Positions 1 through 64,000 of a DNA stretch of 64,000 bases are shown in pieces. This DNA is from Proteinivorax tanatarense. Its GTDB lineage: Bacteria; Bacillota; Proteinivoracia; Proteinivoracales; Proteinivoracaceae. The notes beneath the pieces were generated by a model. That model made no database searches. It was not told the origin of the DNA and saw nothing but the letters and a program-made list of their open reading frames with translations. A program made the position numbers and the translations under genes. Location of the stretch: contig NZ_CP158367.1 in NCBI RefSeq assembly GCF_040267685.1, positions 1,178,001-1,242,000 on the forward strand, read 5' to 3'. The stretch's first letter is position 1, and every line of letters begins with the position of its first letter.

Positions 1-162
1 AGGGAACCTTTATTTACATCTAAACCAGAGTTGGAGAGATCAGGTATGGGGTTTACGATAATTGAAAATTTTATGGATGAGGTAGAAATTTTATCTAAAA
101 CCGGATCTGGAACTCAAATCACTATGCGTAAAAAGATTGTTCCCTCAACTACTGAGAAGTAA
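1..162 (+). CDS. spoIIAB: Anti-sigma F factor SpoIIAB, C-terminal end (partial)
   Basis: The reading frame is open from the first base and gives 53 residues ending at TAA. The piece contains [15 protein letters not shown] followed by a [11 protein letters not shown] segment, which resembles the last strands and helix of the GHKL ATPase fold in SpoIIAB. The gene sits 12 bases upstream of sigF, as in the conserved spoIIA operon. In that family SpoIIAB binds and inhibits sigma F in the predivisional cell and mother cell until SpoIIAA releases it. The start lies outside the window, so the identification rests on this short tail and the sigF neighbour. Confidence 0.88.
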
Positions 163-174
163 GGGGTTGTTAAT

Positions 175-924
175 ATGCACTGGAATATTAACAGAGCTAA
201 CCAGTATCCTCTACTTTCAAAAACAGAAGTAGAGAAGTTATTTGAACGGTATGAAAAAGGAGATGAAGTGGCAAGGGAAAAACTGATAAATCATAACTTA
301 AGACTTGTTGGTAAAGTGGTAGAAAGGTATAGGGGAGTCTATGACACTGATGACTTATTTCAAATTGGCTGTATTGGGTTATTAAAGGCTATTGACTCTT
401 TTGACTTTAAGCAGAATGTTAGTTTTTCCACCTATGCCTTTCCAAAAATTATAGGTGAAATTAAGATGTATTTTAGGGATAACAACCCTATAAAAATTAG
501 CAGGAAGCAAATGAGTCAATCACAACTGGTGAAAAAAACACAAGAAGAACTAACACAAAAACTAAAAAGAACCCCACAGGTCAGTGAAATTGCAAAGCAT
601 ATGGAGTTATCAGTAGAAGAAGTGGTGGTGGCGTTAGACGCCCTTCAACCTATTCAGTCTTTGGAGCAACCTGTTGGTGAGGAAGAAGGTTTTTTCTTAA
701 AGGATCAACTTAAAGATAATCAGTTTGCTAAAAAGTTTGACAATAAGCTCTTTTTAAAAGAAATTTTAACATCTTTAAATGAGTTAGAAAGAAAAGTAAT
801 TATTTTAAGATATTTTAAAGAAAAATCCCAAAGCCAAATAGCACAGACTTTAGATATGACACAAGTTCAAGTATCCAGGCTAGAAAAAAAAATAATAAAA
901 AAACTAAAAGATTTTGCTCAATAG
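175..924 (+). CDS. sigF: RNA polymerase sigma-F factor (SpoIIAC)
   Basis: This 249-aa sigma-70-family protein directs early forespore transcription. Region 2 is visible as RLVGKVVERY, DDLFQIGCIGLLKAID and FSTYAFPKIIGEIKMYFRD (about residues 40-95). Region 3 carries KISRKQMSQSQ, and region 4 has a helix-turn-helix with KSQSQIAQTLDMTQVQVSRL near the C-terminus. Its size matches SigF/SigG, and the preceding spoIIAB end favours SigF over SigG. ATG at 175 is preceded by AAGGGG (161-166) at good spacing. The gene ends the spoIIA operon and is followed by a strong terminator. Control by SpoIIAB is expected from the family, not visible here. Confidence 0.96.
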   Translation: MHWNINRANQYPLLSKTEVEKLFERYEKGDEVAREKLINHNLRLVGKVVERYRGVYDTDDLFQIGCIGLLKAIDSFDFKQNVSFSTYAFPKIIGEIKMYFRDNNPIKISRKQMSQSQLVKKTQEELTQKLKRTPQVSEIAKHMELSVEEVVVALDALQPIQSLEQPVGEEEGFFLKDQLKDNQFAKKFDNKLFLKEILTSLNELERKVIILRYFKEKSQSQIAQTLDMTQVQVSRLEKKIIKKLKDFAQ

Positions 925-927
925 ATT

Positions 928-972
928 AAAGGTATAACCAGCGATTTTTTGCTGATGTTATACCTTTTTTGT
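928..972 (+). terminator. Rho-independent terminator after sigF
   Basis: The inverted repeat AAAGGTATAAC / GTTATACCTTTT closes over a loop containing a second small AGC/GCT stem and is followed by a T-run. It separates the spoIIA operon from the spoVA genes. Confidence 0.9.
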
Positions 973-1009
973 TTTTAAGGAATACTAAAAATATTGGGAG
1001 GTGAATTAG

Positions 1010-1171
1010 GTGTTAATAAGTAGATGGTACTGGATAATGATCTCAATTTTTTTAGTTTTAGCTTTAACCTTTTTGTTTTATTTTTATAGAACCAGCCCCT
1101 CAGAAGAAGATTTGCCTAATGATGTAAAAAGAGTTAGCCTATATGAAAGTTTGGTGATTTATCGGTGCTAG
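1010..1171 (+). CDS. Small single-span membrane protein upstream of spoVAA
   Basis: A 53-aa ORF starts at GTG, seven bases after GGGAGGTG, and overlaps the spoVAA start by 7 bases, suggesting translational coupling. Residues 5-26 form one hydrophobic segment (WYWIMISIFLVLALTFLFYF) followed by an acidic, polar tail containing PSEEDLPNDVKR. I do not recognise a family. The strong ribosome binding site and the overlap with spoVAA are the evidence that it is real; spoVAA itself has only a weak site of its own. It could also be a leader ORF whose main job is to couple translation of spoVAA. No homologue is claimed. Confidence 0.6.
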   Translation: MLISRWYWIMISIFLVLALTFLFYFYRTSPSEEDLPNDVKRVSLYESLVIYRC

Positions 1172-1776
1172 TATATATACATTACAAGGAAAGAATAACC
1201 GTTGTAAAAAATCAGACAGTATACCTTGAAGATATAGCAGATATAGTTATGGCTGAGTCGAAAAAGAAAGAAGAACTTTTAAAGTTTCCAATCGAAATAA
1301 ACACAAGTACCTCAGGTATAAAAATTATATCTGCTTTAGATATAATACAACAATTAATTGTGGAGTATCCAGATCTGCATTTTGATTTATTAGGAAAAGA
1401 CGGAATTATTGTAGAGGTGGTTTCTAAAAAAATCAAAGGCCTAAAGGGAAGGCATATAATAGCTTTAGTTGTGGCTTGGTTGATTATATTTATAGGCTCT
1501 GGACTTGCAATCATGAGTTTTCATGCTGATGTAAGTATGCCCCTTGTTCATAGACAAATATTTCATTTGTTGACTGGGGAGAATGAGCCCCATCCGTTAC
1601 TTTTGCAGATACCTTACTCTTTAGGTATAGGTTTAGGTATGGTTATATTTTTTAACCATATTGGGAAGATTAAAAAAAGGCAGGAGCCTAGTCCTTTAGA
1701 GGTAGAGATGTTTTTGTACAATCAGAATGTCAATAAGTACCTCACTAAAGAAGCAAGCACAAAAAAAGATGATTAG
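1165..1776 (+). CDS. spoVAA: Stage V sporulation protein AA
   Basis: 203 residues from a GTG start. The N-terminal soluble half includes RITVVKNQTVYLEDIADI, and two membrane segments follow (about residues 97-117 and 145-165). The second half has the SpoVAA-typical stretches FHADVSMPLVHRQIFHL, QIPYSLGIGLGMVIFFNH and EPSPLEVEMFLYNQNVN. SpoVA proteins form the inner forespore membrane channel that moves dipicolinic acid during sporulation and germination. The start overlaps the 53-aa ORF before it, and the end overlaps spoVAB. Length matches the usual ~205 aa. Confidence 0.93.
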   Translation: MLVYIHYKERITVVKNQTVYLEDIADIVMAESKKKEELLKFPIEINTSTSGIKIISALDIIQQLIVEYPDLHFDLLGKDGIIVEVVSKKIKGLKGRHIIALVVAWLIIFIGSGLAIMSFHADVSMPLVHRQIFHLLTGENEPHPLLLQIPYSLGIGLGMVIFFNHIGKIKKRQEPSPLEVEMFLYNQNVNKYLTKEASTKKDD

Positions 1777-2197
1777 TATCATAAGTCAGCATTTAATCTT
1801 TGGGTTTATTGGTATTTCAAGTGGAGTTATAGTGGGTACTTCTTTAGCAGCTTTCTTAACTGTATTAGATGTAATTCCAAGATTAGCACAGCTTCTAAGA
1901 ATAAAGCAAAAAGTAGTCTTAGAAACAGCAATAACTTTTGGCGCTGTAATGGGCACCTTAGTAACTGTTTTGGATTTAGAGATGTTCCTGCCTAGCTTTA
2001 TCGCTATTTTTTTAGGGCTACTTATGGGTGTTTTTGTTGGGATGTTAACTGCTGCTTTAACTGAAGTGCTCAATGTTTTACCAATAATAGCCCTTAGACT
2101 AGGGTTAATATCCTATGTTAGAGCCTTATTGGTTGCTCTAATTTTGGGGAAAACAATAGGTTCACTTCTTTATTGGTTGCTACCTCAAATACAATAA
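1769..2197 (+). CDS. spoVAB: Stage V sporulation protein AB
   Basis: 142 residues from ATG 1769, overlapping the spoVAA end by 8 bases. A longer start at 1727 is possible, but MISIISQHLIFGFIGISSG fits the usual SpoVAB N-terminus and length (~140 aa). The protein is almost entirely hydrophobic with about four to five spans, and VLDVIPRLAQLLRI and EVLNVLPIIALRLGL are characteristic repeated motifs. It is a membrane component of the SpoVA dipicolinate channel. No good separate ribosome binding site is visible, consistent with translational coupling to spoVAA. Confidence 0.92.
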   Translation: MISIISQHLIFGFIGISSGVIVGTSLAAFLTVLDVIPRLAQLLRIKQKVVLETAITFGAVMGTLVTVLDLEMFLPSFIAIFLGLLMGVFVGMLTAALTEVLNVLPIIALRLGLISYVRALLVALILGKTIGSLLYWLLPQIQ

Positions 2198-2213
2198 ATT
2201 TAGGAGGATTAAA

Positions 2214-2426
2214 ATGATAGACACAGTTACAAAAGTAATAGAACTTGTAGGCGAATCCCCCAAAAGCTGGGAGGATGCCATTCAAAATGCAGTGGCAAAA
2301 TCGGCAAAGAGTATAGATGGAATTTCTGGAGTGGAAGTATTAAACCTAACTGCTAGGGTGGAAAATGGTAAATTAGTAGAATATAAAGCAAATGTTAAGG
2401 TGGCATTTCCGGTGATCGATAGGTAG
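2214..2426 (+). CDS. Dodecin family flavin-binding protein
   Basis: A 70-aa protein with the full dodecin pattern: TKVIELVGESPKSWEDAIQ, then NAVAKSAKSIDGISGVEVLN and a C-terminal beta strand (YKANVKVAF). Dodecins form small dodecameric cages that store flavins. The position usually occupied by an aromatic residue in the GIxW-type segment is G-V here (GISGVEV), so flavin stacking may differ from haloarchaeal dodecin. AGGAGG lies just upstream of ATG 2214. The gene sits between spoVAB and spoVAC and is followed by its own terminator, so it is probably transcribed with spoVAA-spoVAB. Confidence 0.9.
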   Translation: MIDTVTKVIELVGESPKSWEDAIQNAVAKSAKSIDGISGVEVLNLTARVENGKLVEYKANVKVAFPVIDR

Positions 2427-2434
2427 GTTATAGC

Positions 2435-2468
2435 TTAGCGCCAACTTTGCTTTGGCGCTAACTTTCTT
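2435..2468 (+). terminator. Terminator-like hairpin after dodecin
   Basis: A perfect 10-bp stem (TTAGCGCCAA / TTGGCGCTAA) with a 7-base loop is followed by a short, interrupted T-run. It probably attenuates rather than fully ends transcription before spoVAC, because no obvious promoter fits in the 27 bases before spoVAC. Confidence 0.75.
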
Positions 2469-2495
2469 TAAATCCGAAATAATAAAGGAGGGCTT

Positions 2496-2951
2496 ATGTC
2501 AAAAAACAAAAAAAACAAACAAAAAAAGCAAACCTTTGCTCAATATGCAAAAAGCCAACACCCCAAAACTCCGTTACTAAAAAATAGTGTTAACGCATTT
2601 TGGGTTGGAGGACTTATTTGTGCTATAGGTCAAGCTATACAAAATTTTTATGTTAATGTTTTTGGTTTTTCTCAACAAGACGCTGCTAATCCTACTGTTG
2701 CAACTATAATTTTTTTGGCAGGCTTACTTACTGCCCTCGGATTTTTTGATAGAATTGCCAAATTTGCTGGAGCTGGTACTGCTGTTCCTGTAACAGGTTT
2801 TGCAAACTCTATGGTAAGTTCAGCATTAGAATTTAAGAAAGAAGGTTTTGTGCTTGGTGTTGGGGGAAAAATGTTTTCATTAGCGGGGTCTGTTATTGTT
2901 TTTGGTGTAGTTACTGCATTTATTATTGGGCTAATTTCAGCTATTTTATAG
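2496..2951 (+). CDS. spoVAC: Stage V sporulation protein AC
   Basis: 151 residues beginning with a very basic tail (SKNKKNKQKKQ), then about four membrane spans. NSVNAFWVGGLICAIGQAIQ and FAGAGTAVPVTGFANSMVSS are the SpoVAC/SpoVAEb family hallmarks. In Bacillus SpoVAC is reported to be the mechanosensitive component of the dipicolinate channel. ATG 2496 follows AAAGGAGGG. spoVAC, spoVAD and spoVAEb are tightly packed, in the conserved order. Confidence 0.95.
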   Translation: MSKNKKNKQKKQTFAQYAKSQHPKTPLLKNSVNAFWVGGLICAIGQAIQNFYVNVFGFSQQDAANPTVATIIFLAGLLTALGFFDRIAKFAGAGTAVPVTGFANSMVSSALEFKKEGFVLGVGGKMFSLAGSVIVFGVVTAFIIGLISAIL

Positions 2952-2964
2952 GAGGAGACTCTCT

Positions 2965-3972
2965 ATGGCAAAAAAAATAGGCAAATATACTTATAAACTT
3001 GATTCTTCGATAAATATCGTATCTTCTGCTACTGTAACTGGACCAAAAGAGAAAAAAGGGCCCTATGGTAAACATTTTGATTTATCATATTCAGAGCTAA
3101 CATGCGGAGAGAAAAGCTTTGAAAAAGCAGAAAAAAAATTAATGAAAGATGCAATTGAAAAAGCTCTTGATTGTAAAAAGTTTACCAACAATGATGTGGA
3201 TGTATTTATAGCTGGGGATCTATTGAACCAAATTATTACGTCAAATTTTACTGCTGCTGAATTGAGTATCCCTTTTCTAGGTTTGTTTGGAGCATGCTCC
3301 ACCTTTGTAGAGGGCCTTATAGTCGGTTCTATTTTCCTAGAGTCGGGATGTGGTGAAAGAGTAGTTACAGCCACTTCCAGTCATTATGCTGCTGTAGAAA
3401 GACAATATAGGTTTCCAACAGAATATGGAGGTCAAGTACCTGGGTATGCTCAACACACCGTGACCGGAGCTGGTAGTACAGTGCTGGAAGTTAAGAAAAA
3501 AGGACCGTCTATTACTCATTTTACTGTAGGCAAAGTTTATGATAAGGGAATTAAAGACCCATATGATATGGGCAGTGCTATGGCTCCTTCTGCTGCTGAT
3601 ACTTTAAAAAATATTTTTGATGATACAAACCAAAACCCTGAAGATTTTGATTTAATATTAACAGGTGATTTGGGTCAAGTTGGAAGCAAAATTTTAAAGG
3701 ATTTATTGAATGAAGGAGGATATTTTTTAGGAACTAATTATATGGACTGTGGTGCTGAAATTTATGGAGATGACCCTTCAGCTCTCTCAGGAGGCAGTGG
3801 ATGCTCTTGTTCAGCATTAATGACTTTAGGATATTATTTAAAACAAAATGAGTATAAGAAAATCATTATAGTGGCAACAGGCTCCCTGCATAGCCCCACC
3901 TCCTATCAGCAAGGGAACTCTATTCCAACCATCGCTCATGGTGTAATTATTGAGAAAAAGGAGGACATGTAA
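2965..3972 (+). CDS. spoVAD: Stage V sporulation protein AD
   Basis: 335 residues, cytosolic, with a thiolase/ketoacyl-synthase-like fold. FGACSTFVEGLIVGS carries the thiolase nucleophile-position cysteine, and GSGCSCSALMTLGYYL lies near the C-terminus. In the family, SpoVAD binds dipicolinic acid and docks on the SpoVA membrane channel at the forespore surface. ATG follows GGAGGAG. The stop codon abuts the spoVAEb start, so the two are almost certainly cotranslated. Confidence 0.96.
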   Translation: MAKKIGKYTYKLDSSINIVSSATVTGPKEKKGPYGKHFDLSYSELTCGEKSFEKAEKKLMKDAIEKALDCKKFTNNDVDVFIAGDLLNQIITSNFTAAELSIPFLGLFGACSTFVEGLIVGSIFLESGCGERVVTATSSHYAAVERQYRFPTEYGGQVPGYAQHTVTGAGSTVLEVKKKGPSITHFTVGKVYDKGIKDPYDMGSAMAPSAADTLKNIFDDTNQNPEDFDLILTGDLGQVGSKILKDLLNEGGYFLGTNYMDCGAEIYGDDPSALSGGSGCSCSALMTLGYYLKQNEYKKIIIVATGSLHSPTSYQQGNSIPTIAHGVIIEKKEDM

Positions 3973-4323
3973 ATGGAATATTTAATTGCTTTTTTAGTTG
4001 GTGGCGCAATATGCGTAATTGGGCAACTATTATTGGATTTAACTCCTTTTACACCTGCGCACATTTTATCTGGATTTGTCGTAGCAGGTGGAATCCTTGG
4101 TGGTTTAGGGATATACCCAGCTTTCATTGACTTTGCTGGCGCTGGGGCTAGTATTCCTATATCTTCTTTTGGCAATTCATTAGCACAAGGTGCAATGTCT
4201 GAAGCAGCTAGTACAGGCATAGTAGGTGTGTTAACTGGTATGTTTGAGTTAACTAGTACTGGTATCACATCAGCTATTATTTTTGCTTTCTTTTTTGCAT
4301 TGTTTTTTGATGCAAAGGGATAA
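3973..4323 (+). CDS. spoVAEb: Stage V sporulation protein AE (SpoVAEb type)
   Basis: 116 residues with about four membrane spans. It is homologous to SpoVAC over FAGAGASIPISSFGNSLAQG, which aligns with FAGAGTAVPVTGFANSMVS of SpoVAC. ATG starts directly after the spoVAD stop and uses the AAGGAGG inside the end of spoVAD. It is a membrane component of the dipicolinate channel. The next 262 bases before spoVAEa are AT-rich and hold no obvious gene or terminator, so spoVAEa may be cotranscribed or have its own forespore promoter. Confidence 0.94.
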   Translation: MEYLIAFLVGGAICVIGQLLLDLTPFTPAHILSGFVVAGGILGGLGIYPAFIDFAGAGASIPISSFGNSLAQGAMSEAASTGIVGVLTGMFELTSTGITSAIIFAFFFALFFDAKG

Positions 4324-4585
4324 AAGGCACCTTTATGGATATAATATCCAATATTATTTATGAGAATTTAAGTTTATATTAGTTGAACTAATTAATTCTA
4401 TAATGTCTTTATATTTTCGAAATATAAGCAACCAGTTTTATTAAAAATGGAAAATTGCTATTTTATAAAAAATTTAACTTTGCTATTGTTTCAAATAATA
4501 TTAGGAAATTATAAAAAGTTGTTATGTCAAGTGTTGTAAAGTTTTGCAAACGTATACAGATTATTCAATTTTGGGAGGCAGTTAA

Positions 4586-5167
4586 TTGACAAAAAGAGTG
4601 ATTTTAGTAACCGATGGTGATACAGTAGCCAAATCCTGTGTAGAATTAGCAGCGCAGAAATTAGAACTAAGATGTATATCAGCTTCAGCTGGCAACCCTA
4701 CAGAACTCAGGGGTAGTGAAATAAAAGAACTAATAGAACAAAGTAAGGGCTCCACAGTTATAGTTATGGTTGATGATAGAGGCCAAGCTGGGCAGGGAAA
4801 GGGTGAGAGAGTCACAGAGTATTTGACAACCCAGGATGGTATAGAAATAATAGGTGCTCTGGCAGTAGCATCCAATAGCCCTGCAGTAGAACCGATAAAG
4901 CCTGATAAATCAATTACAATGACTGGTGACTTTGTGTCTTTAGGAGTGGATAAGGAAGGAATAGAGCTTGCAGATGATAAGATTTATGGTGATACAGTAG
5001 AAAATTTGGAGAGTTTAGGGATTAAAAACATAATTGGAATAGGTGATATTGGTAAAATGTGTGGCCAGGACTCAATTCACGAAGGGGTCCCTGTAACAAT
5101 AAAAGCTATCGAGGAAATTATAAAGCTTAATAGTAAAAAAGATTTAGGAGGTAAGTATGAAAAGTAA
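4586..5167 (+). CDS. spoVAEa: Stage V sporulation protein AE (SpoVAEa type)
   Basis: 193 soluble residues from TTG 4586, preceded by GGGAGG. KRVILVTDGDTVAKSCVE at the N-terminus, SASAGNPTELRG and VMVDDRGQAGQGKGE are the conserved SpoVAEa stretches, and the protein has no membrane span. In Bacillus this protein is part of the spoVA operon but is less well understood than the channel subunits. The last codons overlap the next gene by 11 bases, and the ribosome binding site of that gene lies inside this one. That ties the HgdB/HgdC-like genes to a sporulation operon. Confidence 0.92.
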   Translation: MTKRVILVTDGDTVAKSCVELAAQKLELRCISASAGNPTELRGSEIKELIEQSKGSTVIVMVDDRGQAGQGKGERVTEYLTTQDGIEIIGALAVASNSPAVEPIKPDKSITMTGDFVSLGVDKEGIELADDKIYGDTVENLESLGIKNIIGIGDIGKMCGQDSIHEGVPVTIKAIEEIIKLNSKKDLGGKYEK

Positions 5168-6071
5168 GTTAATAGGGGTTCCAAGAACTCTCCTGTATTA
5201 TAATGTAGCAGAAAAACTTGAAAGTTTTTTTGATTTATTAGAGGTAAACTTATTAGTTTCTCCTCCTACAAGTAAAAGTTTAATAAAAAAGGGAAACAGT
5301 TTTTCAATTGACGAAGCATGCCTGCCTGTTAAGGCAGGGCTAGGGCATTTAGATTATCTGGCAAATAATGGAGCAGACGCAATATTTATGCCTAGGGTTG
5401 TTTCCATTGAAAGAAATAAGTATATTTGTCCTAAATTTTTAGGTTTGCCAGAGTATTGTACAAGCTTAATGCCTCATTTGCCACCGTTGATCTCTCCTAC
5501 AATAGATTTAAGAACTAAAAATGGTATTAAGAAGTTTTGTATGGATTTAGGTAAGGAGTTGAAAATTCAACCGTTTAAAGTAAAAGAAGCCCTTTTTAAA
5601 GTTAAACCTGAAAAAAGAAATAAACCTAAACTAATGGGTAAAGAACTAAATATTGCTGTGCTAGGTCATAGCTATAATATATATGACCCAGGGTTGAATT
5701 TGGCAATTTTAGAAAAAACTAAAAAATATGCCAATGTAAAAACTGTTGAGGACTATACAGAAAATGAACTTAACATGGGAAGAGATTTGCTTCCTAAACC
5801 GCTTTTTTGGAGCTATGGAGAACAGATAGCGGCAGCAGCAATAAGCTCAATGGAAAAAGGAGAAGTACAAGGGATAATAGTAGTCACGTCTTTTGGATGT
5901 GGTCCTCACTCATTTATAACTGAAATAATTGAACAACATTATAAAAAAAGGAAACAAATCCCTATATTATATTTGACATTAGATGAGCACAGCGCTGAAG
6001 CTGGGCTTATAACGCGTCTGGAAGCTTTTATGGATCTTTTAACTTTAAGGAGGGAAAAAATATGGGCATAA
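5157..6071 (+). CDS. HgdB-like DUF2229 protein (CoA-dehydratase activase-related), first copy
   Basis: 304 residues. The start IGVPRTLLYYN, the EACLPVKAGLGHLDYLANN segment and SFGCGPHSFITEIIEQ belong to the uncharacterised DUF2229/COG3580-3581 family, which is related to the 2-hydroxyacyl-CoA dehydratase subunit HgdB. Cysteines at EACLP, YICPK, EYCTS and GCGPH are candidate iron-sulfur ligands. LDEHSAEAGLITRLEAF near the end is shared with the next gene, so the two are diverged paralogues. Substrate unknown. It overlaps both spoVAEa and the next gene, indicating one translationally coupled unit. No dehydratase function is claimed. Confidence 0.85.
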   Translation: MKSKLIGVPRTLLYYNVAEKLESFFDLLEVNLLVSPPTSKSLIKKGNSFSIDEACLPVKAGLGHLDYLANNGADAIFMPRVVSIERNKYICPKFLGLPEYCTSLMPHLPPLISPTIDLRTKNGIKKFCMDLGKELKIQPFKVKEALFKVKPEKRNKPKLMGKELNIAVLGHSYNIYDPGLNLAILEKTKKYANVKTVEDYTENELNMGRDLLPKPLFWSYGEQIAAAAISSMEKGEVQGIIVVTSFGCGPHSFITEIIEQHYKKRKQIPILYLTLDEHSAEAGLITRLEAFMDLLTLRREKIWA

Positions 6072-7171
6072 CCTTCCCAAGGTTTGGAACCAGCCATGTA
6101 GCTATAGGTAATCTTCTGAAATGGATGGGGCATGATGTTATTAAGCCACCAGATATTACAGAAAAAACTATATCATTAGGCACAAAAAACTCACCTGAGT
6201 TAGCCTGTTTTCCCCTTAAAATAACTACAGGAAGTTTTATTGAAGCTTTAGATAGTGGGGCGGATAGTATACTTATGGCAGGAGGAGTTGGGCCGTGCCG
6301 GTTTGGTTACTATGGATATTTACAAAAAGGTGCTTTGACACAGATGGGCTACAAGTTTGATTCATTTATTATAGAACCGCCTAGTAGACATCCTAAACAA
6401 GCTTATCATACTATCAAAAGTTTAAAAAAGAAAACACCTTGGCACACTGTAATGAAATATGTTTACATAGTTTTGACCAAACAGAAGTACATAGATAAAA
6501 TGCATAAGTTAGTTTTAGAAACTGCACCAAAAGAAGTAGGAGAGATTAAAAGTTTTAAACTATTTAATGAGTTCGTACAAAAAGTGGAGCCAGTAAGGGA
6601 AGTTAAATCATTGAAGGAAATATATCAACATTACGCAGATAAGTTGTATAAATTTCAAAAAGTCACACCTAAGGTGAAAATAAAACTGTTGGGAGAAATA
6701 TATTTGGTTTGTGAACCGGCAGCTAATTTATATATAGAAAAAAAGTTAGCAGCACTAGGTGTTGAAGTTCAAAGAACTATATACTTAGGTGAATGGTTTG
6801 ATGGCCATGTAGTTAAGGATATAATACCTATACTTAAAGAAAAAGAAACTGAAAAAACAGCAAAATCTTATTTGAGTCAAATGGTAGGGGGCCATGGTCA
6901 AGAAACTGTTGCACAGACTGTACAAGCGAGCCAACAAGGTTTTGATGGGGTGATACAGGTATATCCATTTACTTGTACTCCAGAAATCCTTGCTCAAGGG
7001 ATAATAACCAAAGTATCAAAAGACAAAAAAATTCCAGTACTAACTCTATCAATGGATGAACACTCAGCTCAAGCTGGTATTGATACAAGGCTAGAAGCTT
7101 TTGTTGATTTGATTTATCAAAAGAAATTACAAAACGAAAGAGGTGAAGCCTTATGGGTAATGGGGTCATAA
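6062..7171 (+). CDS. HgdB-like DUF2229 protein, second copy
   Basis: 369 residues in the same family as the gene before it. Cysteines are seen at ELACFPLK, GVGPCRFGYYGYLQ, YLVCEPAAN and YPFTCTPEILAQ. LSMDEHSAQAGIDTRLEAF parallels LDEHSAEAGLITRLEAF in the first copy. GGVGPCRFGYYG resembles cluster-binding loops in this superfamily. The start at 6062 overlaps the previous stop, and the end overlaps the ATPase gene by 19 bases. It probably forms an iron-sulfur electron-accepting complex with its paralogue, driven by the neighbouring ATPase (inference from family architecture). Confidence 0.85.
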   Translation: MGITFPRFGTSHVAIGNLLKWMGHDVIKPPDITEKTISLGTKNSPELACFPLKITTGSFIEALDSGADSILMAGGVGPCRFGYYGYLQKGALTQMGYKFDSFIIEPPSRHPKQAYHTIKSLKKKTPWHTVMKYVYIVLTKQKYIDKMHKLVLETAPKEVGEIKSFKLFNEFVQKVEPVREVKSLKEIYQHYADKLYKFQKVTPKVKIKLLGEIYLVCEPAANLYIEKKLAALGVEVQRTIYLGEWFDGHVVKDIIPILKEKETEKTAKSYLSQMVGGHGQETVAQTVQASQQGFDGVIQVYPFTCTPEILAQGIITKVSKDKKIPVLTLSMDEHSAQAGIDTRLEAFVDLIYQKKLQNERGEALWVMGS

Positions 7172-8127
7172 TAGGTATAGATGTTGGTTCAGTATCAACC
7201 AACATAGTGGTGTTAGATGAAAAGCAGAACCTGTTAGCTAAAGAATATATAAGAACACAAGGAAAGCCTATTCAAGCAGTTAAAAAAGGCTTTGAAGCAG
7301 TAGAAAAATATATAAAAAATAATCCTGTTCTTTCGGTTGGCACCACTGGAAGTGGAAGAAAACTAGCTGCAGCTATGGTGGGAGCTGATGTTGTAAAAAA
7401 TGAGATAACAACCCATGCTGTAGGAGCTTTAAAGCATGATAAAGATGTTAAAACTGTAATTGAGATCGGAGGGCAGGATTCTAAAATAATTATACTCGAC
7501 GATTCTATAGTAACAGATTTTGCCATGAACAGTGTTTGCGCCGCAGGAACAGGATCATTTTTAGATCAGCAGGCGGCACGTTTAGGAATTTCAATTGAAG
7601 ATTTTGGGAAAATTGCATTAGAATCAACCACTGAACTAAGGATAGCAGGTCGATGTTCTGTATTTGCTGAATCTGATATGATTCATAAGCAGCAATTGGG
7701 AAATAGCATAGCTGATATATTGGCGGGCCTTTGTACTTCTTTAGTGAGAAATTATTTAAACAATTTAGGCAAGGGTAAAGAAATAAAATCTCCCATTATG
7801 TTTCAAGGAGGGGTAGCAGCTAACCCAGGAATTGTTTCTGCTTTTGAAAAAGAACTAGAACAAAAGATATTAATTCCCACTCACTATGATGTCATGGGGG
7901 CTTTTGGTTCAGCTCATTTAGCTAACATTCAGCGTCCTAGTAAATCTAAGTTTTTTGGGTTAGAAGCTATTGATGATGATTTTACACCATCGTCTTTTAA
8001 TTGTAGCGACTGTGGTAATAATTGTGAAGTTGTTAACCTAAAAAGAAATGGATTGATAGTAGGGAGTTGGGGTGATAAGTGTCAAAAATATCACCAGCCA
8101 ACAGAACAACAAAAAATAAGTAGTTAA
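7153..8127 (+). CDS. Acyl-CoA dehydratase activase-type ATPase (BadF/BadG/BcrA/HgdC family)
   Basis: 324 residues of the ASKHA ATPase fold. GIDVGSVSTNIVVLD is the phosphate-1 loop, IEIGGQDSKIIIL the phosphate-2 loop, and FQGGVAANPG the adenosine loop. NSVCAAGTGSFLDQQAARLG and AGRCSVFAESDMIHK carry the two cysteines that in HgdC bind a [4Fe-4S] cluster shared across a homodimer. A C-terminal tail adds CSDCGNNC and GDKC, a possible extra metal site not found in minimal HgdC. Such ATPases couple ATP hydrolysis to very low-potential one-electron transfer to a partner, here presumably the two DUF2229 proteins. Confidence 0.92.
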   Translation: MGNGVIIGIDVGSVSTNIVVLDEKQNLLAKEYIRTQGKPIQAVKKGFEAVEKYIKNNPVLSVGTTGSGRKLAAAMVGADVVKNEITTHAVGALKHDKDVKTVIEIGGQDSKIIILDDSIVTDFAMNSVCAAGTGSFLDQQAARLGISIEDFGKIALESTTELRIAGRCSVFAESDMIHKQQLGNSIADILAGLCTSLVRNYLNNLGKGKEIKSPIMFQGGVAANPGIVSAFEKELEQKILIPTHYDVMGAFGSAHLANIQRPSKSKFFGLEAIDDDFTPSSFNCSDCGNNCEVVNLKRNGLIVGSWGDKCQKYHQPTEQQKISS

Positions 8128-8168
8128 AAAAGTCTAGCAATGTAATAAAGCATTGCTAGACTTTTGGT
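8128..8168 (+). terminator. Terminator of the spoVAEa-activase unit
   Basis: A perfect 15-bp stem (AAAAGTCTAGCAATG / CATTGCTAGACTTTT) with an 8-base loop lies directly after the activase stop codon. It ends the spoVAEa/HgdB/HgdC-like transcription unit. Confidence 0.9.
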
Positions 8169-8317
8169 TTATCGCAAGTTAATTGGATGATTAATAAACA
8201 ATCGGCTGAGGAAAAATTCTTGCTGATTAAAGTTCGCTTATTAGAATGCTTTTAAGGCAACTGGCAATGTGTTATAATTTATATGCTAGATGTTACATAA
8301 ATTTGGAGGTAGTACAT

Positions 8318-10948
8318 GTGAATATAGTAACCACTCATGTAAATACAGACTTTGATGGACTTGCATCAATGATAGCATGCACAAAACTATATCCTAACAC
8401 GAAAATGGTATTGCCAGGGAAAGTTAAAAGAAATGTTAAAGAATATATCTCTTTACACAAAGATGTTCTTAAATTTGAAGCACCCTCTGATATAAATGAC
8501 AAAGAAATTGATAAATTAATAATTGTTGATACCGCCTCAGCTAAAAGAATAGGTTCTTTATCTAGACTTATACAAAAAGAAGTTGATATTATGGTGTATG
8601 ACCATCATCCTATATTAGAAGGGAAGAAGCCACAGTGGAGAGTTGAGGAGGTAGGTGCTACAGTTACTATACTAACAGAAGAGCTTATGGAAAAGGGTGT
8701 AGATATATCTTCTTTCGAAGCAACTTCCTTGATACTGGGCATTTATGAAGACACTGGAAATTTATCTTTTGCCCAAACAACTTCTAGGGATTTAAAGGCA
8801 GCAGCTTTTTTGCTGGAAAAAGGTGCTAAGCTATCTTTTATAAGTCAATTTATATCTAAGCCATTGACAGAGAACCAAAAAAGTTTATTAGAGACCTTAA
8901 TGGATAATATGGAGAACTTAGATTTTAATGGTTGGAATGTTGTGGTGTGCACAGCTTCATTAGATGAATTTATTGGAGGAGTTGGAGAGCTAACCCATAA
9001 ACTAGGTAAAATCGAGGATGTAGATGCAGTATTTACGTTAGTAAAAATGATAGACCGAATACATATAATAGGCAGGAGTTTTAACGAAAACTTACCTATT
9101 TCTAAACCTATTGTAGAAATGGGGGGAGGTGGCCATCCCCAATCTGCTGCAGCTACAGTTAAAGATAAGGACTTGGCAGCAATAAGGCAAGAATTTATAG
9201 CTTTGTTGAATAAGTTGCCGTCACCATTAACTGCAGCAGATGTAATGGCTCAACCTGTTAAAACTATTGGTCCTGATGTATCTATTTCAGAAGCAAGCCG
9301 TATCATGCTAAGATATGGTCATACAGGGTTGCCTGTAGTTGAGAATGATAATTTGTTAGGGATTATATCAAGAACAGATGTTGATAAAGCTATACATCAT
9401 GAGTTAACCCATGCACCAGTTAAAGGGTTTATGTCAACTAATGTAATAACTACTTCACCCAAAACTAGTCTCAAAACAGTAAGGCAGAAACTTACCCAAT
9501 ATGATATTGGAAGGTTACCGGTATTGGATGATAGCAAAAAGATGATTGGAATAATAACACGGACTGACGTTCTTAAAGTGATACATGGTAGCCAAGCCCC
9601 TAGGTGGCATAAACCGTTGTATACTTTTAGCGACTATAGCATGGCAGAGCCAAGTGAGAATTTAATGGAGGTTATAAATACGCGACTTCCTAAAAAGATT
9701 CAAGGACTGTTGTGGCTTATAGGTCAAAAAGCTCAAAAAGAGGGCTTTAAAGTTTATGCTGTTGGTGGATTTGTTAGAGATTTACTACTAGGAGTGCCTA
9801 ACCATGACATAGATATTGTGGTGGAACAAGATGCAATTTCTTTTGCCAGAAAAATAGTTAAATACTTAGGTGGGCAAATAAAAGAGTATCAAAAGTTTGG
9901 AACTGCAACAATAACCTTAAAAGATGGAATGAAAATCGACTTTGCTACAGCTAGGATGGAGTTTTATCCCTTTCCGGCAGCAATGCCTGAAGTGGAAGAA
10001 ACAACAATAAAACACGACCTGTATCGAAGAGATTTTACCATTAATACTTTAGCTTTTAGGTTAAATTCTGATAAATTTGGGGATTTTTTAGACTTTTTTG
10101 AAGGAAGTAAAGATTTAGAGCAAGGTAGCATAAAAGTATTATATAATCTAAGTTTTGTGGAGGATCCCACTAGAATTTTTAGAGCTTTTAGGTTTGAAAG
10201 TAGATATTCATTTCACATGGATGATTCTACCATGGGATTTTTGCTTAATGCTTTAGAAAATAATGTTATGCAAAAATTAAGCGGGACTAGAATTTTTGAA
10301 GAATTTCAAGCTATTGTTTTGGAACCTAATCCATCGGTTATTTTAATCAGAGCATTGGAATTAGGAGTTTTAGATAATATTTTCGGTAAATGTAGTAACC
10401 CGCAACAACTAAAGCAAAATTTTAAACATACAATGGATTCAATTGTATGTTTAAAAGAAAAAGGGATTTTAGAAAAAAAAGATTTCATTTTGGTTTATTT
10501 ATTAGTGATAATTAATAGCTATCCTAAAAAGGTTTTTGAAATTATCCTTAAGGACTTTAATTTAGATAAAGGTAGTAGGATAATTATTAGGAACTTCTTT
10601 GATGTAGGATTAGAGAGGATAGAAAAATTAAAATCTAATAAACACCTGGATCCTTCTGAAATTTATGATTCATTAAATGGCCTGAGTGTTCATTCTCTTT
10701 GTGCCATGATGGCCATAGCAGACAATGATTTGCTAAAAAATCGAATATTTTTGTATTTAGAAGAGTTACATAAGGTAGATGTTGAAATTACAGGTAATGA
10801 CTTAAAAGAAATGGGTATAAAACCTGGTCCAGTTTATAGTAAAATTATATCTAGGCTTAGACAACAAAAGTTAAATGGTGAAATACACACAAAAGATGAT
10901 GAATTGAACTATATAAAAAGCTTGGACCTAAAAGAAAGGGGTAGATAA
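8318..10948 (+). CDS. DHH-CBS-CBS-tRNA nucleotidyltransferase fusion
   Basis: 876 residues from GTG 8318, which has GGAGGT seven bases upstream; the 24 upstream codons lack such a site. Residues 1-300: DHH phosphoesterase with HVNTDFDG, IVDTAS, VYDHHP and a DHHA1-like GGGGHPQSAAATV. Residues ~305-430: two CBS domains (DVMAQPVKT, GLPVVENDNLLGIISRTDV, RLPVLDDSKKMIGIITRTDV). Residues ~490 onward: poly(A) polymerase/CCA head with AVGGFVRDLLLG, NHDIDIVVEQ, RRDFTINTLAF and EDPTRIFRAFRF. It repairs or builds tRNA 3' ends. Proteins of this layout include CC-adding enzymes that need a separate A-adding partner; which activity this one has cannot be read here. Confidence 0.93.
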   Translation: MNIVTTHVNTDFDGLASMIACTKLYPNTKMVLPGKVKRNVKEYISLHKDVLKFEAPSDINDKEIDKLIIVDTASAKRIGSLSRLIQKEVDIMVYDHHPILEGKKPQWRVEEVGATVTILTEELMEKGVDISSFEATSLILGIYEDTGNLSFAQTTSRDLKAAAFLLEKGAKLSFISQFISKPLTENQKSLLETLMDNMENLDFNGWNVVVCTASLDEFIGGVGELTHKLGKIEDVDAVFTLVKMIDRIHIIGRSFNENLPISKPIVEMGGGGHPQSAAATVKDKDLAAIRQEFIALLNKLPSPLTAADVMAQPVKTIGPDVSISEASRIMLRYGHTGLPVVENDNLLGIISRTDVDKAIHHELTHAPVKGFMSTNVITTSPKTSLKTVRQKLTQYDIGRLPVLDDSKKMIGIITRTDVLKVIHGSQAPRWHKPLYTFSDYSMAEPSENLMEVINTRLPKKIQGLLWLIGQKAQKEGFKVYAVGGFVRDLLLGVPNHDIDIVVEQDAISFARKIVKYLGGQIKEYQKFGTATITLKDGMKIDFATARMEFYPFPAAMPEVEETTIKHDLYRRDFTINTLAFRLNSDKFGDFLDFFEGSKDLEQGSIKVLYNLSFVEDPTRIFRAFRFESRYSFHMDDSTMGFLLNALENNVMQKLSGTRIFEEFQAIVLEPNPSVILIRALELGVLDNIFGKCSNPQQLKQNFKHTMDSIVCLKEKGILEKKDFILVYLLVIINSYPKKVFEIILKDFNLDKGSRIIIRNFFDVGLERIEKLKSNKHLDPSEIYDSLNGLSVHSLCAMMAIADNDLLKNRIFLYLEELHKVDVEITGNDLKEMGIKPGPVYSKIISRLRQQKLNGEIHTKDDELNYIKSLDLKERGR

Positions 10949-10950
10949 TT

Positions 10951-11601
10951 TTGGGTTTTTTAGATGGAATACTTTATGTTTTACCGGCAGTTTTATTAGC
11001 TATGACAGTACACGAATATGCCCATGCTAGAGTGGCTTATTCATTAGGAGATCCTACGGCAAAGCGAGAGGGAAGGCTTACTTTAAATCCTTTAGACCAT
11101 GTTGATCCAATTGGTCTTATAATGCTAGTTATAGTTAGGTTTGGTTGGGCTAAACCAGTTCCTATAAATCCCTTTAATTTTAAGGGAAATAGAGATGCTG
11201 GAATAATTAAAGTTTCTTTAGCTGGACCTTTAGCAAACCTTACCCTCGCTTTTGTATCACTTGTTTTAGTAAGAATCATAGCAACTATGAGTGGAATTAT
11301 AGTTTTATCACCTTCAGCAATTTCTGTAATGCAGATATCAGTTAATTTTTTGTTGTTGTTAGCAAGATTGAATTTATTTTTCATGGTATTTAACCTCATA
11401 CCTTTACCTCCACTAGATGGATCTAAAATTTTATCTAGCATGCTTTCTCCAAAAGCAAGAATGCAATATCAACAGGTGGAAGCGTATGCTCCTTTAATTT
11501 TAATACTACTCTTAGTAACAAGGACTTTGCCTATGATTTTAATTCCAATAGCCGATACTATAGAGGGTATATTAAGGTTTATTGTTTTTGGCATTATATA
11601 G
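10951..11601 (+). CDS. Site-2 protease family (M50) membrane zinc protease
   Basis: 216 residues from TTG 10951. TVHEYAHARVAYSLGDPTAK holds the HExxH zinc site in the first membrane span, and NLIPLPPLDGSKI supplies the third ligand (NxxPxxxxDG pattern). The protein has about five to six spans, and there is no PDZ domain, which fits the short Rip/YwhC-like group. The start follows the CCA-fusion stop by 2 bases, and scpA starts 11 bases after it, giving a compact operon. The natural substrate is unknown. Confidence 0.92.
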   Translation: MGFLDGILYVLPAVLLAMTVHEYAHARVAYSLGDPTAKREGRLTLNPLDHVDPIGLIMLVIVRFGWAKPVPINPFNFKGNRDAGIIKVSLAGPLANLTLAFVSLVLVRIIATMSGIIVLSPSAISVMQISVNFLLLLARLNLFFMVFNLIPLPPLDGSKILSSMLSPKARMQYQQVEAYAPLILILLLVTRTLPMILIPIADTIEGILRFIVFGII

Positions 11602-11612
11602 GAGGAGAGTAT

Positions 11613-12371
11613 ATGGAGTTTAAAGTAAAACTAGAACAGTTTGAAGGGCCCTTTGATTTATTACTCCACTTAGTTGAAAAAGCAGAGCTGGATATAAGTG
11701 AAATTAATATCTCTAAAATAACCGATGAATATTTGAAATATGTCGAAAGATTAGAAAAGCTTGATTTAGAAGGGGTAAGTGACTTTCTTATTGTAGCAGC
11801 AACTTTAATAGAGATAAAAGGACGTTCACTATTGCCAAATCGCAAAAAAAAATTGCCAGATAGTGAAGAAGTAGAAGATCCACGGGAACAATTAGTTCGT
11901 CGTTTATTGGAATACAAAAGGTATAAAGAGGTTGCTGAAGTTTTAGAACAGATGGCAGCTAAACAGAATGCTTTTCATACTAGAGCTCCGGAAGTGTTAA
12001 AGGATAGTAAAGAACCCCTTAATTTATCGTTAAGTAATTTGTACTCAGCATTTCAAAAAGCTTTAGAAAGGTCTCCCATACCAGACCGACCAAAATCTCA
12101 CGAAATAAAAAAAGAAAAAATAACTATAGAGCAAAAGATGAGTTTTATAAAGTTGGAACTAACTAAAAATAATAACTTAAGTTTTCAAAGGTTAATGTTA
12201 GGTTGTTTGTCTAGGGAAGAGAAAGTTTTAACTTTTCTAGCCATTTTAGAATTAATAAGGATAAAGATGATAAAAGTTACTCAGTACCAGTCATTTGGCG
12301 ACATAACTATTACTGCAAGAAAAAGAGGGGATGAAAATTGGAACGAAGGGGAAGTATCTACGACTGCTTAG
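11613..12371 (+). CDS. scpA: Segregation and condensation protein A
   Basis: 252 residues. FEGPFDLLLHLVEKAELDI and ISKITDEYLKYVERLEKLDL at the N-terminus are the kleisin signature, followed by IEIKGRSLLPN. The C-terminal winged helix includes FLAILELIRIKMIKVTQ. ScpA bridges SMC heads with ScpB in chromosome condensation. ATG 11613 has GGAGGAG upstream. The 3' end overlaps scpB by 34 bases. Confidence 0.96.
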   Translation: MEFKVKLEQFEGPFDLLLHLVEKAELDISEINISKITDEYLKYVERLEKLDLEGVSDFLIVAATLIEIKGRSLLPNRKKKLPDSEEVEDPREQLVRRLLEYKRYKEVAEVLEQMAAKQNAFHTRAPEVLKDSKEPLNLSLSNLYSAFQKALERSPIPDRPKSHEIKKEKITIEQKMSFIKLELTKNNNLSFQRLMLGCLSREEKVLTFLAILELIRIKMIKVTQYQSFGDITITARKRGDENWNEGEVSTTA

Positions 12372-12844
12372 AGGCGTTGTTGTTTGCAGCTGGAGAACCA
12401 ATTACAATAGACCAGATTGCAGAAGCCTTGGAGTTAACTCAACTTCAGGTAAATAAGTTGATGGACGAGATTATTGAAAAGAAAAACAACAGCGGCGGCA
12501 TAATGATAAAAGAGGTAGCTGGCGGATATCAAATGTGTTCTAAGCCCCAGTATCATAAGTTTATAAAAAAGTTATTTAAAGAACCTAAGTATAATAACTT
12601 AACCAATGCTACATTGGAGACGTTAGCTATAATAGCTTATAAGCAACCAATTACCCGTGCAGAGGTTGAGGAGGTTAGGGGAGTTAAGGTCGAAAGAGCG
12701 ATTTCTACTTTGTTGTCAAGGGAACTTATAGAAGAAGTTGGGAGAAAAGATTGTGTTGGCCGTCCCATCCTTTACGGAACTACTGAAGCATTTTTAAAGC
12801 AGTTTGGGTTAGGGGATCTTGAGGATTTACCAACACCGTCTTGA
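12338..12844 (+). CDS. scpB: Segregation and condensation protein B
   Basis: 168 residues from TTG 12338, inside the end of scpA. YDCLEALLFAAGEPITIDQI and LETLAIIAYKQPITRAEVEE with VRGVKVERAISTLLSR are the two ScpB winged-helix signatures, and VGRPILYGTTEAFLKQFGL is the conserved tail. The translational overlap is the usual scpAB arrangement. Confidence 0.96.
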   Translation: MERRGSIYDCLEALLFAAGEPITIDQIAEALELTQLQVNKLMDEIIEKKNNSGGIMIKEVAGGYQMCSKPQYHKFIKKLFKEPKYNNLTNATLETLAIIAYKQPITRAEVEEVRGVKVERAISTLLSRELIEEVGRKDCVGRPILYGTTEAFLKQFGLGDLEDLPTPS

Positions 12845-12891
12845 AAATATTTATAAAGTTTTACATTAAAAAATATTAGAAAGTTCAAATT

Positions 12892-12926
12892 AAAAGGCTA
12901 TCCTATGCTATGGATAGCCTTTTTCC
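12892..12926 (+). terminator. Terminator after scpB
   Basis: The stem AAAAGGCTATCC / GGATAGCCTTTTT with an 8-base loop and a T-run closes the operon beginning at the CCA-fusion gene. Confidence 0.92.
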
Positions 12927-13048
12927 CGTTAACTGGTATAGCTTCTTTCGATAAAATTTTATTTTATTACTTGATAAATAATATTTTATTATTTATAGGG
13001 AAAGAATAATTTTAATGAATGTAATATGTTTTTTAAGGTGGCTTTTTT

Positions 13049-13747
13049 ATGTCGTGGATAAAGCTAATTTTTTTTTCATTGTTATTTTTATATTTAATAA
13101 TTATTATCTCACCGGTTAGATTGAATATATTAATAAAACATACCACTAAGCAGAGTGATATAGTAGTTGGTGTTAGATTGTTTTGGGGTCTTATTAGATA
13201 TAATATAGATATTCCAAAACTATTTATAAAAAATAAAAAATTGCAAATGGAAGCAGAAATGGAGCGATCTCATAAAAAGCCATACTTTGATATGCATAAA
13301 AGCTTTGGGTTTAAAAAAGAGATTGTAGCGCTGCTGATAAACGAACTGAAAAACTTAAAAAAAATGTCACGGGTACTTATGAAATTAAGTAAAAGGTGGG
13401 TGAAAATAGAAAAATTAAGTTGGCATACAGACTTTGGGACTTCAGATGCAGCAAATACAGGTATTATGTATGGGGTACTTTGGCAGCTAAAAACAGCTGT
13501 TTTAGGTTTTGCAGTAAAAGTTGCTAAAATGAATAAGCCTATAATATCAGTTGAGCCGAAATTTAATAAAAGTGATTTTAATACTAAGTTAAACTGTATA
13601 ATAACTTTTCCATTAGGCTATATTATAACTGTCGGCATATATTTATTGTTTAATTTTATAAAAACTAAAATAAAATACTTAAGGGGTGTTAATTTTGTCA
13701 GATCATCCAATTCAAGGGCTAATGAAAACCGCTATGGAAAGCATTAA
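13049..13747 (+). CDS. DUF2953 family protein (YtfI-like)
   Basis: 232 residues, very lysine-rich, with one N-terminal membrane span (LIFFSLLFLYLIIIISPVRL) and a second near the C-terminus (FPLGYIITVGIYLLFNFI). WHTDFGTSDAANTGIMYGVLW is the DUF2953 core motif. In Bacillus the family member YtfI is encoded next to ytfJ, as here, where the two genes overlap by 53 bases. It is probably a sporulation membrane protein of unknown biochemical role. ATG 13049 follows AAGGTGG. Confidence 0.85.
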   Translation: MSWIKLIFFSLLFLYLIIIISPVRLNILIKHTTKQSDIVVGVRLFWGLIRYNIDIPKLFIKNKKLQMEAEMERSHKKPYFDMHKSFGFKKEIVALLINELKNLKKMSRVLMKLSKRWVKIEKLSWHTDFGTSDAANTGIMYGVLWQLKTAVLGFAVKVAKMNKPIISVEPKFNKSDFNTKLNCIITFPLGYIITVGIYLLFNFIKTKIKYLRGVNFVRSSNSRANENRYGKH

Positions 13748-14141
13748 AGAAATGGTAGATGTAAATACTGTTATAGGAGATGCTGTTGAAACCCCCGATG
13801 GCAATGTAATTATACCTATTTCTAAAGTTGGATTTGGGTTTGCTGCAGGGGGAACTGAGTTTGAAAATGACGAAAAAGAAAGTGATGCTTTTCCATTTGG
13901 TGGTGGGAGTGGTGGGGGCGTGTCAGTCCAGCCAGTAGGCTTTTTAGTGGTTGGGCATAACCAGGTACGCTTATTGCCGGTTAATAACAATGCAATATTT
14001 GACCGTCTCATAGACTTAGCTCCTCAGATTCTTGATAAATTTCAAAGCTTATTTGACGATAACGGGCAGGAAGTGGATAAGAATAAACTTCAAAAGCTTG
14101 AGGCTGAGCTTGCCCAACTAAAAGCAGAAGTAGAAAATTAA
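13695..14141 (+). CDS. ytfJ: GerW family sporulation protein (YtfJ)
   Basis: 148 residues from TTG 13695, six bases after AAGGGGTG. The resulting N-terminus SDHPIQGLMKTAMESIKEMV matches the family, whereas an upstream GTG at 13686 overlaps the Shine-Dalgarno itself. The body has DVNTVIGDAVETPDGNVIIP, a glycine-rich stretch (GGGSGGGVSVQPVGF) and a charged coiled C-terminal tail. GerW/YtfJ proteins are spore proteins needed for normal lysozyme-type germination in Bacillus; the mechanism is unknown. The gene is translationally coupled to the DUF2953 gene. Confidence 0.93.
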   Translation: MSDHPIQGLMKTAMESIKEMVDVNTVIGDAVETPDGNVIIPISKVGFGFAAGGTEFENDEKESDAFPFGGGSGGGVSVQPVGFLVVGHNQVRLLPVNNNAIFDRLIDLAPQILDKFQSLFDDNGQEVDKNKLQKLEAELAQLKAEVEN

Positions 14142-14147
14142 TAGGTA

Positions 14148-14204
14148 AAAGAAATGATAAAAGGGTAGACATTTACAAGGTGTCTACCCTTTTATCATTT
14201 CTTT
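14148..14204 (+). terminator. Terminator with a perfect 24-bp stem after ytfJ
   Basis: Bases 14148-14171 pair perfectly with 14181-14204 around a 9-base loop, with A- and T-runs forming the outer part of the stem. That makes it potentially bidirectional. Confidence 0.92.
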
Positions 14205-14263
14205 AAAAGAAGGATTTCACGTAGGAGTGTCGAAATCTGTTAAAAACTAATGGGAGGTGGAAT

Positions 14264-14842
14264 ATGAAAAAATCAATTAACAAGACAACTGAGTTTGTGG
14301 AAGCTATAATCAATAGTATTCCAATAGCAGCGTTTGTCTTAGATGAAAGAAATGTTGTTTATAGTCTTAATTATGCTGCCCAAGAATTATTCGGGAGCAA
14401 ACAAAGAGAAACTGAGTTTAAGGCGTTTGGGGATGCATATGACTGTATTGAACTTGATAGATCTGAAGGGTGTGGAGAAGGTCCTAACTGTGATAAGTGC
14501 ATTGTTAAAAAAGCTGCCATTGAAGCTCTCAGGGGTCAACACATATATAGAATAAAAGGAAAGTTAGTTTTAAATTCTCAAGGAAGGGCTAAAACTTATA
14601 AAGTATTAGTGAGTGGTGCACCATTAAACTACGACATGCAAAATTATGCAGTAGTAGTGTTAGAAGATATATCTTTAATTATTGAACTAGAAGGATTTCT
14701 TCCGATATGCGCTACATGTAATAAGATAAGGGGAAAAACAGGTAGTTGGCATCGATTGGAGAATTTTATTGAAGAAAACTCAGAAGCGGAATTTACACAT
14801 GATATATGCCCTGACTGTTTAAATAATGCTTTAAAACGTTAA
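14264..14842 (+). CDS. Orphan PAS-domain protein with two cysteine motifs
   Basis: 192 residues. A PAS domain spans about residues 8-150 (AIINSIPIAAFVLDERNVVY through VVVLEDISLIIELEG). It contains an internal cysteine cluster, DRSEGCGEGPNCDKCIVKKA. The C-terminal 45 residues, LPICATCNKIRGKTGSWHRL and HDICPDCLNNAL, are a zinc-type CxxC...CxxC module usually found at the end of PAS sensor proteins. No kinase, GGDEF or DNA-binding domain is present, so output is unknown. ATG 14264 has GGGAGGTGG upstream. It is transcribed alone between two strong regulatory boundaries. Confidence 0.85.
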   Translation: MKKSINKTTEFVEAIINSIPIAAFVLDERNVVYSLNYAAQELFGSKQRETEFKAFGDAYDCIELDRSEGCGEGPNCDKCIVKKAAIEALRGQHIYRIKGKLVLNSQGRAKTYKVLVSGAPLNYDMQNYAVVVLEDISLIIELEGFLPICATCNKIRGKTGSWHRLENFIEENSEAEFTHDICPDCLNNALKR

Positions 14843-14848
14843 AATGTT

Positions 14849-14877
14849 CTTGACTTACATTATATACTGTGTTAGTA
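14849..14877 (+). promoter_or_regulatory. Sigma-A-type promoter of the lysine operon
   Basis: TTGACT (14849-14854) and TAGTAT (14872-14877) are spaced by 17 bases and lie about 30 bases before the riboswitch core. Confidence 0.7.
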
Positions 14878-14904
14878 TTCCTAATATAATACAAGTAAAT
14901 AGTC

Positions 14905-15080
14905 GATGCGAATTCGAGGCTGCGATGTGCCAAGAGTACTTTATAAGGAAAGGGGTCGTCGCCGAAATACATTTATGTATTGGGGTTATGTTTTAATAGG
15001 CATAGCACTGTCGCCAGAAGGTTGCCCAACTTTTTGGTGGAGAACTTTTCGCGTTGTGGGCAAAAGGCGCTGCTTAATAG
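14905..15080 (+). promoter_or_regulatory. Lysine riboswitch (L box)
   Basis: The leader contains the ordered L-box core segments: CGAGGCTGCGATG, CAAGAGTACTTTATAAGGAA, GGGGTCGTCGCCGAA and GCACTGTCGCC. An intrinsic terminator and then lysA follow. The element senses lysine and promotes early termination when lysine is plentiful. A reading frame of 81 codons crosses this region (14906-15151) but is a by-product of the structured RNA. All nine genes downstream are plausibly under its control, as no terminator is seen until 24255. Confidence 0.94.
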
Positions 15081-15115
15081 ACAGTCGTGAACCTTTTGTT
15101 CACGGCTGTTTTTTG
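15081..15115 (+). terminator. Riboswitch-controlled terminator before lysA
   Basis: The stem ACAGTCGTGAAC / GTTCACGGCTGT (one G-U pair) with a 5-base loop ends in six T. It forms the expression platform of the lysine riboswitch. Confidence 0.92.
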
Positions 15116-15147
15116 TTGTTAATTTTATTATTAAGGGGTGTAGGATT

Positions 15148-16455
15148 ATGAAGTTATTTGGTACAATGGAAATAAATAACAAAGGTCAACTGGAAATCGG
15201 AGGATGCAACTGTCTTACTTTGGCTAGAAACTATGGAACACCTTTATATGTGGTAGACGAAGCTGAAGTTAGAAATCAATGTAAATTATATAAGAGTTTT
15301 TTTAGAAGTGATTCGCTAAGAACAGAAGTAATATATGCCTCAAAAGCATTTTTAAACATAGCAATGTGTAAGCTTGTAGAAGAAGAAGGACTATCTCTAG
15401 ATGTCGTATCTGGGGGAGAATTATATACAGCTTTAAAAGCTAAATTTCCAAAAAATAGGATATACTTTCATGGTAATAACAAGTCAGAGGCAGAACTTGT
15501 AATAGCAGTTAAAAGTGGAGTTGGAAGGATTGTCCTAGATAATAAGAGTGAATTTAGGTTATTACAACAAGTTACAAAGCGATTAGGTAAAAAAGCAAAT
15601 GTATTGCTAAGGGTAAACCCTGGAATTGTTGCACATACTCATGAATATATTAGTACTACTAGGCATAGCTCTAAATTTGGAGAAAGTATTTTTGCAGAAG
15701 ATATATATTCATTTATTAAAGAGATTTATGAATCTCCAGATATTTGCTTTAAAGGACTTCATAGTCATATAGGGTCTCAAATCTTTGAAGAAGGCTCTTT
15801 TTTAGAGCTTGCAAGTGTAATGCTAGATTTTATCCAAGCCATTAGAAGAAAAGCTTTGGTAAAAACTTTAGAGCTTAACTTAGGGGGAGGTTTTGGTGTT
15901 TACTATTCCGATACAGACACTCCTTTAGATTTACCTAATTTTTTCGAAAGATTATTAGATGAAATATATGTAAAATCAAAATCATTAAGTCTAGAGCCTC
16001 CCAAAATTTTGATTGAACCAGGTAGGTCAATAGTAGCTAATGCTGGGACTACCCTATATACTGTAGGTGGCATTAAAAAGACATATGATGGTAAACAGTT
16101 TATTTTTGTTGATGGAAGTATGGCGGATAATATAAGGCCAGCTTTGTATGATTCTAAACATGAACTTAGCTTAGCGAATAGAATGAATGATAAATGCAAA
16201 GAGGAATTTGCAGTTACTGGTAAATGTTGTGAATCAGGGGATATTTTAAGTAAAGGTTTTAAGCTCCCTACTCCCAATATAGGAGATTTGGTTGCTGTAT
16301 CATCTACAGGAGCATATAACTATAGCATGGCGTCAAATTACAATAGGCTTACTAAACCAGCTGTTATTTTTGCCAAAGAAGGAGAGGCAAAAGTTGTTGT
16401 TAAGCGTGAGACATACGAAGACCTAGTAAAAAATGATGTCCATTTAGTAGATTAG
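15148..16455 (+). CDS. lysA: Diaminopimelate decarboxylase
   Basis: 435 residues, PLP-dependent, fold type III. YASKAFLNIAMCKLVEEEG holds the PLP lysine, LHSHIGSQI and LNLGGGFGVYY are PLP-phosphate contacts, and EPGRSIVANAGTTLYTVG and STGAYNYSMASNYNRL are the substrate-binding and C-terminal signatures. It catalyses meso-DAP to lysine and CO2. ATG 15148 follows AAGGGGTG. First gene of the L-box operon. Confidence 0.97.
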   Translation: MKLFGTMEINNKGQLEIGGCNCLTLARNYGTPLYVVDEAEVRNQCKLYKSFFRSDSLRTEVIYASKAFLNIAMCKLVEEEGLSLDVVSGGELYTALKAKFPKNRIYFHGNNKSEAELVIAVKSGVGRIVLDNKSEFRLLQQVTKRLGKKANVLLRVNPGIVAHTHEYISTTRHSSKFGESIFAEDIYSFIKEIYESPDICFKGLHSHIGSQIFEEGSFLELASVMLDFIQAIRRKALVKTLELNLGGGFGVYYSDTDTPLDLPNFFERLLDEIYVKSKSLSLEPPKILIEPGRSIVANAGTTLYTVGGIKKTYDGKQFIFVDGSMADNIRPALYDSKHELSLANRMNDKCKEEFAVTGKCCESGDILSKGFKLPTPNIGDLVAVSSTGAYNYSMASNYNRLTKPAVIFAKEGEAKVVVKRETYEDLVKNDVHLVD

Positions 16456-16468
16456 GAGGGGACATATA

Positions 16469-17674
16469 TTGACTACAGTAATACAGAAGTATGGTGGGTC
16501 TTCGCTTGAGTCTATTAGTAAAATGAGAGCAATAGCAAATAAAATAATAGAAAGTAAAAAAATATATGACAAAATAGTAATTATAGTCTCCGCCATGGGC
16601 GACACAACAAATAATCTTATAGGGCTTTCTAATGAAGCTTGTAAATCCCCATCTAAAAGAGAGTTGGATATGCTACTTGCTACTGGAGAACAAATTTCTG
16701 CATCATTACTTACAATGATATTAAAAGATACTGGATATGATGCTATAGCTTTAACTGGTCAGCAAGCTGGAGTGCATACCAAAGGAATTTTTTGCAATGC
16801 TAAAATATCTGACATTGATATTAGTTTTGTTAATAAACATTTAAATAAAGGTAAAATTGTAATTATAGCTGGTTTTCAGGGCGTTAATGAAAAAGGGGAA
16901 ACCACTACATTAGGAAGAGGGGGCAGTGATACTACCGCAGTAGCTTTTGCAGCGAGATTAGGTTGTAAATGTGAAATTTATACTGATGTGGAGGGGATAT
17001 ACAGTGTAGATCCTCGGTTATATCGTAAAGCTAAAAAACTTAACTTTATTAGCTATGAAGAAATGAAGGAAATGTCTCATTTAGGTGCAAAAGTAATGGA
17101 GTGTAGGTCGGTAGAAATTGGACATAGCTACCAGGTACCTATTTATGTAGCGTCAAGTTTAAATGATGCCACTGGTACCTTAATAAAGGAGTGGGATAAA
17201 AAAGTGGAAAAAAGGAGCATAACAGGATTATCAGTAACTGACGATGTGTTAATGGTTACATTAAAAAACATACCATATTCATCAAGTAATGTAGCAGAGG
17301 TTTTCACTTTGTTAGCAGAAGCAGGTGTCAGCGTTGACATAATAAGCCAGACATTGCCAAGAGCAGGTTTAGTTAACCTTTCATTTACGGCCTCTGCCCA
17401 GGACTATAAATCAGTAAAAGAAGCAATGGAAGTTATTGCTCAAAAGCACTCCAACGTTGAGATTAAAAAAGATAATGAAATTATAAAACTTTCTGTTGTG
17501 GGGACAGGTATGAGAACTCAATCTGGTGTAGCTGCTAAGATGTTTAGAATTTTTGCAGATAACCAAATAGAATTTCAGCAAGTTACAACCTCAGAAATTA
17601 GCATATCCTATACTTTAGACAAAACCTATAAACAAAAAGCTGTAGATGCTGTGGCAACTGCTTTTAATTTGTAG
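16469..17674 (+). CDS. lysC: Aspartate kinase
   Basis: 401 residues from TTG 16469, with GGAGGGG upstream. QKYGGSSLESISKMRAIA is the N-terminal catalytic motif, TTLGRGGSDTTAVAFAARLG and EIYTDVEGIYSVDPR the nucleotide/aspartate sites, and two ACT domains follow (about residues 260-400). It makes aspartyl phosphate, the first step to lysine, methionine and threonine. Its place under an L box suggests a lysine-sensitive isozyme (inference). Confidence 0.96.
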   Translation: MTTVIQKYGGSSLESISKMRAIANKIIESKKIYDKIVIIVSAMGDTTNNLIGLSNEACKSPSKRELDMLLATGEQISASLLTMILKDTGYDAIALTGQQAGVHTKGIFCNAKISDIDISFVNKHLNKGKIVIIAGFQGVNEKGETTTLGRGGSDTTAVAFAARLGCKCEIYTDVEGIYSVDPRLYRKAKKLNFISYEEMKEMSHLGAKVMECRSVEIGHSYQVPIYVASSLNDATGTLIKEWDKKVEKRSITGLSVTDDVLMVTLKNIPYSSSNVAEVFTLLAEAGVSVDIISQTLPRAGLVNLSFTASAQDYKSVKEAMEVIAQKHSNVEIKKDNEIIKLSVVGTGMRTQSGVAAKMFRIFADNQIEFQQVTTSEISISYTLDKTYKQKAVDAVATAFNL

Positions 17675-17692
17675 TAAATGGGGGAGAGTATT

Positions 17693-18517
17693 TTGCGCTT
17701 TGAAAAGTATCAAGGTACAGGTAATGATTTTATAATATTTAATGGATTGGAAAATAGACTTAAAGAAAGAGAAACTTTAGCAAGGAAAGTTTGTCATAGG
17801 AGATTTGGTATTGGTGCCGATGGAATGATGATAGTAGAAAATTCAAATATAGCTGATGTTAGAATGGATTTTTTTAACTCTGATGGCTCAGTTGCACCTA
17901 TGTGTGGAAACGGAATAAGGTGTTTTGCAAAATATGTTTATGATAACAAACTAGTTGACTTCAAAAACTTTACAGTGGAAACTCTTGCAGGGGTAATGGA
18001 CGTTAACTTAGTTATTAGAGAAGGGTTAACAAGACTTGTTACTATTAACATGGGGAAACCTGAATTTGAAACTTCAAAAGAAGATGTTTTGATATCTAAT
18101 AGGATAATAAACAAAAAGTTAATTTTTAAAGAAGAGTCTTATTTTATTTCTGTACTTAAAATGGGAACTTTACACAGTGTAGTTTTTGTAGATAATCTTC
18201 AATGCATTGATGTCAATCGTCAAGGGAAGAATATAGAAAGTTCTCCAATTTTCACCAAAAAGACTAATGTAAACTTTGCTCAAGTTATAGATAACAAAAA
18301 CATAAAGGTTGTAACTTATGAAAGAGGAGTTGGCCAGACACTGTCTTGTGGGACTGGTGCTGCAGCGACAGCTGTTGTTTCTACTTTGGTAAAAGGAACA
18401 GATAATGACATAACAGCCCATGTTCCTGGAGGCAAGCTTGGAATCAAACAATTACAAAAGGAGGTTTATATGACGGGACCGGCGGAGTTAATCTGTCGAG
18501 GAATATATAATTTTTAG
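17693..18517 (+). CDS. dapF: Diaminopimelate epimerase
   Basis: 274 residues from TTG 17693; GGGGGAG lies six bases upstream and the N-terminus becomes RFEKYQGTGNDFIIF, the family norm. An ATG at 17678 would place that site inside the gene. Both catalytic cysteines are visible: PMCGNGIRCFAKYVY and TLSCGTGAAATAVVS. It interconverts LL- and meso-diaminopimelate. Confidence 0.96.
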   Translation: MRFEKYQGTGNDFIIFNGLENRLKERETLARKVCHRRFGIGADGMMIVENSNIADVRMDFFNSDGSVAPMCGNGIRCFAKYVYDNKLVDFKNFTVETLAGVMDVNLVIREGLTRLVTINMGKPEFETSKEDVLISNRIINKKLIFKEESYFISVLKMGTLHSVVFVDNLQCIDVNRQGKNIESSPIFTKKTNVNFAQVIDNKNIKVVTYERGVGQTLSCGTGAAATAVVSTLVKGTDNDITAHVPGGKLGIKQLQKEVYMTGPAELICRGIYNF

Positions 18518-18528
18518 GAGGTGCAATA

Positions 18529-19518
18529 ATGAGAGAAGCTAATCTAGCCATAGTAGGTGCTACAGGTATGGTGGGTCAAACCATTAAAAGAGTGTTAGAA
18601 GAGAGAGACTTTCCCGTAAATAAAATTTTGTTTTTAGCATCTAAAAGGTCTGTAGGCAAAAAGGTTATGTTTAAAGGCAAAGAACATGTTGTTCAAGAGC
18701 TTAACGAAGGTTCTTTTAAGGATATAGACATAGCTTTATTTTCTGCAGGAGGGGCGATAAGCAAAAAATATGCTTTAATTGCAAAAGAAAACGGCACTGT
18801 AGTGGTAGATAATAGCAGTGCATGGAGAATGGATGAGGATGTACCTTTAGTGGTACCTGAAGTTAATCCAGAAGATGCCTTTAGTCATAAAGGGATAATA
18901 TCAAACCCAAACTGTAGCACAATTCAAGCTGTCCTTCCTCTAAAAGTGTTAGACGACCTTTTTAAAGTAAAGAGAGTGGTTTATTCAACATACCAAGCAG
19001 TTTCAGGGTCAGGTGTGGCTGGTGTAGATGATCTTAAGGCAGGTATCCAGGGAAAAGAACCTAAAAACTACCCACATCCAATAGCTTTTAATTGCTTACC
19101 ACATATCGATGTCTTTATGGATGATGGATACACAAAAGAAGAAAGAAAAATGATAGATGAAACGAAGAAAATTCTTAAAAGCAGCAAGATGGGAGTTACC
19201 GCTACTACGGTTAGAGTTCCTGTGGAGAATGGACATAGTCTATCAGTTAATGTTGAGCTAGAAAAGCCCTATAATTTACAAAGCGTCTTACAATCTCTAA
19301 ATGACAAGGAAGGTATAGTCGTATTAGATGATATAAAAAATAATGTGTACCCTATGGCAATTAACGCGCATAACACTGATGATGTATACGTAGGTAGGCT
19401 TAGAAGGGACTTTAGCTTAGAAAATGGTTTAAACCTATGGGTTGTTGCAGATAACATTAGAAAAGGGGCGGCAACCAATACGGTCCAAATAGCAGAACTT
19501 TTACTAAAGGAGGATTAA
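18529..19518 (+). CDS. asd: Aspartate-semialdehyde dehydrogenase
   Basis: 329 residues. AIVGATGMVGQTIKRVLEER is the NADP-binding N-terminus, SNPNCSTIQAVLPLKVLDD holds the catalytic cysteine, and VPVENGHSLSVNVEL the catalytic histidine region. It reduces aspartyl phosphate to the semialdehyde feeding dapA. ATG follows AGGAGG. The gap to dapA is 2 bases. Confidence 0.97.
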   Translation: MREANLAIVGATGMVGQTIKRVLEERDFPVNKILFLASKRSVGKKVMFKGKEHVVQELNEGSFKDIDIALFSAGGAISKKYALIAKENGTVVVDNSSAWRMDEDVPLVVPEVNPEDAFSHKGIISNPNCSTIQAVLPLKVLDDLFKVKRVVYSTYQAVSGSGVAGVDDLKAGIQGKEPKNYPHPIAFNCLPHIDVFMDDGYTKEERKMIDETKKILKSSKMGVTATTVRVPVENGHSLSVNVELEKPYNLQSVLQSLNDKEGIVVLDDIKNNVYPMAINAHNTDDVYVGRLRRDFSLENGLNLWVVADNIRKGAATNTVQIAELLLKED

Positions 19519-19520
19519 TA

Positions 19521-20408
19521 ATGAGTATATTTAAGGGTTCAGGAGTTGCTTTGGTAACACCATTTAAAGAAGGTAAGGTTAATTTTGAAAAGCTAGAGGA
19601 GTTAATTAACTGGCATATTTCAAATAGTACAGATGCAATAATAGTTTGTGGAACTACTGGTGAGTCAGCCACACTATCCACTGAGGAAAAAAAGCAGGTA
19701 ATTACTTTTGCAGTAGAAAAAACAAAAGGCCGTGTGCCGCTAATTGCAGGAACAGGGGGCAACAACACTGAAGAAGTTGTTAAAATGAGTAAGTTTGCTG
19801 AAAGCCAAGGGGCAGATGGCTTGCTTATAGTAACCCCTTACTATAACAAAACCACCCAACGAGGTATTGTTAACCATTACTTTACTATTTCTGATGCAGT
19901 TGATGTACCAATTATCCTATACAACGTTCCCGGTCGAACAGGTTTAAACATAGAGCCTAAAACTGTTGCATACCTGGCAGAACGTAAAAATATTATTGGA
20001 ATAAAGGAAGCTAGTGCCGATATAAGTCAGGTAGCGCAAATAGCAAATCTTTGCCCTAAAGGATTTGCAATCTACTCAGGAAATGATGACCAGATAGTAC
20101 CACTTCTTTCACTAGGAGGCGCAGGAGTGATTTCGGTAGTTGCAAACATATTACCTAAAGAAACTCACGATATGGCACAAAATTACTTAGACGGTGACAC
20201 CGACAAAGCAAGAGATATCCAACTTAAAATGCTTGATGTTATCGACGCCATGTTTATAGAAACTAATCCTATACCTGTAAAAACAGCTCTAAATATGATG
20301 GGCATGGATGTAGGAGAACTTAGGCAGCCCCTTATAGAGATGGAGAAACAAAATAGAGATACCTTAGCGGAGTCTCTTAGGGATATTGGTTTAGAAATTA
20401 AGGAGTGA
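19521..20408 (+). CDS. dapA: 4-hydroxy-tetrahydrodipicolinate synthase
   Basis: 295 residues, TIM-barrel aldolase. CGTTGESATLSTEEK is the pyruvate-binding motif, LYNVPGRTGLNIEP contains the catalytic tyrosine, and IIGIKEASADISQ the Schiff-base lysine. It condenses pyruvate with aspartate semialdehyde. AAAGGAGG lies in the end of asd. The product is also the precursor of dipicolinic acid, the cargo of the SpoVA channel encoded at the start of this window. Confidence 0.97.
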   Translation: MSIFKGSGVALVTPFKEGKVNFEKLEELINWHISNSTDAIIVCGTTGESATLSTEEKKQVITFAVEKTKGRVPLIAGTGGNNTEEVVKMSKFAESQGADGLLIVTPYYNKTTQRGIVNHYFTISDAVDVPIILYNVPGRTGLNIEPKTVAYLAERKNIIGIKEASADISQVAQIANLCPKGFAIYSGNDDQIVPLLSLGGAGVISVVANILPKETHDMAQNYLDGDTDKARDIQLKMLDVIDAMFIETNPIPVKTALNMMGMDVGELRQPLIEMEKQNRDTLAESLRDIGLEIKE

Positions 20409-20413
20409 TAAAT

Positions 20414-21172
20414 GTGATAAACACTGCAATATATGGAGCAAATGGCAAGATGGGACAAGTGCTGAGTAAAAAAATTGCTCAGAATCCTAATTTTTCTGCA
20501 GCTTGCGGCGTGGATAAAAACCCAGAAAAATACCAAAATAACTTCCCAGTCTATGAAAACCCTTACTCCTACAAAGGGGAGCTAGACCTGATAATTGACT
20601 TTTCTCATCCTAGTAATTTAGAGCAAATGTTAGAATTTGCAAAGAAAAGAAAAGTTCCTACGGTTATTGCAACTACAGGATATAGTGAACAGCAAATTGC
20701 ATCAATTAAAGAAGCTTCCAGCGAAATACCAGTGCTTTACTCTCCTAATATGTCTTTAGGTGTAAACATTGTAAACACCATATTAAACCAGTATAGTAAG
20801 CTTTTAAATGATGCACATGATATTGAGATTATTGAAAAACACCACAATAAAAAAATAGATGCGCCTAGTGGCACAGCGCTACTTTTTGCTAATACAATAA
20901 ATGAAGCTCTTGATAATTCAAAAGAGTTTAATTACGGTAGAGAAGGCAAAAACTGTCCAAGAAATGATAAAGAAATAGGTATCCATACCGTAAGAGGTGG
21001 TGCTATCTCAGGTGAGCATAATATTATTTTCGCCGGAGATCATGAAGTTATAGAGATAAAACATACAGCTTTATCGAAAGATGTGTTCGCGTTAGATGCA
21101 CTTAAGGCGGGGCAAACTATAGTTAACATGCCCGTAGGCTTTTATGCCATGCAAGACATATTTAACTTATAA
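20414..21172 (+). CDS. dapB: 4-hydroxy-tetrahydrodipicolinate reductase
   Basis: 252 residues from GTG 20414, eight bases after AGGAG; an earlier in-frame GTG at 20405 overlaps that site. [17 protein letters not shown] binds NAD(P)[14 protein letters not shown] follows, and [20 protein letters not shown] is the substrate and catalytic loop. It reduces the DapA product to tetrahydrodipicolinate. Confidence 0.96.
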
Positions 21173-21191
21173 AACTGAAAGGAAGATGAAA

Positions 21192-21911
21192 ATGACTGTA
21201 GATAATAACAATTTAACTGATGCTTATGCAATTGCTAGATTTATTAAAGAAACAGAGAAATCAACTCCTGTAAAAGCATACATTAAAGGGGGTTTAAGCG
21301 ATATAGACTTTGCTAATGTAAAGGCTTTTGGTGAGGGAAATTCTCGCACTGTTTTTGGTGATGTGAAGGATGTTAAAATGCTATTAGACCAGAATCAAGA
21401 TAAAATCGAAGACTTTGTTTTAGAAAATGATCGTAGAAACTCTGCAATTCCACTTTTAGATTTAACAGAAATAGAGGCACGTATTGAGCCAGGTGCCATG
21501 ATAAGAGATAGAGTAAGCATTGGTAAAAAAACCGTTATTATGATGGGTGCAGTAATTAACATCGGTGCTGAAATTGGTGAAGGCACTATGATTGACATGA
21601 ATGCCATTATAGGTGCTAGAGGAACCATTGGGAAAAATGCTCATATAGGTGCTGGCGCTGTAATTGCCGGAGTTCTTGAGCCACCAAGCAAAGCTCCAGT
21701 TATTGTAGAAGATGGCGCGTTAATTGGTGCAAATGCTGTAGTTTTAGAAGGGGTAAAAGTCGGAAAAGGTGCCGTTGTTGCAGCTGGCGCCATCGTTACA
21801 AAAGATGTTCCAGCTAATACAGTGGTTGCCGGGTCCCCTGCAAGAATAATAAAGGAAATAGATGAAAAAACAGCTGACAAAACTAAGATTTTAGGAGATT
21901 TAAGGGACTAG
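21192..21911 (+). CDS. dapH: Tetrahydrodipicolinate N-acetyltransferase
   Basis: 239 residues from ATG 21192 (AAAGGA eight bases upstream); a longer ORF from 21144 overlaps dapB without a site. The first ~80 residues are the DapH-specific domain ([20 protein letters not shown]), then left-handed beta-helix hexapeptide repeats ([59 protein letters not shown]). This marks the acetylase branch of DAP synthesis rather than succinylase or dehydrogenase. Confidence 0.95.
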
Positions 21912-21920
21912 GTGGTATCT

Positions 21921-23105
21921 GTGAAAAGTATTTTTGAAAAGGATAATGAGTACATCCTTAACTTATATAAAAGAAATAACCTTCATATAACAAAAGCCGA
22001 AGGTTGTTACCTTTATGATTCTAATGGTCAGAGTTATTTAGATATGTTTAGTGGTATAGCTGTCAATAGTCTTGGGCAAAGAAATAAAGAAGTAATTAAG
22101 GCAATTGAAAAACAGTTGTCTAAGTATAATCATTTATCTAATTATTTTGTTAGTGAGCCAGTTATTGATTTAGCACAATTTTTAGTTGAATTCAGCTCTG
22201 CCTCAAAAGTTTTTTTCACAAACTCAGGAGCTGAAGCTAATGAAGCAGCTATTAAGTTAGCGAGAAAGTTTGGAAGAACTATTGATATAGATAAAACAGA
22301 GATAGTTACATTCTATAATTCATTTCACGGTAGAACTACAGGTACGATGACTTTAACGGGGCAGGAGAAGTATAAAGACAGCTTTGCCCCTGTTCTCCCA
22401 CAAATAAAACATGTTAAATTTAACGACATAGATGAATTAAAGAAAGTGGTTTCCGATAGAACCTGCGCCATGTTTTTAGAAATTGTCCAAGGTGAAGGAG
22501 GGGTTAGACAGCTCTGCCCAAAATATGTTCAAGAATTAAGTGAACTGGCTAAAAAACATAATTTTTTACTCATAATCGACGAAATTCAGACAGGACTTTG
22601 TCGTACAGGAAAGCTTTTTAGCTATCAATCTTTAGATGTAGTTCCAGATGTAATAACCTTGGCTAAGGGTTTAGGAGGGGGACTTCCCTTAGGTGCAATG
22701 TTGGTCAGTGAAAAGTTGGATAACATTTTACAACATGGTGACCATGGCAGTACTTTTGGTGGTAATCCTGTTGCCTGTGCAGCGGGAACAGCAGTCTTAA
22801 AAACTATAACTAAAGAGGGATTTAGCCAGCAAGTAACTGGCAAGGGGGAATATATTATTAATAAGCTAAAGTCTTTAAAAAAGAGGCATCCTAAAATAAT
22901 AAAAGAAATTAGAGGCAAAGGTCTTATGATAGGAATCGATGTTGGAGAATTTGCTAACGTAATAAAAGAGAGGGGCATAAAACATTGTTTGCTTTTAAAT
23001 GTAACTAGCAACAGTGTAATAAGGATATTGCCTCCTTTAAATATTAGCTATGGTGAAATAGATGAGTTTTTAAACAAGTTTGAATTGATACTTAAAGAAA
23101 CTTAG
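21921..23105 (+). CDS. Class III (ArgD-like) aminotransferase, probably N-acetyl-LL-DAP aminotransferase
   Basis: 394 residues from GTG 21921; GTG 21912 is equally near a weak site, so the start is uncertain by 3 codons. FTNSGAEANEAAIKLARKFG, FHGRTTGTMTLTGQ, IDEIQTGLCRTGKLF and DVITLAKGLGGGLPLGAM are class III PLP aminotransferase motifs; the lysine of LAKGLGGG is the PLP lysine. It resembles acetylornithine aminotransferase. Between dapH and an M20 deacetylase it most likely performs the acetyl-DAP amination, a step done by a class I enzyme in Bacillus. An arginine role cannot be excluded, though no arg genes are here. Confidence 0.88.
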   Translation: MKSIFEKDNEYILNLYKRNNLHITKAEGCYLYDSNGQSYLDMFSGIAVNSLGQRNKEVIKAIEKQLSKYNHLSNYFVSEPVIDLAQFLVEFSSASKVFFTNSGAEANEAAIKLARKFGRTIDIDKTEIVTFYNSFHGRTTGTMTLTGQEKYKDSFAPVLPQIKHVKFNDIDELKKVVSDRTCAMFLEIVQGEGGVRQLCPKYVQELSELAKKHNFLLIIDEIQTGLCRTGKLFSYQSLDVVPDVITLAKGLGGGLPLGAMLVSEKLDNILQHGDHGSTFGGNPVACAAGTAVLKTITKEGFSQQVTGKGEYIINKLKSLKKRHPKIIKEIRGKGLMIGIDVGEFANVIKERGIKHCLLLNVTSNSVIRILPPLNISYGEIDEFLNKFELILKET

Positions 23106-23117
23106 GGAGTTGGAACT

Positions 23118-24257
23118 ATGATTAGTGGGGATATATTAGATGACTTAACAGAAATACGTAGAAAACTACACTCTATTCCAGAAATTGCTTTTAGCTTGTA
23201 TAAAACCCATGATGTAGTAAAGGAATATCTTGTATTATTCGGATATAACCCCGAAACTGTAGCTGAAACCGGCCTAGTAGCTGTTAAACAAGGGAAATCA
23301 AAAAAAGCTATAGCTTTTAGGGCTGATATGGATGGTTTGAATGTATATGAGAATAACAGCATAGATTATGCTTCTATACATCAAGGCAAAATGCATGCTT
23401 GCGGCCATGATGGTCACATGGCAATCCTGTTAGGTTTTGCTAAACTTTTAGCTTCTATGCCACCGCCAGAGAAAACTATTGTGCTAATTTTTCAGCCAGC
23501 CGAAGAGGGGCCTGGAGGTGCTAAAAAGGTTATCGATGAAGGTGTACTTGAAAAATATAGTATCGAGAGCATTTTTGGGATTCATATTTTCCCAGGGTTA
23601 GATGAAGGCAAGCTTGGAGTAGTAGATGGCCCTCTTATGGCACAAAATGGCGAAGTTGACATCAAAATACAAGGACGTAGCAGTCATGGTGCTCAACCTC
23701 AACAGGGTAGCGACGCTATAGTTGCAGCTAGCAACTTAGTTATGAGCTTACAGAACATTCCTAGTCGTAAAATTGATCCATTAGAGCTAGCGGTAATAAC
23801 CTTAGGTACTATGCGTGGTGGAGAAGCTAGAAATATTATCTCTAAAATGGTTGAGCTGTCAGGAACCATAAGAGCTTTTAATACTGAAGTCTATAAGACT
23901 ATAAAAGAGCAGCTAAATTCAGTTTGTATCGGTATACAAAAGATATATGATGTTGAAGTACACTTAGATATTAAGGATTTTTATCCCCCTGTAATTAACG
24001 ATAAAAATTTATATAAAAAGGTGGTATCAGGTTTTGAACCATCAAAGGTTGAAAATGTAAAGCCCTTGATGCTGGCAGAAGACTTTTCTTTTTATCAACA
24101 AAAAATCCCTGGGTTTTTTATATTATTAGGTTCTAAAAGTATAAAAAAAGGGTTTATACACCCTTTACACAATGCTAAATTTAACTTTGATGAAAGTATC
24201 TTGCTTGATGGAGTGAAGGTGTATTTGGATATAAGTAAATCCTTAAGTTTGCTATAA
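23118..24257 (+). CDS. M20 amidohydrolase, probable N-acetyl-diaminopimelate deacetylase
   Basis: 379 residues. RRKLHSIPEIAFSLYKTHD, KMHACGHDGHMAILLGFAKL, FQPAEEGPGGAKKVIDEG and LMLAEDFSFYQQKIPGFFIL are the metal-site motifs of the M20/M40 amidohydrolase group. A dimerisation domain lies in the middle (QGRSSHGAQPQQGSDAIVAA). It would remove the acetyl group added by DapH, releasing LL-DAP for DapF. Position at the end of the L-box operon supports this. ATG 23118 has only a weak upstream site (GGGAGTTGG). Confidence 0.9.
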   Translation: MISGDILDDLTEIRRKLHSIPEIAFSLYKTHDVVKEYLVLFGYNPETVAETGLVAVKQGKSKKAIAFRADMDGLNVYENNSIDYASIHQGKMHACGHDGHMAILLGFAKLLASMPPPEKTIVLIFQPAEEGPGGAKKVIDEGVLEKYSIESIFGIHIFPGLDEGKLGVVDGPLMAQNGEVDIKIQGRSSHGAQPQQGSDAIVAASNLVMSLQNIPSRKIDPLELAVITLGTMRGGEARNIISKMVELSGTIRAFNTEVYKTIKEQLNSVCIGIQKIYDVEVHLDIKDFYPPVINDKNLYKKVVSGFEPSKVENVKPLMLAEDFSFYQQKIPGFFILLGSKSIKKGFIHPLHNAKFNFDESILLDGVKVYLDISKSLSLL

Positions 24258-24292
24258 AGCTATGGTGCCATTGGTATCATAGCTTTTTTAGT
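24255..24292 (+). terminator. Terminator of the lysine operon
   Basis: The stem AAGCTATGGTGCC / GGTATCATAGCTT (two G-U pairs), with a 3-base loop followed by a T-run, starts at the stop codon of the M20 gene. Confidence 0.88.
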
Positions 24293-24588
24293 TGAAAAGA
24301 AATGCTGTATATAAAGAAGATTTATATAGGATAATGTTATGTTAGGGTAAAAGCTTCAACAGGTATGTTATAATTTTAACAAACGTTAAGAAAGATTTAA
24401 AACTAGGTAATTGTAAAGTTTACCCCTTAGACGAAAGTCACTTAGAAGAAACCAAGGTTCTTAGTCTTAGGATCAGAATGACATTATTAGGTAGTTTGGG
24501 GGATTTTTTTAAATTATTTATAAAAACACTGTTAAAGTGTTGTAGATTTTTCAATTGCCTATTTAAAAACCATTAGGAGGTATTTTAA
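24293..24588 (+). other. Intergenic leader upstream of tatA, possible structured RNA
   Basis: No ORF of note. A TATAAT at 24369-24374 is a candidate -10 element with no clear -35. Downstream, 24405-24510 has more G+C than its surroundings and several pairing possibilities: GAC-GAAA-GTC at 24430-24439, AGAA...ACC/GGTTCTT at 24445-24463, and outer ACCCC near 24422 with GGGGG near 24498, followed by seven T. That layout could be a leader RNA with a terminator, but no known riboswitch class is recognised. Confidence 0.35.
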
Positions 24589-24768
24589 ATGTTCAGATTC
24601 GGACCTTTTGAGTTGCTTTTGATATTAGGAATTGCTTTAGTAGTTTTTGGCCCAGCCAAGCTTCCCGAAATTGGAAAAGCTTTAGGAAAGGGAATTAAAG
24701 AGTTTAAAAATCAAACGAATACTTTGACTGGCAGTAATGACAAAGCTACAGAAGAAGGTAAAAAGTAA
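24589..24768 (+). CDS. tatA: Twin-arginine translocase subunit TatA
   Basis: A 59-aa protein from ATG 24589, after [25 protein letters not shown] is the single membrane span with the hinge, followed by [18 protein letters not shown], the amphipathic helix with its conserved LPxxGxxxG pattern, and a polar tail. It forms the pore part of the Tat pathway for folded proteins. With tatC next to it this gives a minimal TatAC system, as in other Firmicutes that lack TatB. Confidence 0.94.
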
Positions 24769-24796
24769 AAATGATATTATAGGGAGGTAGCATTAC

Positions 24797-25507
24797 ATGG
24801 GAGATAAGAAACTTACTATTGTTGGTCACTTAGCGGAACTAAGATTACGAATAATAATTACGGCCCTCTCTATATTATTTGGTACTATTTTAAGCTACTT
24901 TTACATTGAGGAAATAACACACTTACTAATAATTCCCGCTGGATATCAGGACTTTGTTTATTTAAGTCCTCCGGAGTTGTTTCTTTCATATATCAAGATA
25001 TCTATAATCTGTGGGATATTTTTAGCATTGCCTATTATATTGTTTCAAGTTTGGTTTTTTGTAATGCCAAGCGTAACTATAAGAGATAAAGTTTATATGA
25101 TTCTTGCTATCTTAATGTCAACTATTTTTTTTGTTGGTGGAGTAGTATTTTCATATTTTATAATTATCCCCTTGACATTGGAGTTCTTTACGGAACTCTC
25201 TAGTAATGAAATAACTCCAATGTTTTCTTTTGCCAGTTATCTAAGTTTTATATTATCAATTTTGTTATCATTTGGGTTAGCATTTCAATTACCTTTACTG
25301 GTTTTGTTACTTACTAAACTTAATTTAATAACCCCTGAGCTACTTAAAAAGTCCAGAAAGTATACATTCTTACTGATTTTTTTATTTGCTTCAATTTTAA
25401 CTCCTCCCGATGTAATTTCGCAGGTGCTTCTTGCAGGCCCAATGATCCTGTTGTTTGAGTTAAGTATAATCATATCAAACGTTATAAAATGGAGAAGTAA
25501 AAAATAA
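24797..25507 (+). CDS. tatC: Twin-arginine translocase subunit TatC
   Basis: 236 residues with six membrane spans. GHLAELRLRIIITALSILFG carries the conserved N-terminal E-L-R-R-like segment, and FASYLSFILSILLSFGLAFQLPL and SILTPPDVISQVLLAGPM are TatC signatures. It recognises twin-arginine signal peptides. The predicted Tat substrate at 28337 lies 2.8 kb downstream. ATG follows GGGAGG. Confidence 0.96.
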   Translation: MGDKKLTIVGHLAELRLRIIITALSILFGTILSYFYIEEITHLLIIPAGYQDFVYLSPPELFLSYIKISIICGIFLALPIILFQVWFFVMPSVTIRDKVYMILAILMSTIFFVGGVVFSYFIIIPLTLEFFTELSSNEITPMFSFASYLSFILSILLSFGLAFQLPLLVLLLTKLNLITPELLKKSRKYTFLLIFLFASILTPPDVISQVLLAGPMILLFELSIIISNVIKWRSKK

Positions 25508-25544
25508 GGTGAGATAATTCGGTAGCTTATTAATATAGGAATAG

Positions 25545-25621
25545 TTTAATAGTATTTTAATAACTCATTAGCATTTAATAATTTAATAGTAATCTAATAA
25601 TTTAATAGTATTTTAATAACT
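25545..25621 (+). repeat. AT-rich direct repeats between tatC and the YeeE/YedE genes
   Basis: Bases 25545-25565 and 25601-25621 are identical 21-bp copies, and 25582-25600 is a degenerate third copy. The stretch lies just before a terminator. No protein-binding function is recognised. Confidence 0.8.
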
Positions 25622-25625
25622 TTTT

Positions 25626-25655
25626 AATAAGTGCCTTAAGGCACTTATTTTTTTT
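25626..25655 (+). terminator. Terminator after tatC
   Basis: A perfect 10-bp stem AATAAGTGCC / GGCACTTATT with a TTAA loop and eight or more T. It separates tatAC from the following transporter genes, so the latter need their own promoter in 25656-25710. Confidence 0.93.
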
Positions 25656-25723
25656 GAAAAAGGTAAACGTTTATTATAAAAGTATGTTAATATTAAATTA
25701 GTAATCTTAAAGGGGATATGGAG

Positions 25724-26410
25724 ATGACTTCAAGTAAAATTGAGCAAATAAAAAATAAAAAACAAATAGAAGTCTATAAAAGGAAAAGCCAAACACCATA
25801 TGCATTAATTTTAGCAATTATTATAACAGGGATATCGGTTTATTTTTTTAGTGCTAATTCCAGTAAGCTAGGGGTTTTACTTATTTTGGGTACTGCTATG
25901 GGTTTTATTATTCAGAGATCAAGGCTTTGTTTTGCAGGAAGTATTAGAAATTCTATAATGCTAGGTAATGTAAAATTATTGAAATCGGTGGTAATAGCTC
26001 TTATTGTAGCGTCATTTGGTTTTTTTATTTTGCAATATATTGCTGTAGGCGATAGTATCAATATAATTGTAGAACAGGTCCCCGGTCAAATAAAACCAGT
26101 AGGTATTCATACAGTAATTGGAGCTGTTATTTTTGGTATAGGAATGGTGATGGCGGGGGCTTGTGTGTCCGGTAGTCTAATTCGGTCAGGAGAGGGATTT
26201 ATACTTCAGCTTATGGTAATACTGGGTATCGTAGTGGGAACGGTTTTGTCAGGGGTAGTGCTGTTTGAATTTTTTGATCAAACTCTAAATATTCTAAGTT
26301 CACCAACAATATATTTGCCGAAGTTAATTGGCTTTTGGCCCACACTAATTTTACAGTTAGCAGTGTTATTTTTAATATATTTTTTTATGAATTGGTATGA
26401 GAAAAAATAA
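25724..26410 (+). CDS. YeeE/YedE family half-transporter (first half)
   Basis: 228 residues from ATG 25724, eight bases after AAAGGGG; an ATG at 25718 is too close to it. About five to six membrane spans follow a basic N-terminal tail. IIQRSRLCFAGSIRN and MVMAGACVSGSLIRSGEG are the cysteine-containing loops of this family, whose characterised members import thiosulfate via relayed cysteine contacts; others are linked to selenium metabolism. The gene is one of two half-length genes around a TusA-like gene. The true substrate, selenium or sulfur species, is not decided by sequence alone. Confidence 0.9.
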   Translation: MTSSKIEQIKNKKQIEVYKRKSQTPYALILAIIITGISVYFFSANSSKLGVLLILGTAMGFIIQRSRLCFAGSIRNSIMLGNVKLLKSVVIALIVASFGFFILQYIAVGDSINIIVEQVPGQIKPVGIHTVIGAVIFGIGMVMAGACVSGSLIRSGEGFILQLMVILGIVVGTVLSGVVLFEFFDQTLNILSSPTIYLPKLIGFWPTLILQLAVLFLIYFFMNWYEKK

Positions 26411-26433
26411 GGTTAAGCAAAAGGAGGTTAGTT

Positions 26434-26661
26434 ATGGCTGAGTTCAAGCTGGATTGTATGCACGAAGTTTGTCCAATCCCGTTATTAAAAGCTGCGAAGA
26501 AGCTTAAGGTTATGGAGTTTGGTGATGTATTAATAATGAAAACAGACCATAATTGTTCGATAGCAAATGTAATTGAGTGGGTGGACAAGCAAGGACATGC
26601 TATGGACTATGTTGAAGTGGATCAAGGAGAGTGGGAAATTTATATTGAAAAATTGAAGTAA
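26434..26661 (+). CDS. TusA/YedF-like sulfurtransferase-fold protein
   Basis: 75 residues. LDCMHEVCPIPLLKAAKKLK has the CPxP motif whose cysteine carries persulfide or perselenide in TusA-type proteins. An extra cysteine lies in TDHNCSIANVIEWV. In thiosulfate uptake, a TusA-like protein (YeeD) works with YeeE. In selenium-using bacteria a YedF paralogue is linked to selenium metabolism. Nesting between two YeeE/YedE halves strongly suggests it accepts the imported sulfur or selenium atom. ATG follows AAAGGAGG. Confidence 0.92.
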   Translation: MAEFKLDCMHEVCPIPLLKAAKKLKVMEFGDVLIMKTDHNCSIANVIEWVDKQGHAMDYVEVDQGEWEIYIEKLK

Positions 26662-26678
26662 ATTTAAGGGGTTTTAAA

Positions 26679-27182
26679 ATGAAGATTAATAAATCGTGGC
26701 CTTACTGGTTGGGTATGGTTTTGTTGGCTGTCATAAACATTGCATTGTTAGCATTTATAGGCTCGCCATGGCAAATAACTAGTGTTTTTTTATACTGGGG
26801 AATTTTTGTACTGAATTCTTTAGGTTTTGAATCCCTAGGGGAAAGTTATACCATATATTATGGAAATGGATTAAGTTTTGAAGACGCTGAAATAATTTAT
26901 TATTTAACGATACTAAATATTGGTATAATTGCAGGATCGCTATTATCAGCGTTATTATCTTCGGAGTTTAAAGTGAAGAAAATTAAAAACAAGAAACAAT
27001 TAGTGCTAGGGATCTTTGGAGGAGTGCTAATGGGGTTTGGAGCAAGAATAGCTTTAGGATGTACCATAGGAGGTTATTTTAGTGCCATCCCTTCTTTCTC
27101 GTTACATGGATGGGTATTTGCAATTTTTATGTTTTTAGGTGTTTTAATTGGTTGCAAAATATTATACAAAGATTTGATATAA
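26679..27182 (+). CDS. YeeE/YedE family half-transporter (second half)
   Basis: 167 residues with about four membrane spans. GFGARIALGCTIGGYFSAIP with SFSLHGWVFAIF is the YeeE/YedE C-terminal signature, including the conserved cysteine of GCTIG. It should complement the protein two genes upstream. It has its own start after AAGGGG, so the arrangement is two genes rather than a broken single gene. It ends in a bidirectional terminator shared with the convergent LysR gene. Confidence 0.9.
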   Translation: MKINKSWPYWLGMVLLAVINIALLAFIGSPWQITSVFLYWGIFVLNSLGFESLGESYTIYYGNGLSFEDAEIIYYLTILNIGIIAGSLLSALLSSEFKVKKIKNKKQLVLGIFGGVLMGFGARIALGCTIGGYFSAIPSFSLHGWVFAIFMFLGVLIGCKILYKDLI

Positions 27183-27228
27183 AAAAGCTATCATCAACCT
27201 TGCATGGTTTAATGATAGCTTTTTTAAC
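27181..27228. terminator. Bidirectional terminator between transporter genes and LysR
   Basis: AAAAAAGCTATCAT pairs with ATGATAGCTTTTTT around a 20-base loop. A- and T-runs on both sides allow it to act for both convergent units. It overlaps the last codons of both. Confidence 0.9.
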
Positions 27229-28114
27229 AAAATCCTCTTTTAGAAGATTTAATAAAGTCTACAAATTGTTTTTCATAGGTGGACAAAGGATTATCCGCTC
27301 TATATGCTACATAGAATTCATTGTATACCTCTAGACCTTCTACGGTAATTTCTTTTAGAGTACCCTCTTTTAACTCTCTTTTAATTGTAAGTTCAGGAAT
27401 AAATGAAATTCCTTTTCCAGATATTACTGAAGTTTTTATTGCTTCCATTGAATTAAAATGATAAATGATATTTAAATCATTTAATGTTACACCCTTAAGT
27501 TTTAAATGATTATTTATTGTTTCTCTAGTTCCTGAACCTTCCTCCCTAAAGATTAGAGGTAGCTTTTTAAATTCTTCAATATTAATAGATTTCTGTAGAA
27601 AAGGTAATGACGTAACTAATACAAGACGATCACTAGCTATTTTTTCAGTGTTTATATTTTTAGGAGGAGTATTGCCGTGTATAATCCCTATATTAACTGT
27701 TCTATCTAACAGGTTTTTAATAACTCCGACAGAATTATTTATATTAAAGTCTATATTAACATCACTATATTTTTGTTTGTATATATAAATACTACAAGGC
27801 AATGCATATTCACCTACTGCCTTACATGAACTCAACAAGAGTTCTTTTGTTTGAGTTTGCACGTTTTTAAGATCTCGTTCAATATTGCTGTGCATAGATA
27901 AAATGCTATCGGCATAATCGAAAACAATGGCCCCAGCTTCTGTTAATTTCACTCCTTTATTACTACGAATTAAAAGGGAAGAATCTAGCTGCTTTTCTAG
28001 TGATTGTATTTGCATACTAAGTCCAGGCTGTGTTAAATGAAGTTCCTTGGCAGCTTTTGAAATACTATTTAGCTTTACTGTTGTGTAAAAAGATTTTAGA
28101 TGTTGAATGTTCAA
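27224..28114 (-). CDS. LysR family transcriptional regulator
   Basis: 296 residues from TTG 28114, seven bases after AAGGAGGT; the longer frame adds 18 residues without such a site. NIQHLKSFYTTVKLNSISKA, AKELHLTQPGLSMQIQSLEK is the winged helix-turn-helix, followed by the effector-binding domain (FREEGSGTRETINNHLKLKG, GISFIPEL). It resembles CysL/selenium-metabolism-associated LysR regulators. It is transcribed away from the selenoprotein gene and towards the YeeE/YedE genes, so it probably controls one or both. The effector is unknown. Confidence 0.9.
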   Translation of the reverse strand: MNIQHLKSFYTTVKLNSISKAAKELHLTQPGLSMQIQSLEKQLDSSLLIRSNKGVKLTEAGAIVFDYADSILSMHSNIERDLKNVQTQTKELLLSSCKAVGEYALPCSIYIYKQKYSDVNIDFNINNSVGVIKNLLDRTVNIGIIHGNTPPKNINTEKIASDRLVLVTSLPFLQKSINIEEFKKLPLIFREEGSGTRETINNHLKLKGVTLNDLNIIYHFNSMEAIKTSVISGKGISFIPELTIKRELKEGTLKEITVEGLEVYNEFYVAYRADNPLSTYEKQFVDFIKSSKRGFC

Positions 28115-28224
28115 GCTGAAGACCTCCTTATAAAAAACCTTATTAACAAGGTAAAAAACTTGTAGCAAATAACATTATAGCATAACAATATGTTACTGAT
28201 AAGGCCTAAGGACATAAAAGACTA

Positions 28225-28301
28225 CACTTTATGGTAGATAAGTTATTATTATTTACCATAAGTGAAAGTTATAACTATCCGATGGTAAAGTGCGTTATAA
28301 T
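28225..28301 (+). promoter_or_regulatory. Candidate LysR operator and promoter of the selenoprotein gene
   Basis: An imperfect palindrome (CACTTTATGGTAGATAA at 28225-28241 against TTATTTACCATAAGTG at 28249-28264) carries ATGGTA/TACCAT half-sites. A third ATGGTAAAGTG copy lies at 28282-28292. A TATAAT -10 is at 28296-28301, while the matching -35 position (28273-28278, AACTAT) is poor, typical of an activated promoter. The palindrome centre is about 64 bases before the expected transcription start, the usual recognition site for LysR activators. Binding is inferred. Confidence 0.6.
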
Positions 28302-28336
28302 TTTAACATGAAAACATAATTTAAGGAGGACTTAAA

Positions 28337-28993
28337 GTGGAGAAAAAAGAAAAACAAATTTCACGTAAAGATTTTATTAAGGGAGTAGGCACTTCATTAG
28401 CTGGAGTTACTGTTCTTGGCGGAATGGGGCTAATGGCTGGATGTTCTGAAGGAGCTGATTCTTCTGCAACAGATAAATCAACTCCTGATTGGCCATTTCC
28501 ATACGTAACTCTTGATCCAGATAAAGTGGCTGACAGAACTTATAAAGCTTATAAAGAAATGGGTGGCTGAGGTGTTGGTGTAGCCGAAGGGTTCTTCGGC
28601 ATGTTAGCTGACGAAGTGGGTTATCCATTTAATCAGATACCGGCAATGGCTTTTGTTAATGCTGGTGCCGGTTATGCTGGTCAGTACAGTTTATGTGGTT
28701 CCCTTGGTGTAGCAGCTGCCTGTATTGGGACTGTTTGTGAAGCAGATACTCAAAGAAAGCTAGTAAATGAGCTTTGGGATTGGTATAAGGAGCACCCCTT
28801 CCCTCAATATCAACCAGCAGAAATGGACTTAGAAAATACCGTAGCAGAATCTGTACTTTGTAGTGATTCTGTAGGTAAATTTATGCAAGCGCAAGGTATA
28901 ACATTTGGAGATCCAGAGCGTGGAGAGCGTTGTGCTGGTGTTGCGGCAGAAATTGCTAAAAAGACAGTTGAACTGTTAAATGAAACGTTATAA
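28337..28993 (+). CDS. Tat-exported C_GCAxxG_C_C-type redox lipoprotein with selenocysteine
   Basis: 218 residues from GTG 28337 (AAGGAGG upstream) if the in-frame TGA at 28568-28570 is read as selenocysteine (residue 78). The start ISRKDFIKGVG resembles a twin-arginine signal (RK variant), and VLGGMGLMAGC ends in a lipobox with Cys36. The mature part has DWPFPYVTLDPDKVADRTYK, then GG-U-GVGVAEGFFGML where relatives have Cys, then SLCGSLGVAAACIG, VLCSDS and ERCAGVAAEIA. Homology continues unbroken across the UGA. The domain is a putative redox protein of unknown substrate. Selenocysteine is inferred from UGA position plus the hairpin; biosynthesis genes lie outside the window. Confidence 0.9.
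28568..28600 (+). promoter_or_regulatory. Selenocysteine UGA and bacterial SECIS-like hairpin
   Basis: TGA at 28568-28570 is followed by a perfect 7-bp stem GCCGAAG / CTTCGGC (28583-28589 and 28594-28600) with a GGTT loop. The loop starts 20 bases after the UGA, within the spacing known for bacterial SECIS elements, and has the expected G and U. SelB recognition is inferred. Confidence 0.85.
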
Positions 28994-29015
28994 TATTACT
29001 TAATTATGATAAAAA

Positions 29016-29055
29016 GCAGTAGGTAGCTACTTTGTAGCTTGCCTACTGTTTTTTA
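29016..29055 (+). terminator. Terminator after the selenoprotein gene
   Basis: GCAGTAGG-TAGCTAC pairs with GTAGCTTGCCTACTG around a 3-base loop with one bulge, followed by six T. Confidence 0.88.
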
Positions 29056-29290
29056 ATTGAGGGGAGGATACATAGGATTTTACTTTATATGTAAGTGGCA
29101 AGTGTTATTATATTCCATAATATATGGGTTTTATTAAACAAATTGATAGCACGTACCTACTAGATGTACTTTATAGAATTTTTTGTTATGCAAATTAAGT
29201 TTAATTAGAGTTTTCTTTTTGTGCATTATAATATAATAGAGGTAGAAAGAACTTTCAAAAATGTAAAATAAAAAGAGGTGTTATAAAATA

Positions 29291-31114
29291 ATGGCTAATA
29301 AAATTATAACAAAGCCAAAAGAGATAAGTGAGAATCCAAAGGTGTTGTATACTGGTAATCATTATATTGCTATACCCATTATAGACTGTAAAAGTGGAGG
29401 GGTAAAGAGTATAAATCTCTTATCAAGCACAAATAAAGCTCTAGTTGAAGTGGAAGGTAGAAAGGATTTATTTTATCCTAAATTTTATAAAGGGGATAAA
29501 GGTCTGAAAATTGAAAAAATAGAAGGAGAAAAAGAACTTTTTTATTCGCCTAGACTCATATTTCACTTGGAATTTAATATTAAGGTAGTGCTTAAACTTT
29601 ATGCTGATTTATGCGAGAAAGGCTTTGTGTTTCAATTTGAAAGTAATGAAAATATAGAAGTAGTACTTGAATTTAACGTAAGCCAATTAAATCTTTTACG
29701 ATTCAACTCTCATCCGGTAAAAACAGATATCGAGTTTATGAAAGACAAATGGCTTTCAAACCCTGTAGTTAATTTGTCAAGTGAAAAAATTTCCTTAGCT
29801 ATGGGTTTTGGTGGAGAAAAGGATTTTACATATAAGTATGACAAAGTTTTAAAGCTTGCAGAATTAAAAGTTAAGTGTAACAGAAAAAATGCCATCTATG
29901 TTACAGTAAATAGTGATCCTGATGGTGCATCTACTACTTTAATTCACTTAAAGAGAAAGGGTTATCATAATATATATAACCAGTTAATAAGTTGGTTAAA
30001 AGAAAAAATTATTAGTTATTCACCAGATAAACAGTTAGAAAAAGTAATGAATGAAAATTTATTTTTTAATTATTTTTATGCAATAGGCAAAGATATGGAT
30101 ACAGACCAATACATCGCATTAACATCAAGAAGTCCTAGGTATTATGTGTCTGGTGCTTTTTGGGAAAGAGATAGCTTTCTGTGGTCTTTTCCAGCTATTA
30201 AACTAATTGATTATGAACTTCATAGGGAACTTTCACGAGAGATGATTATAATGCATAGTAAAAATCCCGGAGATCATGCTCACTATATTGATGGTACCGT
30301 GCTATATCCTGGATTTGAATTAGATGAGGCAGCCAGTTATTTTATTTTACTAGGGGAACTAGAGTACAACTATATAGATGATGAAATCATGAGAGCATTT
30401 TTAAAGGTATGGAATTCCATCGAAAAAAGGTATGATGAAGAAACAAGACTTTATAGCACGTTTTTACTTCCATCAGATGATCCTGCAGAATACCCTTTTG
30501 TAACTATAAACAATGTGATTTTACATCGGGGATTGCTTAATTATAAAAAACTATTAGAATTTAAAGGTGAGTATGAAAAAGGGGAATTCATCTCTAGAAG
30601 AATTGAAGGTATTGAGTTAGGAATAAAAAGACACTTATTAAAAAAAGTAAAAGGAAAGAAAATGTTTCTATGGTCAGCAGACGGAAAGGGGAATTTTCGA
30701 CTTTATAATGACCCGCCTGGAAATCTAGGTTTATTATGTTACTATAACTACGTTGATAAAGATGATAAAGCTTTTGTTAATACAATTAACTATTATTATT
30801 CGACAAAATATAAATATTTTTTTGAGGATGCTAAAATACAGGAGCTGGCATGTGATCATCATCCTAATACTCCGTCAGGACTTGGGTTATGCGGAAGCAT
30901 TTTAAATCCTATAAAAAGAAAAGAGGCGCTCCGGTGGCTAAAACATGCAAGAATGGACAACGGTCTGCTATCAGAAAGCTATGATAAAAATACTGGTGAA
31001 GGTAAAACAGGTGTCGGATTTGCAACTGGTTCAGGATATTTAGCCTTTGCACTTTACTATGCACTAATTAAGGAGGGGTTGAGTGAAAGTAGCAGCAGTT
31101 CACTGGACCAGTGA
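29291..31114 (+). CDS. Probable six-hairpin glycosidase-fold protein
   Basis: 607 residues without signal peptide, so cytosolic. The first ~230 residues look like a beta-rich domain. From about residue 270 an (alpha/alpha)6 barrel is suggested by FWERDSFLWSFPAIKLID, YPGFELDEAASYFILLGELE, TFLLPSDDPAEYPFVTIN, ELACDHHPNTPSGLGLCGS and HARMDNGLLSESYDKNTGEG. The W-E-R-D-S motif resembles six-hairpin glycosidases such as alpha-mannosidase or glucoamylase relatives. The exact family and substrate are not recognised. It overlaps the next gene by 32 bases, so it is one operon with two nitrilase-superfamily genes. Confidence 0.7.
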   Translation: MANKIITKPKEISENPKVLYTGNHYIAIPIIDCKSGGVKSINLLSSTNKALVEVEGRKDLFYPKFYKGDKGLKIEKIEGEKELFYSPRLIFHLEFNIKVVLKLYADLCEKGFVFQFESNENIEVVLEFNVSQLNLLRFNSHPVKTDIEFMKDKWLSNPVVNLSSEKISLAMGFGGEKDFTYKYDKVLKLAELKVKCNRKNAIYVTVNSDPDGASTTLIHLKRKGYHNIYNQLISWLKEKIISYSPDKQLEKVMNENLFFNYFYAIGKDMDTDQYIALTSRSPRYYVSGAFWERDSFLWSFPAIKLIDYELHRELSREMIIMHSKNPGDHAHYIDGTVLYPGFELDEAASYFILLGELEYNYIDDEIMRAFLKVWNSIEKRYDEETRLYSTFLLPSDDPAEYPFVTINNVILHRGLLNYKKLLEFKGEYEKGEFISRRIEGIELGIKRHLLKKVKGKKMFLWSADGKGNFRLYNDPPGNLGLLCYYNYVDKDDKAFVNTINYYYSTKYKYFFEDAKIQELACDHHPNTPSGLGLCGSILNPIKRKEALRWLKHARMDNGLLSESYDKNTGEGKTGVGFATGSGYLAFALYYALIKEGLSESSSSSLDQ

Positions 31115-31904
31115 TGTGTATAAAAAAATAACTGATGAACGAAGCCTATTTACTGCTATGGAAAAGGAGCTTAATAAAGCGCAGCAGCAAAAAGTGCAAC
31201 TTATTGTTTTCCCTGGCTTTTTAGGGTGTTTATATGCACAAATAACAATGGAAAAATTTAGTGAATACTTAGATATGGTATATAAGTTTTCTAAAGAGTT
31301 CAAAGTTGCTATATGTCCGGGTTCTTATTGGGAGAAAACTAATAATGAATGTTATCACTCTACCTCTATAATAAAAAATGGCAAATTGATTGTGAACCAA
31401 AGACAGATATATCTAGCTAAATGGGAACAAAGGATAGGTCTAAGCAGAGGAATAAAACTTAACACTTGTCAACTGGGGAAGTTTAATATAGGAATTATGA
31501 TATCCACTGATAACTTTTATCCTCAAGTTGGTAGGGCGTTGGCTAAAATGGGATGTGATTTAGTATTATCGCCTATAGGTTTAGTTGGAAATTATAATGA
31601 AGCATTACAAATAAGTGGGGTTCATCAAAAAGTACAACAAAATTTATTTTTTGCAATAGAATGTGGGTTTAATGGAAATGTTAAGGGAAATAGTTTTTGG
31701 TCTAGTTCTAGTATACATGCACCTCTTTTGATGACTGCTGAAGAAAGGGGATATTTGTGTAAATCAAATAGCACCCCCCAGCTATTGACGGCAGAGTTAG
31801 TACATAAAGATAGGTTAAAAGCGATTTCTAATTTCAATGTTTTGAATCATTTAAACACTGAATTTTATTGTAAAATGAAAATGTTTAACGGAGGTATAAA
31901 ATGA
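31083..31904 (+). CDS. Nitrilase-superfamily pseudoenzyme
   Basis: 273 residues from GTG 31083, with AGGAGGGG upstream. The carbon-nitrogen hydrolase fold is clear: KVQLIVFPGFLG, INQ-type KNGKLIVNQRQIYLAKWEQR, and FNIGIMISTDNFYPQVGRAL then DLVLSPIG. All three catalytic residues are replaced: Glu of FPE is Gly (VFPGF), Lys of the RKxHL loop is Gln (RQIYL), and the nucleophile Cys is Ser (MISTD). It is probably inactive and may pair with the next protein or bind a ligand. It overlaps both neighbours. Confidence 0.85.
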   Translation: MKVAAVHWTSDVYKKITDERSLFTAMEKELNKAQQQKVQLIVFPGFLGCLYAQITMEKFSEYLDMVYKFSKEFKVAICPGSYWEKTNNECYHSTSIIKNGKLIVNQRQIYLAKWEQRIGLSRGIKLNTCQLGKFNIGIMISTDNFYPQVGRALAKMGCDLVLSPIGLVGNYNEALQISGVHQKVQQNLFFAIECGFNGNVKGNSFWSSSSIHAPLLMTAEERGYLCKSNSTPQLLTAELVHKDRLKAISNFNVLNHLNTEFYCKMKMFNGGIK

Positions 31905-32962
31905 CAAGTGCAAGAGTTCTCAGATACCTACTTGAAAAAAAACTTAATACAAACCTAATAGATCAATATTATGATAAATTACCTGCCTTAGACGAAATTA
32001 GAATTTCAGACCAAACCAACCTAAAGGTATCCTGTATACAAAGGGAAGTTATTCTTGTAAAAGATATTAAGGATTATTTGGATATGGCTAATTCGTTTGT
32101 GAAAATAGCGGTAAAAGAAGGTAGCGATCTGGTTGTGTTTCCTGAATATAATTTTTTTGATTTATTTGGTTTAATTCCTGGAACTAAAAAGATCAATAAT
32201 TACATAAATAAAAAAAATACTTCTTCTGATTTAACTGATAAAAATGGGACTGCAGAGTTTAAAGGACGTAATTATTTAAAAAACATTTTAGCTGTTACAG
32301 CAAAACCTATAAGTAAAGCTATTAGGAAAATTTACTCTCAACTTGCAAATCACTATGGTATTTATATTTATACAGGTACATTTATAGAGAATAGAGGGGG
32401 GGTTTTATACAACACAGGATCCCTATTTGATAACAAAGGAAACCTTATAGGAAATCAAGATAAAATACACCTAACAGAGTTTGAAGAACAAATAGGTATA
32501 ACAAGAGCCAATCAGCTTAATATTCATAATTTGCCATGGGGCAAATTAGCTTTCCCTATATGTATGGATGCTACATATTATGAAACTTTTCAAATTGCCA
32601 AAGAATATGAGGCAGACTTTGTTATTGTACCCATAGCTAATATGGAAGAGTATAGTATGTGGAGAGCGTTAAGAGGGGTTTGGCCTAGGGTACAAGAAAG
32701 TTATGTTTACGGACTTAAGTCTTCTTTAAACGGATGGATTTTCGGGGTTCACTTTACAGGGAAAGCTGGTATTTTTGCTCCCCTATCAATAACGGCTAAA
32801 AAGGATGGTGTGATCGCACTTGCTCCCAATTATGAAGGGAATTATGTAGTGACATCGGAACTTGTACTATCAAATTTATATGAGGCTAGGGAAAATGACG
32901 AGTATTTTGGTGACAAAAACCATTGTTTTGAGAAGGAATATATTAAAAATACTTACCTTTGA
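31901..32962 (+). CDS. Carbon-nitrogen hydrolase (nitrilase superfamily), intact triad
   Basis: 353 residues. The catalytic Glu is in DLVVFPEYNFFDLFG, Lys in GNQDKIHLTEFEEQIG and Cys in FPICMDATYYETFQIA. About 40 residues precede the fold (VLRYLLEKKLNTNLIDQYYD), and an insert of ~60 residues follows the Glu motif. These enzymes hydrolyse nitriles, amides or N-acyl bonds; the substrate here is unknown. ATG 31901 follows GGAGG and overlaps the pseudoenzyme gene by 4 bases. Pairing with a glycosidase suggests processing of an amide-bearing sugar or sugar-peptide (speculative). Confidence 0.88.
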   Translation: MTSARVLRYLLEKKLNTNLIDQYYDKLPALDEIRISDQTNLKVSCIQREVILVKDIKDYLDMANSFVKIAVKEGSDLVVFPEYNFFDLFGLIPGTKKINNYINKKNTSSDLTDKNGTAEFKGRNYLKNILAVTAKPISKAIRKIYSQLANHYGIYIYTGTFIENRGGVLYNTGSLFDNKGNLIGNQDKIHLTEFEEQIGITRANQLNIHNLPWGKLAFPICMDATYYETFQIAKEYEADFVIVPIANMEEYSMWRALRGVWPRVQESYVYGLKSSLNGWIFGVHFTGKAGIFAPLSITAKKDGVIALAPNYEGNYVVTSELVLSNLYEARENDEYFGDKNHCFEKEYIKNTYL

Positions 32963-33032
32963 AAAATATAACAGGCAATATTTTGGGAAACATTCTAACT
33001 ATAATAAAAGAAGATGCAAATAGTCAAAAATG

Positions 33033-33072
33033 ACGTCGATTATCTTATTGTAATTGACGTTTTTTTTTTTTT
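33033..33072 (+). terminator. Terminator after the nitrilase genes
   Basis: ACGTCGATTA pairs with TAATTGACGT (one G-U pair) and is followed by about 13 T. Confidence 0.88.
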
Positions 33073-33165
33073 GACAAAATAAAAGCAGTAAAATTATTAA
33101 CAGCTTTCATATATTGCTATTCTTTTTAATATATTTGATAAAAAAGCAAGAGAGAAGGGAGTAGT

Positions 33166-34338
33166 ATGAAAAAAGCAACAATTTTTTTATTGATTTTTAT
33201 AATAGCAATACCGAATGGAGTAATCTATGGTGAAGATGACTTAGATATCTTTGATTTTGATGCAAAGAGTTACATATTGATTAACCAAAGTACTAACCAA
33301 GTACTAGCTAGTAGAAACTGTAGTGAAGAACTGCTAATGGCTAGCACCACAAAGGTAATGACTGCTATAGTTGCTTTAGAGTTAATCGAAGATATAAATG
33401 GTTATTATAAAGTTCCAGATGAAGCTAGTGGAGTTATTGGTAGTTCTATTTATCTTGAAGAAGGAGAAATAATACCAATTAAGGATTTATTGTATGGGTT
33501 AATGATAAGGTCGGGGAATGACTCAGCAGTTGCATTAGCGATAGCTACTGCTGGCAGTGAAAAACATTTTGTTAAATTAATGAATGAAAAAGCAGAAGAG
33601 ATAGGAGCATTCGATACATCATTTGCCAATCCTCATGGGTTAAATGCAAAAAATCACTACACAACGGCTCATGACTTAGCATTGATAACTGCCTATGCAA
33701 TGGATAATCCTTTTTTTAGGGAGATTGCATCAACTACATTTTACCGTAGCACCACATTGGAAGGTAAGGTAAGAGCATTTCATTCCAATAATCGTTTTTT
33801 ACTAAACTATGATAAGGCAACTGCTGCTAAAACTGGTTGGACAACTGAAGCAGGCAGATGTCTTACAGGGGCATCTAGTGAGGGAGCCCATGATTTGGTT
33901 GGTGTGCTTCTTTATGCTCCTAATTGGTTCAATGATTTAGAGACAATGATGAACTGGGCCTACGCAGAATATAAAGGGGTACAAGTAATAGAAGAAGGGG
34001 TATCCTTAGGATTAGTTGAGGTTAAAAAAGGGGTTGAGCCTTTTGTTGCAGCCAGAGCATCTAAAGATATAGTGGTATCTGCCTCCAAAAACACAGAGCC
34101 GGTAATAACAAGTGATGTTGAGTTAAATGACAAAGTTACTGCTCCTGTTTATAAAGGGGATAAAATTGGAGAAAAACATATTTATAAAGATGGAGAGTAT
34201 ATATGCACTTTAGACTTGGTAGCTCATAAAGAAATTGCTAAAGAGTCCAAGCCGTGGTATAGAAGGTTTTTTGCTTGGCGGGGTGAGACTTTAAGGGGGA
34301 TTTATCAGTGGTTAATAAAATATGGTTTTTCTTTATAG
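33166..34338 (+). CDS. dacB: D-alanyl-D-alanine carboxypeptidase, sporulation type (DacB)
   Basis: 390 residues with an N-terminal signal peptide (ATIFLLIFIIAIPNGVIYG). The penicillin-binding motifs are S60TTK (LLMASTTKVMTAIVA), SGN (MIRSGNDSAVALA) and KTG (TAAKTGWTTEAGR). A C-terminal beta domain and an amphipathic end follow. It trims pentapeptide side chains in spore cortex peptidoglycan. The identification as DacB rather than DacF rests on the two downstream genes spmA and spmB, the known dacB-spmA-spmB order. It overlaps spmA by 31 bases. Confidence 0.92.
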   Translation: MKKATIFLLIFIIAIPNGVIYGEDDLDIFDFDAKSYILINQSTNQVLASRNCSEELLMASTTKVMTAIVALELIEDINGYYKVPDEASGVIGSSIYLEEGEIIPIKDLLYGLMIRSGNDSAVALAIATAGSEKHFVKLMNEKAEEIGAFDTSFANPHGLNAKNHYTTAHDLALITAYAMDNPFFREIASTTFYRSTTLEGKVRAFHSNNRFLLNYDKATAAKTGWTTEAGRCLTGASSEGAHDLVGVLLYAPNWFNDLETMMNWAYAEYKGVQVIEEGVSLGLVEVKKGVEPFVAARASKDIVVSASKNTEPVITSDVELNDKVTAPVYKGDKIGEKHIYKDGEYICTLDLVAHKEIAKESKPWYRRFFAWRGETLRGIYQWLIKYGFSL

Positions 34339-34892
34339 TAACTGGTATATTAGTAGCTGGAATTAGAGGAGAGATTGGTGACATGACAGCAGCATTATTA
34401 GATTCGGCTGATAAAGGAGTTACCGTAGCATTTGGTTTGGTATCAATTTTGACTTTTTGGTTAGGTATCATGAAACTAATTGAAAAATCTGGATTACTTA
34501 GTATTATTGTCAAGGTTATGCGACCCATAGCTAAATTTCTATTTCCTGACGTACCGGCAGAACATCCAGCTATGTCTTCTATATTAATGAATATGAGTGC
34601 CAATATGCTGGGAATGGGTAGTGCAGCAACTCCTTTAGGACTAAAAGCTATGGAACAGTTACAATCGTTAAATAATGACAAAAACACAGCATCTGATGCT
34701 ATGTGTACTTTTTTAGCGCTAAACACTTCTAGTCTTACGTTAATTCCGACAACAGTTATTGCCCTTAGAGTTGCAACTGGTTCTACAAATCCAACGGCAA
34801 CTGTAGCGACAACAATAATGGCAACATTTTGTTCTACGGTAGTTGCAATAACTGTAGATAAAATTTGTAGAAAAATTTATCGGGGGAGATAA
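34308..34892 (+). CDS. spmA: Spore maturation protein A
   Basis: 194 residues from GTG 34308, with AAGGGGG inside the dacB end. Several membrane spans, with the nucleoside-recognition/gate domain pattern HPAMSSILMNMSANMLGMGS and ALNTSSLTLIPTTVIALR. In Bacillus SpmA/SpmB are needed for spore core dehydration; the mechanism is unknown. It is nearly contiguous with spmB. Confidence 0.95.
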   Translation: MVNKIWFFFIVTGILVAGIRGEIGDMTAALLDSADKGVTVAFGLVSILTFWLGIMKLIEKSGLLSIIVKVMRPIAKFLFPDVPAEHPAMSSILMNMSANMLGMGSAATPLGLKAMEQLQSLNNDKNTASDAMCTFLALNTSSLTLIPTTVIALRVATGSTNPTATVATTIMATFCSTVVAITVDKICRKIYRGR

Positions 34893-34894
34893 AA

Positions 34895-35425
34895 ATGAGT
34901 CTTGTTTCTAGTGTATCCCAGTGGGCAGTGCCTATGATGGTTTTGTTTGTTGTATCCTATTCTTACTATAAAAAAGTGGATGTGTTTGATACATTTGTTG
35001 AAGGAGCTAAGGAAGGTTTTGAAACAGCTGTAAAATTGATACCGTTTTTAGTTGCCATGTTAGTTGCAATAGGTGTGTTTAAAGAGTCTGGTGCTTTTGA
35101 AATAATAATAGGTATATTAGAACCTGTACTTAGTTTAGCGGGAATACCAGGCGAAATACTACCGTTAGCTTTTATGAGACCTATCTCTGGGAGTGGTGCT
35201 TTGGCAATGACAACGGAAACTCTACAGACTTATGGTCCTGATTCTATGCTTGGTTATATGGCTTCAACTATACAGGGAAGTACAGACACTACTTTTTACA
35301 TATTAACTGTTTATTTTGGCTCTGTTGGTATCAGAAGAGTAAGGTATTCTATGTCTGTAGGTTTAATAGCAGATATAGCAGGGTTTTTGGCTGCTGTATT
35401 TATTTGTAGTATTTTTTTAAGCTAA
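34895..35425 (+). CDS. spmB: Spore maturation protein B
   Basis: 176 residues, about four to five membrane spans, with YKKVDVFDTFVEGAKEGFET, FKESGAFEIIIGILEPVLS and LAFMRPISGSGALAMTTE, the SpmB hallmarks. It starts 2 bases after spmA. It works with SpmA in spore dehydration and heat resistance. Confidence 0.95.
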   Translation: MSLVSSVSQWAVPMMVLFVVSYSYYKKVDVFDTFVEGAKEGFETAVKLIPFLVAMLVAIGVFKESGAFEIIIGILEPVLSLAGIPGEILPLAFMRPISGSGALAMTTETLQTYGPDSMLGYMASTIQGSTDTTFYILTVYFGSVGIRRVRYSMSVGLIADIAGFLAAVFICSIFLS

Positions 35426-35494
35426 TTCCTCGGAAATATAATTTTTGTTTTAGGAAAAGATATTTATATAATATCTTTGATGGGAGGACTATTA

Positions 35495-36772
35495 ATGAGT
35501 AAGGTTGTGGTTATTGGAGGAGGATGGGCAGGTTGTGCAGCAGCAATTAGTGCAAGAAAATTAGGTGCGGAAGTTAAACTGTTAGAGAGGACAGATATGT
35601 TACTTGGAACAGGCCTAGTAGGTGGTATAATGAGAAACAATGGGCGATTTACCGCGACGGAGGAAATGATTGCTATGGGTGCTACAGAACTTTTTGAGGT
35701 CTGTGACTTAAATTCTCTGCATACTGATATCGAATTTTTTGGACATAAACACGCATCTTTTTATAATGTTTCTGTTGTAGAAGGAAAGGTTCGTAGCTTG
35801 CTACATAAGATGGGGATTAAAACCATTTTTAATATGAGAGGTAAAGCAGTAACAAAACGGGGAAACAAAATTATTTCAGTTTCACTGGACGATGGTACAG
35901 AAATAAATGGTGATACGTATGTTGATGCCACTGGAACAGCTGGACCGATGAATAATTGTAAAACTTTGGGCAATGGTTGTGTAATGTGTATTTATCGGTG
36001 TCCTACCTTTGGGGGGAGAATTTCAATTAGTGAAAAAGCTGGAGTGTCTGAATATTTTACACAGCGGGAAGATGGGACTAATGGAGCTTTTAGTGGCTCT
36101 TGTAAAATAGTAAAAGAATCCCTCGCTGTTGATATACAGGAAAAATTAGAACAAGCAGGGCTTTGCATCATTCCTGTTACACCTGAGCTTCAAAAAGAAA
36201 ATGTTCTTTCGATGAAAGCTTGTCAACAATATGCTAGAAAGGAGTATCAGGAAAATATAGTTCTGATAAATTGTGGACATGCAAAAATGATGTCACCTTA
36301 CTATCCTTTATCTGTTTTGAGAATGGTGCCAGGATTTGAGAGTGCTCGTTATGCTGACCCATTAGCAGGTGGAGTAGGAAACTCTATAAGGCTTTCACAA
36401 ATTGCTGAAATTGAACCCACAATGTTAGCAAAAGGAGTGGAGAACTTATTTTGTGCCGGTGAAAAAGCAGGCCCTTTTGTTGGTCATACAGAGGCTATAG
36501 TAACAGGGACACTAGCAGGATTTAATGGAGTAAAGTTATCTGAAAAAGAAAAACTATTGACTTTTCCAACATCATTAGCAGTAGGCGAGGGCATATCTTA
36601 CACTTTAAATGAAGGAAAGTCCGAAGGTAAAAAGTGTACTTTTTCTGGGTCTTCTTTATTTGAGAACTTGCAGGAGAAAAATCTTTACACTACAGAAAAA
36701 GATAAGATAGTACAAAGGGTTAAAAAAGAAAAATTAGATAATGTTTTTAATCATAAAATTATGATGACATAG
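35495..36772 (+). CDS. FAD-dependent oxidoreductase, GidA/TrmFO-like fold
   Basis: 425 residues from ATG 35495, eight bases after GGGAGG. VVVIGGGWAGCAAAISARKL is the FAD dinucleotide fold, followed by LGAEVKLLERTDMLLGTGLV. CVMCIYRCPTFGG is a cysteine-rich segment in the middle, LPYY-like YYPLSVLRMVPGF and FCAGEKAGPFVGHTEAIVTG near the C-terminus form the second flavin contact. The specific reaction is unknown. It resembles GidA-family flavoproteins but lacks the C-terminal tRNA-binding helical domain of MnmG. It stands alone between spmB and an unknown gene. Confidence 0.85.
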   Translation: MSKVVVIGGGWAGCAAAISARKLGAEVKLLERTDMLLGTGLVGGIMRNNGRFTATEEMIAMGATELFEVCDLNSLHTDIEFFGHKHASFYNVSVVEGKVRSLLHKMGIKTIFNMRGKAVTKRGNKIISVSLDDGTEINGDTYVDATGTAGPMNNCKTLGNGCVMCIYRCPTFGGRISISEKAGVSEYFTQREDGTNGAFSGSCKIVKESLAVDIQEKLEQAGLCIIPVTPELQKENVLSMKACQQYARKEYQENIVLINCGHAKMMSPYYPLSVLRMVPGFESARYADPLAGGVGNSIRLSQIAEIEPTMLAKGVENLFCAGEKAGPFVGHTEAIVTGTLAGFNGVKLSEKEKLLTFPTSLAVGEGISYTLNEGKSEGKKCTFSGSSLFENLQEKNLYTTEKDKIVQRVKKEKLDNVFNHKIMMT

Positions 36773-36774
36773 TC

Positions 36775-36825
36775 AAAGCCCAGCTATTACATCGTGATAT
36801 ACACGTTGTTTGGCTGGGCTTTTTA
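36775..36825 (+). terminator. Terminator after the FAD oxidoreductase
   Basis: AAAGCCCAGC pairs with GCTGGGCTTT; an inner CGTG/CACG stem sits in the long loop, and a T-run follows. It may serve the convergent gene too. Confidence 0.88.
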
Positions 36826-36861
36826 ATAAAATATAAACTTTGTCTTTAATAAAGAGTAAAG

Positions 36862-37293
36862 TTAACTTAAAATGTTAGATAGATCTATAAAATATCGACC
36901 AGGATTTTGGGAAGCGATAGGTATAAGATTTTTAGCGTTAGCCAAAGAAAACCTCTCTTTGTTAACCTCTATTACTAAGTTGTCTTGTAAATTAGCTTGA
37001 TTTAAAAATAGGTTAGTTTTGATAAAAAGTGTAACATCATTAGTGGGTGGAATTGATATATCAGCTGATTTAGTATTTTTTTGATTTATAGCGCCTTCAG
37101 GGATTTGGATTATTTTGCAGGTTCCAATAGTTAAGATTATTTGTTGAGGAGTTATCCAAGTGGGAATATGAAAATCTAAAGAAGAGAAGGTTTTTTTCAG
37201 TGGATGCCCATTACATAAGATTTGACCTTCGATAAAGCTACCTAGGTTTGCCCATTTTTTCTTTTTACAAACAAGGTTAATTTTATATCCCAC
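36862..37293 (-). CDS. Hypothetical beta-rich protein
   Basis: 143 residues from GTG 37293, seven bases after AGGAGGTT; a longer frame adds six residues. No family recognised. It has no signal peptide and no long hydrophobic segment; alternating hydrophobic stretches (IILTIGTCKIIQIPEG, DISIPPTNDVTLFIKT) suggest beta strands. Two near-parallel halves could be read, each ending in a polar loop. It is divergent from rluB and convergent with the FAD gene. The clean start and site support it as real. Confidence 0.65.
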   Translation of the reverse strand: MGYKINLVCKKKKWANLGSFIEGQILCNGHPLKKTFSSLDFHIPTWITPQQIILTIGTCKIIQIPEGAINQKNTKSADISIPPTNDVTLFIKTNLFLNQANLQDNLVIEVNKERFSLANAKNLIPIASQNPGRYFIDLSNILS

Positions 37294-37392
37294 TATATAC
37301 AACCTCCTCAAAGAATTAAAAACTTAATTGTTTTTACTATAATTTATTATAAATATATAAAATTGTTACTGAATTTTGTTAGGGGGATTAAA

Positions 37393-38100
37393 ATGGAAAG
37401 ATTACAAAAAATAATGGCCAACTATGGTATCGCATCACGAAGAAAATGCGAAGATATCATTAAAGAAGGTAGAGTCAAAGTTAACGGTATTAAAGTTACA
37501 GAAATGGGAGTCAAAGTGACTTCTAATGATAAAATAGAAGTAGATGGCCGCCCAATAATGAAAAAACCGAAGTTAGAATATTATTTATTGAATAAACCAG
37601 TGGGCTATGTAACCACTGTAGATGATCCTCAAGATAGAAAAACTGTTTTAGATTTGATTCCAATAAAACAGCGGGTTTTTCCTGTAGGCAGGTTAGATAT
37701 AATGACTAGCGGATTATTATTGATAACTAATGATGGTCAATTGACCTATAAACTAACCCATCCAAAGTTTACTGTAAAAAAAACGTATAAAGTTTTAATC
37801 GATAAAAATATTAAAGATGAGGAGATTAAAAAATTAAAAAATGGTATTAATTTAGAGGATGGGATTACTGCCCCCGCAATGGCAAAAAGGTTAAAAGAAG
37901 GCAAATCAGGTTGTGAAATAGAGCTAACTATTCACGAAGGGAAAAACAGGCAAGTTCGCAGGATGATAAATAGCCTTGGCTACAAGGTTTTAAAGTTAGA
38001 AAGAATAAAGTATGGCTTTTTAACTTTAGAAGGGGTAAAAAGAGGTGGCTATAGAGAATTAAAAGCAGAAGAAGTAACTAAACTTTACAATCTTATATAG
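37393..38100 (+). CDS. rluB: 23S rRNA pseudouridine synthase, RluB/RsuA family
   Basis: 235 residues from ATG 37393, preceded by AGGGGG. An S4 RNA-binding domain (RLQKIMANYGIASRRKCEDI) comes first, then the pseudouridine synthase domain with PVGRLDIMTSGLLLITNDGQ, which contains the catalytic aspartate, and EGKNRQVRRMINSLGYKVLK. It modifies a 23S rRNA uridine near the peptidyl transferase centre. Confidence 0.92.
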   Translation: MERLQKIMANYGIASRRKCEDIIKEGRVKVNGIKVTEMGVKVTSNDKIEVDGRPIMKKPKLEYYLLNKPVGYVTTVDDPQDRKTVLDLIPIKQRVFPVGRLDIMTSGLLLITNDGQLTYKLTHPKFTVKKTYKVLIDKNIKDEEIKKLKNGINLEDGITAPAMAKRLKEGKSGCEIELTIHEGKNRQVRRMINSLGYKVLKLERIKYGFLTLEGVKRGGYRELKAEEVTKLYNLI

Positions 38101-38204
38101 TTTCCACATAATTAGTGTGAAACATATAGACAAAAAAAGAAAAATAGTATAACATATTAGATATAATTACATAAAGCTTATTTTGAGGTGGTGATATATA
38201 AATA

Positions 38205-38828
38205 ATGGAGCTTAATGCGAGGCAAAAAAGAATTGTTGAGATTGTTAAAGAAAATCAACCGATAACGGGAGAAGAAATTGCAAAAAAACTGGGTTTAACC
38301 CGTGCAACTTTGAGGCCAGACCTTTCAGTTTTGACTATGTCAAAAATACTTGATGCTAGGCCTCGGGTTGGTTACTTTTATGTTGGCACTAAAACAAATG
38401 AGGGGATTTTAAAATTTTTAAAAGAGTCCCCAGTAAAAGATGTAGGGTCATTACCAATTGTTATCGCAGAGGGAAAATCAGTATATGAGGCTATAGTAAC
38501 TTTATTTTTAGAGGATGTTGGTACAATATATGTTGTAAAGGATGCTTTTTTATCGGGAGTAATATCCAGAAAAGATTTACTAAAAGCTGCTATAGGAAAT
38601 AAAGACTTAGATACAATTCCTGTGGAAATGGTGATGACTCGGCTTTCTCATATTATTTATGTAGATAGTAATGAGAGTATATATGAGGCCTTAACTAAAA
38701 TACTTACCTACGAAGTAGATTCTTTACCTATTGTGAATATGCATGAAGGTAATAAACTAGAAGTAATAGGTAGATTTACTAAAACCAATGTATCTAGGTT
38801 ACTTATGGAATTTGTGAATGGGAATTAG
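38205..38828 (+). CDS. ccpN: CcpN-like HTH-CBS transcriptional repressor
   Basis: 207 residues. The N-terminal winged helix NARQKRIVEIVKENQPITGE with LGLTRATLRPDLSVLTM is of DeoR type, followed by two CBS domains (LEDVGTIYVVKDAFLSGVIS, VMTRLSHIIYVDSNESIYEA). CcpN senses adenine nucleotides in Bacillus and represses gluconeogenic genes. Here it directly precedes a PPDK regulatory gene and ppdK, so it probably tunes the pyruvate/phosphoenolpyruvate switch. ATG 38205 follows GAGGTGG. Confidence 0.9.
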   Translation: MELNARQKRIVEIVKENQPITGEEIAKKLGLTRATLRPDLSVLTMSKILDARPRVGYFYVGTKTNEGILKFLKESPVKDVGSLPIVIAEGKSVYEAIVTLFLEDVGTIYVVKDAFLSGVISRKDLLKAAIGNKDLDTIPVEMVMTRLSHIIYVDSNESIYEALTKILTYEVDSLPIVNMHEGNKLEVIGRFTKTNVSRLLMEFVNGN

Positions 38829-38839
38829 GAGGGAAAAGT

Positions 38840-39661
38840 ATGACTAATAAAAATGGAACGGTTTATGTTATGTCGGACTCTTTAGGTGAAACCGCTGAGC
38901 AAGTGATTAAAGCGGCTGCTAGTCAATTTAACTCTGGGACCACTTCAATAAATAGATACCCTTATATAAGCGATAAAGTAGGGGTTGAAGAAGTTATTAA
39001 AGAAGCAATCAAGGAGAATGCTATGGTTGCATATACTTTTGTTTGCCCTGACCTCAGAGAGTTTAGTGAGAGAATGTGCAAACAGTTTCAACTACCATAT
39101 GTAGATATTTTGGGTCCCGTTATGGAACAATTCTCAAAAATAACATCAGTAAAGCCCAAATTAGAGCCTGGTGTATATAGAAAACTAGATGAGCAATACT
39201 TTAAACGAATAGAAGCCATCGAGTTTGCTGTAAAATATGATGATGGTAAAGATCCAAGAGGAATTTTAAGAGCAGATGTTGTATTATTAGGGGTATCTAG
39301 AACTTCTAAAACACCCCTTAGTATGTATTTAGCTCATAAACAAATAAAGGCTGCCAACGTTCCGCTAGTTCCTGAAATAAAACCACCTAGGGAATTATAT
39401 GAAATAAATCCTAAAAAAATTATAGGACTTACAATTTCACCATCGCAGCTGAATGAAATACGTAGGGAAAGATTACTGGCATTAGGACTTGGTGATCATA
39501 GTTCCTATGCTTCAATGGAAAGAATTTTGTCAGAATTGGATTACGCAGAAGAGATAATGAAAGGTTTAAATTGTCCTGTTTTAGAAGTAACCAACAAGGC
39601 GGTAGAAGAAACAGCTAGCAAGTTATTAGAAATTATAAGGGAGGAAAATGATAATGACTAA
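38840..39661 (+). CDS. Pyruvate, phosphate dikinase regulatory protein (PDRP/YqfL family)
   Basis: 273 residues. YVMSDSLGETAEQVIKAAAS, LLGVSRTSKTPLSMYLAHKQ is the P-loop-like nucleotide site, and IGLTISPSQLNEIRRERL is the family C-terminal motif. The enzyme is a bifunctional ADP-dependent kinase and pyrophosphorylase that inactivates and reactivates PPDK on a threonine. The target gene ppdK follows, overlapping by 8 bases, which supports the role. ATG follows AGGAGGG. Confidence 0.95.
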   Translation: MTNKNGTVYVMSDSLGETAEQVIKAAASQFNSGTTSINRYPYISDKVGVEEVIKEAIKENAMVAYTFVCPDLREFSERMCKQFQLPYVDILGPVMEQFSKITSVKPKLEPGVYRKLDEQYFKRIEAIEFAVKYDDGKDPRGILRADVVLLGVSRTSKTPLSMYLAHKQIKAANVPLVPEIKPPRELYEINPKKIIGLTISPSQLNEIRRERLLALGLGDHSSYASMERILSELDYAEEIMKGLNCPVLEVTNKAVEETASKLLEIIREENDND

Positions 39662-42287
39662 ACTAGTGTACTCTTTTAATGATGGCAATAGAGAAATGAG
39701 AGAAACTTTAGGAGGAAAGGGAGCAAATTTGTCTGACATGACTAATTTAGGGCTACCTGTTCCTCCTGGATTTACAGTAAGTACAAAAGCTTGTAATAAG
39801 TATTTTGAAGAAGGCCAAACCTTAACTGAAACTTTAATACAAGATATAAGGGATGAACTCGCTAAGGTAGAAAAATCTCTTGGTAAAAAACTAGGCGGAG
39901 ATGAAAATCCTCTTTTAGTTTCAGTTAGGTCAGGAGCTCCTGTTTCTATGCCAGGAATGATGGATACTATCTTAAACTTAGGATTAAATGATAAAACTGT
40001 AGAAGCTGTGGCGATGGAGACAAAAAATAAAAGGTTCGCATTTGATTGTTATAGACGCTTTATTCAAATGTATGGGGATGTAGTTTTAGGTGTACCTCAT
40101 TACAGATTTGAGAGAAAGTTAGAAATTTTAAAACAAAATGCCGGAGTGTCTGAAGATACTAAGCTTGATGCTGAAAGTTTAAAGGAGTTATCTGAAGACT
40201 ATAAGCAAATAATTAAAAAAGAAACTGGCGAAGATTTTCCACAGAATCCTGAGGAGCAGCTACTAAAAGCGGTTGAGGCTGTTTTTGCATCATGGAATAA
40301 TCAACGAGCTAAACTCTATCGACAAATAAATAAAATTCCAGGTCACTATGGAACTGCAGTTAATGTTCAGGCGATGGTATATGGGAATATGGGTGACACC
40401 AGTGGCACAGGAGTATTATTTACTAGAAATCCTTCAACAGGTGAAAACAAACTTTATGGAGAATTTCTACTAAATGCCCAAGGCGAAGATGTGGTTGCTG
40501 GCATAAGGACTCCAAAACCCATATCTCAACTAAAGCAAGTTATGCCTGAAGTTTACAAGGAATTAAACGATATTAGTTATAAGTTGGAAGAACATTATAG
40601 GGATGTTCAAGATATTGAATTTACAATAGAACAGGGCAGACTTTTTATGCTTCAAACTAGAAATGCTAAAAGGACTGCAGCGGCAGCTGTTAGAATAGCT
40701 GTAGAGATGGTAAATGATAAAATATTGACAAAAGAAGAAGCACTATTAAGGGTTGACGCTTCGCAACTTGATAAATTATTACATCGTCAGATTGATGAAG
40801 GAAGTCATGTTGATCATATCGCAACAGGACTTCCAGCTTCGCCAGGAGCAGCAACAGGGGCGTTAGTATTTAGCGCAGATGAGGCTGATAAGTTAACAGA
40901 AAAAGGCGAAAAAGTAATCCTTATTAGACCTGAAACAACACCAGATGATATTCATGGAATCGTAGCAGCAGAAGGAATTTTAACGCAAAGGGGAGGCATG
41001 ACCAGCCATGCAGCTGTAGTTGCTAGAGGTATGGGGAAACCATGCGTTTGTGGATGTGAAGCTTTGAACATTGATTTGATAGATAAAACTGTAAAAATAG
41101 GGGATAAAGTATTTAAAGAAAAAGAAGTTTTCACTATTGATGGAGCTACAGGTAATGTTATTAGTGGCACAGTAGACCTAATAGACCCTGAATTAAGTAA
41201 AGAGTTAATGACTTTTTTAGGTTGGGCAGATGATATAAGACAATTAAACATAAGAACTAATGCTGATACTCCCAAGGATGCAAAAAAAGCAAGAGAATAT
41301 GGAGCCCAAGGAATTGGACTTTGTAGAACAGAGCATATGTTTATGGCTCAAGACAGACTACCTATTGTACAAGAAATGATATTATCAGATAGTAAGAAAA
41401 AACAACAAGAGGCTTTAGACAAACTATTACCATTTCAGAAAGAAGATTTTTATGGTATTTTTAAGGCAATGGCAGGACTTCCAGTGACAATTAGATTATT
41501 AGATCCTCCGTTGCATGAGTTTTTACCTAATGCTGAAGAATTAAGTAAGGAAATTACTAAAATGAAAGAAGAAGGCTCACCTATCTATAAAATAAAAGAA
41601 AAGGAACAAACGTTAAAACGGATAAAGAGTTTACACGAGTCCAATCCAATGCTAGGACATCGTGGTTGTCGATTGGCTATAGTTCATCCAGAAATTTATG
41701 AGATGCAAGTTGAAGCTATATTTTCCGCATTAAAAGAGTTGCACAAAGAAAAAATAGAAGTGGTACCAGAAATCATGATTCCTCTAGTAGGTGAGGCAAG
41801 GGAACTAAAATTGGTAAAAGATATTGTGCTAAAGGTAGCTGATTCTTACAGCGATTTGGGGATAGAGTATAAAATTGGTACAATGATAGAGTTGCCAAGG
41901 GCTTGTGTTACTGCAGATGAAATTGCTGAACATGCGGACTTTTTCTCATTTGGAACAAATGATTTGACTCAAACAACTTTTGGCTATAGCAGAGATGATG
42001 CAGAAGGTAAATTTTTACCTGCATATATAGATAAAAAAATATTACCTGAAAACCCATTTGTGTCCATTGACGAAAAGGGTGTGGGAGTTTTAATAGATTT
42101 AGGAGTTTCAAAAGGAAGAAATGTCAAAAAAGATCTTAAAGTGGGAATTTGTGGTGAACATGGAGGAGATCCTAAATCCATTGAGTTTTGTCAAAAGGTA
42201 GGTTTAAACTATGTAAGTTGCTCACCATTTAGAGTTCCTATTGCTAGGTTAGCGGCTGCACAAAGTTTTGTTTTGCAAAAAAAATAA
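39654..42287 (+). CDS. ppdK: Pyruvate, phosphate dikinase
   Basis: 877 residues from ATG 39654, nine bases after AGGGAGG (ATG 39648 is too close). The N-terminal ATP-grasp domain holds GGKGANLSDMTNLGLPVPPG and SVRSGAPVSMPGMMDTILNL. The central phosphohistidine domain is ILTQRGGMTSHAAVVARGMG (catalytic His, with the regulatory Thr two residues before it), and the C-terminal PEP barrel has FFSFGTNDLTQTTFGYSRDD and GICGEHGGDPKSIEF. It interconverts pyruvate + ATP + Pi and PEP + AMP + PPi. Confidence 0.97.
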   Translation: MTKLVYSFNDGNREMRETLGGKGANLSDMTNLGLPVPPGFTVSTKACNKYFEEGQTLTETLIQDIRDELAKVEKSLGKKLGGDENPLLVSVRSGAPVSMPGMMDTILNLGLNDKTVEAVAMETKNKRFAFDCYRRFIQMYGDVVLGVPHYRFERKLEILKQNAGVSEDTKLDAESLKELSEDYKQIIKKETGEDFPQNPEEQLLKAVEAVFASWNNQRAKLYRQINKIPGHYGTAVNVQAMVYGNMGDTSGTGVLFTRNPSTGENKLYGEFLLNAQGEDVVAGIRTPKPISQLKQVMPEVYKELNDISYKLEEHYRDVQDIEFTIEQGRLFMLQTRNAKRTAAAAVRIAVEMVNDKILTKEEALLRVDASQLDKLLHRQIDEGSHVDHIATGLPASPGAATGALVFSADEADKLTEKGEKVILIRPETTPDDIHGIVAAEGILTQRGGMTSHAAVVARGMGKPCVCGCEALNIDLIDKTVKIGDKVFKEKEVFTIDGATGNVISGTVDLIDPELSKELMTFLGWADDIRQLNIRTNADTPKDAKKAREYGAQGIGLCRTEHMFMAQDRLPIVQEMILSDSKKKQQEALDKLLPFQKEDFYGIFKAMAGLPVTIRLLDPPLHEFLPNAEELSKEITKMKEEGSPIYKIKEKEQTLKRIKSLHESNPMLGHRGCRLAIVHPEIYEMQVEAIFSALKELHKEKIEVVPEIMIPLVGEARELKLVKDIVLKVADSYSDLGIEYKIGTMIELPRACVTADEIAEHADFFSFGTNDLTQTTFGYSRDDAEGKFLPAYIDKKILPENPFVSIDEKGVGVLIDLGVSKGRNVKKDLKVGICGEHGGDPKSIEFCQKVGLNYVSCSPFRVPIARLAAAQSFVLQKK

Positions 42288-42326
42288 CAATAAAATGCTG
42301 GCCATCTAGGCCAGCATTTTATTGTT
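42286..42326. terminator. Bidirectional terminator after ppdK
   Basis: A perfect 18-bp stem (42286-42303 with 42309-42326) with a 5-base loop; the outer A/T-rich arms allow use by the convergent dacA unit too. Confidence 0.92.
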
Positions 42327-42379
42327 AAGTTAATTAACACTCAGAGGAAGGAAACCAACTCCACTGCTTTATCCCCAAG

Positions 42380-43585
42380 TTAAAATAAGTTAATAATCCA
42401 ACTAAAGCTATTACTTATAGAATCAATTATTCCCCAGAACCCCCTAGCAATAAAGTTAGCTCTAGGAACATCTTCTAGGGCGTGTAAGGGGCTTTCTAAA
42501 GCAACTTGTCCATTAACCTTATACTTTATACTACCCACAACATCTCCTTTTTCAAGAGGAGCAGATATACTTTTGTCTATATTAATATGCGGTGATAAAA
42601 AAGTGTGCTCTCTAGGCGTAACCACCTCTAAATCATTTATAGACCCTACGGCATACTTGCCTCTTTTTGCTGAAGATATGGTAATGCTTTTAACTTCTTC
42701 TTTAGCATTGAGGACTTTCCTAGATTCGAATTCAGAAGCGATATAATCATACATTATTTCCTCCACTAAACTGTCACGATTTGATATTGTTTCTCGATGT
42801 GTATTTCCTTCCACATCCATCAAAACAATAATATAGCGACGGTGATTAATAGTTGACGTAACTGATATACAACGTCCTGCATTTCCAGTGTACCCTGTCT
42901 TAAGCCCATCAATGTTTTGATGGTTAACTAACAAATTTTTAAAAGTGGAAACAAATGATGTGGAAGAGTCACTCATGGTATATGAGGTGATACTAGAGTA
43001 TTCTAGGGCTTGCGGAAAGTCACTTATTAGTATTTGTGAAAGTTTTGCAACATCGTAGGCACTCATTGTATGATTATCTTGGTCAAGGCCGTGGGAGTTT
43101 TTAAAATTAGTGTGCTCTAATCCAATTTCTTCTGCTGTTTTGTTCATTCTTTGAACAAACATCTTTTCGCTCCCAGAAATTTCTTCTGCTATTGCAATGC
43201 CGGCATCGTTAGCAGATAAAACAGAAATGGCAATTAGAAGTTCTTCTACAGAAACTTCGCTGCCTGGAACTGCCCAAATTCTAGATGCACCTGGCACTAG
43301 AGTTGTAGCTTCTTTACTTATGGTTACCTTATCCTCTAAGGAAATTTCACCATTTTCTAATGCATCAAAGATTACATACATTGTCATAATTTTTGTTAAG
43401 CTGGCAGGAGCAACTGCTTCCCTTGCATTTTTTTCGTATAGAACATGACCGGTTTCATAATCCATTATCAATATGTGGTTTGCTTTTATTTCAAAAGGGT
43501 ATCTTTGATCAGCATTGGCTATGGTTGTAGGAAGAAATAAAAGAATAGATAAAATAACAATTATTATAGATTTTGATTTGAACAC
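42380..43585 (-). CDS. dacA: D-alanyl-D-alanine carboxypeptidase, vegetative DacA type
   Basis: 401 residues from GTG 43585, after AAAGGAGAT. A signal peptide (IIIVILSILLFLPTTIANA) precedes the S62LTK (VAPASLTKIMTMYV), SAN (ISVLSANDAGIAIA) and KTG (IDGLKTGYTGNAGR) motifs. The second motif is SAN where SGN or SGC is more common. A beta domain and an amphipathic C-terminal helix (FWGIIDSISNSFSWIINLF) anchor it to the membrane face. Single gene, not in a sporulation context, so probably the housekeeping PBP5-type enzyme. Confidence 0.92.
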   Translation of the reverse strand: MFKSKSIIIVILSILLFLPTTIANADQRYPFEIKANHILIMDYETGHVLYEKNAREAVAPASLTKIMTMYVIFDALENGEISLEDKVTISKEATTLVPGASRIWAVPGSEVSVEELLIAISVLSANDAGIAIAEEISGSEKMFVQRMNKTAEEIGLEHTNFKNSHGLDQDNHTMSAYDVAKLSQILISDFPQALEYSSITSYTMSDSSTSFVSTFKNLLVNHQNIDGLKTGYTGNAGRCISVTSTINHRRYIIVLMDVEGNTHRETISNRDSLVEEIMYDYIASEFESRKVLNAKEEVKSITISSAKRGKYAVGSINDLEVVTPREHTFLSPHINIDKSISAPLEKGDVVGSIKYKVNGQVALESPLHALEDVPRANFIARGFWGIIDSISNSFSWIINLF

Positions 43586-43718
43586 AAGCTTATCTCCTTT
43601 CTAAATTTTAAATAATATAATATATTAGATAAACTAGCATAATAAATTTATAACAGATTTTAAACAGGAAAAAATAAAAAAATGTGGAATATAATAAGTA
43701 TGATTTGAGGTGAAAAAG

Positions 43719-44726
43719 ATGAAAATAAGACAGAAGCTAGAAGATAAAGAAAAGTCGACACTAAGCAAATTTGCCTGTCTTAGTATAAATTCTCAAGGGC
43801 GGGGTAGTGATGATATACCTTGTGATATAAGAACTTGTTTTCAAGTAGACAGAGACAGAATATTACATTCTAAAGCTTTTAGACGTTTAAAACATAAAAC
43901 ACAAGTTTTTATTTCTCCAGAAAGTGATCACTTTAGAACTAGATTAACTCACACACTTGAAGTTGCTCAAATTGCTAGGACAATGGCTAAAGCCTTAGAT
44001 CTTAATGAGGATTTGGCAGAAGCAATAGCTTTAGGACATGATCTAGGTCATACCCCATTTGGCCATGCTGGTGAGCAAGCTTTAAATAGTGTAACTCCTT
44101 TTGGATTTAAACATAACATCCAAAGCATACGTGTAGTCAGTAAGCTAGAAGGAGAGAAAGGGTTAAATCTCACTAAAGAGGTTTTGGATGGAATCAAAAA
44201 TCATACTGGAGAGAAAGTGCCTTTTACTTTAGAGGGGCAACTAGTAAAGATAGCTGATAGAATTGCCTATATTAATCATGATATTGAAGATGCAATAACA
44301 GCAAAAATTATAAATGAAAGTGATTTGCCTTTTAGACCGATAAAGATATTAGGTTATAGCAAAAGTTCACGGATAGATACCCTAGTTAAAGATATAATTA
44401 TCTGCAGCAGAGACCAAGTAGAAATTCAACAAACACTAGAAATCAAAAAATCGATGAATGAGTTGAGAGAATTTTTATTTAATAAAGTTTATTTAAATTC
44501 ACCAGCCAAAACTCAAGAACACAAAGCAAAAAACATGATAACTCAATTATATCATTTATTTTTGCAAAATCCACAAAAAATGGAGAGCAAAATCCATAAA
44601 AATCTTTTTGACACCGATAACATGGAACGTAAAGTATGTGATTATATTGCTGGGATGACTGACCGATATATAGTGACTGTTTATAAGCAACATTTTATTC
44701 CCAGTGGATGGTCAGTTAACTTGTAA
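43719..44726 (+). CDS. dgt: Deoxyguanosinetriphosphate triphosphohydrolase-like protein
   Basis: 335 residues from ATG 43719, six bases after GAGGTG. The HD metal-site motifs are THTLEVAQIARTMAKAL, LGHDLGHTPFGHAGEQAL and VKIADRIAYINHDIEDAI. RDRILHSKAFRRLKHKTQVF is the family N-terminal signature. These enzymes hydrolyse dNTPs to nucleoside and triphosphate. In many Clostridia dgt precedes dnaG and rpoD; here dnaG is absent from between dgt and rpoD. Confidence 0.94.
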   Translation: MKIRQKLEDKEKSTLSKFACLSINSQGRGSDDIPCDIRTCFQVDRDRILHSKAFRRLKHKTQVFISPESDHFRTRLTHTLEVAQIARTMAKALDLNEDLAEAIALGHDLGHTPFGHAGEQALNSVTPFGFKHNIQSIRVVSKLEGEKGLNLTKEVLDGIKNHTGEKVPFTLEGQLVKIADRIAYINHDIEDAITAKIINESDLPFRPIKILGYSKSSRIDTLVKDIIICSRDQVEIQQTLEIKKSMNELREFLFNKVYLNSPAKTQEHKAKNMITQLYHLFLQNPQKMESKIHKNLFDTDNMERKVCDYIAGMTDRYIVTVYKQHFIPSGWSVNL

Positions 44727-45070
44727 TCTTTGGAATAAATTTTAAGATTCCGTCAATAATAAAACAGACAAATATTTTTACAAACGAAATAAAAAAATAT
44801 ATATTAAAATGCAGGAAAAGATATGTCAAAAAGCGAATATAATAATCGACAAATCCTTATCGTGAATCGTTACGACTATTATATATAAAAATGCTTCTAA
44901 GGTTTCCCATACCCATTATATCAGGGTTTATAATGTGTGTGTGTGATAAAATCTTAAAATAAATTTTTTAAAAAAAGAAGGTATTTTTGTTACTATGTCG
45001 AATAATGACCATTTGTCACCGTATAGTATATTTTATTTTTTAATACCAACTCCGAAAGGGGGGGAGATAA
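44727..45070 (+). other. Intergenic region between dgt and rpoD
   Basis: This 344-base stretch has no ORF. It contains a sigma-H-type promoter (separate entry), a TGTCGAA heptamer at 44996-45002 that matches the Spo0A box core, a short GT repeat near 44935-44944, and TTGTCA at 45014-45019 without a good -10. No riboswitch or dnaG remnant is recognised. Confidence 0.5.
44813..44838 (+). promoter_or_regulatory. Sigma-H-type promoter upstream of rpoD
   Basis: GCAGGAAAA with AGGAAAA at 44813-44819 and AGCGAAT ending at 44838 are spaced by 12 bases, matching the sigma-H consensus RnAGGAwWW-n11/12-RnnGAAT. Bacillus sigA also has a sigma-H promoter, so the assignment fits known regulation. Transcription start not shown. 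Confidence 0.6.
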
Positions 45071-46192
45071 TTGACAAAAAAAGATGCAAACCTTTCACAA
45101 ATTAAACAGGAGTTACTGGAACGAGGGAAAAAGAGAGGTATTCTAACCTATAAGGATATTATGGATTATCTTCAAGGATTTGATTTGACCTCTGAGCAAA
45201 TTGACGAATACTATGAAAAAATTATAGCGATGGGGATAGAAATAGTTGACGATGTAGACGAAGATGACATTTCTGAGTTGGCCATGCAAGCTGCCGAAAA
45301 AGGTACAGAAACTGAAAAAGAGGCAGAAGAAATGGATTTAGATGTGTCGCTCCCTGAAGGAATCAGCGTAAGTGACCCTGTACGTATGTATCTAAAGGAA
45401 ATTGGAAGGGTTCCACTCTTATCAGGTAAAGAGGAAATTGAGCTGGCAAAGAGGATGGAACAAAATGATGAAGAAGCTAAGAGATTGCTTGTTGAAGCTA
45501 ACCTCAGGTTAGTTGTTAGTATAGCTAAGCGCTATGTAGGTAGAGGTATGCTATTTTTAGATCTTATTCAAGAAGGAAATTTAGGTCTTATAAAAGCGGT
45601 AGAAAAATTTGACTATCGTAAAGGATATAAATTTAGTACCTATGCTACATGGTGGATAAGACAAGCAATAACTAGGGCTATTGCTGATCAAGCTAGAACT
45701 ATACGCATACCTGTTCACATGGTTGAAACTATCAACAAATTAATTCGAGTCTCTAGACAGTTAGTTCAGGACAAGGGGAAAGATCCTACACCAGAAGAAA
45801 TCGGTGAAGAAATGGGATTAGAACCAGAAAGAGTGAGGGAAATACTAAAAATTGCTCAAGAGCCTGTTTCTTTAGAAACACCAATTGGAGAAGAGGATGA
45901 TAGCCACTTAGGTGACTTTATCGAAGACCAAGATGCAAAGGCTCCTGCTGATGTAGCTGCCTTTGAACTTCTAAAAGGTCAGCTTGAAGATGTGTTAGAT
46001 ACTCTTACTGATCGAGAAGAAAGTGTACTGAGATTAAGGTTTGGAATTGACGATGGAAAGCCCAGGACCCTTGAAGAAGTAGGCCAAGTTTTTGGCGTAA
46101 CTCGAGAAAGAATAAGGCAAATAGAAGCAAAAGCATTAAGGAAACTAAGGCACCCGAGTCGTAGTAAAAGATTAAAGGATTACTTAGAGTAA
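45071..46192 (+). CDS. rpoD: RNA polymerase primary sigma factor
   Basis: 373 residues from TTG 45071, after GGGGGGGAGA. Region 1.1 is at the N-terminus ([20 protein letters not shown]), region 1.2 is [19 protein letters not shown], region 2 contains [20 protein letters not shown] and [20 protein letters not shown], and region 4 [20 protein letters not shown]. The short acidic linker ([20 protein letters not shown]) is typical of Firmicutes SigA. It directs housekeeping transcription. Confidence 0.98.
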
Positions 46193-46220
46193 GAATAATC
46201 CTTTAATCTTACTCTTTTTA
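46186..46220 (+). terminator. Terminator after rpoD
   Basis: AGAGTAAGA pairs with TCTTACTCT around a 12-base loop and is followed by T-rich sequence. It overlaps the last codons and an alternative longer pairing with the gene end (AGATTAAAGGATTA / TAATCCTTTAATCT) exists. Confidence 0.85.
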
Positions 46221-46281
46221 TTTTGGTTAATATCATTAAGGTGTAGAGTTAAAAAAGTTTATAAAAAAAACAAAAAAACTG

Positions 46282-46310
46282 TTGACTTATCAACTAAAAA
46301 CATTTATAAT
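46282..46310 (+). promoter_or_regulatory. Strong sigma-A promoter of the Asn-Met-Glu tRNA operon
   Basis: TTGACT (46282-46287), 17-base spacer and TATAAT (46305-46310), 22 bases before the first tRNA. Confidence 0.88.
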
Positions 46311-46332
46311 TTATATTGTTGCTGAAACACGT

Positions 46333-46407
46333 TCCTCAGTAGCTCAATGGTGGAGCAACCGGCTGTTAACCGGTAGGCTGTAGGTTCAAATCCTACCTGA
46401 GGAGCCA
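46333..46407 (+). tRNA. tRNA-Asn(GTT)
   Basis: 75 bases with encoded CCA. The acceptor TCCTCAG pairs with CTGAGGA, the anticodon loop is CTGTTAA (GTT), and the TPsiC arm contains GGTTCAAATCC. First gene of a three-tRNA operon. Confidence 0.97.
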
Positions 46408-46410
46408 TTA

Positions 46411-46487
46411 GGGCCCATAGCTCAGTTGGTCAGAGCAACCGGCTCATAACCGGTTGGTCCCTGGTTCGAGTCCAGGTGGGCCCACCA
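46411..46487 (+). tRNA. tRNA with CAT anticodon (Met or Ile2)
   Basis: 77 bases with encoded CCA. GGGCCCA pairs with TGGGCCC, and the anticodon loop is CTCATAA (CAT). The loop and stem do not resemble initiator tRNA (no C-A mismatch at the acceptor end). Elongator Met is most likely; a lysidine-modified Ile2 with CAT cannot be excluded by eye. Confidence 0.95.
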
Positions 46488-46496
46488 TTATTATCT

Positions 46497-46571
46497 GGCC
46501 CCTTGGTCAAGTGGTTAAGACACCGCCCTTTCACGGCGGTAACAGGGGTTCGAGTCCCCTAGGGGTCACCA
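46497..46571 (+). tRNA. tRNA-Glu(TTC)
   Basis: 75 bases with encoded CCA. GGCCCCT pairs with AGGGGTC (one G-U), and the anticodon loop is CTTTCAC (TTC). Last gene of the tRNA operon. Confidence 0.97.
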
Positions 46572-46580
46572 CTTCGACAC

Positions 46581-46609
46581 AAAGCACACTAAATAGTGTG
46601 CTTTTTTTT
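46581..46609 (+). terminator. Terminator of the tRNA operon
   Basis: AAAGCACACT pairs with AGTGTGCTTT around a 4-base loop, followed by eight T. Confidence 0.92.
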
Positions 46610-46668
46610 ATATCTTTAAAGTAATATTAGATATTTGTGATATATTAGTAAGAAGGGGATGATAGATT

Positions 46669-47364
46669 TTGAAAATAACATCAAGACTAAAAGCGGTGGC
46701 CAACCTCGTTGGTGAATGTAAAATTTTAGCTGACATAGGAACAGATCATTGTTATATTCCTATTTATCTGTTAAAAAAAGGAAAAACTAATAATGCTATA
46801 GCTTCTGACATAAATGAGGGCCCTCTACAAGCTGCTGAAGAAACTGTAAAAAAAAATAACTTAAATGAAAAAGTGTCCATAAGGCTAGGCAATGGGTTGG
46901 CACCTCTCAAAGAAAATGATTTTATAGACGTTATTGTAATAGCGGGTATGGGGGGAGAGACTATAGTTAATATTTTGGAGAATATCCCCTGTCATTTAAC
47001 AAAGTGCCGCTATATACTACAGCCAATGACTGATATTTCATTAGTTAGAAAATGGCTAGATGAAAAAAGTTATAAAATTACAAACGAAGAAATTGCTAAG
47101 GAAGTTAACAGGTACTATACTGTTATAGAGGCACAACATCAGTCTAATGCACCAAAATTAAGTGAAATTGAAACACAGTTTGGGCCTGTACTTTTGAAAA
47201 AAAAACATCCATTATTAAAGGAATACATAGTTAAAAGGCGAAATAAAAATATAGAAGTATTTTCTCAAATTCAAAAAATAGAGTGTGAAACTCTCAAACG
47301 AGACAAAAACAGAACACTTAGACGGGAAAAAGATTTACTAGAGGAGGTATTAAGATGGCTGTAG
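46669..47364 (+). CDS. trmK: tRNA (adenine(22)-N1)-methyltransferase TrmK family
   Basis: 231 residues from TTG 46669 (AAGGGGATG upstream). SRLKAVANLVGECKILADIG with TDHCYIPIYLLKKG is the SAM-binding start, and VIVIAGMGGETIVNILEN the catalytic motif. A C-terminal coiled segment follows (RRNKNIEVFSQIQKIECETL). It methylates A22 of tRNA. It overlaps the Nif3-like gene by 10 bases, the usual Firmicute pairing downstream of rpoD. Confidence 0.94.
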   Translation: MKITSRLKAVANLVGECKILADIGTDHCYIPIYLLKKGKTNNAIASDINEGPLQAAEETVKKNNLNEKVSIRLGNGLAPLKENDFIDVIVIAGMGGETIVNILENIPCHLTKCRYILQPMTDISLVRKWLDEKSYKITNEEIAKEVNRYYTVIEAQHQSNAPKLSEIETQFGPVLLKKKHPLLKEYIVKRRNKNIEVFSQIQKIECETLKRDKNRTLRREKDLLEEVLRWL

Positions 47365-48464
47365 TTTTAGCAGAAGTTGTCAAAGAAATTGAAAATATAG
47401 CACCGAAAAGATTAGCATATTTCTCAAAAGATAACAATGGCTTGTTAGTTGGAGATTATAACCAGAATGTGGAAAAGCTATTAGTGACATTGGACGTAAC
47501 AGAGGAAATAGTAGATGAAGCTATAAACAATCAATGTCAGCTAATTATAAGTCATCATCCAGTGATTTTTGGTGGTATTAACGCTGTAAATTCCCAGTCA
47601 AAGGAAGGGAGAATAATAATAAAAGCAATTCAAAACGGGATTGCTATTTACAGTGCTCATACTAACCTTGATGTAGCTTGGGGAGGAGTTAATGATAGCT
47701 TGGCAAAGAAATTAGGTTTAAAAGTAACAGGAGTTTTAGATTCTATTGAAGTATCTAAACATTATAAAGTTGTTGTATTTGTTCCTAGCGAATTTAAAGA
47801 AAAAGTGTTGAACTCTATGGCAACACAAGGAGCAGGACAAATAGGGAATTACAGTCATTGTACTTTTACAACTTTAGGTGAAGGAACTTTTAAACCGTTG
47901 CAAGGTTCTAACCCCTTTATAGGTGATAAAAATCAGTTAGAAAAGGTTTCAGAAGTTAAAGTTGAGTCTATAGTTCCTTCCAACAAATTAGGAGGGGTTC
48001 TTTCTGAAATGAAAAAAGCTCATTCGTATGAAGAAGTTGCTTATGATGTTTTTCCTCTAAAAAATAATCCTGATAATTATGGTTTGGGAAGAATTTCAAA
48101 ACTGGATAACCAAACAACTGTAATGGAATTAGCTGAAAAAGTAAAAAAAGAGTTAAATTGTGATGCTGTTAAGGTCTATGGCGCTAAAAATAAGAAGATA
48201 TCAAAAATAGCTATTTTAGGTGGGAGTGGTGGGTCACTTATCAAACAAGCCAAAAAATTAAAGTGTCAAGCCATTATTACATCTGATGTTGATTATCATC
48301 AAGGGCAACTAGCAGATGAACTAGGCGTATCTGTCATTGATGCTGGTCATTATCATACAGAAGTAGTTGTTATAGATCACTTAGTGGAAAGGTTAAATGA
48401 AGTTTTAGTAGGAAAAGTGAAATGCTTAGCTATTACCAATAGTTGTCCTTATAGTTATATTTAA
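47355..48464 (+). CDS. Nif3-like dinuclear metal-centre hexameric protein
   Basis: 369 residues. LIISHHPVIFGGINAVNSQS and IYSAHTNLDVAWGGVNDSLA hold metal ligands, and DVDYHQGQLADELGVSVIDA with GHYHTEVVVIDHLVERL supplies the rest. A middle CutA-like domain (HYKVVVFVPSEFKEKVLNSM to MKKAHSYEEVAYDVFPL) is typical of the longer Nif3/YqfO form. Often annotated as GTP cyclohydrolase type 1; the real function is unsettled. ATG 47355 follows GGAGG inside trmK. Confidence 0.95.
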   Translation: MAVVLAEVVKEIENIAPKRLAYFSKDNNGLLVGDYNQNVEKLLVTLDVTEEIVDEAINNQCQLIISHHPVIFGGINAVNSQSKEGRIIIKAIQNGIAIYSAHTNLDVAWGGVNDSLAKKLGLKVTGVLDSIEVSKHYKVVVFVPSEFKEKVLNSMATQGAGQIGNYSHCTFTTLGEGTFKPLQGSNPFIGDKNQLEKVSEVKVESIVPSNKLGGVLSEMKKAHSYEEVAYDVFPLKNNPDNYGLGRISKLDNQTTVMELAEKVKKELNCDAVKVYGAKNKKISKIAILGGSGGSLIKQAKKLKCQAIITSDVDYHQGQLADELGVSVIDAGHYHTEVVVIDHLVERLNEVLVGKVKCLAITNSCPYSYI

Positions 48465-48494
48465 AGATAGTCTCTAATGAGCCTATCTTTTTTA
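48463..48494 (+). terminator. Terminator after the Nif3-like gene
   Basis: AAAGATAG pairs with CTATCTTT around a 12-base loop, with six T following. Confidence 0.82.
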
Positions 48495-48516
48495 TATTAA
48501 AAAAAGAGGTGATGTA

Positions 48517-49200
48517 ATGTTAGAAAAATTGAATTTATTACAAAGTTTAGAGATAAAACATGTTAATCTTTTAAAGGAAATACAAATGTTGGAAAGGGAG
48601 GCTAAAAACTTAAATATAGATACTACCGCTACTGAAGAATTAGACAAATTATTACTAAGGTTAGAGAGCTTGAATAAAGACCTAAAGAAGATGTCGCACG
48701 AAAGCGGCCAGTTAAATGAGGAGCTTAAAACTGTAGAGCAGAAGTATGAAGAGAATGTAAATCCTAAAGAAATAGAATCAGTTTATGATAAAGCTAATAT
48801 AATAAAAGAGCAGATTTTTAAAGCGGAAGATAAAGAGTTATCAATAATGGAAAAAATGGAGGTGCTAGAGAAAGAAGTAAATTTTCTCAAAAGTAGCATT
48901 GAGTCAAAAACAATAAACTATAAAAAGCAGAAAGATTTTTTTGCAGAAAACTTAAAAGCACTTACAGTAAAATTGCAAGACAATGACGATGAAATAAAGG
49001 TTATTAGAGAGCAAATGAAACAGGAAATTTTGGCACAGTATGATCTTTTAAAGTCAAAGTTAAGCCTTCCGGTGATAGTTGCTTTAAATAATGGCTATTG
49101 TAGTGTTTGTGGGATGGAACAACCTTCCTATATAGGAAATGAAAACTTAGTGACTTGTGTAAATTGTAGCAGGATTTTTGATGGTTCACATCGAAGTTAA
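48517..49200 (+). CDS. Coiled-coil zinc-ribbon protein (COG1579/C4-type family)
   Basis: 227 residues. Residues ~1-175 are nearly all coiled coil (LEIKHVNLLKEIQMLEREAK through EIKVIREQMKQEILAQYDLL). The end has CSVCGMEQPSY and VTCVNCSRIFDGSH, a four-cysteine zinc ribbon. The family is often encoded next to nif3, as here. The role is unclear; related proteins are suggested to bind nucleic acid or disassemble ribosomes. ATG follows AAAGAGGTG. Confidence 0.9.
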   Translation: MLEKLNLLQSLEIKHVNLLKEIQMLEREAKNLNIDTTATEELDKLLLRLESLNKDLKKMSHESGQLNEELKTVEQKYEENVNPKEIESVYDKANIIKEQIFKAEDKELSIMEKMEVLEKEVNFLKSSIESKTINYKKQKDFFAENLKALTVKLQDNDDEIKVIREQMKQEILAQYDLLKSKLSLPVIVALNNGYCSVCGMEQPSYIGNENLVTCVNCSRIFDGSHRS

Positions 49201-49238
49201 TTAATTCAAAGAAATAAAAAGGAAGAGGGGAAAAGGGG

Positions 49239-49757
49239 ATGCTAAAACAGAAAAAAAAGAAGTTGTCATTATTACCGATTTTGGGGTTTTTTATGATGGT
49301 GATTGTGGGATTTCTGCTAATTCTAACTTATAATGATTTGATTGGTTATAGAGAGGAGTTATCAGAGTATGCAAACGAACATCATCAGATAGTAATCAGA
49401 CGGCATGAGTTATATGTAGATTTGTTAAATGATGTAACACCGGGTATTGACCATAGTGCAAACAGATCTATAAAAAACATGATAAATGCAATAGGTGAAC
49501 ATGATAAATATGATGCAACATATTTTAATATGCTGCAACAGCTAGAAGATACTATGGATGAATTTAGGGAAGAAAATTTTAGCAAGCTAAATAATCAAAA
49601 TTTACTAGATGAGTTTAAAGAAAATGATGAAGAATATAAACAATTTATAGATGGGTATAATTCCATGGTAAAAGAATATAACAGAAGCTTAGAGGGAGTT
49701 TTACCTGGATTTATATCAAAAATGGCTGGTTATAATAAAATGCCACAGATAAACTAA
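49239..49757 (+). CDS. Divergent LemA-like membrane-anchored helical protein
   Basis: 172 residues, one N-terminal span (LLPILGFFMMVIVGFLLILTY), then helices outside the membrane. YNDLIGYREELSEYANEHHQ and RRHELYVDLLNDVTPGIDHS with YNSMVKEYNRSLEGVLPG and a GY/F tail resemble the LemA pattern (YNxLVxxR...YNxxVxxYN). Sequence similarity is weak, so the assignment is tentative. Function unknown. ATG 49239 follows AGGGGAAAAGGGG. Confidence 0.6.
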   Translation: MLKQKKKKLSLLPILGFFMMVIVGFLLILTYNDLIGYREELSEYANEHHQIVIRRHELYVDLLNDVTPGIDHSANRSIKNMINAIGEHDKYDATYFNMLQQLEDTMDEFREENFSKLNNQNLLDEFKENDEEYKQFIDGYNSMVKEYNRSLEGVLPGFISKMAGYNKMPQIN

Positions 49758-49767
49758 AAGTTTAAGT

Positions 49768-49801
49768 AAAAGGCACTTCATTTTAGTGAAGTGTCTTTTA
49801 C
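49768..49801 (+). terminator. Terminator after the LemA-like gene
   Basis: AAAAGGCACTTCA pairs with TGAAGTGTCTTTT (one G-U) around a 5-base loop. Confidence 0.88.
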
Positions 49802-49876
49802 TATAATAAAATATCAATCAAGAAGGATTTTTTCTTTTCCATGGGGGCAGGGTGTATAGTCTAGGTTTCCGATAAC

Positions 49877-49916
49877 TAAAAAAAGATAGTAATCCATTTA
49901 ACTGGATTACTATCTT
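49877..49916 (-). terminator. Terminator of rnpB
   Basis: A perfect 14-bp stem (49883-49896 with 49903-49916); on the minus strand it ends in a run of seven or more T. It lies 15 bases downstream of the RNase P RNA. Confidence 0.9.
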
Positions 49917-49930
49917 GTATATCTTATTAA

Positions 49931-50283
49931 GTTCGAGTAGATTTATAAGCCGAGTTCTGTACTTTCTTGTGAAAGTGATAGTCATCTATCTTGGATGTTA
50001 GTTGCCTAACACCTCCAGCGACCATACCCGAGGACGCAACGGGCAATTGCATATATCCTCCTACTTGGTCTTGCTCCTAGTGGGGTTTACCTAGCCAACT
50101 AGTCGCCTAGTTGCTGGTGCGCTCTTACCGCACCTTTCCACCCTTACCAGCATAGCTGGCGGTTTATTTCTGTGGCACTATCCTTGAGGTCACCCTCACT
50201 GGACGTTATCCAGCACTATGCCCTACGGAGCTCGGACTTTCCTCAGATACTAAAGTATCCGCAACTATCCCATCTACTCAAAC
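49931..50283 (-). ncRNA. rnpB: RNase P catalytic RNA
   Basis: About 353 bases on the minus strand. Read in that sense it contains GAGGAAAGTCCGAGCTC, GGGTGGAAAGGTGCGGTAAG and AGCGCACCAGCAAC, CGGGTATGGTCGCTGGAGGT, and ends with ACAGAACTCGGCTTATAAAT, the RNase P RNA core. Helix P1 pairs the 5' GTTTGAGTAGAT with the 3' ATCTACTCGAAC, which fixes the ends to within a few bases. It matures tRNA 5' ends. Confidence 0.95.
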
Positions 50284-50287
50284 AAAT

Positions 50288-50322
50288 CAGCTTGGAATAT
50301 TAATATTATCATCCAAGCTGAA
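50288..50322 (-). terminator. Ferritin terminator hairpin overlapping the rnpB promoter
   Basis: CAGCTTGGA (50288-50296) pairs perfectly with TCCAAGCTG (50312-50320). On the minus strand a weak ATTTGTTT tail follows. The 15-base loop contains the -10 of the rnpB promoter. Confidence 0.65.
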
Positions 50323-50331
50323 CGATGTCAA
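50303..50331 (-). promoter_or_regulatory. Sigma-A promoter of rnpB
   Basis: On the minus strand TTGACA (50331-50326), a 17-base spacer and TAATAT (50308-50303) lie about 20 bases before the RNA 5' end. Confidence 0.72.
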
Positions 50332-50358
50332 TATATATAGTCTGGTAAATTATTCTTG

Positions 50359-50865
50359 TTACTCTGCTGGTGGCGTAAAAGTTCTTTTGGCCAGTTCTTC
50401 ATCTAGCATATAAATTCCGTGGCTATTTTCACCAATTCTCTTTACTTTTGAAAGCAGAGAATCCATCGAAGCTTCTTCCTCTACTTGTTCGTCAACAAAC
50501 CATTGTAAAAAGCTAATGGATGGATAGTGCTTTTCTTCATTGGCGATATCCATTAACTTATGTATTAGCTTAGTGACAAATCGCTCGTGCTCAAGAGCAT
50601 CTTGAAAGACTTCTTCTAAGGAGTTAAAGTTGGTTTTTGGGTTGTCAAAGCCGGTAATTTTTATAGTGCCACCTAACTCGTTAATGAAATCATAAAACTT
50701 CATAGCATGGAAGCGCTCTTCCTCAGCTTGAATTTTAAAAAAGTGTGCAAACCCATCAAGATCTTCACTTTCGCAGTATGCTGCCATAGCAAGATAATAA
50801 TGAGCTGAGAAGAACTCATGTTTAATTTGCTCGTTAAACTCTTTTTGCAGTTTATCAGATAACAT
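50359..50865 (-). CDS. ftnA: Ferritin
   Basis: 168 residues, four-helix bundle. LQKEFNEQIKHEFFSAHYYL and AEEERFHAMKFYDFINELGG supply ferroxidase-site Glu and His residues, and SISFLQWFVDEQVEEEASMD the third helix ligand set. It is the non-haem bacterial ferritin type storing iron. ATG 50865 follows AAAGGAGG. Single gene. Confidence 0.95.
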   Translation of the reverse strand: MLSDKLQKEFNEQIKHEFFSAHYYLAMAAYCESEDLDGFAHFFKIQAEEERFHAMKFYDFINELGGTIKITGFDNPKTNFNSLEEVFQDALEHERFVTKLIHKLMDIANEEKHYPSISFLQWFVDEQVEEEASMDSLLSKVKRIGENSHGIYMLDEELAKRTFTPPAE

Positions 50866-51145
50866 TTTGCAACCTCCTTTAGTAGTATTAATTACTATTA
50901 TATAGAGACTGAATTAAAAAGTCAAATTAATCCAGAGCAAATAATTAGGGAATAAAAATACTAGTTTACAAAAATTATCACTTTAAAAAACAAAATTATG
51001 CTATAATATATAACAGGGTAGATAATTGGAGAATGACGTTTTAGGTAATTTACGGTGATTCTTATAAATAATCAATAAACAAGGTTATACCAGGTGTTGT
51101 AGAGTTTTCAATCTCCTAACAAATTGGGGATATAGGAGGGATAGA

Positions 51146-52546
51146 ATGGATAAAAACAAGAATCGTGATAAGATTTTAAATGGTGATATAAAAAAGGTGT
51201 TGTCAAGCTTAGCACTTCCAATTATATTAGGAAACGCCATACAAACTATATATCAAGTGGTGGATATGTACTGGGTTAGTAGGTTAGTGGATGGAGACAA
51301 TGCTGTAGCAGCTATTAACTTTGTGTGGCCTATGATTTTTGTTGCAATGGCTTTTGGAATTGGGATGAATATTGCTGGAACAAGCATTATTTCTCAGTTT
51401 ATTGGTCTAGGTAAAGAAAAAGAGGCAAAAAAGGTAGCTGGACAGTTAGTTTCATTTTCTTTTTTATTTTCGTTAGTGTTAGCGATATTTGGAGTTGTTT
51501 TTGGCCGACAAATTTTGGTGTTAATGGGAGCAGAAGGTGCAGTTTTAGAACTGGGTTGGAACTTTGTTAGTATAATTTTTGCTGGAATGCCAACCATGTT
51601 TGTCTTTTTTGCCTTCCAGTCAATAAAGCAGGGGCAAGGTGATACTGTTACTCCTATGGTTTTAGCAGGAGGGTCTGTTATGCTCAACATTATTTTAGAT
51701 CCCATTTTTATGTTTACTTTTGATATGGGTGTTGCAGGTGCAGCTTGGGCTACAGTAGTATCAAGGGCATTAAACAGTGTAGCAGGGTTATATCTTTTGT
51801 TTTTTACTGACAATGGCCTAAGACTACAGTTTTCAGATCTTAAGTTTAATAAAAAAGTTTTGCAAAAAATTGTAAAAGTTGGCTTGCCGTCGGCGGTAGG
51901 ACATTCTATAGAAGGATTTGGGTTTATGATTTTGAATATTTTTGTTCTTAGTTTTGGAGCTAGCACCATAGCAGCATTTGGAATAGGAAATAAAATTAAT
52001 TCATTGATTTTAATGCCAGCTATGGGCATTGGTCAAGCATTAGCTGCAGTAGTGGGACAAAATCTAGGTGCTAATCAAATAGACAGAGCATCTCAGGCTG
52101 TTAAAGAAAGTATTAAATTATCTGTGGCTATTTTAACAGTAGGAGGAATTATACTTTTTCTTTTAGCTCCTCAAGTTGTTGGTATTTTTACTTCTGATGA
52201 AGTGGTTCTTGAACAAGGTATATTCTACTTACGGCTTATAACATTGACTATTCCACTGATGGGCATTTTCCAATCTTTTGTGGGTGTTTTTCAAGGGTCG
52301 GGTCATACTGTTACAGCTATGATGATAACTACAGGAAGGCTGTGGGCTCTTAGGATTCCCTTGATTTTGTTTTTAAGAACATTTCCTAGCTTAGGTGAGA
52401 GAGCCGTTTGGTATGCAATGGTAGGTAGCAACTTTATTATTTGTATTATCGCATTTGGATTATACCTTTTAGGTCATTGGAAGGAAAAAATAGTTGATGA
52501 AGAAGATGACTATACAGAGGATTTACAGCTGAAGGTAGCTGAATAA
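51146..52546 (+). CDS. MATE family efflux transporter
   Basis: 466 residues, 12 membrane spans in two related halves. The start LNGDIKKVLSSLALPIILGN and IYQVVDMYWVSRLVDGDNAV are typical, and the second half repeats with VGLPSAVGHSIEGFGFMILN and GMGIGQALAAVVGQNLGAN-like (PAMGIGQALAAVVGQNLGA). It exports drugs or metabolites using Na+ or H+ gradient. Substrate unknown. ATG 51146 follows AGGAGGG. The 280 bases upstream hold no gene and no recognised riboswitch. Confidence 0.94.
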   Translation: MDKNKNRDKILNGDIKKVLSSLALPIILGNAIQTIYQVVDMYWVSRLVDGDNAVAAINFVWPMIFVAMAFGIGMNIAGTSIISQFIGLGKEKEAKKVAGQLVSFSFLFSLVLAIFGVVFGRQILVLMGAEGAVLELGWNFVSIIFAGMPTMFVFFAFQSIKQGQGDTVTPMVLAGGSVMLNIILDPIFMFTFDMGVAGAAWATVVSRALNSVAGLYLLFFTDNGLRLQFSDLKFNKKVLQKIVKVGLPSAVGHSIEGFGFMILNIFVLSFGASTIAAFGIGNKINSLILMPAMGIGQALAAVVGQNLGANQIDRASQAVKESIKLSVAILTVGGIILFLLAPQVVGIFTSDEVVLEQGIFYLRLITLTIPLMGIFQSFVGVFQGSGHTVTAMMITTGRLWALRIPLILFLRTFPSLGERAVWYAMVGSNFIICIIAFGLYLLGHWKEKIVDEEDDYTEDLQLKVAE

Positions 52547-52551
52547 ACTTC

Positions 52552-52579
52552 AAAACTGCAACCTTTAAGGCAGTTTTTT
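52552..52579 (+). terminator. Terminator after the MATE gene
   Basis: AAAACTGC pairs with GCAGTTTT around a short loop and is followed by T. Confidence 0.88.
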
Positions 52580-52647
52580 GAATATCTCTTGATATTTTTT
52601 AATATCCTTTTTATAAATATTAAATTATGTTTATGAAAGGATAGAGT

Positions 52648-53640
52648 ATGTTCATATTTAATGGGTTACTAGGAATGTGGCAATTAATGATGGCGACGGG
52701 GTTTTGGTTTATACTGGGATTGATTATAGCAGGTTTTATATATGTTCTGTTACCAGAGAATACATTACAAGCCCTACTGGGAGGAAGCGGGGTAAAACCT
52801 ATTTTATTAGCTGCATTTATGGGTTTTTTATTGCCAGTATGTAGTTGTGGGATAATACCTATAGGTGTTGTATTATATAAAAGAGGCGTTAAAATTGGTC
52901 CTGTTCTTACTTTATGTGTGTTAGGACCTGCAATTAACCCAGCTGCTTTAGGACTTGCATTTTCTAGTTTTGGTGCATATATGACCTTAGCCTATATCAG
53001 CACAGTTGCGATGGCAGCAATTTGTTTAGGTTTAGTTTCTAATTTAGCAGTTGATGTCACTATAATTGGAGGTAAAAGACAAGAAAGATGTGGCCGCTGT
53101 GGGCACTCTCATAAAGGCAGCATAAAAGAAGGGGTAAAGTGGGCTTTTGATGAATTAGCTGTAGACTTAGCACCAGCTTTTGTTTATGGTCTGCTAATGG
53201 CTGGTTTAATAATGGCTACAGTACCCGATAACCTTGTATCATCATTATTAGGAGATAGTAAATCAATAGCCTATCCTGTCTCGGCAGCGCTTGGTTCATC
53301 TATTTTTATTTGCAATGTAGGTAGCATACCATTTGTTGCAAGTTTATTGGGGCAAGGGGCATTACCGGGTATTGGTATTATTTTACTAATAATGGGCCCG
53401 GCAACAAATTTAAGCCAACTTTTTTTACTACATAGAGCCTTTGGAAAACTAAGTGTTATTTTATATGTGTCAATTCTTTCAATAGTTTCAATATTAGGTG
53501 CGTGGTTTTGGGATTTGAGATTAGAGAGTGTACAACAATTGAACGTAATAGCACATACAGAGCATGGAAGTAAGATATGGGGTTATGCTTTAATCTTTAT
53601 CCTAATAAGGGCTCTTATGAAAGTTGGACATAAACATTGA
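52648..53640 (+). CDS. ArsP/UPF0718 family permease
   Basis: 330 residues, eight to ten spans. GFLLPVCSCGIIPIGVVLYK holds the family CSCG motif, LGPAINPAALGLAFSSFGAY follows, and the second half repeats SSIFICNVGSIPFVASLLGQ and IMGPATNLSQLFLLHRAFGK. A cytosolic loop carries CGRCGHSH, a possible metal site. Relatives export organoarsenicals or act with a thioredoxin-like partner, but no ars genes are adjacent. ATG 52648 follows GAAAGGAT. Confidence 0.9.
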   Translation: MFIFNGLLGMWQLMMATGFWFILGLIIAGFIYVLLPENTLQALLGGSGVKPILLAAFMGFLLPVCSCGIIPIGVVLYKRGVKIGPVLTLCVLGPAINPAALGLAFSSFGAYMTLAYISTVAMAAICLGLVSNLAVDVTIIGGKRQERCGRCGHSHKGSIKEGVKWAFDELAVDLAPAFVYGLLMAGLIMATVPDNLVSSLLGDSKSIAYPVSAALGSSIFICNVGSIPFVASLLGQGALPGIGIILLIMGPATNLSQLFLLHRAFGKLSVILYVSILSIVSILGAWFWDLRLESVQQLNVIAHTEHGSKIWGYALIFILIRALMKVGHKH

Positions 53641-53807
53641 ATAAAGAGAACTGTTATATGTACAACGGATGCGGGGAAGGGCAGTTGCATTTTATTCTTT
53701 TATTCGGGTTAGTAAAGATAGTAAAAAGAAGGAAATAACCTTTTTAAAGTAGAATAATAATTTATAGTTATAGAAAAAAGACATTAAAGTAAAGGGAGTT
53801 TTATTTT

Positions 53808-54143
53808 ATGGAAATGCTATGGTTAGTTTTAATATTGGTTGCAGTTAGTTTTATGATCAACATTTTGACTGTATTTATGCAAAAAATAATTGATGTAAAC
53901 TGTGATGAACACCAAAAGGGGTTAGCAAAAGAAATAACCACATCGGTTTTGAAATTTCAACGGTTTAATAGTACATTATTGCCTTTAGCTGCATTGTTTT
54001 ATGTGTTTATGGACAGGTACTATGTTGGGATAATATTGATGGGCCTAGTAGTAACGATGCAAGTAATTTCATTGATTAGAATAATTATTAAAGCAAAGCA
54101 AAATAACATTCCTTTAAAAATAGTAAACTCTAAAAAAGATTAA
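53808..54143 (+). CDS. Hypothetical three-span membrane protein
   Basis: 111 residues, no family recognised. Hydrophobic segments at residues 4-24, 57-68 and 72-95 with a basic C-terminal tail (KAKQNNIPLKIVNSKKD). ATG 53808 follows AAAGGGAG. It lies 167 bases after the permease gene without a visible terminator between, so cotranscription is possible but not shown. Confidence 0.65.
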   Translation: MEMLWLVLILVAVSFMINILTVFMQKIIDVNCDEHQKGLAKEITTSVLKFQRFNSTLLPLAALFYVFMDRYYVGIILMGLVVTMQVISLIRIIIKAKQNNIPLKIVNSKKD

Positions 54144-54153
54144 AAAAGTTATA

Positions 54154-54203
54154 AAAAGGGCAGTTTAATAGCAGGAATTTTCCTGTTATTAAACTGCCCT
54201 TTA
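54154..54203. terminator. Long bidirectional terminator
   Basis: A stem of about 23 bp from AAAGGGCAGTTTAATAGCAG to CTGTTATTAAACTGCCCTTT (one G-U) with a very short loop separates the 111-aa gene from the convergent DUF896 gene. Confidence 0.9.
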
Positions 54204-54206
54204 GTT

Positions 54207-54452
54207 TTAGTGATGGGTACACCCGCATCCGCATCCATGGTTATTTTTTTTACGTTTACTTACTTTAACTTCGTTGCCATTCTCATCAACGAATTTGGTG
54301 TTCTTTATGGTATCATTAACTCTACCTTTCACAGCAGCTATGTACTCAGCTCGTAACTTTTGTTGTTCTTTTGCCTCTTTTGCTGTAAGACCATCAGTTT
54401 TCTTTTTTTTCGCTAACTGGTTAATTCTTAAAATTTTTTCTCTTGATAACAT
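54207..54452 (-). CDS. DUF896 family protein (YnzC-like)
   Basis: 81 residues. REKILRINQLAKKKKTDGLT and AKEAKEQQKLRAEYIAAVKG are the two-helix DUF896 core. The C-terminus extends past the normal length into CGCGCTHH, a possible metal-binding tail. Bacillus YnzC is in the SOS-linked yneA operon, but there is no such context here. ATG 54452 follows AGGAGG. Confidence 0.92.
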   Translation of the reverse strand: MLSREKILRINQLAKKKKTDGLTAKEAKEQQKLRAEYIAAVKGRVNDTIKNTKFVDENGNEVKVSKRKKNNHGCGCGCTHH

Positions 54453-54498
54453 TGAACAACCTCCTCTTACCTATTATATCCTTCAAAGACTCAAAAAT

Positions 54499-54524
54499 CA
54501 AAAAAACCGTCCTTTTGGACGGTT
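54499..54524 (-). terminator. Terminator of the Pro-Asp-Thr tRNA operon
   Basis: AACCGTCC pairs with GGACGGTT around a TTTT loop; the minus strand ends in a run of T. Confidence 0.88.
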
Positions 54525-54533
54525 AATACTCAG

Positions 54534-54609
54534 TGGAGCCGACGATGGGACTCGAACCCGCAACCTGCTCATTACAAGTGAGCTGCTCTGCCAATTGAGC
54601 TACGTCGGC
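54534..54609 (-). tRNA. tRNA-Thr(TGT)
   Basis: 76 bases with encoded CCA on the minus strand. GCCGACG pairs with CGTCGGC, and the anticodon loop is CTTGTAA (TGT). Third gene of the operon. Confidence 0.97.
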
Positions 54610-54617
54610 ATATTAAG

Positions 54618-54693
54618 TGGCGGAGCTGACGGGAGTCGAACCCGCGATCTCCTGCGTGACAGGCAGGCATGTTAACCACTACACCACAGCTCC
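54618..54693 (-). tRNA. tRNA-Asp(GTC)
   Basis: 76 bases with encoded CCA. GGAGCTG pairs with CAGCTCC, anticodon loop CTGTCAC (GTC). Second gene of the operon. Confidence 0.97.
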
Positions 54694-54697
54694 AAAA

Positions 54698-54774
<77 letters not shown>

Positions 54775-54789
54775 TTAACCACAAGTATT

Positions 54790-54818
54790 ATTTTACGATA
54801 ATATAATAAATAAGTCAA
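54790..54818 (-). promoter_or_regulatory. Sigma-A promoter of the Pro-Asp-Thr tRNA operon
   Basis: On the minus strand TTGACT (54818-54813), a 17-base spacer and TAAAAT (54795-54790), 15 bases before tRNA-Pro. Confidence 0.8.
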
Positions 54819-54835
54819 GTCTTTTAAATATCTTT

Positions 54836-56278
54836 TCAGAAAAACTTGTCTTTTTCATGTTTAATATGGTGCAGATTACGATATTCATGTAAAAATTGCT
54901 TAACAGTATTTCCCAATACTTTAGTTCCCTTTTCTATTTCCTGCTCAGTGACAGATGTAAAGCTTAACCTAAAGCTATTATGCTGATTGTTGTTTAGGTA
55001 AAAGCGGTTGCCGGGCAGAATTGCAACCCCTTTTTTTAGTGCTTCAAAGTAGAGGGTTTGACTATCGTATTGCTGTGGAAGAGTGACCCAGATACATAAG
55101 CCTCCCGATGGGTGGGTAAAAGGTACTTCCCATGGTAGAGTTCTTTCCAGCATTTTTAGGGCAGTTGAAAAGCGGCGTGCGTAAATGTGTTTTGTACTTT
55201 TGATATGCTCCTCCCACAATCCCTCTCTTAAAAAAAGGTCAAAAGCCCTTTGCACTAGACCAGAAGTCGATATATCGGTATGCTTTTTGACATCATTTAA
55301 CTGCCTATACAAAGAGGAAGGAGGGAGCATAAGCGCCAATCTAAGTCCTGGCATAAAAACTTTTGAAAAACTTTTAATAAAGATCACTTTATCTTTATTA
55401 TCTAAAGACTTAAGTGGTGGTAGTGGGGTGGAGGTATAGTTCAAATCACTAAAATGATCATCTTCCACAATAAAAGTGTTATATTTATTGGCCAGCTCTA
55501 CAACTTTTTTACGACAGTTAAGGTCATAGCGATAGCCAGTTGGACTTTGGAAGTCAGGCATTAAATACATTAACTTTGGATTGTATTGAGCTAAAGTTTT
55601 CTCAAGTTGAATTAAATCAATGCCACTTTTGCGGATAGGCACTTCTATAATGTTAGCACCACGGGAGTTGAATGAAGCTACTGCACCAGGGTAAGAAGGA
55701 CTTTCGATTATTACATAATCATCTTTTTCTAAAAGAGCTGTTGCTACTATATCAATACCCTGTTGACCGCCGGTGATAATACTTATTTCTTGTGAAGTTG
55801 CATATATTTTATAGTTTGAAAGCATAGATGACAGACTTTGCCTTAATGGAAGGTATCCGCCTTCTTCTTGGTAGTTAAAAGCGTAACCACCGTCTCTATC
55901 AAGAACTTGGTTTATTAACTCTTTAAAAGTTTTTACAGGAAAAAACACAGGCGAGGGAGTTGCAGATGCCAAATCAAAGGGGACACTATTCTCTAATGAA
56001 ATATCGGAAAACTCCTCTTTTAAAGAAGTAATGTTATTATCGCCAATTACATATGTGCCACCGCCTGTTTTTTTATATAAAAAGCCGTCTTGTTCCAAGT
56101 TATTGTAGCATTGAACTACAGTGCTGGTACTAACTTTCAAATGTGACGCAAGTTTTCTAATGGATGGGAGCTTATAATGATTTGTTAGCTTTCCAGATGT
56201 AATTAAACCTTTAATGTGTTCAGATAGCTGAAGATACTTTGGGCTGGAACTATTAAAAACTAGGTTGTATTTATCCAT
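54836..56278 (-). CDS. MocR family GntR-aminotransferase regulator
   Basis: 480 residues from ATG 56278 (AGGTGGG upstream); the longer frame to 56344 would run through the leuS terminator. A GntR winged helix (LPSIRKLASHLKVSTSTVVQ) is followed by a class I aminotransferase domain with VEDDHFSDLNY and IFIKSFSKVFMPGLRLALML (PLP lysine). MocR proteins regulate pyridoxal, GABA or amino acid genes using PLP as ligand. No pdx genes adjoin it, so the target is unknown. Confidence 0.92.
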   Translation of the reverse strand: MDKYNLVFNSSSPKYLQLSEHIKGLITSGKLTNHYKLPSIRKLASHLKVSTSTVVQCYNNLEQDGFLYKKTGGGTYVIGDNNITSLKEEFSDISLENSVPFDLASATPSPVFFPVKTFKELINQVLDRDGGYAFNYQEEGGYLPLRQSLSSMLSNYKIYATSQEISIITGGQQGIDIVATALLEKDDYVIIESPSYPGAVASFNSRGANIIEVPIRKSGIDLIQLEKTLAQYNPKLMYLMPDFQSPTGYRYDLNCRKKVVELANKYNTFIVEDDHFSDLNYTSTPLPPLKSLDNKDKVIFIKSFSKVFMPGLRLALMLPPSSLYRQLNDVKKHTDISTSGLVQRAFDLFLREGLWEEHIKSTKHIYARRFSTALKMLERTLPWEVPFTHPSGGLCIWVTLPQQYDSQTLYFEALKKGVAILPGNRFYLNNNQHNSFRLSFTSVTEQEIEKGTKVLGNTVKQFLHEYRNLHHIKHEKDKFF

Positions 56279-56320
56279 TTTGCCCACCTTTCTTAGAGTG
56301 ATAACTACTATTATATTACC

Positions 56321-56357
56321 TAAAAAAGGGACATCTTGCAACATGGCAAGATGTCCA
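56321..56357 (-). terminator. Terminator of leuS
   Basis: GGACATCTTGC pairs with GCAAGATGTCC around a 6-base loop. On the minus strand six T follow. It also lies just before the MocR start. Confidence 0.9.
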
Positions 56358-56363
56358 CTATAT

Positions 56364-58805
56364 CTATGATGCTACTATATTAACTATTCTACCCTTGATT
56401 ACTATAACTTTTCTAACAGTTTTTCCTGCTATGTTATCAGAAATTTTCTGATCTGACAAAGCTATTTTTTCAATTTCCTCATTTGTTGCACCTGAGTCAA
56501 CTTCAATTTTACCACGGACTTTTCCGTTAATCTGAACTGCCAACTCTTGTGTTTCCATAATCAAGGCCTTTTCATCATAGCTGGGAAATGACTGGTTAAA
56601 AACTGAGTATTCATTACCCATTTGTTGCCACATCTCTTCGGAAAAATGAGGGGCATGAGGGGCTAGAATTATGATGAAATCCTCTAAAACATTTTTAATT
56701 AAGTCTAAATTTAAACTGTCGTTTTCCATATATTTGAACAAACCGTTTAAGAGCTCCATCATTCGAGCAATAGAAGTATTAAATTGGAACTTATCAGTGT
56801 CACTATCTACGCTCTTTATAGTATTATGTCTCAGGTAATTAAGCTCCTTTTCTGCTTTATCCATCTTTGTATTGGTTGGTTCATCTTTTCTATCTAGATA
56901 AGTTAAAATTATTCTTTCTACTCTGTCGACAAAACGCTTTATAGGTTTGATACCATTTTCATCCCAAGGGCCACCTTCAGTGTATGCAAAACCAAACATA
57001 AGGTATAATCTAAATACATCAGAGCCATATTCATGGATATATTTATCAGGAGAGATAACATTTCCTTTAGATTTACTCATTTTATTACCGTCGGGACCTA
57101 AAATAATACCTTGGTGTATTAAGGACTTAAATGGTTCTGATGAGTTAATATATCCCATATCCCTCAACGCCTTATGAATAAACCTTGCGTAGAGTAAGTG
57201 CATACAAGCGTGCTCAGGTCCACCGACATATTTATCAACAGGAAGCATTTTATCTATCCATTTCTTGTCAAATGGTTGACTGTTATTTTTATTGTCAGGA
57301 TATCTTAAAAAGTACCAACTAGAGTCCACAAAGGTATCTAAAGTATCCGTTTCACGTTTTGCTTTTTTGTTACACTTAGGACAGTTGGTATTGATAAAAC
57401 CTTCATGTTTTTTCAACGGAGATATACCATCAGGTGTGAAATCAACATCATATGGAAGCTTTACTGGCAAGTCTTTTTCGGGAACAGGAACAACACCGCA
57501 ATCATCACAATAAATAATTGGAATTGGAGCACCCCAATAGCGCTGGCGGGAAACTAGCCAGTCTCTAAGTTTGTATTGTACTTTATCTTGTCCTAAGTTA
57601 TTTTGTCTAAGCTTGTTTATAATAGCTTTTTTTCCATCTTGCCAATGGAGGCCATCAAACTCACCGCTATTTGTTAGTTTGCCTTCACCGGTAAATGGAA
57701 GAGAGTCATCAGTTTCTGAATTTTCTATAACTTTTCTTATAGGAAGGTCGTACTTTGTAGCAAACTGGAAATCCCTTTCATCATGACCGGGAACTGCCAT
57801 CACAGCCCCTGTGCCATAAGAGTATAGTACATAGTCAGCCACCCATATAGGGATTTTTTCGCCGTTAATGGGATTGGTTGCATAACTTCCAGTAAAGACT
57901 CCTGTTTTTTCATCGTTTGATGCCTGACGCTCTACTTCACTACGTTTTTTTGTTTCTTCTATATATCTATCAACATCAGTTTTAAACTCTTTAGTTGTTA
58001 ATTTTTCTACCAGTGGGTTTTCAGGAGCCAATACTGCATAGGTAACTCCAAAAAGAGTGTCTGGTCTAGTGGTAAAGGCTGTGAAATTGACATTTTTATC
58101 TTTAACTTTAAATACAACTTCTGAGCCAACGGATTTTCCTATCCAATTTCTTTGCATTGCTTTTGTTTTATCAGGCCAATCGATATCTTTATGGCCTGAT
58201 AATAGCTCTTCAGCATATTCTGTTATTTTAAAAAACCACTGAGTTAATTTTTTCTTAGTAACCTCATTTTCACATCTTTCACAAAAGCCTTCTACAACTT
58301 GCTCGTTAGCAAGAACCGTGTTACATTCAGGACACCAGTTTACATGGGCATTTTTACGAAAAGCCAGGTTATTTTCATACAACTTAAGAAATAACCATTG
58401 AGTCCATTTATAATAGTCGGGCTCACAAGTTACAACATTATAATTCCAATCAAACATAGCGCCCATGTCTTTGAGTTGTTTTTCCATGGTTTGAATATTT
58501 TTCATAGTTGAATCTTTTGGATGTACACCGGTTTTTATTGCATAGTTTTCTGCAGGCAAGCCAAAAGCATCAAATCCCATGGGCTGAAATACTTCATACC
58601 CTTTAAGACGTTTGTATCGAGCCCAAGAGTCGGTTAAGCCATAATTATACCAGTGACCTGCATGTAAGTTACTCCCAGAAGGGTAGGAAAACATTTCAAG
58701 ACAATAAAGCTTGTTATCAACATTGTCTTCATTAAATTCGTAAAGATTTGTTTCTTCCCATTTTTTTTGCCACTTTTCATCGATTTTAGTAGAATAGCTA
58801 CTCAT
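56364..58805 (-). CDS. leuS: Leucyl-tRNA synthetase
   Basis: 813 residues, cytosolic class I synthetase. The HIGH motif is [19 protein letters not shown], the KMSKS motif is [20 protein letters not shown], and a large editing insert runs about residues 220-410 ([36 protein letters not shown]). The zinc cysteines [16 protein letters not shown] and FCERC are present. It charges tRNA-Leu. ATG 58805 follows AAGGAGTG. Expression depends on a T-box leader (separate entry). Confidence 0.97.
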
Positions 58806-58833
58806 AATACTTTCACACTCCTTTTAAATTCTA

Positions 58834-58874
58834 TAAAAAAACCTTTCGTCTTTAAATAAAGAGACGAAAGGTTT
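58834..58874 (-). terminator. T-box-controlled terminator of leuS
   Basis: On the minus strand AACCTTTCGTCTC pairs with GACGAAAGGTT, closing an AT-rich loop and followed by seven T. The 5' arm overlaps the antiterminator. Confidence 0.92.
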
Positions 58875-59070
58875 GGTTCCGTGGTACCACTCTTGTTGAG
58901 CATAGCCTGTATGCTCCACTTAAATACAAATAACGGTGTTAGCCGTAGCAGGCTATCTATTTACCTGCTATCCTCAAAGGTGAGTTCAAAGCAAAGCCTA
59001 CCTTTTTACACCAACCAAAGGCTCTCTGTAAGGCTAAAAACTTTTACTACTCCTTGTCAAAGGAAATAAA
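58875..59070 (-). promoter_or_regulatory. T-box riboswitch of leuS, leucine CTC specifier
   Basis: On the minus strand the leader holds GGAGTAG near the 5' end, a specifier loop GAACTCACC with CTC at 58984-58982 (Leu), and the T-box GAGTGGTACCACGGAACC at about 58892-58875. Uncharged tRNA-Leu pairing would favour the antiterminator. The codon and the downstream gene agree, so the assignment is strong. Confidence 0.94.
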
Positions 59071-59088
59071 TATTAAATTTAATTTAGT

Positions 59089-59117
59089 ATTATAGACTAG
59101 TTTATCCAAAATGTCAA
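59089..59117 (-). promoter_or_regulatory. Consensus sigma-A promoter of the leuS leader
   Basis: TTGACA (59117-59112), 17-base spacer and TATAAT (59094-59089) on the minus strand, both perfect matches. Confidence 0.9.
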
Positions 59118-59168
59118 ATTTTATTTTTATTGCCTGTAAGGACATTAAAGTGGAGCAAAATTATTGAT

Positions 59169-59645
59169 TTAAATAGGAGATGGGGAGAGGCTGCCTTTAC
59201 ATTTCCCACATCTATACTTTTTTACATTAACTTTTCGCATTCTGAGAAACTCTGTATTGCACTTTGAGCATTTATAACGATATTTCGGTGATTGCATTTG
59301 GTGACAAAACCTAGGGGCATCTACTATTTTACATAATTGTTTAAAATCTTTATCTTTATGCTTAAAACCTAAGTTTAGACGATATAAGTGGTAGTGGACG
59401 AGCTCGTGTTTAATTACATCATGTAAAGATTGTTGTCCGTACCTTGCATAGTATTTTGGATTAACTTCAATGTTACAAGAAGGTATTAAAAATCGACCAG
59501 CCGTGGTACGTAACCTGTTATTGTTAGTGCAATTATGTTCAAAATTAGTGGAAATATAGGGGAGGTGTTCGAAAAATTTAGTAGATATAGTAGCAGCTAG
59601 CTCTGTTAACTTTTCATTTGTTATTTCCCTTGCTTGCTTTTCCAT
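59169..59645 (-). CDS. SprT family zinc protein
   Basis: 158 residues. HDVIKHELVHYHLYRLN is the HExxH-type zinc site. YKCSKCNTEFLRMRKVN with YRCGKCKGSL is a C-terminal zinc ribbon. The shape matches bacterial SprT-like proteins (YdcK). Eukaryotic relatives cleave DNA-protein crosslinks; the bacterial role is unproven. The start overlaps the typA end by 25 bases, implying coupling. Confidence 0.9.
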   Translation of the reverse strand: MEKQAREITNEKLTELAATISTKFFEHLPYISTNFEHNCTNNNRLRTTAGRFLIPSCNIEVNPKYYARYGQQSLHDVIKHELVHYHLYRLNLGFKHKDKDFKQLCKIVDAPRFCHQMQSPKYRYKCSKCNTEFLRMRKVNVKKYRCGKCKGSLSPSPI

Positions 59646-61447
59646 TCTCTAATCCTTTTTTTACTATCTAACTGGACTTTTCGTATTCTTAAGTTCTGAG
59701 GTGTAACTTCTAGCAATTCATCATCGCCAATAAACTCCAAAGACTGTTCTAAGCTTAGAATAGTGGGGGGAGTTAAAATAATATTTTCATCTGAGCCACT
59801 AGCTCTCATGTTTGTAACCTGCTTCTTTTTGCAAACATTAACGTCTATATCTACATTTCTAGTACTTTGTCCTACAACCATACCTGTGTAAACTTTTGTA
59901 TGAGGACCAATAAAAAGTGTTCCGCGCTCTTGGCAATGGTACAAGCCGTAATTTGACGTTTCGCCGGTATCCGATGCAACTAATGAACCTTTATTTTTTG
60001 TTGGAATGTCGCCCTTATATGGTTGAAAATCTTCAAAGGTATGGTTGATAATTCCATTCCCTTTTGTGTCTGTTAATAGCTCTGACCTAAAGCCAATAAG
60101 ACTTCTGGCTGGACATAAAAACTCTAACCTGGTTTGGTCAGGATTGGGGCTTTCCATTTTTACAAGTTCTGCTTTTTTTGCACCAAGCTTTTCGATAATG
60201 GTTCCACTAAACTCTGATGGAACTTCGATAAATACCCGTTCAATGGGTTCATGTAAAACTCCATCTATTTCCTTAAAGATAACTTTTGGTCTAGAAACCT
60301 CAAACTCAAATCCTTCTCGACGCATAGTTTCAATGAGGATTGATAAATGCAATTCTCCTCGACCGGCTACTAAAAATTTGTCCTTGGACTCTGTTTGGGA
60401 TACATGTAAGCTGACATTAGTTTCAAGCTCTTTTTCCAATCTGCTTTTTAAATGTCTTGATGTGACATAATCACCTTCCAACCCAGCAAAGGGACTGGTG
60501 TTAGCGGAAAAAGTCATGGTAATAGTGGGCTCATCAATTTTAATAGAGGGAAGGGGGTGAGGGTTTTCTGCAGAGGAAATTGTTTCACCTATATTAATAG
60601 GATGGAGGCCGCTTATAGCAACTATTTCACCGTAATCAACTTTTGGAACTTCTTTTCTATTAAGTCCTTCAAAGGTATAGATTTTATTTATGTTTTGCTT
60701 GTTAATTTCCCCTTGTGGTGTGATAATAGAAACGCTTTGACCTGTTTCTAAACTGCCATTTTGCAACTTTCCTATTGCAATCCTACCGATAAACTCATTG
60801 TACTCGATGTTCGTTACCATTATTTGAGTTTTTTCATTATTTCCTGAGGGTGGTAAACAAACGTTTTTAATCATTTCAAAAAGAGGTACAAGGTTTTCCC
60901 CTTTTTTATTAGCTTCTGTGCTGGCCCATCCTTGTATTGCGCTTGTGTAAATTACTGGAAATTCTAATTGTTCATCGTCAGCATCTAAAGATATAAAGAG
61001 GTCTAAAACTTCGTCTATAACTTCAATAGGACGCGCATTAGGGCGGTCAGCTTTATTGACAACAACTATAGGCTTTAACTTAAGCTCTAAAGCTTTTTTT
61101 AGTACGAATCTAGTTTGGGGCATAGGACCTTCAAAAGCGTCAACAACCAACAATACATTATCTACCATAGAAAGAGTTCTTTCAACTTCTCCACCAAAAT
61201 CAGCGTGACCAGGTGTATCAACAATGTTAATTTTTATATCGTTATACATTACCGCTGTATTTTTGGCTAAAATCGTTATTCCTCTTTCTCTTTCTAGAGC
61301 ATTAGAATCCATCACTCTTTCTTCCACTTGCTGTTTTTCGTGGTAAATGCCACTTTGTTTTAAAAGCTCATCAACTAAAGTTGTTTTTCCATGATCAACA
61401 TGTGCTACAATTGCCACATTGCGAATATTATCTTGTTTTATATTCAT
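59621..61447 (-). CDS. typA: Translational GTPase TypA/BipA
   Basis: 608 residues. G1 VAHVDHGKTTLVDELL, G3 IVDTPGHADFGGEVERTLSM and G4 VVNKADRPNARP, then domain II and the EF-G-like C-terminal regions (EPIERVFIEVPSEFSGTIIE, SLEQSLEFIGDDELLEVTP). It acts in ribosome assembly and stress adaptation. ATG 61447 follows GGAGTG. Cotranscribed with the SprT gene. Confidence 0.96.
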   Translation of the reverse strand: MNIKQDNIRNVAIVAHVDHGKTTLVDELLKQSGIYHEKQQVEERVMDSNALERERGITILAKNTAVMYNDIKINIVDTPGHADFGGEVERTLSMVDNVLLVVDAFEGPMPQTRFVLKKALELKLKPIVVVNKADRPNARPIEVIDEVLDLFISLDADDEQLEFPVIYTSAIQGWASTEANKKGENLVPLFEMIKNVCLPPSGNNEKTQIMVTNIEYNEFIGRIAIGKLQNGSLETGQSVSIITPQGEINKQNINKIYTFEGLNRKEVPKVDYGEIVAISGLHPINIGETISSAENPHPLPSIKIDEPTITMTFSANTSPFAGLEGDYVTSRHLKSRLEKELETNVSLHVSQTESKDKFLVAGRGELHLSILIETMRREGFEFEVSRPKVIFKEIDGVLHEPIERVFIEVPSEFSGTIIEKLGAKKAELVKMESPNPDQTRLEFLCPARSLIGFRSELLTDTKGNGIINHTFEDFQPYKGDIPTKNKGSLVASDTGETSNYGLYHCQERGTLFIGPHTKVYTGMVVGQSTRNVDIDVNVCKKKQVTNMRASGSDENIILTPPTILSLEQSLEFIGDDELLEVTPQNLRIRKVQLDSKKRIREWKSKQGK

Positions 61448-61551
61448 AAAAGTTCACTCCATTCTGAACAAAAGGGTCTGATACTGCAAAAATAATTCCG
61501 TGATTATACAGCATTGTTATATTATATAACAAATCATACATAAAAGAAAAG

Positions 61552-62085
61552 TTATTTTTTATTAATATATTCAAAAGCTTTATATAATGCCAAGCAAGTT
61601 AGTGAATGGGAAATACATTCATTTGCTAACATGTCTTGTACAGTCTTTTTATTTAAATGTATAATTTCAATATCTTCCGTTAAATCTAGGTTTTGTGTGG
61701 CTAACATTTGACAATCTAACATTAGGTATAAATAACAGAAGTTATTCAAAAAAGCAGGATTTACTTCCACTTTACCTAAATAAACGGGATTTCCTATATA
61801 CCCTGTTTCTTCTTGTAATTCACGTATGGCAGCTTCTTTAGGTGTTTCCCCATTATCAATTGCGCCAGCTGGAACTTCATAGGTGACTTTTTTAGTTCCA
61901 TGCCTAAATTGTTTAACTAAAATAAAAGCATCATTTTTATCGATAGCAACAACATTAACCCAGTTTGCCATCTCCACCCTATAAAACTGATGTACTCCCA
62001 ATTTAGGGTGGCTTGCAGTGTCTATTTTTACATTCATAAAACCACTTTTATGTATGAAATTCTCGTCTATAGTTTTCCACTTCAT
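61552..62085 (-). CDS. Nudix hydrolase, ADP-ribose pyrophosphatase type
   Basis: 177 residues. The Nudix box GAIDNGETPKEAAIRELQEE then TG matches GX5EX7REUXEEXGU. WVNVVAIDKNDAFILVKQFR and the NPGF-like NPAFLNNFCYLYL are shared with ADP-ribose pyrophosphatases. ATG 62085 follows GGAGGTGC. Single gene; the substrate is unproven. Confidence 0.92.
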   Translation of the reverse strand: MKWKTIDENFIHKSGFMNVKIDTASHPKLGVHQFYRVEMANWVNVVAIDKNDAFILVKQFRHGTKKVTYEVPAGAIDNGETPKEAAIRELQEETGYIGNPVYLGKVEVNPAFLNNFCYLYLMLDCQMLATQNLDLTEDIEIIHLNKKTVQDMLANECISHSLTCLALYKAFEYINKK

Positions 62086-62108
62086 GTTGCACCTCCATTT
62101 TCAATATA

Positions 62109-62141
62109 AAAACAGATGGCCTTATACCTTGGTCATCTGTA
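62109..62141 (-). terminator. Terminator after the DUF1622 gene
   Basis: ACAGATG(A)CC pairs with GG(C)CATCTGT around a 9-base loop; the minus strand ends in TTTTTA. Confidence 0.78.
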
Positions 62142-62150
62142 GTCAAATAG

Positions 62151-62528
62151 CTATTTTTTATGTTTAATTTCATCATCGTCATGGATTTCACATTCCCCTT
62201 GTAGGCAATTTACAGTATGACTTATCTCCCAATGAATCAATACACTTAGAGATGCTCTTATGATTATTATAGCACCTAAAATAAATATTTCTTCTAATTC
62301 GCGGATTAAAATAGTTCGTAGTATTTCACCAGCTAATGCAAACTCGAGTCCCAATGCCAAACCACGGGCTAAACTTAACCTTAACTTTTCAGCAGGTTTA
62401 AACAAGGAAAAAATATAGCCTGTTAATACAATAATTGAAACAGCAACTATTACCAGAGCAGCAAACCATTCCAGCAATATAGCTAGAAAGTATATGATGT
62501 TATGAGTTAAATCTACAAACCACTCTAT
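62151..62528 (-). CDS. DUF1622 membrane protein, possible ATA start
   Basis: The clear core from TTG 62477 is 108 aa with three spans, containing LARGLALGLEFALAGEILRT, the DUF1622 signature. No ribosome binding site precedes TTG 62477. Upstream the frame stays open, and AGGAGGGG at 62542-62535 is six bases from an ATA codon at 62528, giving a 125-aa protein with an extra first helix (WFVDLTHNIIYFLAILLEWF). An ATA start is rare, so the exact start is uncertain. The tail EIHDDDEIKHKK is charged. Function unknown. Confidence 0.75.
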   Translation of the reverse strand: MEWFVDLTHNIIYFLAILLEWFAALVIVAVSIIVLTGYIFSLFKPAEKLRLSLARGLALGLEFALAGEILRTILIRELEEIFILGAIIIIRASLSVLIHWEISHTVNCLQGECEIHDDDEIKHKK

Positions 62529-62585
62529 TCTAATCCCCTCCTTTTATTATATGTTGTGAAAAAAGAGGGGATTTTAAACTGATTT

Positions 62586-63539
62586 CTAAAAGTTTTTATA
62601 ACGCTTTTGAAAAGCACTACCACCTGTATAATTAAACAGCCTTCCTTGGTAGGTCTTACGCTGTTCCATTTCCCACTCTATAGCTTCCTTAACCTTCCAC
62701 CAGCTAGTACTCCAGTTTGAGTTAGGTGCTATTTCTTTAGGTGCTCTTCCAATTAATCGTTGTAAAGTTATTTCTGGGTCTAAATGTTCTAAAAAAGCGA
62801 TAACTCTTTGGATATATTCTTGCATACTTATTAACTGGAATTCACCCTGGTTAAATTGTTTTTCCATAACAGTATCTTTAACTATAAAAAGAGAGTGGAG
62901 TTTTACTTGATGAGTTTTAAGAGCGGAAACTATCTTGGCAGCTTCAATGGAATCTCTCATGTTATCCCATGGCAGGTTTAAAATTAAGTGAGTACAGATT
63001 TCAAAGGGGTACTTTTTTATAAGATTTACACAATCAATATATTCAGCTAATGAATGTCCACGATGAACTTTTTTTAAAGTATGATAGTTAACTGACTGTA
63101 ATCCCAACTCGATTGACACATTAATTTTAAATTTTTGAGAAATCTTTAATAAAAAGTCTAGATGTTCCTTTGTCACAGAATCAGGACGGGTGGAGATGGC
63201 GATTTCTACTACTCCAAATTTAGCACCTTGTAAAATATACTTTTGAAAATCTTCCATAGGCAAATATGTATTTGAGTAATTTTGGTAGTAAGCTATAAAC
63301 TTTTTTGCATTATACTTTTTTGCTATACGCTTTTTCACATCTACTAACTGCTCTTGGACAGAGGCTTCTTTAAACTTAGTATCATATCCAGCGCCACCTT
63401 CATCACAGAAGGTGCACCCACCAGTGCCTAAAAATCCATCTCTATTTGGGCAAGTAAGAGGAAGGTTAATAGCCAGCTTGTAAACCTTTTCTCCGTACTT
63501 TTGTTTTAAATACTCAGAATATTTATTGTATAATACCAT
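62586..63539 (-). CDS. TIGR01212-type radical SAM protein (YtqA-like)
   Basis: 317 residues. CPNRDGFLGTGGCTFCDEGG holds the cysteines for the radical SAM [4Fe-4S] cluster (family-variant spacing), and VEIAISTRPDSVTKEHLDFL and VSIELGLQSVNYHTLKKVHR follow as in Elp3-like enzymes. The family is uncharacterised biochemically; tRNA modification has been suggested for relatives. ATG 63539 follows GGAGG. Confidence 0.93.
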   Translation of the reverse strand: MVLYNKYSEYLKQKYGEKVYKLAINLPLTCPNRDGFLGTGGCTFCDEGGAGYDTKFKEASVQEQLVDVKKRIAKKYNAKKFIAYYQNYSNTYLPMEDFQKYILQGAKFGVVEIAISTRPDSVTKEHLDFLLKISQKFKINVSIELGLQSVNYHTLKKVHRGHSLAEYIDCVNLIKKYPFEICTHLILNLPWDNMRDSIEAAKIVSALKTHQVKLHSLFIVKDTVMEKQFNQGEFQLISMQEYIQRVIAFLEHLDPEITLQRLIGRAPKEIAPNSNWSTSWWKVKEAIEWEMEQRKTYQGRLFNYTGGSAFQKRYKNF

Positions 63540-63628
63540 TTTTACCTCCTACATATAGAACATTTTTGTCTGTTAATAGGCATAATACCTACTATAGATT
63601 TCGTGGAGAATTTAAGAATGTAAATGGG

Positions 63629-63659
63629 AAAAAACTAATAATAGCCAATTAGTTTTTTC
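63629..63659. terminator. Isolated hairpin with A/T-rich arms
   Basis: AAAAAACTAAT pairs with ATTAGTTTTTT around a 9-base loop, in the gene-free 63540-63802 stretch. It could end an unrecognised small RNA on either strand. A palindrome GATTGAA / TTCAATC lies at 63691-63711 nearby. No ORF is seen. Confidence 0.5.
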
Positions 63660-63747
63660 TAAAATCAGTATAGAGGGACTAAAATGCTGATTGAAGTTTA
63701 AATTCAATCTTACTAATATTATGGCATATTTCTGGCTGGGAATCAAA

Positions 63748-63781
63748 AGAAGCTATGCAAAAATGTATTTGCATAGCTTCT
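63748..63781 (-). terminator. Terminator of the partial gene at the right edge
   Basis: AGAAGCTATGCAAA pairs perfectly with TTTGCATAGCTTCT around a 6-base loop; the minus strand ends TTTTGATT. Confidence 0.85.
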
Positions 63782-63802
63782 GTACTAGCTATAAAGTTTT
63801 CT

Positions 63803-64000
63803 CTATAAGTCAGTTTTTGACAAATTAGGTATCAGGCTATATAGTTGAGACTCAATACCTTTATAACCTAACTTTAAGTCTTCTACTTCTTCAGTTAATA
63901 AGTAATAACTATCTTGAAAAGAAGTTATAAAAGCCATTACAGCTTTGTATTCTTGTTCCCAATAGTTCCAACTCTGCTCTATTAACCTAAGGTCACTTTC
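63803..64000 (-). CDS. Hypothetical protein, C-terminal 65 residues (partial)
   Basis: The minus-strand frame is open from the window edge to TAG at 63805-63803. Visible residues include RLIEQSWNYWEQEYKAVMAF and YYLLTEEVEDLKLGYKGIES, mostly helical and charged. No family recognised. The N-terminus lies outside the window. Confidence 0.65.
   Translation of the reverse strand, partial: ESDLRLIEQSWNYWEQEYKAVMAFITSFQDSYYLLTEEVEDLKLGYKGIESQLYSLIPNLSKTDL

Follow-up and report, generated by a model that had tools for sequence, protein, structure and literature searches.

Positions 28337–28993 of the window, that is, of the whole 64,000-nucleotide stretch of the Proteinivorax tanatarense genome which was analysed, almost certainly form a selenoprotein gene. 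We base this reading on sequence comparison: the homologues have only Cys or UGA at the codon in question, a stem–loop with compensatory base changes is linked to the UGA, the part behind the UGA is under purifying selection and the genome carries the sel genes. That both halves of our proposal hold jointly, namely that the UGA is decoded as Sec78 and that the product, which lacks the haem part, is homologous to split-Soret cytochrome c in its N-terminal domain, also by fold, we consider very probable.

Reading frame and homologues

The frame runs from a GTG at 28337 to the TAA at 28991–28993 and its sole break is the TGA at 28568–28570. An earlier reading of the DNA, made from the sequence only, had given exact coordinates for the two same-frame pieces joined by this TGA. 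It had also foreseen that ordinary gene callers would split the gene, and standard ORF calling indeed yields exactly two pieces of 77 and 130 residues. The features of the gene are as follows.

28323–28329, plus strand: strong Shine–Dalgarno sequence AAGGAGG, seen in the sequence 7 nt 5′ of the GTG start
28337–28993, plus strand: selenoprotein gene with the UGA read as Sec78, 218 residues; PF09719 protein and split-Soret N-domain homologue without haem tail
28337–28444, plus strand: predicted export signal with the Tat-like SRKDFI, a hydrophobic stretch and the putative lipobox MAGC; Cys36 is the predicted lipid anchor
28568–28570, plus strand: UGA codon of Sec78, aligned with an invariant Cys in homologues
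28583–28600, plus strand: bSECIS-like stem–loop with GCCGAAG (28583–28589), loop GGTT (28590–28593) and CTTCGGC (28594–28600)
28694–28696, plus strand: codon of the invariant Cys120 (67-sequence alignment; also Cys in 1H21)
28859–28861, plus strand: codon of the invariant Cys175 (same alignment; also Cys in 1H21)
28931–28933, plus strand: codon of the invariant Cys199 (same alignment; also Cys in 1H21)
29017–29054, plus strand: inverted repeat CAGTAGG..CCTACTG with T6 behind it, resembling a terminator, seen in the sequence and not listed by the consensus scanner

The same UGA is present in a genome of the same genus (71% identity), in one of the same family (55%) and in Alkaliphilus peptidifermentans (72%). 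We searched 398 genomes of the phylum with a profile and obtained matches in 54 genomes. For 79 of the 82 aligned matches, a few of which are repeat copies of one locus, a letter is available at the column of residue 78. This letter is UGA in 26 and Cys in 53 cases and never anything else; the expectation that homologues carry Cys at this place thus holds, every one having either Cys or UGA. In an alignment of 67 sequences, residues 78, 120, 175 and 199 are invariant Cys/Sec. The tree requires at least five changes between Sec and Cys and places the window protein within a group of 14 Sec sequences. Where it is measurable, dN/dS 3′ of the UGA amounts to 0.10–0.20, which indicates purifying selection on this part of the gene. 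The genome of the window encodes a second PF09719 protein (L018, G000:C1:2326400-2326759), which is of the Cys type and matches TIGR01909 with 120.8 bits (cut-off 47.4).

The stem–loop downstream of the UGA

The perfect 7-bp stem with its GGTT loop had been described correctly before and is kept, with compensation, in independent Sec genes. It begins 12 nt after the UGA, and the loop 19 nt after it. The bacterial SECIS model asks for a G within the first two loop bases and a loop 16–37 nt past the UGA (PMC13188914); the hairpin of the window, with G as the first loop base, fits this model. A hairpin of such quality (stem of at least 7 bp, GC content at least as high, G in the loop, spacing in the SECIS range) is met at 0.5% of random window positions. 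At four TGAs of the window the frame is open for 60 codons or more on either side, and only the one at 28568 has such a hairpin beside it.

After removal of near-copies, a hairpin in the proper range, with a G in the loop and no fewer than 6 bp in the stem, was found in 19 of 20 Sec genes and in 8 of 50 Cys genes (p=6e-10), and the mean folding energy is −15.4 kcal/mol for the Sec genes and −7.9 kcal/mol for the Cys genes. The earlier designation of the hairpin as SECIS-like is borne out by this distribution, as Sec genes have a hairpin and most Cys homologues have none. Within the group of the window protein, compensatory changes are seen at the paired columns 19/30 and 21/28 (GC to CG and AU to GC). 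There, 94.9% of the hairpin cells are paired, seven of them doubly changed; none of 500 shuffles reached as high a value and the pairing is destroyed once the partner arm is slid. We therefore reject the reading as a chance hairpin, in view of the background rate, the enrichment in Sec genes and the compensatory changes. In a more distant Sec subgroup another hairpin takes its place, located 31 nt past the UGA. Two adjacent Sec-containing split-Soret genes of genome G116 (L054:1601-3729, minus strand) have the loop AGTT at 31 nt after the UGA instead of 19 nt.

Selenocysteine machinery

The genome of 3.09 Mb, assembled in one contig, was examined for the Sec machinery. A selenoprotein would call for selA, selB, selC and selD, and all four are present: tRNA-Sec (selC) scores 76.5 bits (gathering score 47), SelB 363.9 bits (cut-off 242), SelA 535 bits (cut-off 268) and SelD 383.7 bits (cut-off 125). 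SelA and SelD lie in one cluster together with a LysR regulator which exceeds the selenium-metabolism cut-off (279 versus 250). The SelD gene (L020:7199-8203, minus strand) has an in-frame UGA of its own (KAAG-U-GAK), and UxxK is the motif listed for SelD selenoproteins (PMC9312934). This is an independent sign that the organism decodes UGA as Sec. The mere presence of selB is a weak discriminator for the use of Sec in this family. Genomes bearing the PF09719-type family are enriched in selB (48 of 52, p=3e-6), but at the same threshold selB occurs in 262 of the 398 sampled genomes of the phylum and Cys-only genomes have it too.

The sequence evidence strongly indicates that SelB and tRNA-Sec insert Sec78 at the UGA at 28568 and that the stem–loop at 28583–28600 directs them.

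Other readings of the UGA

A single base separates UGA from the Cys codons TGT and TGC, and a nonsense mutation or a base error in an ordinary Cys gene would look the same in one genome. Yet this codon is UGA in numerous other genomes and genera as well, the sequence downstream of it is under purifying selection, the hairpin is enriched in the UGA genes and the Sec machinery is in place. The count at the residue-78 column refutes a pseudogene or sequencing error in practice, and we regard it as extremely improbable. Nor do we give credit to two separate genes, that is, a lipoprotein of 77 residues and a second protein starting from ATG 28601. These are exactly the genes that ordinary ORF calling yields, but no ribosome site is found 5′ of 28601 and the homologues consist of one chain, with Cys where the two pieces would meet, on which grounds this reading was rejected. 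The split would in addition lose one of the invariant residues.

UGA is reassigned in a few bacteria, so a general reassignment to Trp, or else near-cognate read-through with insertion of another residue, has to be weighed as well. Other genes of the window terminate in UGA, as the sequence-only reading had pointed out, and the aligned residue is always Cys and never Trp. Both facts led us to reject general reassignment, and a specific Sec machinery and a hairpin likewise speak against any residue other than Sec, which we take to be most improbable. The selenoprotein reading proposed at the outset thus appears well supported by the sel genes, the Cys/UGA column and the compensated hairpin.

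Kinship with split-Soret cytochrome c

The protein matches PF09719 (C_GCAxxG_C_C) with 38.4 bits, above the gathering score of 27. TIGR01909, whose NCBIfam name is C-GCAxxG-C-C family (seleno)protein, is not matched at E 0.001 by the window protein, which shares the Pfam domain with this family; at the same E it is listed for 35 of the 67 aligned family members. The best NCBIfam match is the split-Soret model NF047622. With 108.3 bits, below the equivalog cut-off of 400, the window protein is no equivalog of this model.

The predicted structure has a pLDDT of 88.5 and its best match in the PDB is 1H21 (rmsd 1.4 Å over 170 columns, E 7e-11), the structure of split-Soret cytochrome c, an electron carrier, from Desulfovibrio desulfuricans ATCC 27774, which was deposited for a "novel iron centre". 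A sequence profile finds 1H21 with E 2e-29; it aligns the signal region as well and keeps all four Cys positions. Unlike 1H21, the window protein has Sec in place of the first Cys, is a predicted lipoprotein and lacks the haem tail with its CxxCH motifs. Both the window protein and the five relatives closest to it stop where the alignment with 1H21 ends (residue 189 of 247), and none of these six proteins contains a CxxCH haem motif, whereas sister Sec sequences have two such motifs in a C-terminal tail. The window protein thus belongs to a branch without haem, and the wider group includes Sec-bearing dihaem split-Soret proteins. Sequence and predicted fold show that the product is homologous, though haem-less, to the N-terminal domain of split-Soret cytochromes c, a kinship which the earlier reading had missed. 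Two CxxCH motifs were seen in the Sec-containing matches L028, L029, L030, L031, L032, L033, L034 and L053; these are apparently split-Soret dihaem cytochromes c bearing selenocysteine.

Probable export and a putative redox site

The sequence-only reading had called the product a Tat-type lipoprotein. The hydrophobic signal and a plausible lipobox speak for a lipoprotein, whereas the motif SRKDFI is neither SRRxFL nor a twin arginine. The Tat consensus (S/T)RRxFLK is also unmatched in the nearest genome, G004, which has SRGDFI; close relatives have SRK or SRG, other family members RR. Tat export is thus possible. Relative to the lipobox pattern [LVI][ASTVI][GAS]C, the MAGC of the window has Met at −3, and relatives have LAGC or LSGC; we regard MAGC as plausible. 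On the whole it is likely that the protein is exported and held by a lipid anchor on the outside of the membrane.

Sec78, Cys120, Cys175 and Cys199 could jointly make up a single redox site, for which an iron or iron–sulfur centre with a selenolate ligand is plausible; we see the chances for and against such a site as evenly balanced. From the invariance of the four cysteines it may be supposed that they hold the iron centre in 1H21. A metal-free catalytic pair of Sec78 and a Cys, which would form a selenenylsulfide in an extracytoplasmic reductase, is a serious rival to the iron site, even if we are inclined to doubt it. Catalytic cysteines often lie at the start of a helix, and Sec78 is predicted to be at such a place. 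Moreover, selenoproteins of known function are mostly thiol-type redox enzymes (PMC9312934). The protein has, however, neither a CxxU nor a UxxC motif, and there are four invariant positions, not two, all of them common to a protein described with an iron centre.

Gene neighbourhood and possible role

The surroundings of the gene, which the earlier reading had also overlooked, consist of the following genes.

24797–25507, plus strand: TatC (TIGR00945, 190.4 bits, cut-off 132.7)
25718–26410, plus strand: first half of a YeeE/YedE transporter (domain matches)
26434–26661, plus strand: TusA-like protein with CPxP motif, between the YeeE halves
26679–27182, plus strand: second half of the YeeE/YedE transporter (domain matches)
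27224–28168, minus strand: divergent LysR regulator, nearest to the selenium-metabolism LysR model (234.8 bits, cut-off 250)

TatC is some 3 kb distant from the Sec gene and is also found beside several other Sec loci. The true start of the LysR gene is probably near 28114; a divergent LysR gene adjoins the Sec gene in L017 and L093 as well. The arrangement at 25718–27182, with YeeE in two genes around the TusA-like gene, is kept in L017, L093 and L094. Directly 3′ of the A. peptidifermentans Sec gene there is a small lipoprotein-like gene (L017:5759-6127), and a homologue of it occurs near the L094 Sec gene (9755-10189).

Of 19 Sec loci that were examined, the window counted, 9 have YeeE, TusA and LysR genes next to them, and so do several Cys homologues; this suggests a connection with sulfur or selenium uptake. 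Members of the YeeE family import thiosulfate, for which the TusA-like partner is essential in E. coli (PMC11582611). Co-occurrence has led to the proposal that YedE and LysR_Se are selenium genes (PMC5322559); a term search of this paper gave no mention of the PF09719-type domain family. Among the candidate transporters that were tested in Methanococcus, of which YedE was one, none could clearly be linked to any selenium species (PMC11097638). The window gene adjoins the same types of genes as the YedE/YedF/LysR_Se candidates, but these neighbours all score below the selenium-specific cut-offs: the first YeeE half reaches 49.7 of 200 bits for TIGR04112 (seleno_YedE), the TusA-like protein 30 of 110 bits for YedF, and LysR remains below its cut-off as listed above. 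Sulfur is thus at least as likely a substrate.

Together with YeeE, TusA and LysR the window protein might process a sulfur or selenium compound for import while this is still outside the cell, either reducing it or transferring its chalcogen. We put this role forward tentatively, with rather less than even confidence, and against it stands that roughly every second Sec locus lacks the linkage to YeeE. The fullest form of the proposal appears unlikely as a whole: in it, an iron or iron–sulfur centre would have Sec as its natural selenolate ligand, the split-Soret-type protein around it would sit at the cell surface and make sulfur or selenium compounds ready for YeeE/TusA import, and the sister sequences of this protein would be dihaem split-Soret cytochromes c that bear Sec.

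Relation to described selenoproteins

Published tables of predicted selenoproteins already include PF09719, as form 1, with the accession MGD8741185.1, and form 2, with WP_012158890.1 (PMC9312934, PMC13188914), and to call a Tat-exported, lipid-anchored selenoprotein of this family unusual, as had been done, was too strong. The main text of the 2008 marine-metagenome paper to which form 2 is credited makes no mention of the family, and among the open-access papers searched we found none joining "split-Soret cytochrome" with "selenoprotein". What looks undescribed is the split-Soret identity, the exact Sec site at one of four invariant cysteines, the haem-less architecture and the neighbourhood of sulfur/selenium-import genes. 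Should form 2 have Sec at the same Cys, the window protein would simply be a member of form 2.

A little-described entry in the lists of predicted selenoproteins thus gains a structural identity as a split-Soret fold, the Cys that is replaced by Sec can be named and the family is tied to a sulfur/selenium-import neighbourhood. This opens to testing whether Sec serves as a natural iron-cluster ligand and what the cargo of YeeE/YedE–TusA modules in anaerobes is. UGA-split genes of the PF09719-type family are likely mis-annotated in selB-bearing genomes.

Other features of the window

Downstream, the region 29291–32962 encodes a protein of 607 residues without NCBIfam match and then two tandem nitrilase-like genes; the latter score below all curated cut-offs, and homologues of these genes follow in the same order in L093. 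Rfam models further identify a lysine riboswitch at 14906–15055, RNase P RNA at 49930–50280 and a T-box leader at 58857–59069.

Follow-up and report, generated by a model that had tools for sequence, protein, structure and literature searches.

A nitrilase-fold protein without catalytic residues beside its intact paralogue in a Proteinivorax tanatarense operon: a probable two-part enzyme

The whole stretch of DNA analysed, hereafter the window, is 64,000 nt from Proteinivorax tanatarense (GCF_040267685.1, NZ_CP158367.1, positions 1,178,001-1,242,000), and the coordinates below are positions within it. On its plus strand lie three overlapping genes. Gene 1 (29291..31114; ATG start, 607 aa) specifies a GH125-like (alpha/alpha)6 glycosidase with an N-terminal beta-sandwich domain, gene 2 (31083..31904; GTG start, 273 aa) a pseudo-nitrilase that is a probable non-catalytic subunit, and gene 3 (31901..32962; ATG start, 353 aa) a CN_hydrolase whose Glu-Lys-Glu-Cys set is intact. 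The overlaps, 32 bases between genes 1 and 2 and 4 bases between genes 2 and 3, are in the open reading frame list just as an earlier reading of the sequence alone had described them. Shine-Dalgarno-like sequences can be read ahead of the gene 2 GTG at 31083 (aaggagg) and the gene 3 ATG at 31901 (ggagg), and a terminator-like hairpin with a T run (33032..33061, plus strand; -14.6 kcal/mol, z -3.85) stands at the operon end. A promoter scan gave 22 sites against 20.8 expected, about the chance number and therefore uninformative.

That same sequence-only reading took gene 1 for a cytosolic six-hairpin glycosidase, which holds and can be narrowed to a GH125-like catalytic domain preceded by a beta-sandwich. 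Its product has the GH125 profile, matching PF06824 with 41 bits against a curated cut-off of 23.4 (two homologues score 60.1 and 74.4 bits), and also the fold: in its predicted model (pLDDT 93.6) residues 235-595 superimpose on GH125 6rqk_B with a VIA-align Z of 36.9 and an rmsd of 2.5 over 349 aligned residues, only presences in the VIA-align list being counted as evidence. Asp396 (30476..30478, plus strand) and Glu562 (30974..30976, plus strand), each invariant in 37/37, align with residues 220 and 393 of the Clostridium perfringens GH125 enzyme, which we take to be its catalytic acid and base respectively. By eye, no signal peptide is apparent. The likeness to the C. perfringens exo-alpha-1,6-mannosidases (2nvp, 3qt3, 5m7i, 6rqk) thus extends to the fold of the catalytic domain and to both catalytic residues, but identity is only 17-18%, there is the extra N-terminal beta-sandwich, known also from the bacterial glucoamylase 1lf6 and the glucodextranase 1ug9, and gene 1 shares its operon with an amidase pair. 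Judged from sequence and model, gene 1 appears GH125-like; given the additional domain and the low identity, exo-alpha-1,6-mannosidase specificity is not implied.

Gene 3 has both the profile and the tetrad of its family, scoring 59.6 bits on CN_hydrolase PF00795 (cut-off 23.2) and retaining, as the earlier reading had it, the catalytic Glu82 (32144..32146), Lys188 (32462..32464) and Cys221 (32561..32563), all on the plus strand and identified by alignment and conservation. These three and E195 are invariant in 12/12, and D223, two residues after Cys221, is also invariant. The triad is intact in 124 of 128 non-redundant homologues; of the other four, three rows are gapped and one reads EKG. 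Among genomes found without a catalytic-residue seed, Glu, Lys and Cys are each kept in 67/68 rows (four mis-binned gene-2 rows having been set aside), with the single misses being gaps for Glu and Lys and, at locus L122, Gly for Cys. An N-terminal extension of about 40 residues and a long insertion after Glu82 are further features of gene 3.

Gene 2 also passes the PF00795 cut-off of 23.2, with 47.4 bits, and it has a nitrilase fold: its AF2 model has a mean pLDDT of 93.9 and finds 2w1v as best Foldseek match (E 1.7e-18, TM 0.74). With a model of this quality that matches nitrilase-family structures, gene 2 cannot be called a decaying copy. However, the triad is absent. Phmmer alignment to solved nitrilases places Gly45 (31215..31217) at the catalytic Glu position, Gln108 (31404..31406) at the Lys and Ser141 (31503..31505) at the Cys, all on the plus strand, which strongly supports the earlier claim of a pseudoenzyme with exactly those three substitutions. 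Orthologues that keep the triad were sought and none was found among 121 non-redundant homologues; the loss is not uniform, since five keep Glu and ten keep Cys, while Gln is at the Lys position in 116. On alignment, then, gene 2 is a nitrilase superfamily member by fold and descent and is no working enzyme of the PF00795 family. Neither gene 2 nor gene 3 belongs to a named equivalog, the best NCBIfam nitrilase scores, 50.7 and 43.5 bits, lying below the cut-off of 500 (NF040852). Measured by mean entropy, which is 2.06 overall, gene 2 is most conserved in strand 190-195 (1.14), in the helix that follows the lost Cys (1.22) and in the helix that comes next (1.31); the two helices are presumably the nitrilase superfamily dimer interface. 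Conservation of these helices is to be expected of any nitrilase fold.

How constant is the juxtaposition of the dead and the live protein? In loci from named organisms gene 2 immediately precedes gene 3 in 73 of 80, the other seven running into a contig end, and the pair is in 67 of 398 Bacillota genomes with five more partial; adjacency extends to Atribacterota and one Actinomycetota record. In 46 of 64 pairs the two genes overlap or are no more than 30 bases apart, and they are fused in the order gene 2-gene 3 as a single ORF in 5/67 pairs of the Bacillota survey and in 1/72 of a named-organism set. (An alignment based on a natural fusion, at locus L212, for modelling of the hetero-pair was misleading, with its gene-2 and gene-3 rows collapsed onto one half, and was discarded.) One genome, G105 (locus L135), has gene 2 without adjoining gene 3, and it counts, like the Gly-for-Cys gene 3 of L122, against a shared enzyme. 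In the tree, gene 2 forms a clade with support of 0.999 (70 sequences) and gene 3 one with 0.875 (54), their joint clade having 0.986; on these sequences they are sister clades from one ancient duplication. Their distances are correlated (r = 0.75, reached in 0 of 2000 permutations).

Since dozens of bacteria keep the dead and the live protein next to each other, the two are probably parts of one enzyme. Conserved loss of the triad, an intact fold and linkage make a retained non-catalytic partner, as had been suggested from the sequence at the outset, the best explanation of gene 2, with the physical complex itself something we infer. Triad loss, the conserved substitution, a single duplication, strict adjacency, fusions and co-occurrence with gene 1 are all read from sequence, and the reading to which we incline, with reasonable though far from full assurance, is that the products of genes 2 and 3 make up a single heteromeric enzyme of the nitrilase superfamily, gene 2 probably supplying its dedicated non-catalytic subunit, and that in many genomes this enzyme is associated with a pathway for an imported glycoside.

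Is the glycosidase part of the same function? Of the three-gene linkage originally proposed, the adjacency of genes 2 and 3 is strongly supported, but gene 1, while frequent, is not obligatory for the pair, as 20 of 72 pair genomes (the five partial included) lack a match to it. Among the 398 Bacillota genomes 52 have both, 20 the pair only, 7 gene 1 only and 319 neither, and the pathway interpretation may not apply everywhere. An MFS_2 sugar symporter gene, not present in the P. tanatarense 64-kb window, often accompanies the pair and gene 1, in the sister species and many others. Apart from genes 1-3 and the transporter, clustering of neighbours revealed no widespread family; clade-local ones are a PIG-L deacetylase (9 loci), an amidohydrolase (9) and GH94 (8), counts that include duplicate copies from some of the same species. 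An explanation that partly overlaps with the preferred one, and to which we give a substantial minority share of belief, is that the amidase pair is heteromeric but functionally separate from the glycosidase and transporter, the operon being shared in some lineages only. The pair-only and gene-1-only genomes fit this, as do the several lineages where gene 1 and the transporter are on the strand opposite the pair, and the occurrence of the pair elsewhere beside housekeeping-like genes which by eye resemble ruvCAB or polA/mutM/coaE. However, the co-occurrence is strong, genes 1 and 2 overlap or are within 5 bases in 18 of the 19 cases measured on the same strand, and at locus L124 gene 3 and gene 1 are a single ORF.

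Could gene 2 instead be an enzyme whose chemistry has altered, with a Gln108/Glu115/Asp143 pocket whose substrate is what gene 1 or gene 3 produces? Polar residues strictly kept within a lost active site can signal new chemistry, and Q106 (55/55 homologues), Q108 (54/55) and D143 (55/55) are near-invariant, with Glu115 (31425..31427, plus strand), the kept fourth CEEK residue at Lys+7, being E in 49/55; the tetrad spacing is taken from PMC6214922 and PMC6637149. In the 121 homologues, though, the nucleophile position may be G, S, C, A, D, P, H or T and the catalytic Glu position A, G, P, S, Q or E, and therefore no new residue is fixed at the old site of chemistry. Asp143, two residues past the Cys position, is probably structural because the same Asp is invariant in gene 3 (D223). 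This alternative is unlikely. Slightly less likely again is that gene 2 serves as regulator or ligand sensor, sharing the operon without being a subunit with gene 3: a folded protein with a conserved pocket devoid of catalytic residues would suit that role, as would its solitary occurrence in G105, but the fixed gene order, the fusions and the parallel phylogenies oppose it and Pfam finds no DNA-binding or signalling domain in gene 2. The faster evolution of gene 2 (mean tree distance 2.99 versus 1.83 for gene 3 over the same 35 loci) might speak for a recent duplicate that is decaying and has no role, but this is rejected in view of conservation and phylogeny, namely its old single origin (the 0.999 clade), residues that are invariant though homologues are mostly only 25-50% identical, intact ORFs and strict adjacency across the phyla named above.

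To return to the heteromeric enzyme, the Cys-Glu-Lys(-Glu) site of gene 3 would hydrolyse a C-N bond, the substrate being an amide or a nitrile. Gene 2, as an ancient paralogue that lost its chemistry, its Lys position becoming nearly fixed as Gln, would have been retained as an obligate partner. Its most likely place is the dimer interface conserved among nitrilases; there it may stabilise or shape the gene 3 active site or add a binding surface. A small glycoside would be imported by the transporter, of sugar:cation symporter type; gene 1 may then cleave its terminal sugar and leave the nitrogen-bearing remainder to the pair, or the order may be the reverse. What could the substrate be? An amide-bearing glycan or osmolyte, as had been proposed, remains a guess. 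Mannosyl-3-phosphoglycerate synthase (PF09488) is above cut-off in 0 of the 398 Bacillota genomes, nor does the P. tanatarense genome have a match, the search being positive in its Thermus control, and a paper search found no literature linking mannosylglyceramide with a nitrilase. A pathway for mannosylglycerate or mannosylglyceramide as osmolyte accordingly lacks support, while an osmolyte that is imported may be involved.

The closest precedent is in plants. According to PMC6214922 grass nitrilases are active only as hetero-complexes, the NIT4A/NIT4B2 complex is described in PMC5154151, and, according to PMC6637149, a loop of the neighbouring subunit of AtNIT4 caps the pocket. The NIT4A/NIT4B proteins of Poaceae are likewise two nitrilase-superfamily paralogues, which have to combine for activity, whereas genes 2 and 3 are bacterial, operon-encoded, far more diverged and linked to a glycosidase and a sugar symporter. 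Gene 2 is without the triad family-wide. By sequence, the Pyrococcus amidase/nitrilase structures (1j31, 3ivz, 6ypa) are among those nearest to genes 2 and 3, and 6ypa is a fold match to the gene 2 model at 19-21% identity, but their triad is intact and gene 3 differs in its N-terminal extension and long insertion. Pairs of enzyme and pseudoenzyme of the ADAT2/ADAT3 and CLPP/CLPR type also keep a site-less paralogue in complex with an active one, with other folds and chemistry and in eukaryotes or plastids. Within the library and terms of full-text searches for nitrilase pseudoenzymes, inactive subunits, hetero-complexes and the gene cluster itself, only plant hetero-complexes were found, and a bacterial pair of pseudo-nitrilase and nitrilase was not. 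It can be put forward only tentatively, at rather less than even confidence, that the whole family is an obligate hetero-nitrilase of bacteria, in which one subunit, dedicated and non-catalytic, goes back to a single ancient duplication, and that anaerobic Bacillota and Atribacterota use it with the GH125-like glycosidase and the MFS_2 symporter to degrade a so far undescribed glycoside that bears an amide or nitrile group.

The module is testable, as cultured hosts, Caldanaerobacter subterraneus, Thermoanaerobacter wiegelii, Caloramator quimbayensis and Lutispora saccharofermentans, carry all four genes. Should the pair form a complex, nature would have supplied a system in which to study the control of a nitrilase active site by a dead subunit, and the module that the pair forms with glycosidase and transporter would point to a glycoside containing nitrogen on which many uncultured anaerobes draw.

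The three forward-strand ORFs of the operon, gene 1 (29291-31114, a GH125-like glycosidase), gene 2 (31083-31904, a pseudo-nitrilase) and gene 3 (31901-32962, a nitrilase-family protein), had been proposed by the sequence-only reading, and ORF reading of the window bore out all of them, with their starts and overlaps. The 3′ end of gene 1 lies within gene 2 for 32 bases, and segment 601-607 at the C-terminus of its product is disordered in the structure model (pLDDT < 50). As read from the sequence, the GTG start of gene 2 is preceded by aaggagg and the ATG start of gene 3 by ggagg. A hairpin with a T run (33032-33061) is at the end of the operon. The host genome, a single contig of 3.09 Mb, has three CN_hydrolase matches: gene 2, gene 3 and one other. 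Both genes match that family in Pfam, and neither reached any NCBIfam equivalog at its cut-off.

At the triad positions gene 2 has G45, Q108 and S141, with E115 retained, and gene 3 has E82, K188 and C221, together with E195. Is the loss in gene 2 a peculiarity of one genome? A protein search of 60 relatives and the host genome found the pair in several, and when 398 Bacillota genomes were searched with a profile and the flanks fetched, it was complete in 67 and partial in 5. The gene-2 bin of the latter set (74 rows, including three outgroups or fragments) has in the Glu column A 33, G 17, P 9, E 7, S 5, Q 2 and gap 1, in the Lys column Q 69, K 2, A 1 and gap 2, and in the Cys column G 49, C 11, S 7, A 4, H 1, D 1 and gap 1. 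The 80 named loci were retrieved by patterns with the catalytic Cys in them (P[IV]CMDATY), which biases the Cys tally for these loci; the 398-genome set, retrieved with the gene-2 sequence and a profile, is free of that bias. When both sets were merged and near-identical sequences removed, none of the 121 gene-2 sequences had a complete triad: Lys is replaced by Gln in 116, Glu is retained in 5 and Cys in 10. EKC is present in 124 of the 128 gene-3 sequences, three others being gapped and one EKG. The only gene-2 row there with Lys, L130_6916 (PKC), falls outside both clades of the tree described below. In five loci (L102-L104, L106, L112) gene 2 is EQG, with Glu at the lost catalytic position and Lys and Cys lost. 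Locus L122 (7486-8661) has a gene 3 with Gly for the catalytic Cys, and so both partners would be inactive. A second tandem type, with both nitrilase-like proteins lacking triad residues, occurs at L130 (6916-8848; AQG and PKC) and L134 (7404-9363).

Gene 2 is immediately 5′ of gene 3 on the same strand in 73 of the 80 named loci (72 at a stricter score threshold), and at each of the 7 remaining loci the ORF of gene 3 begins no more than 240 bases from a contig end. Of the 64 pairs measured, 46 overlap or are separated by ≤ 30 bases; fusions account for 5/67 pairs of the 398-genome set and 1/72 of those at the named loci. The observation of the sequence-only reading holds, and the pseudoenzyme and its linkage are real and general. 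The named hosts belong mainly to Bacillota and Atribacterota; one record is from Actinomycetota. Gene 1 is a frequent rather than an obligatory companion: found in 59 of the 398 genomes, it co-occurs with the pair in 52 and is without it in 7, and 20 pair genomes lack gene 1 (Fisher p about 1e-40, uncorrected for kinship and from lists transcribed by hand). Within the fetched regions, certain of which are short contigs, and with certain species occurring in both sets, gene 1 accompanies 39/67 pair loci of the 398-genome set and 43/72 of the named loci, and an MFS_2 transporter 21/67 and 42/72.

A tree was made from 71 gene-2, 55 gene-3 and 11 other CN_hydrolase sequences, L130_6916 and L045 being set aside before its clades were read. 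The remaining 70 gene-2 sequences form one clade (support 0.999), as do the 54 gene-3 sequences (0.875), and the two are sisters (0.986); therefore one old duplication gave both. Their tree distances are correlated (r = 0.75, 35 loci, 0/2000 permutations), which common genome descent also favours. Since the pair is strictly kept, sometimes fused and parallel in phylogeny, with one partner folded yet without chemistry, the two products likely form a hetero-complex. Gene 2 is most conserved in helices 141-155 (mean entropy 1.22) and 173-187 (1.31), which in nitrilases form the A-interface, and in strand 190-195 (1.14; overall mean 2.06). The helix conservation is only consistent with a hetero-complex, as it is expected in active nitrilases too. 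Nitrilase dimerisation uses a conserved A-interface, and grass nitrilases require hetero-complexes for activity (PMC6214922); the AtNIT4 pocket is capped by a loop of the adjacent subunit (PMC6637149). Two features of gene 3 are absent from gene 2, an extension at the N-terminus (consensus ALxxYLxxKxRPxxIRxYL) and an insertion following Glu82; these may dock gene 2 or cover the substrate.

Gene 1 matches GH125 in a Pfam search. Its structure model (pLDDT 93.6) aligns best, over residues 235-595, with GH125 exo-alpha-1,6-mannosidases (Z 36.9, rmsd 2.5, 18% identity across 349 aligned residues). Glucodextranase (Z 31.2) and bacterial glucoamylase (Z 30.3), which a Foldseek search lists too, align along almost its full length. 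Asp396 and Glu562, kept in 37/37 aligned sequences, align with positions 220 and 393 in the GH125 enzyme of C. perfringens, its catalytic acid and base.

Elsewhere in the window, a C_GCAxxG_C_C family (PF09719) frame at 28337-28993 (+) is interrupted by a TGA (28569-28571) that L034, a genome from the same genus, keeps in frame; with a hairpin 3′ of it (-19.8 kcal/mol, z -2.9) and a tRNA-Sec in the host genome (76.5 bits), it likely encodes a selenoprotein. Rfam places a lysine riboswitch at 14906-15055 (+), RNase P class A at 49930-50280 (-) and a T-box leader at 58857-59069 (-).

What might the pair act on? Mannosylglycerate synthesis does not co-occur with it. In one clade (L112) a PIG-L deacetylase is encoded between gene 3 and gene 1, which hints at an N-acetylated sugar in that clade; some of the EQG group have this arrangement. 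Another clade has GH94 and apparent sugar ABC genes close to the pair. None of the genes linked to the pair fixes the substrate. The transporter linked to the pair is, by Pfam, an MFS_2 symporter. It lies 3′ of gene 3 in the sister species (L034 7211-8521 versus window 32962-33166) and is missing from the host genome, whose closest match, 33% identical and elsewhere, adjoins an apparent lactate racemase cluster (gene names by eye). Together, gene 1 and the symporter suggest an imported small glycoside, on the nitrogen-bearing part of which the pair would act.
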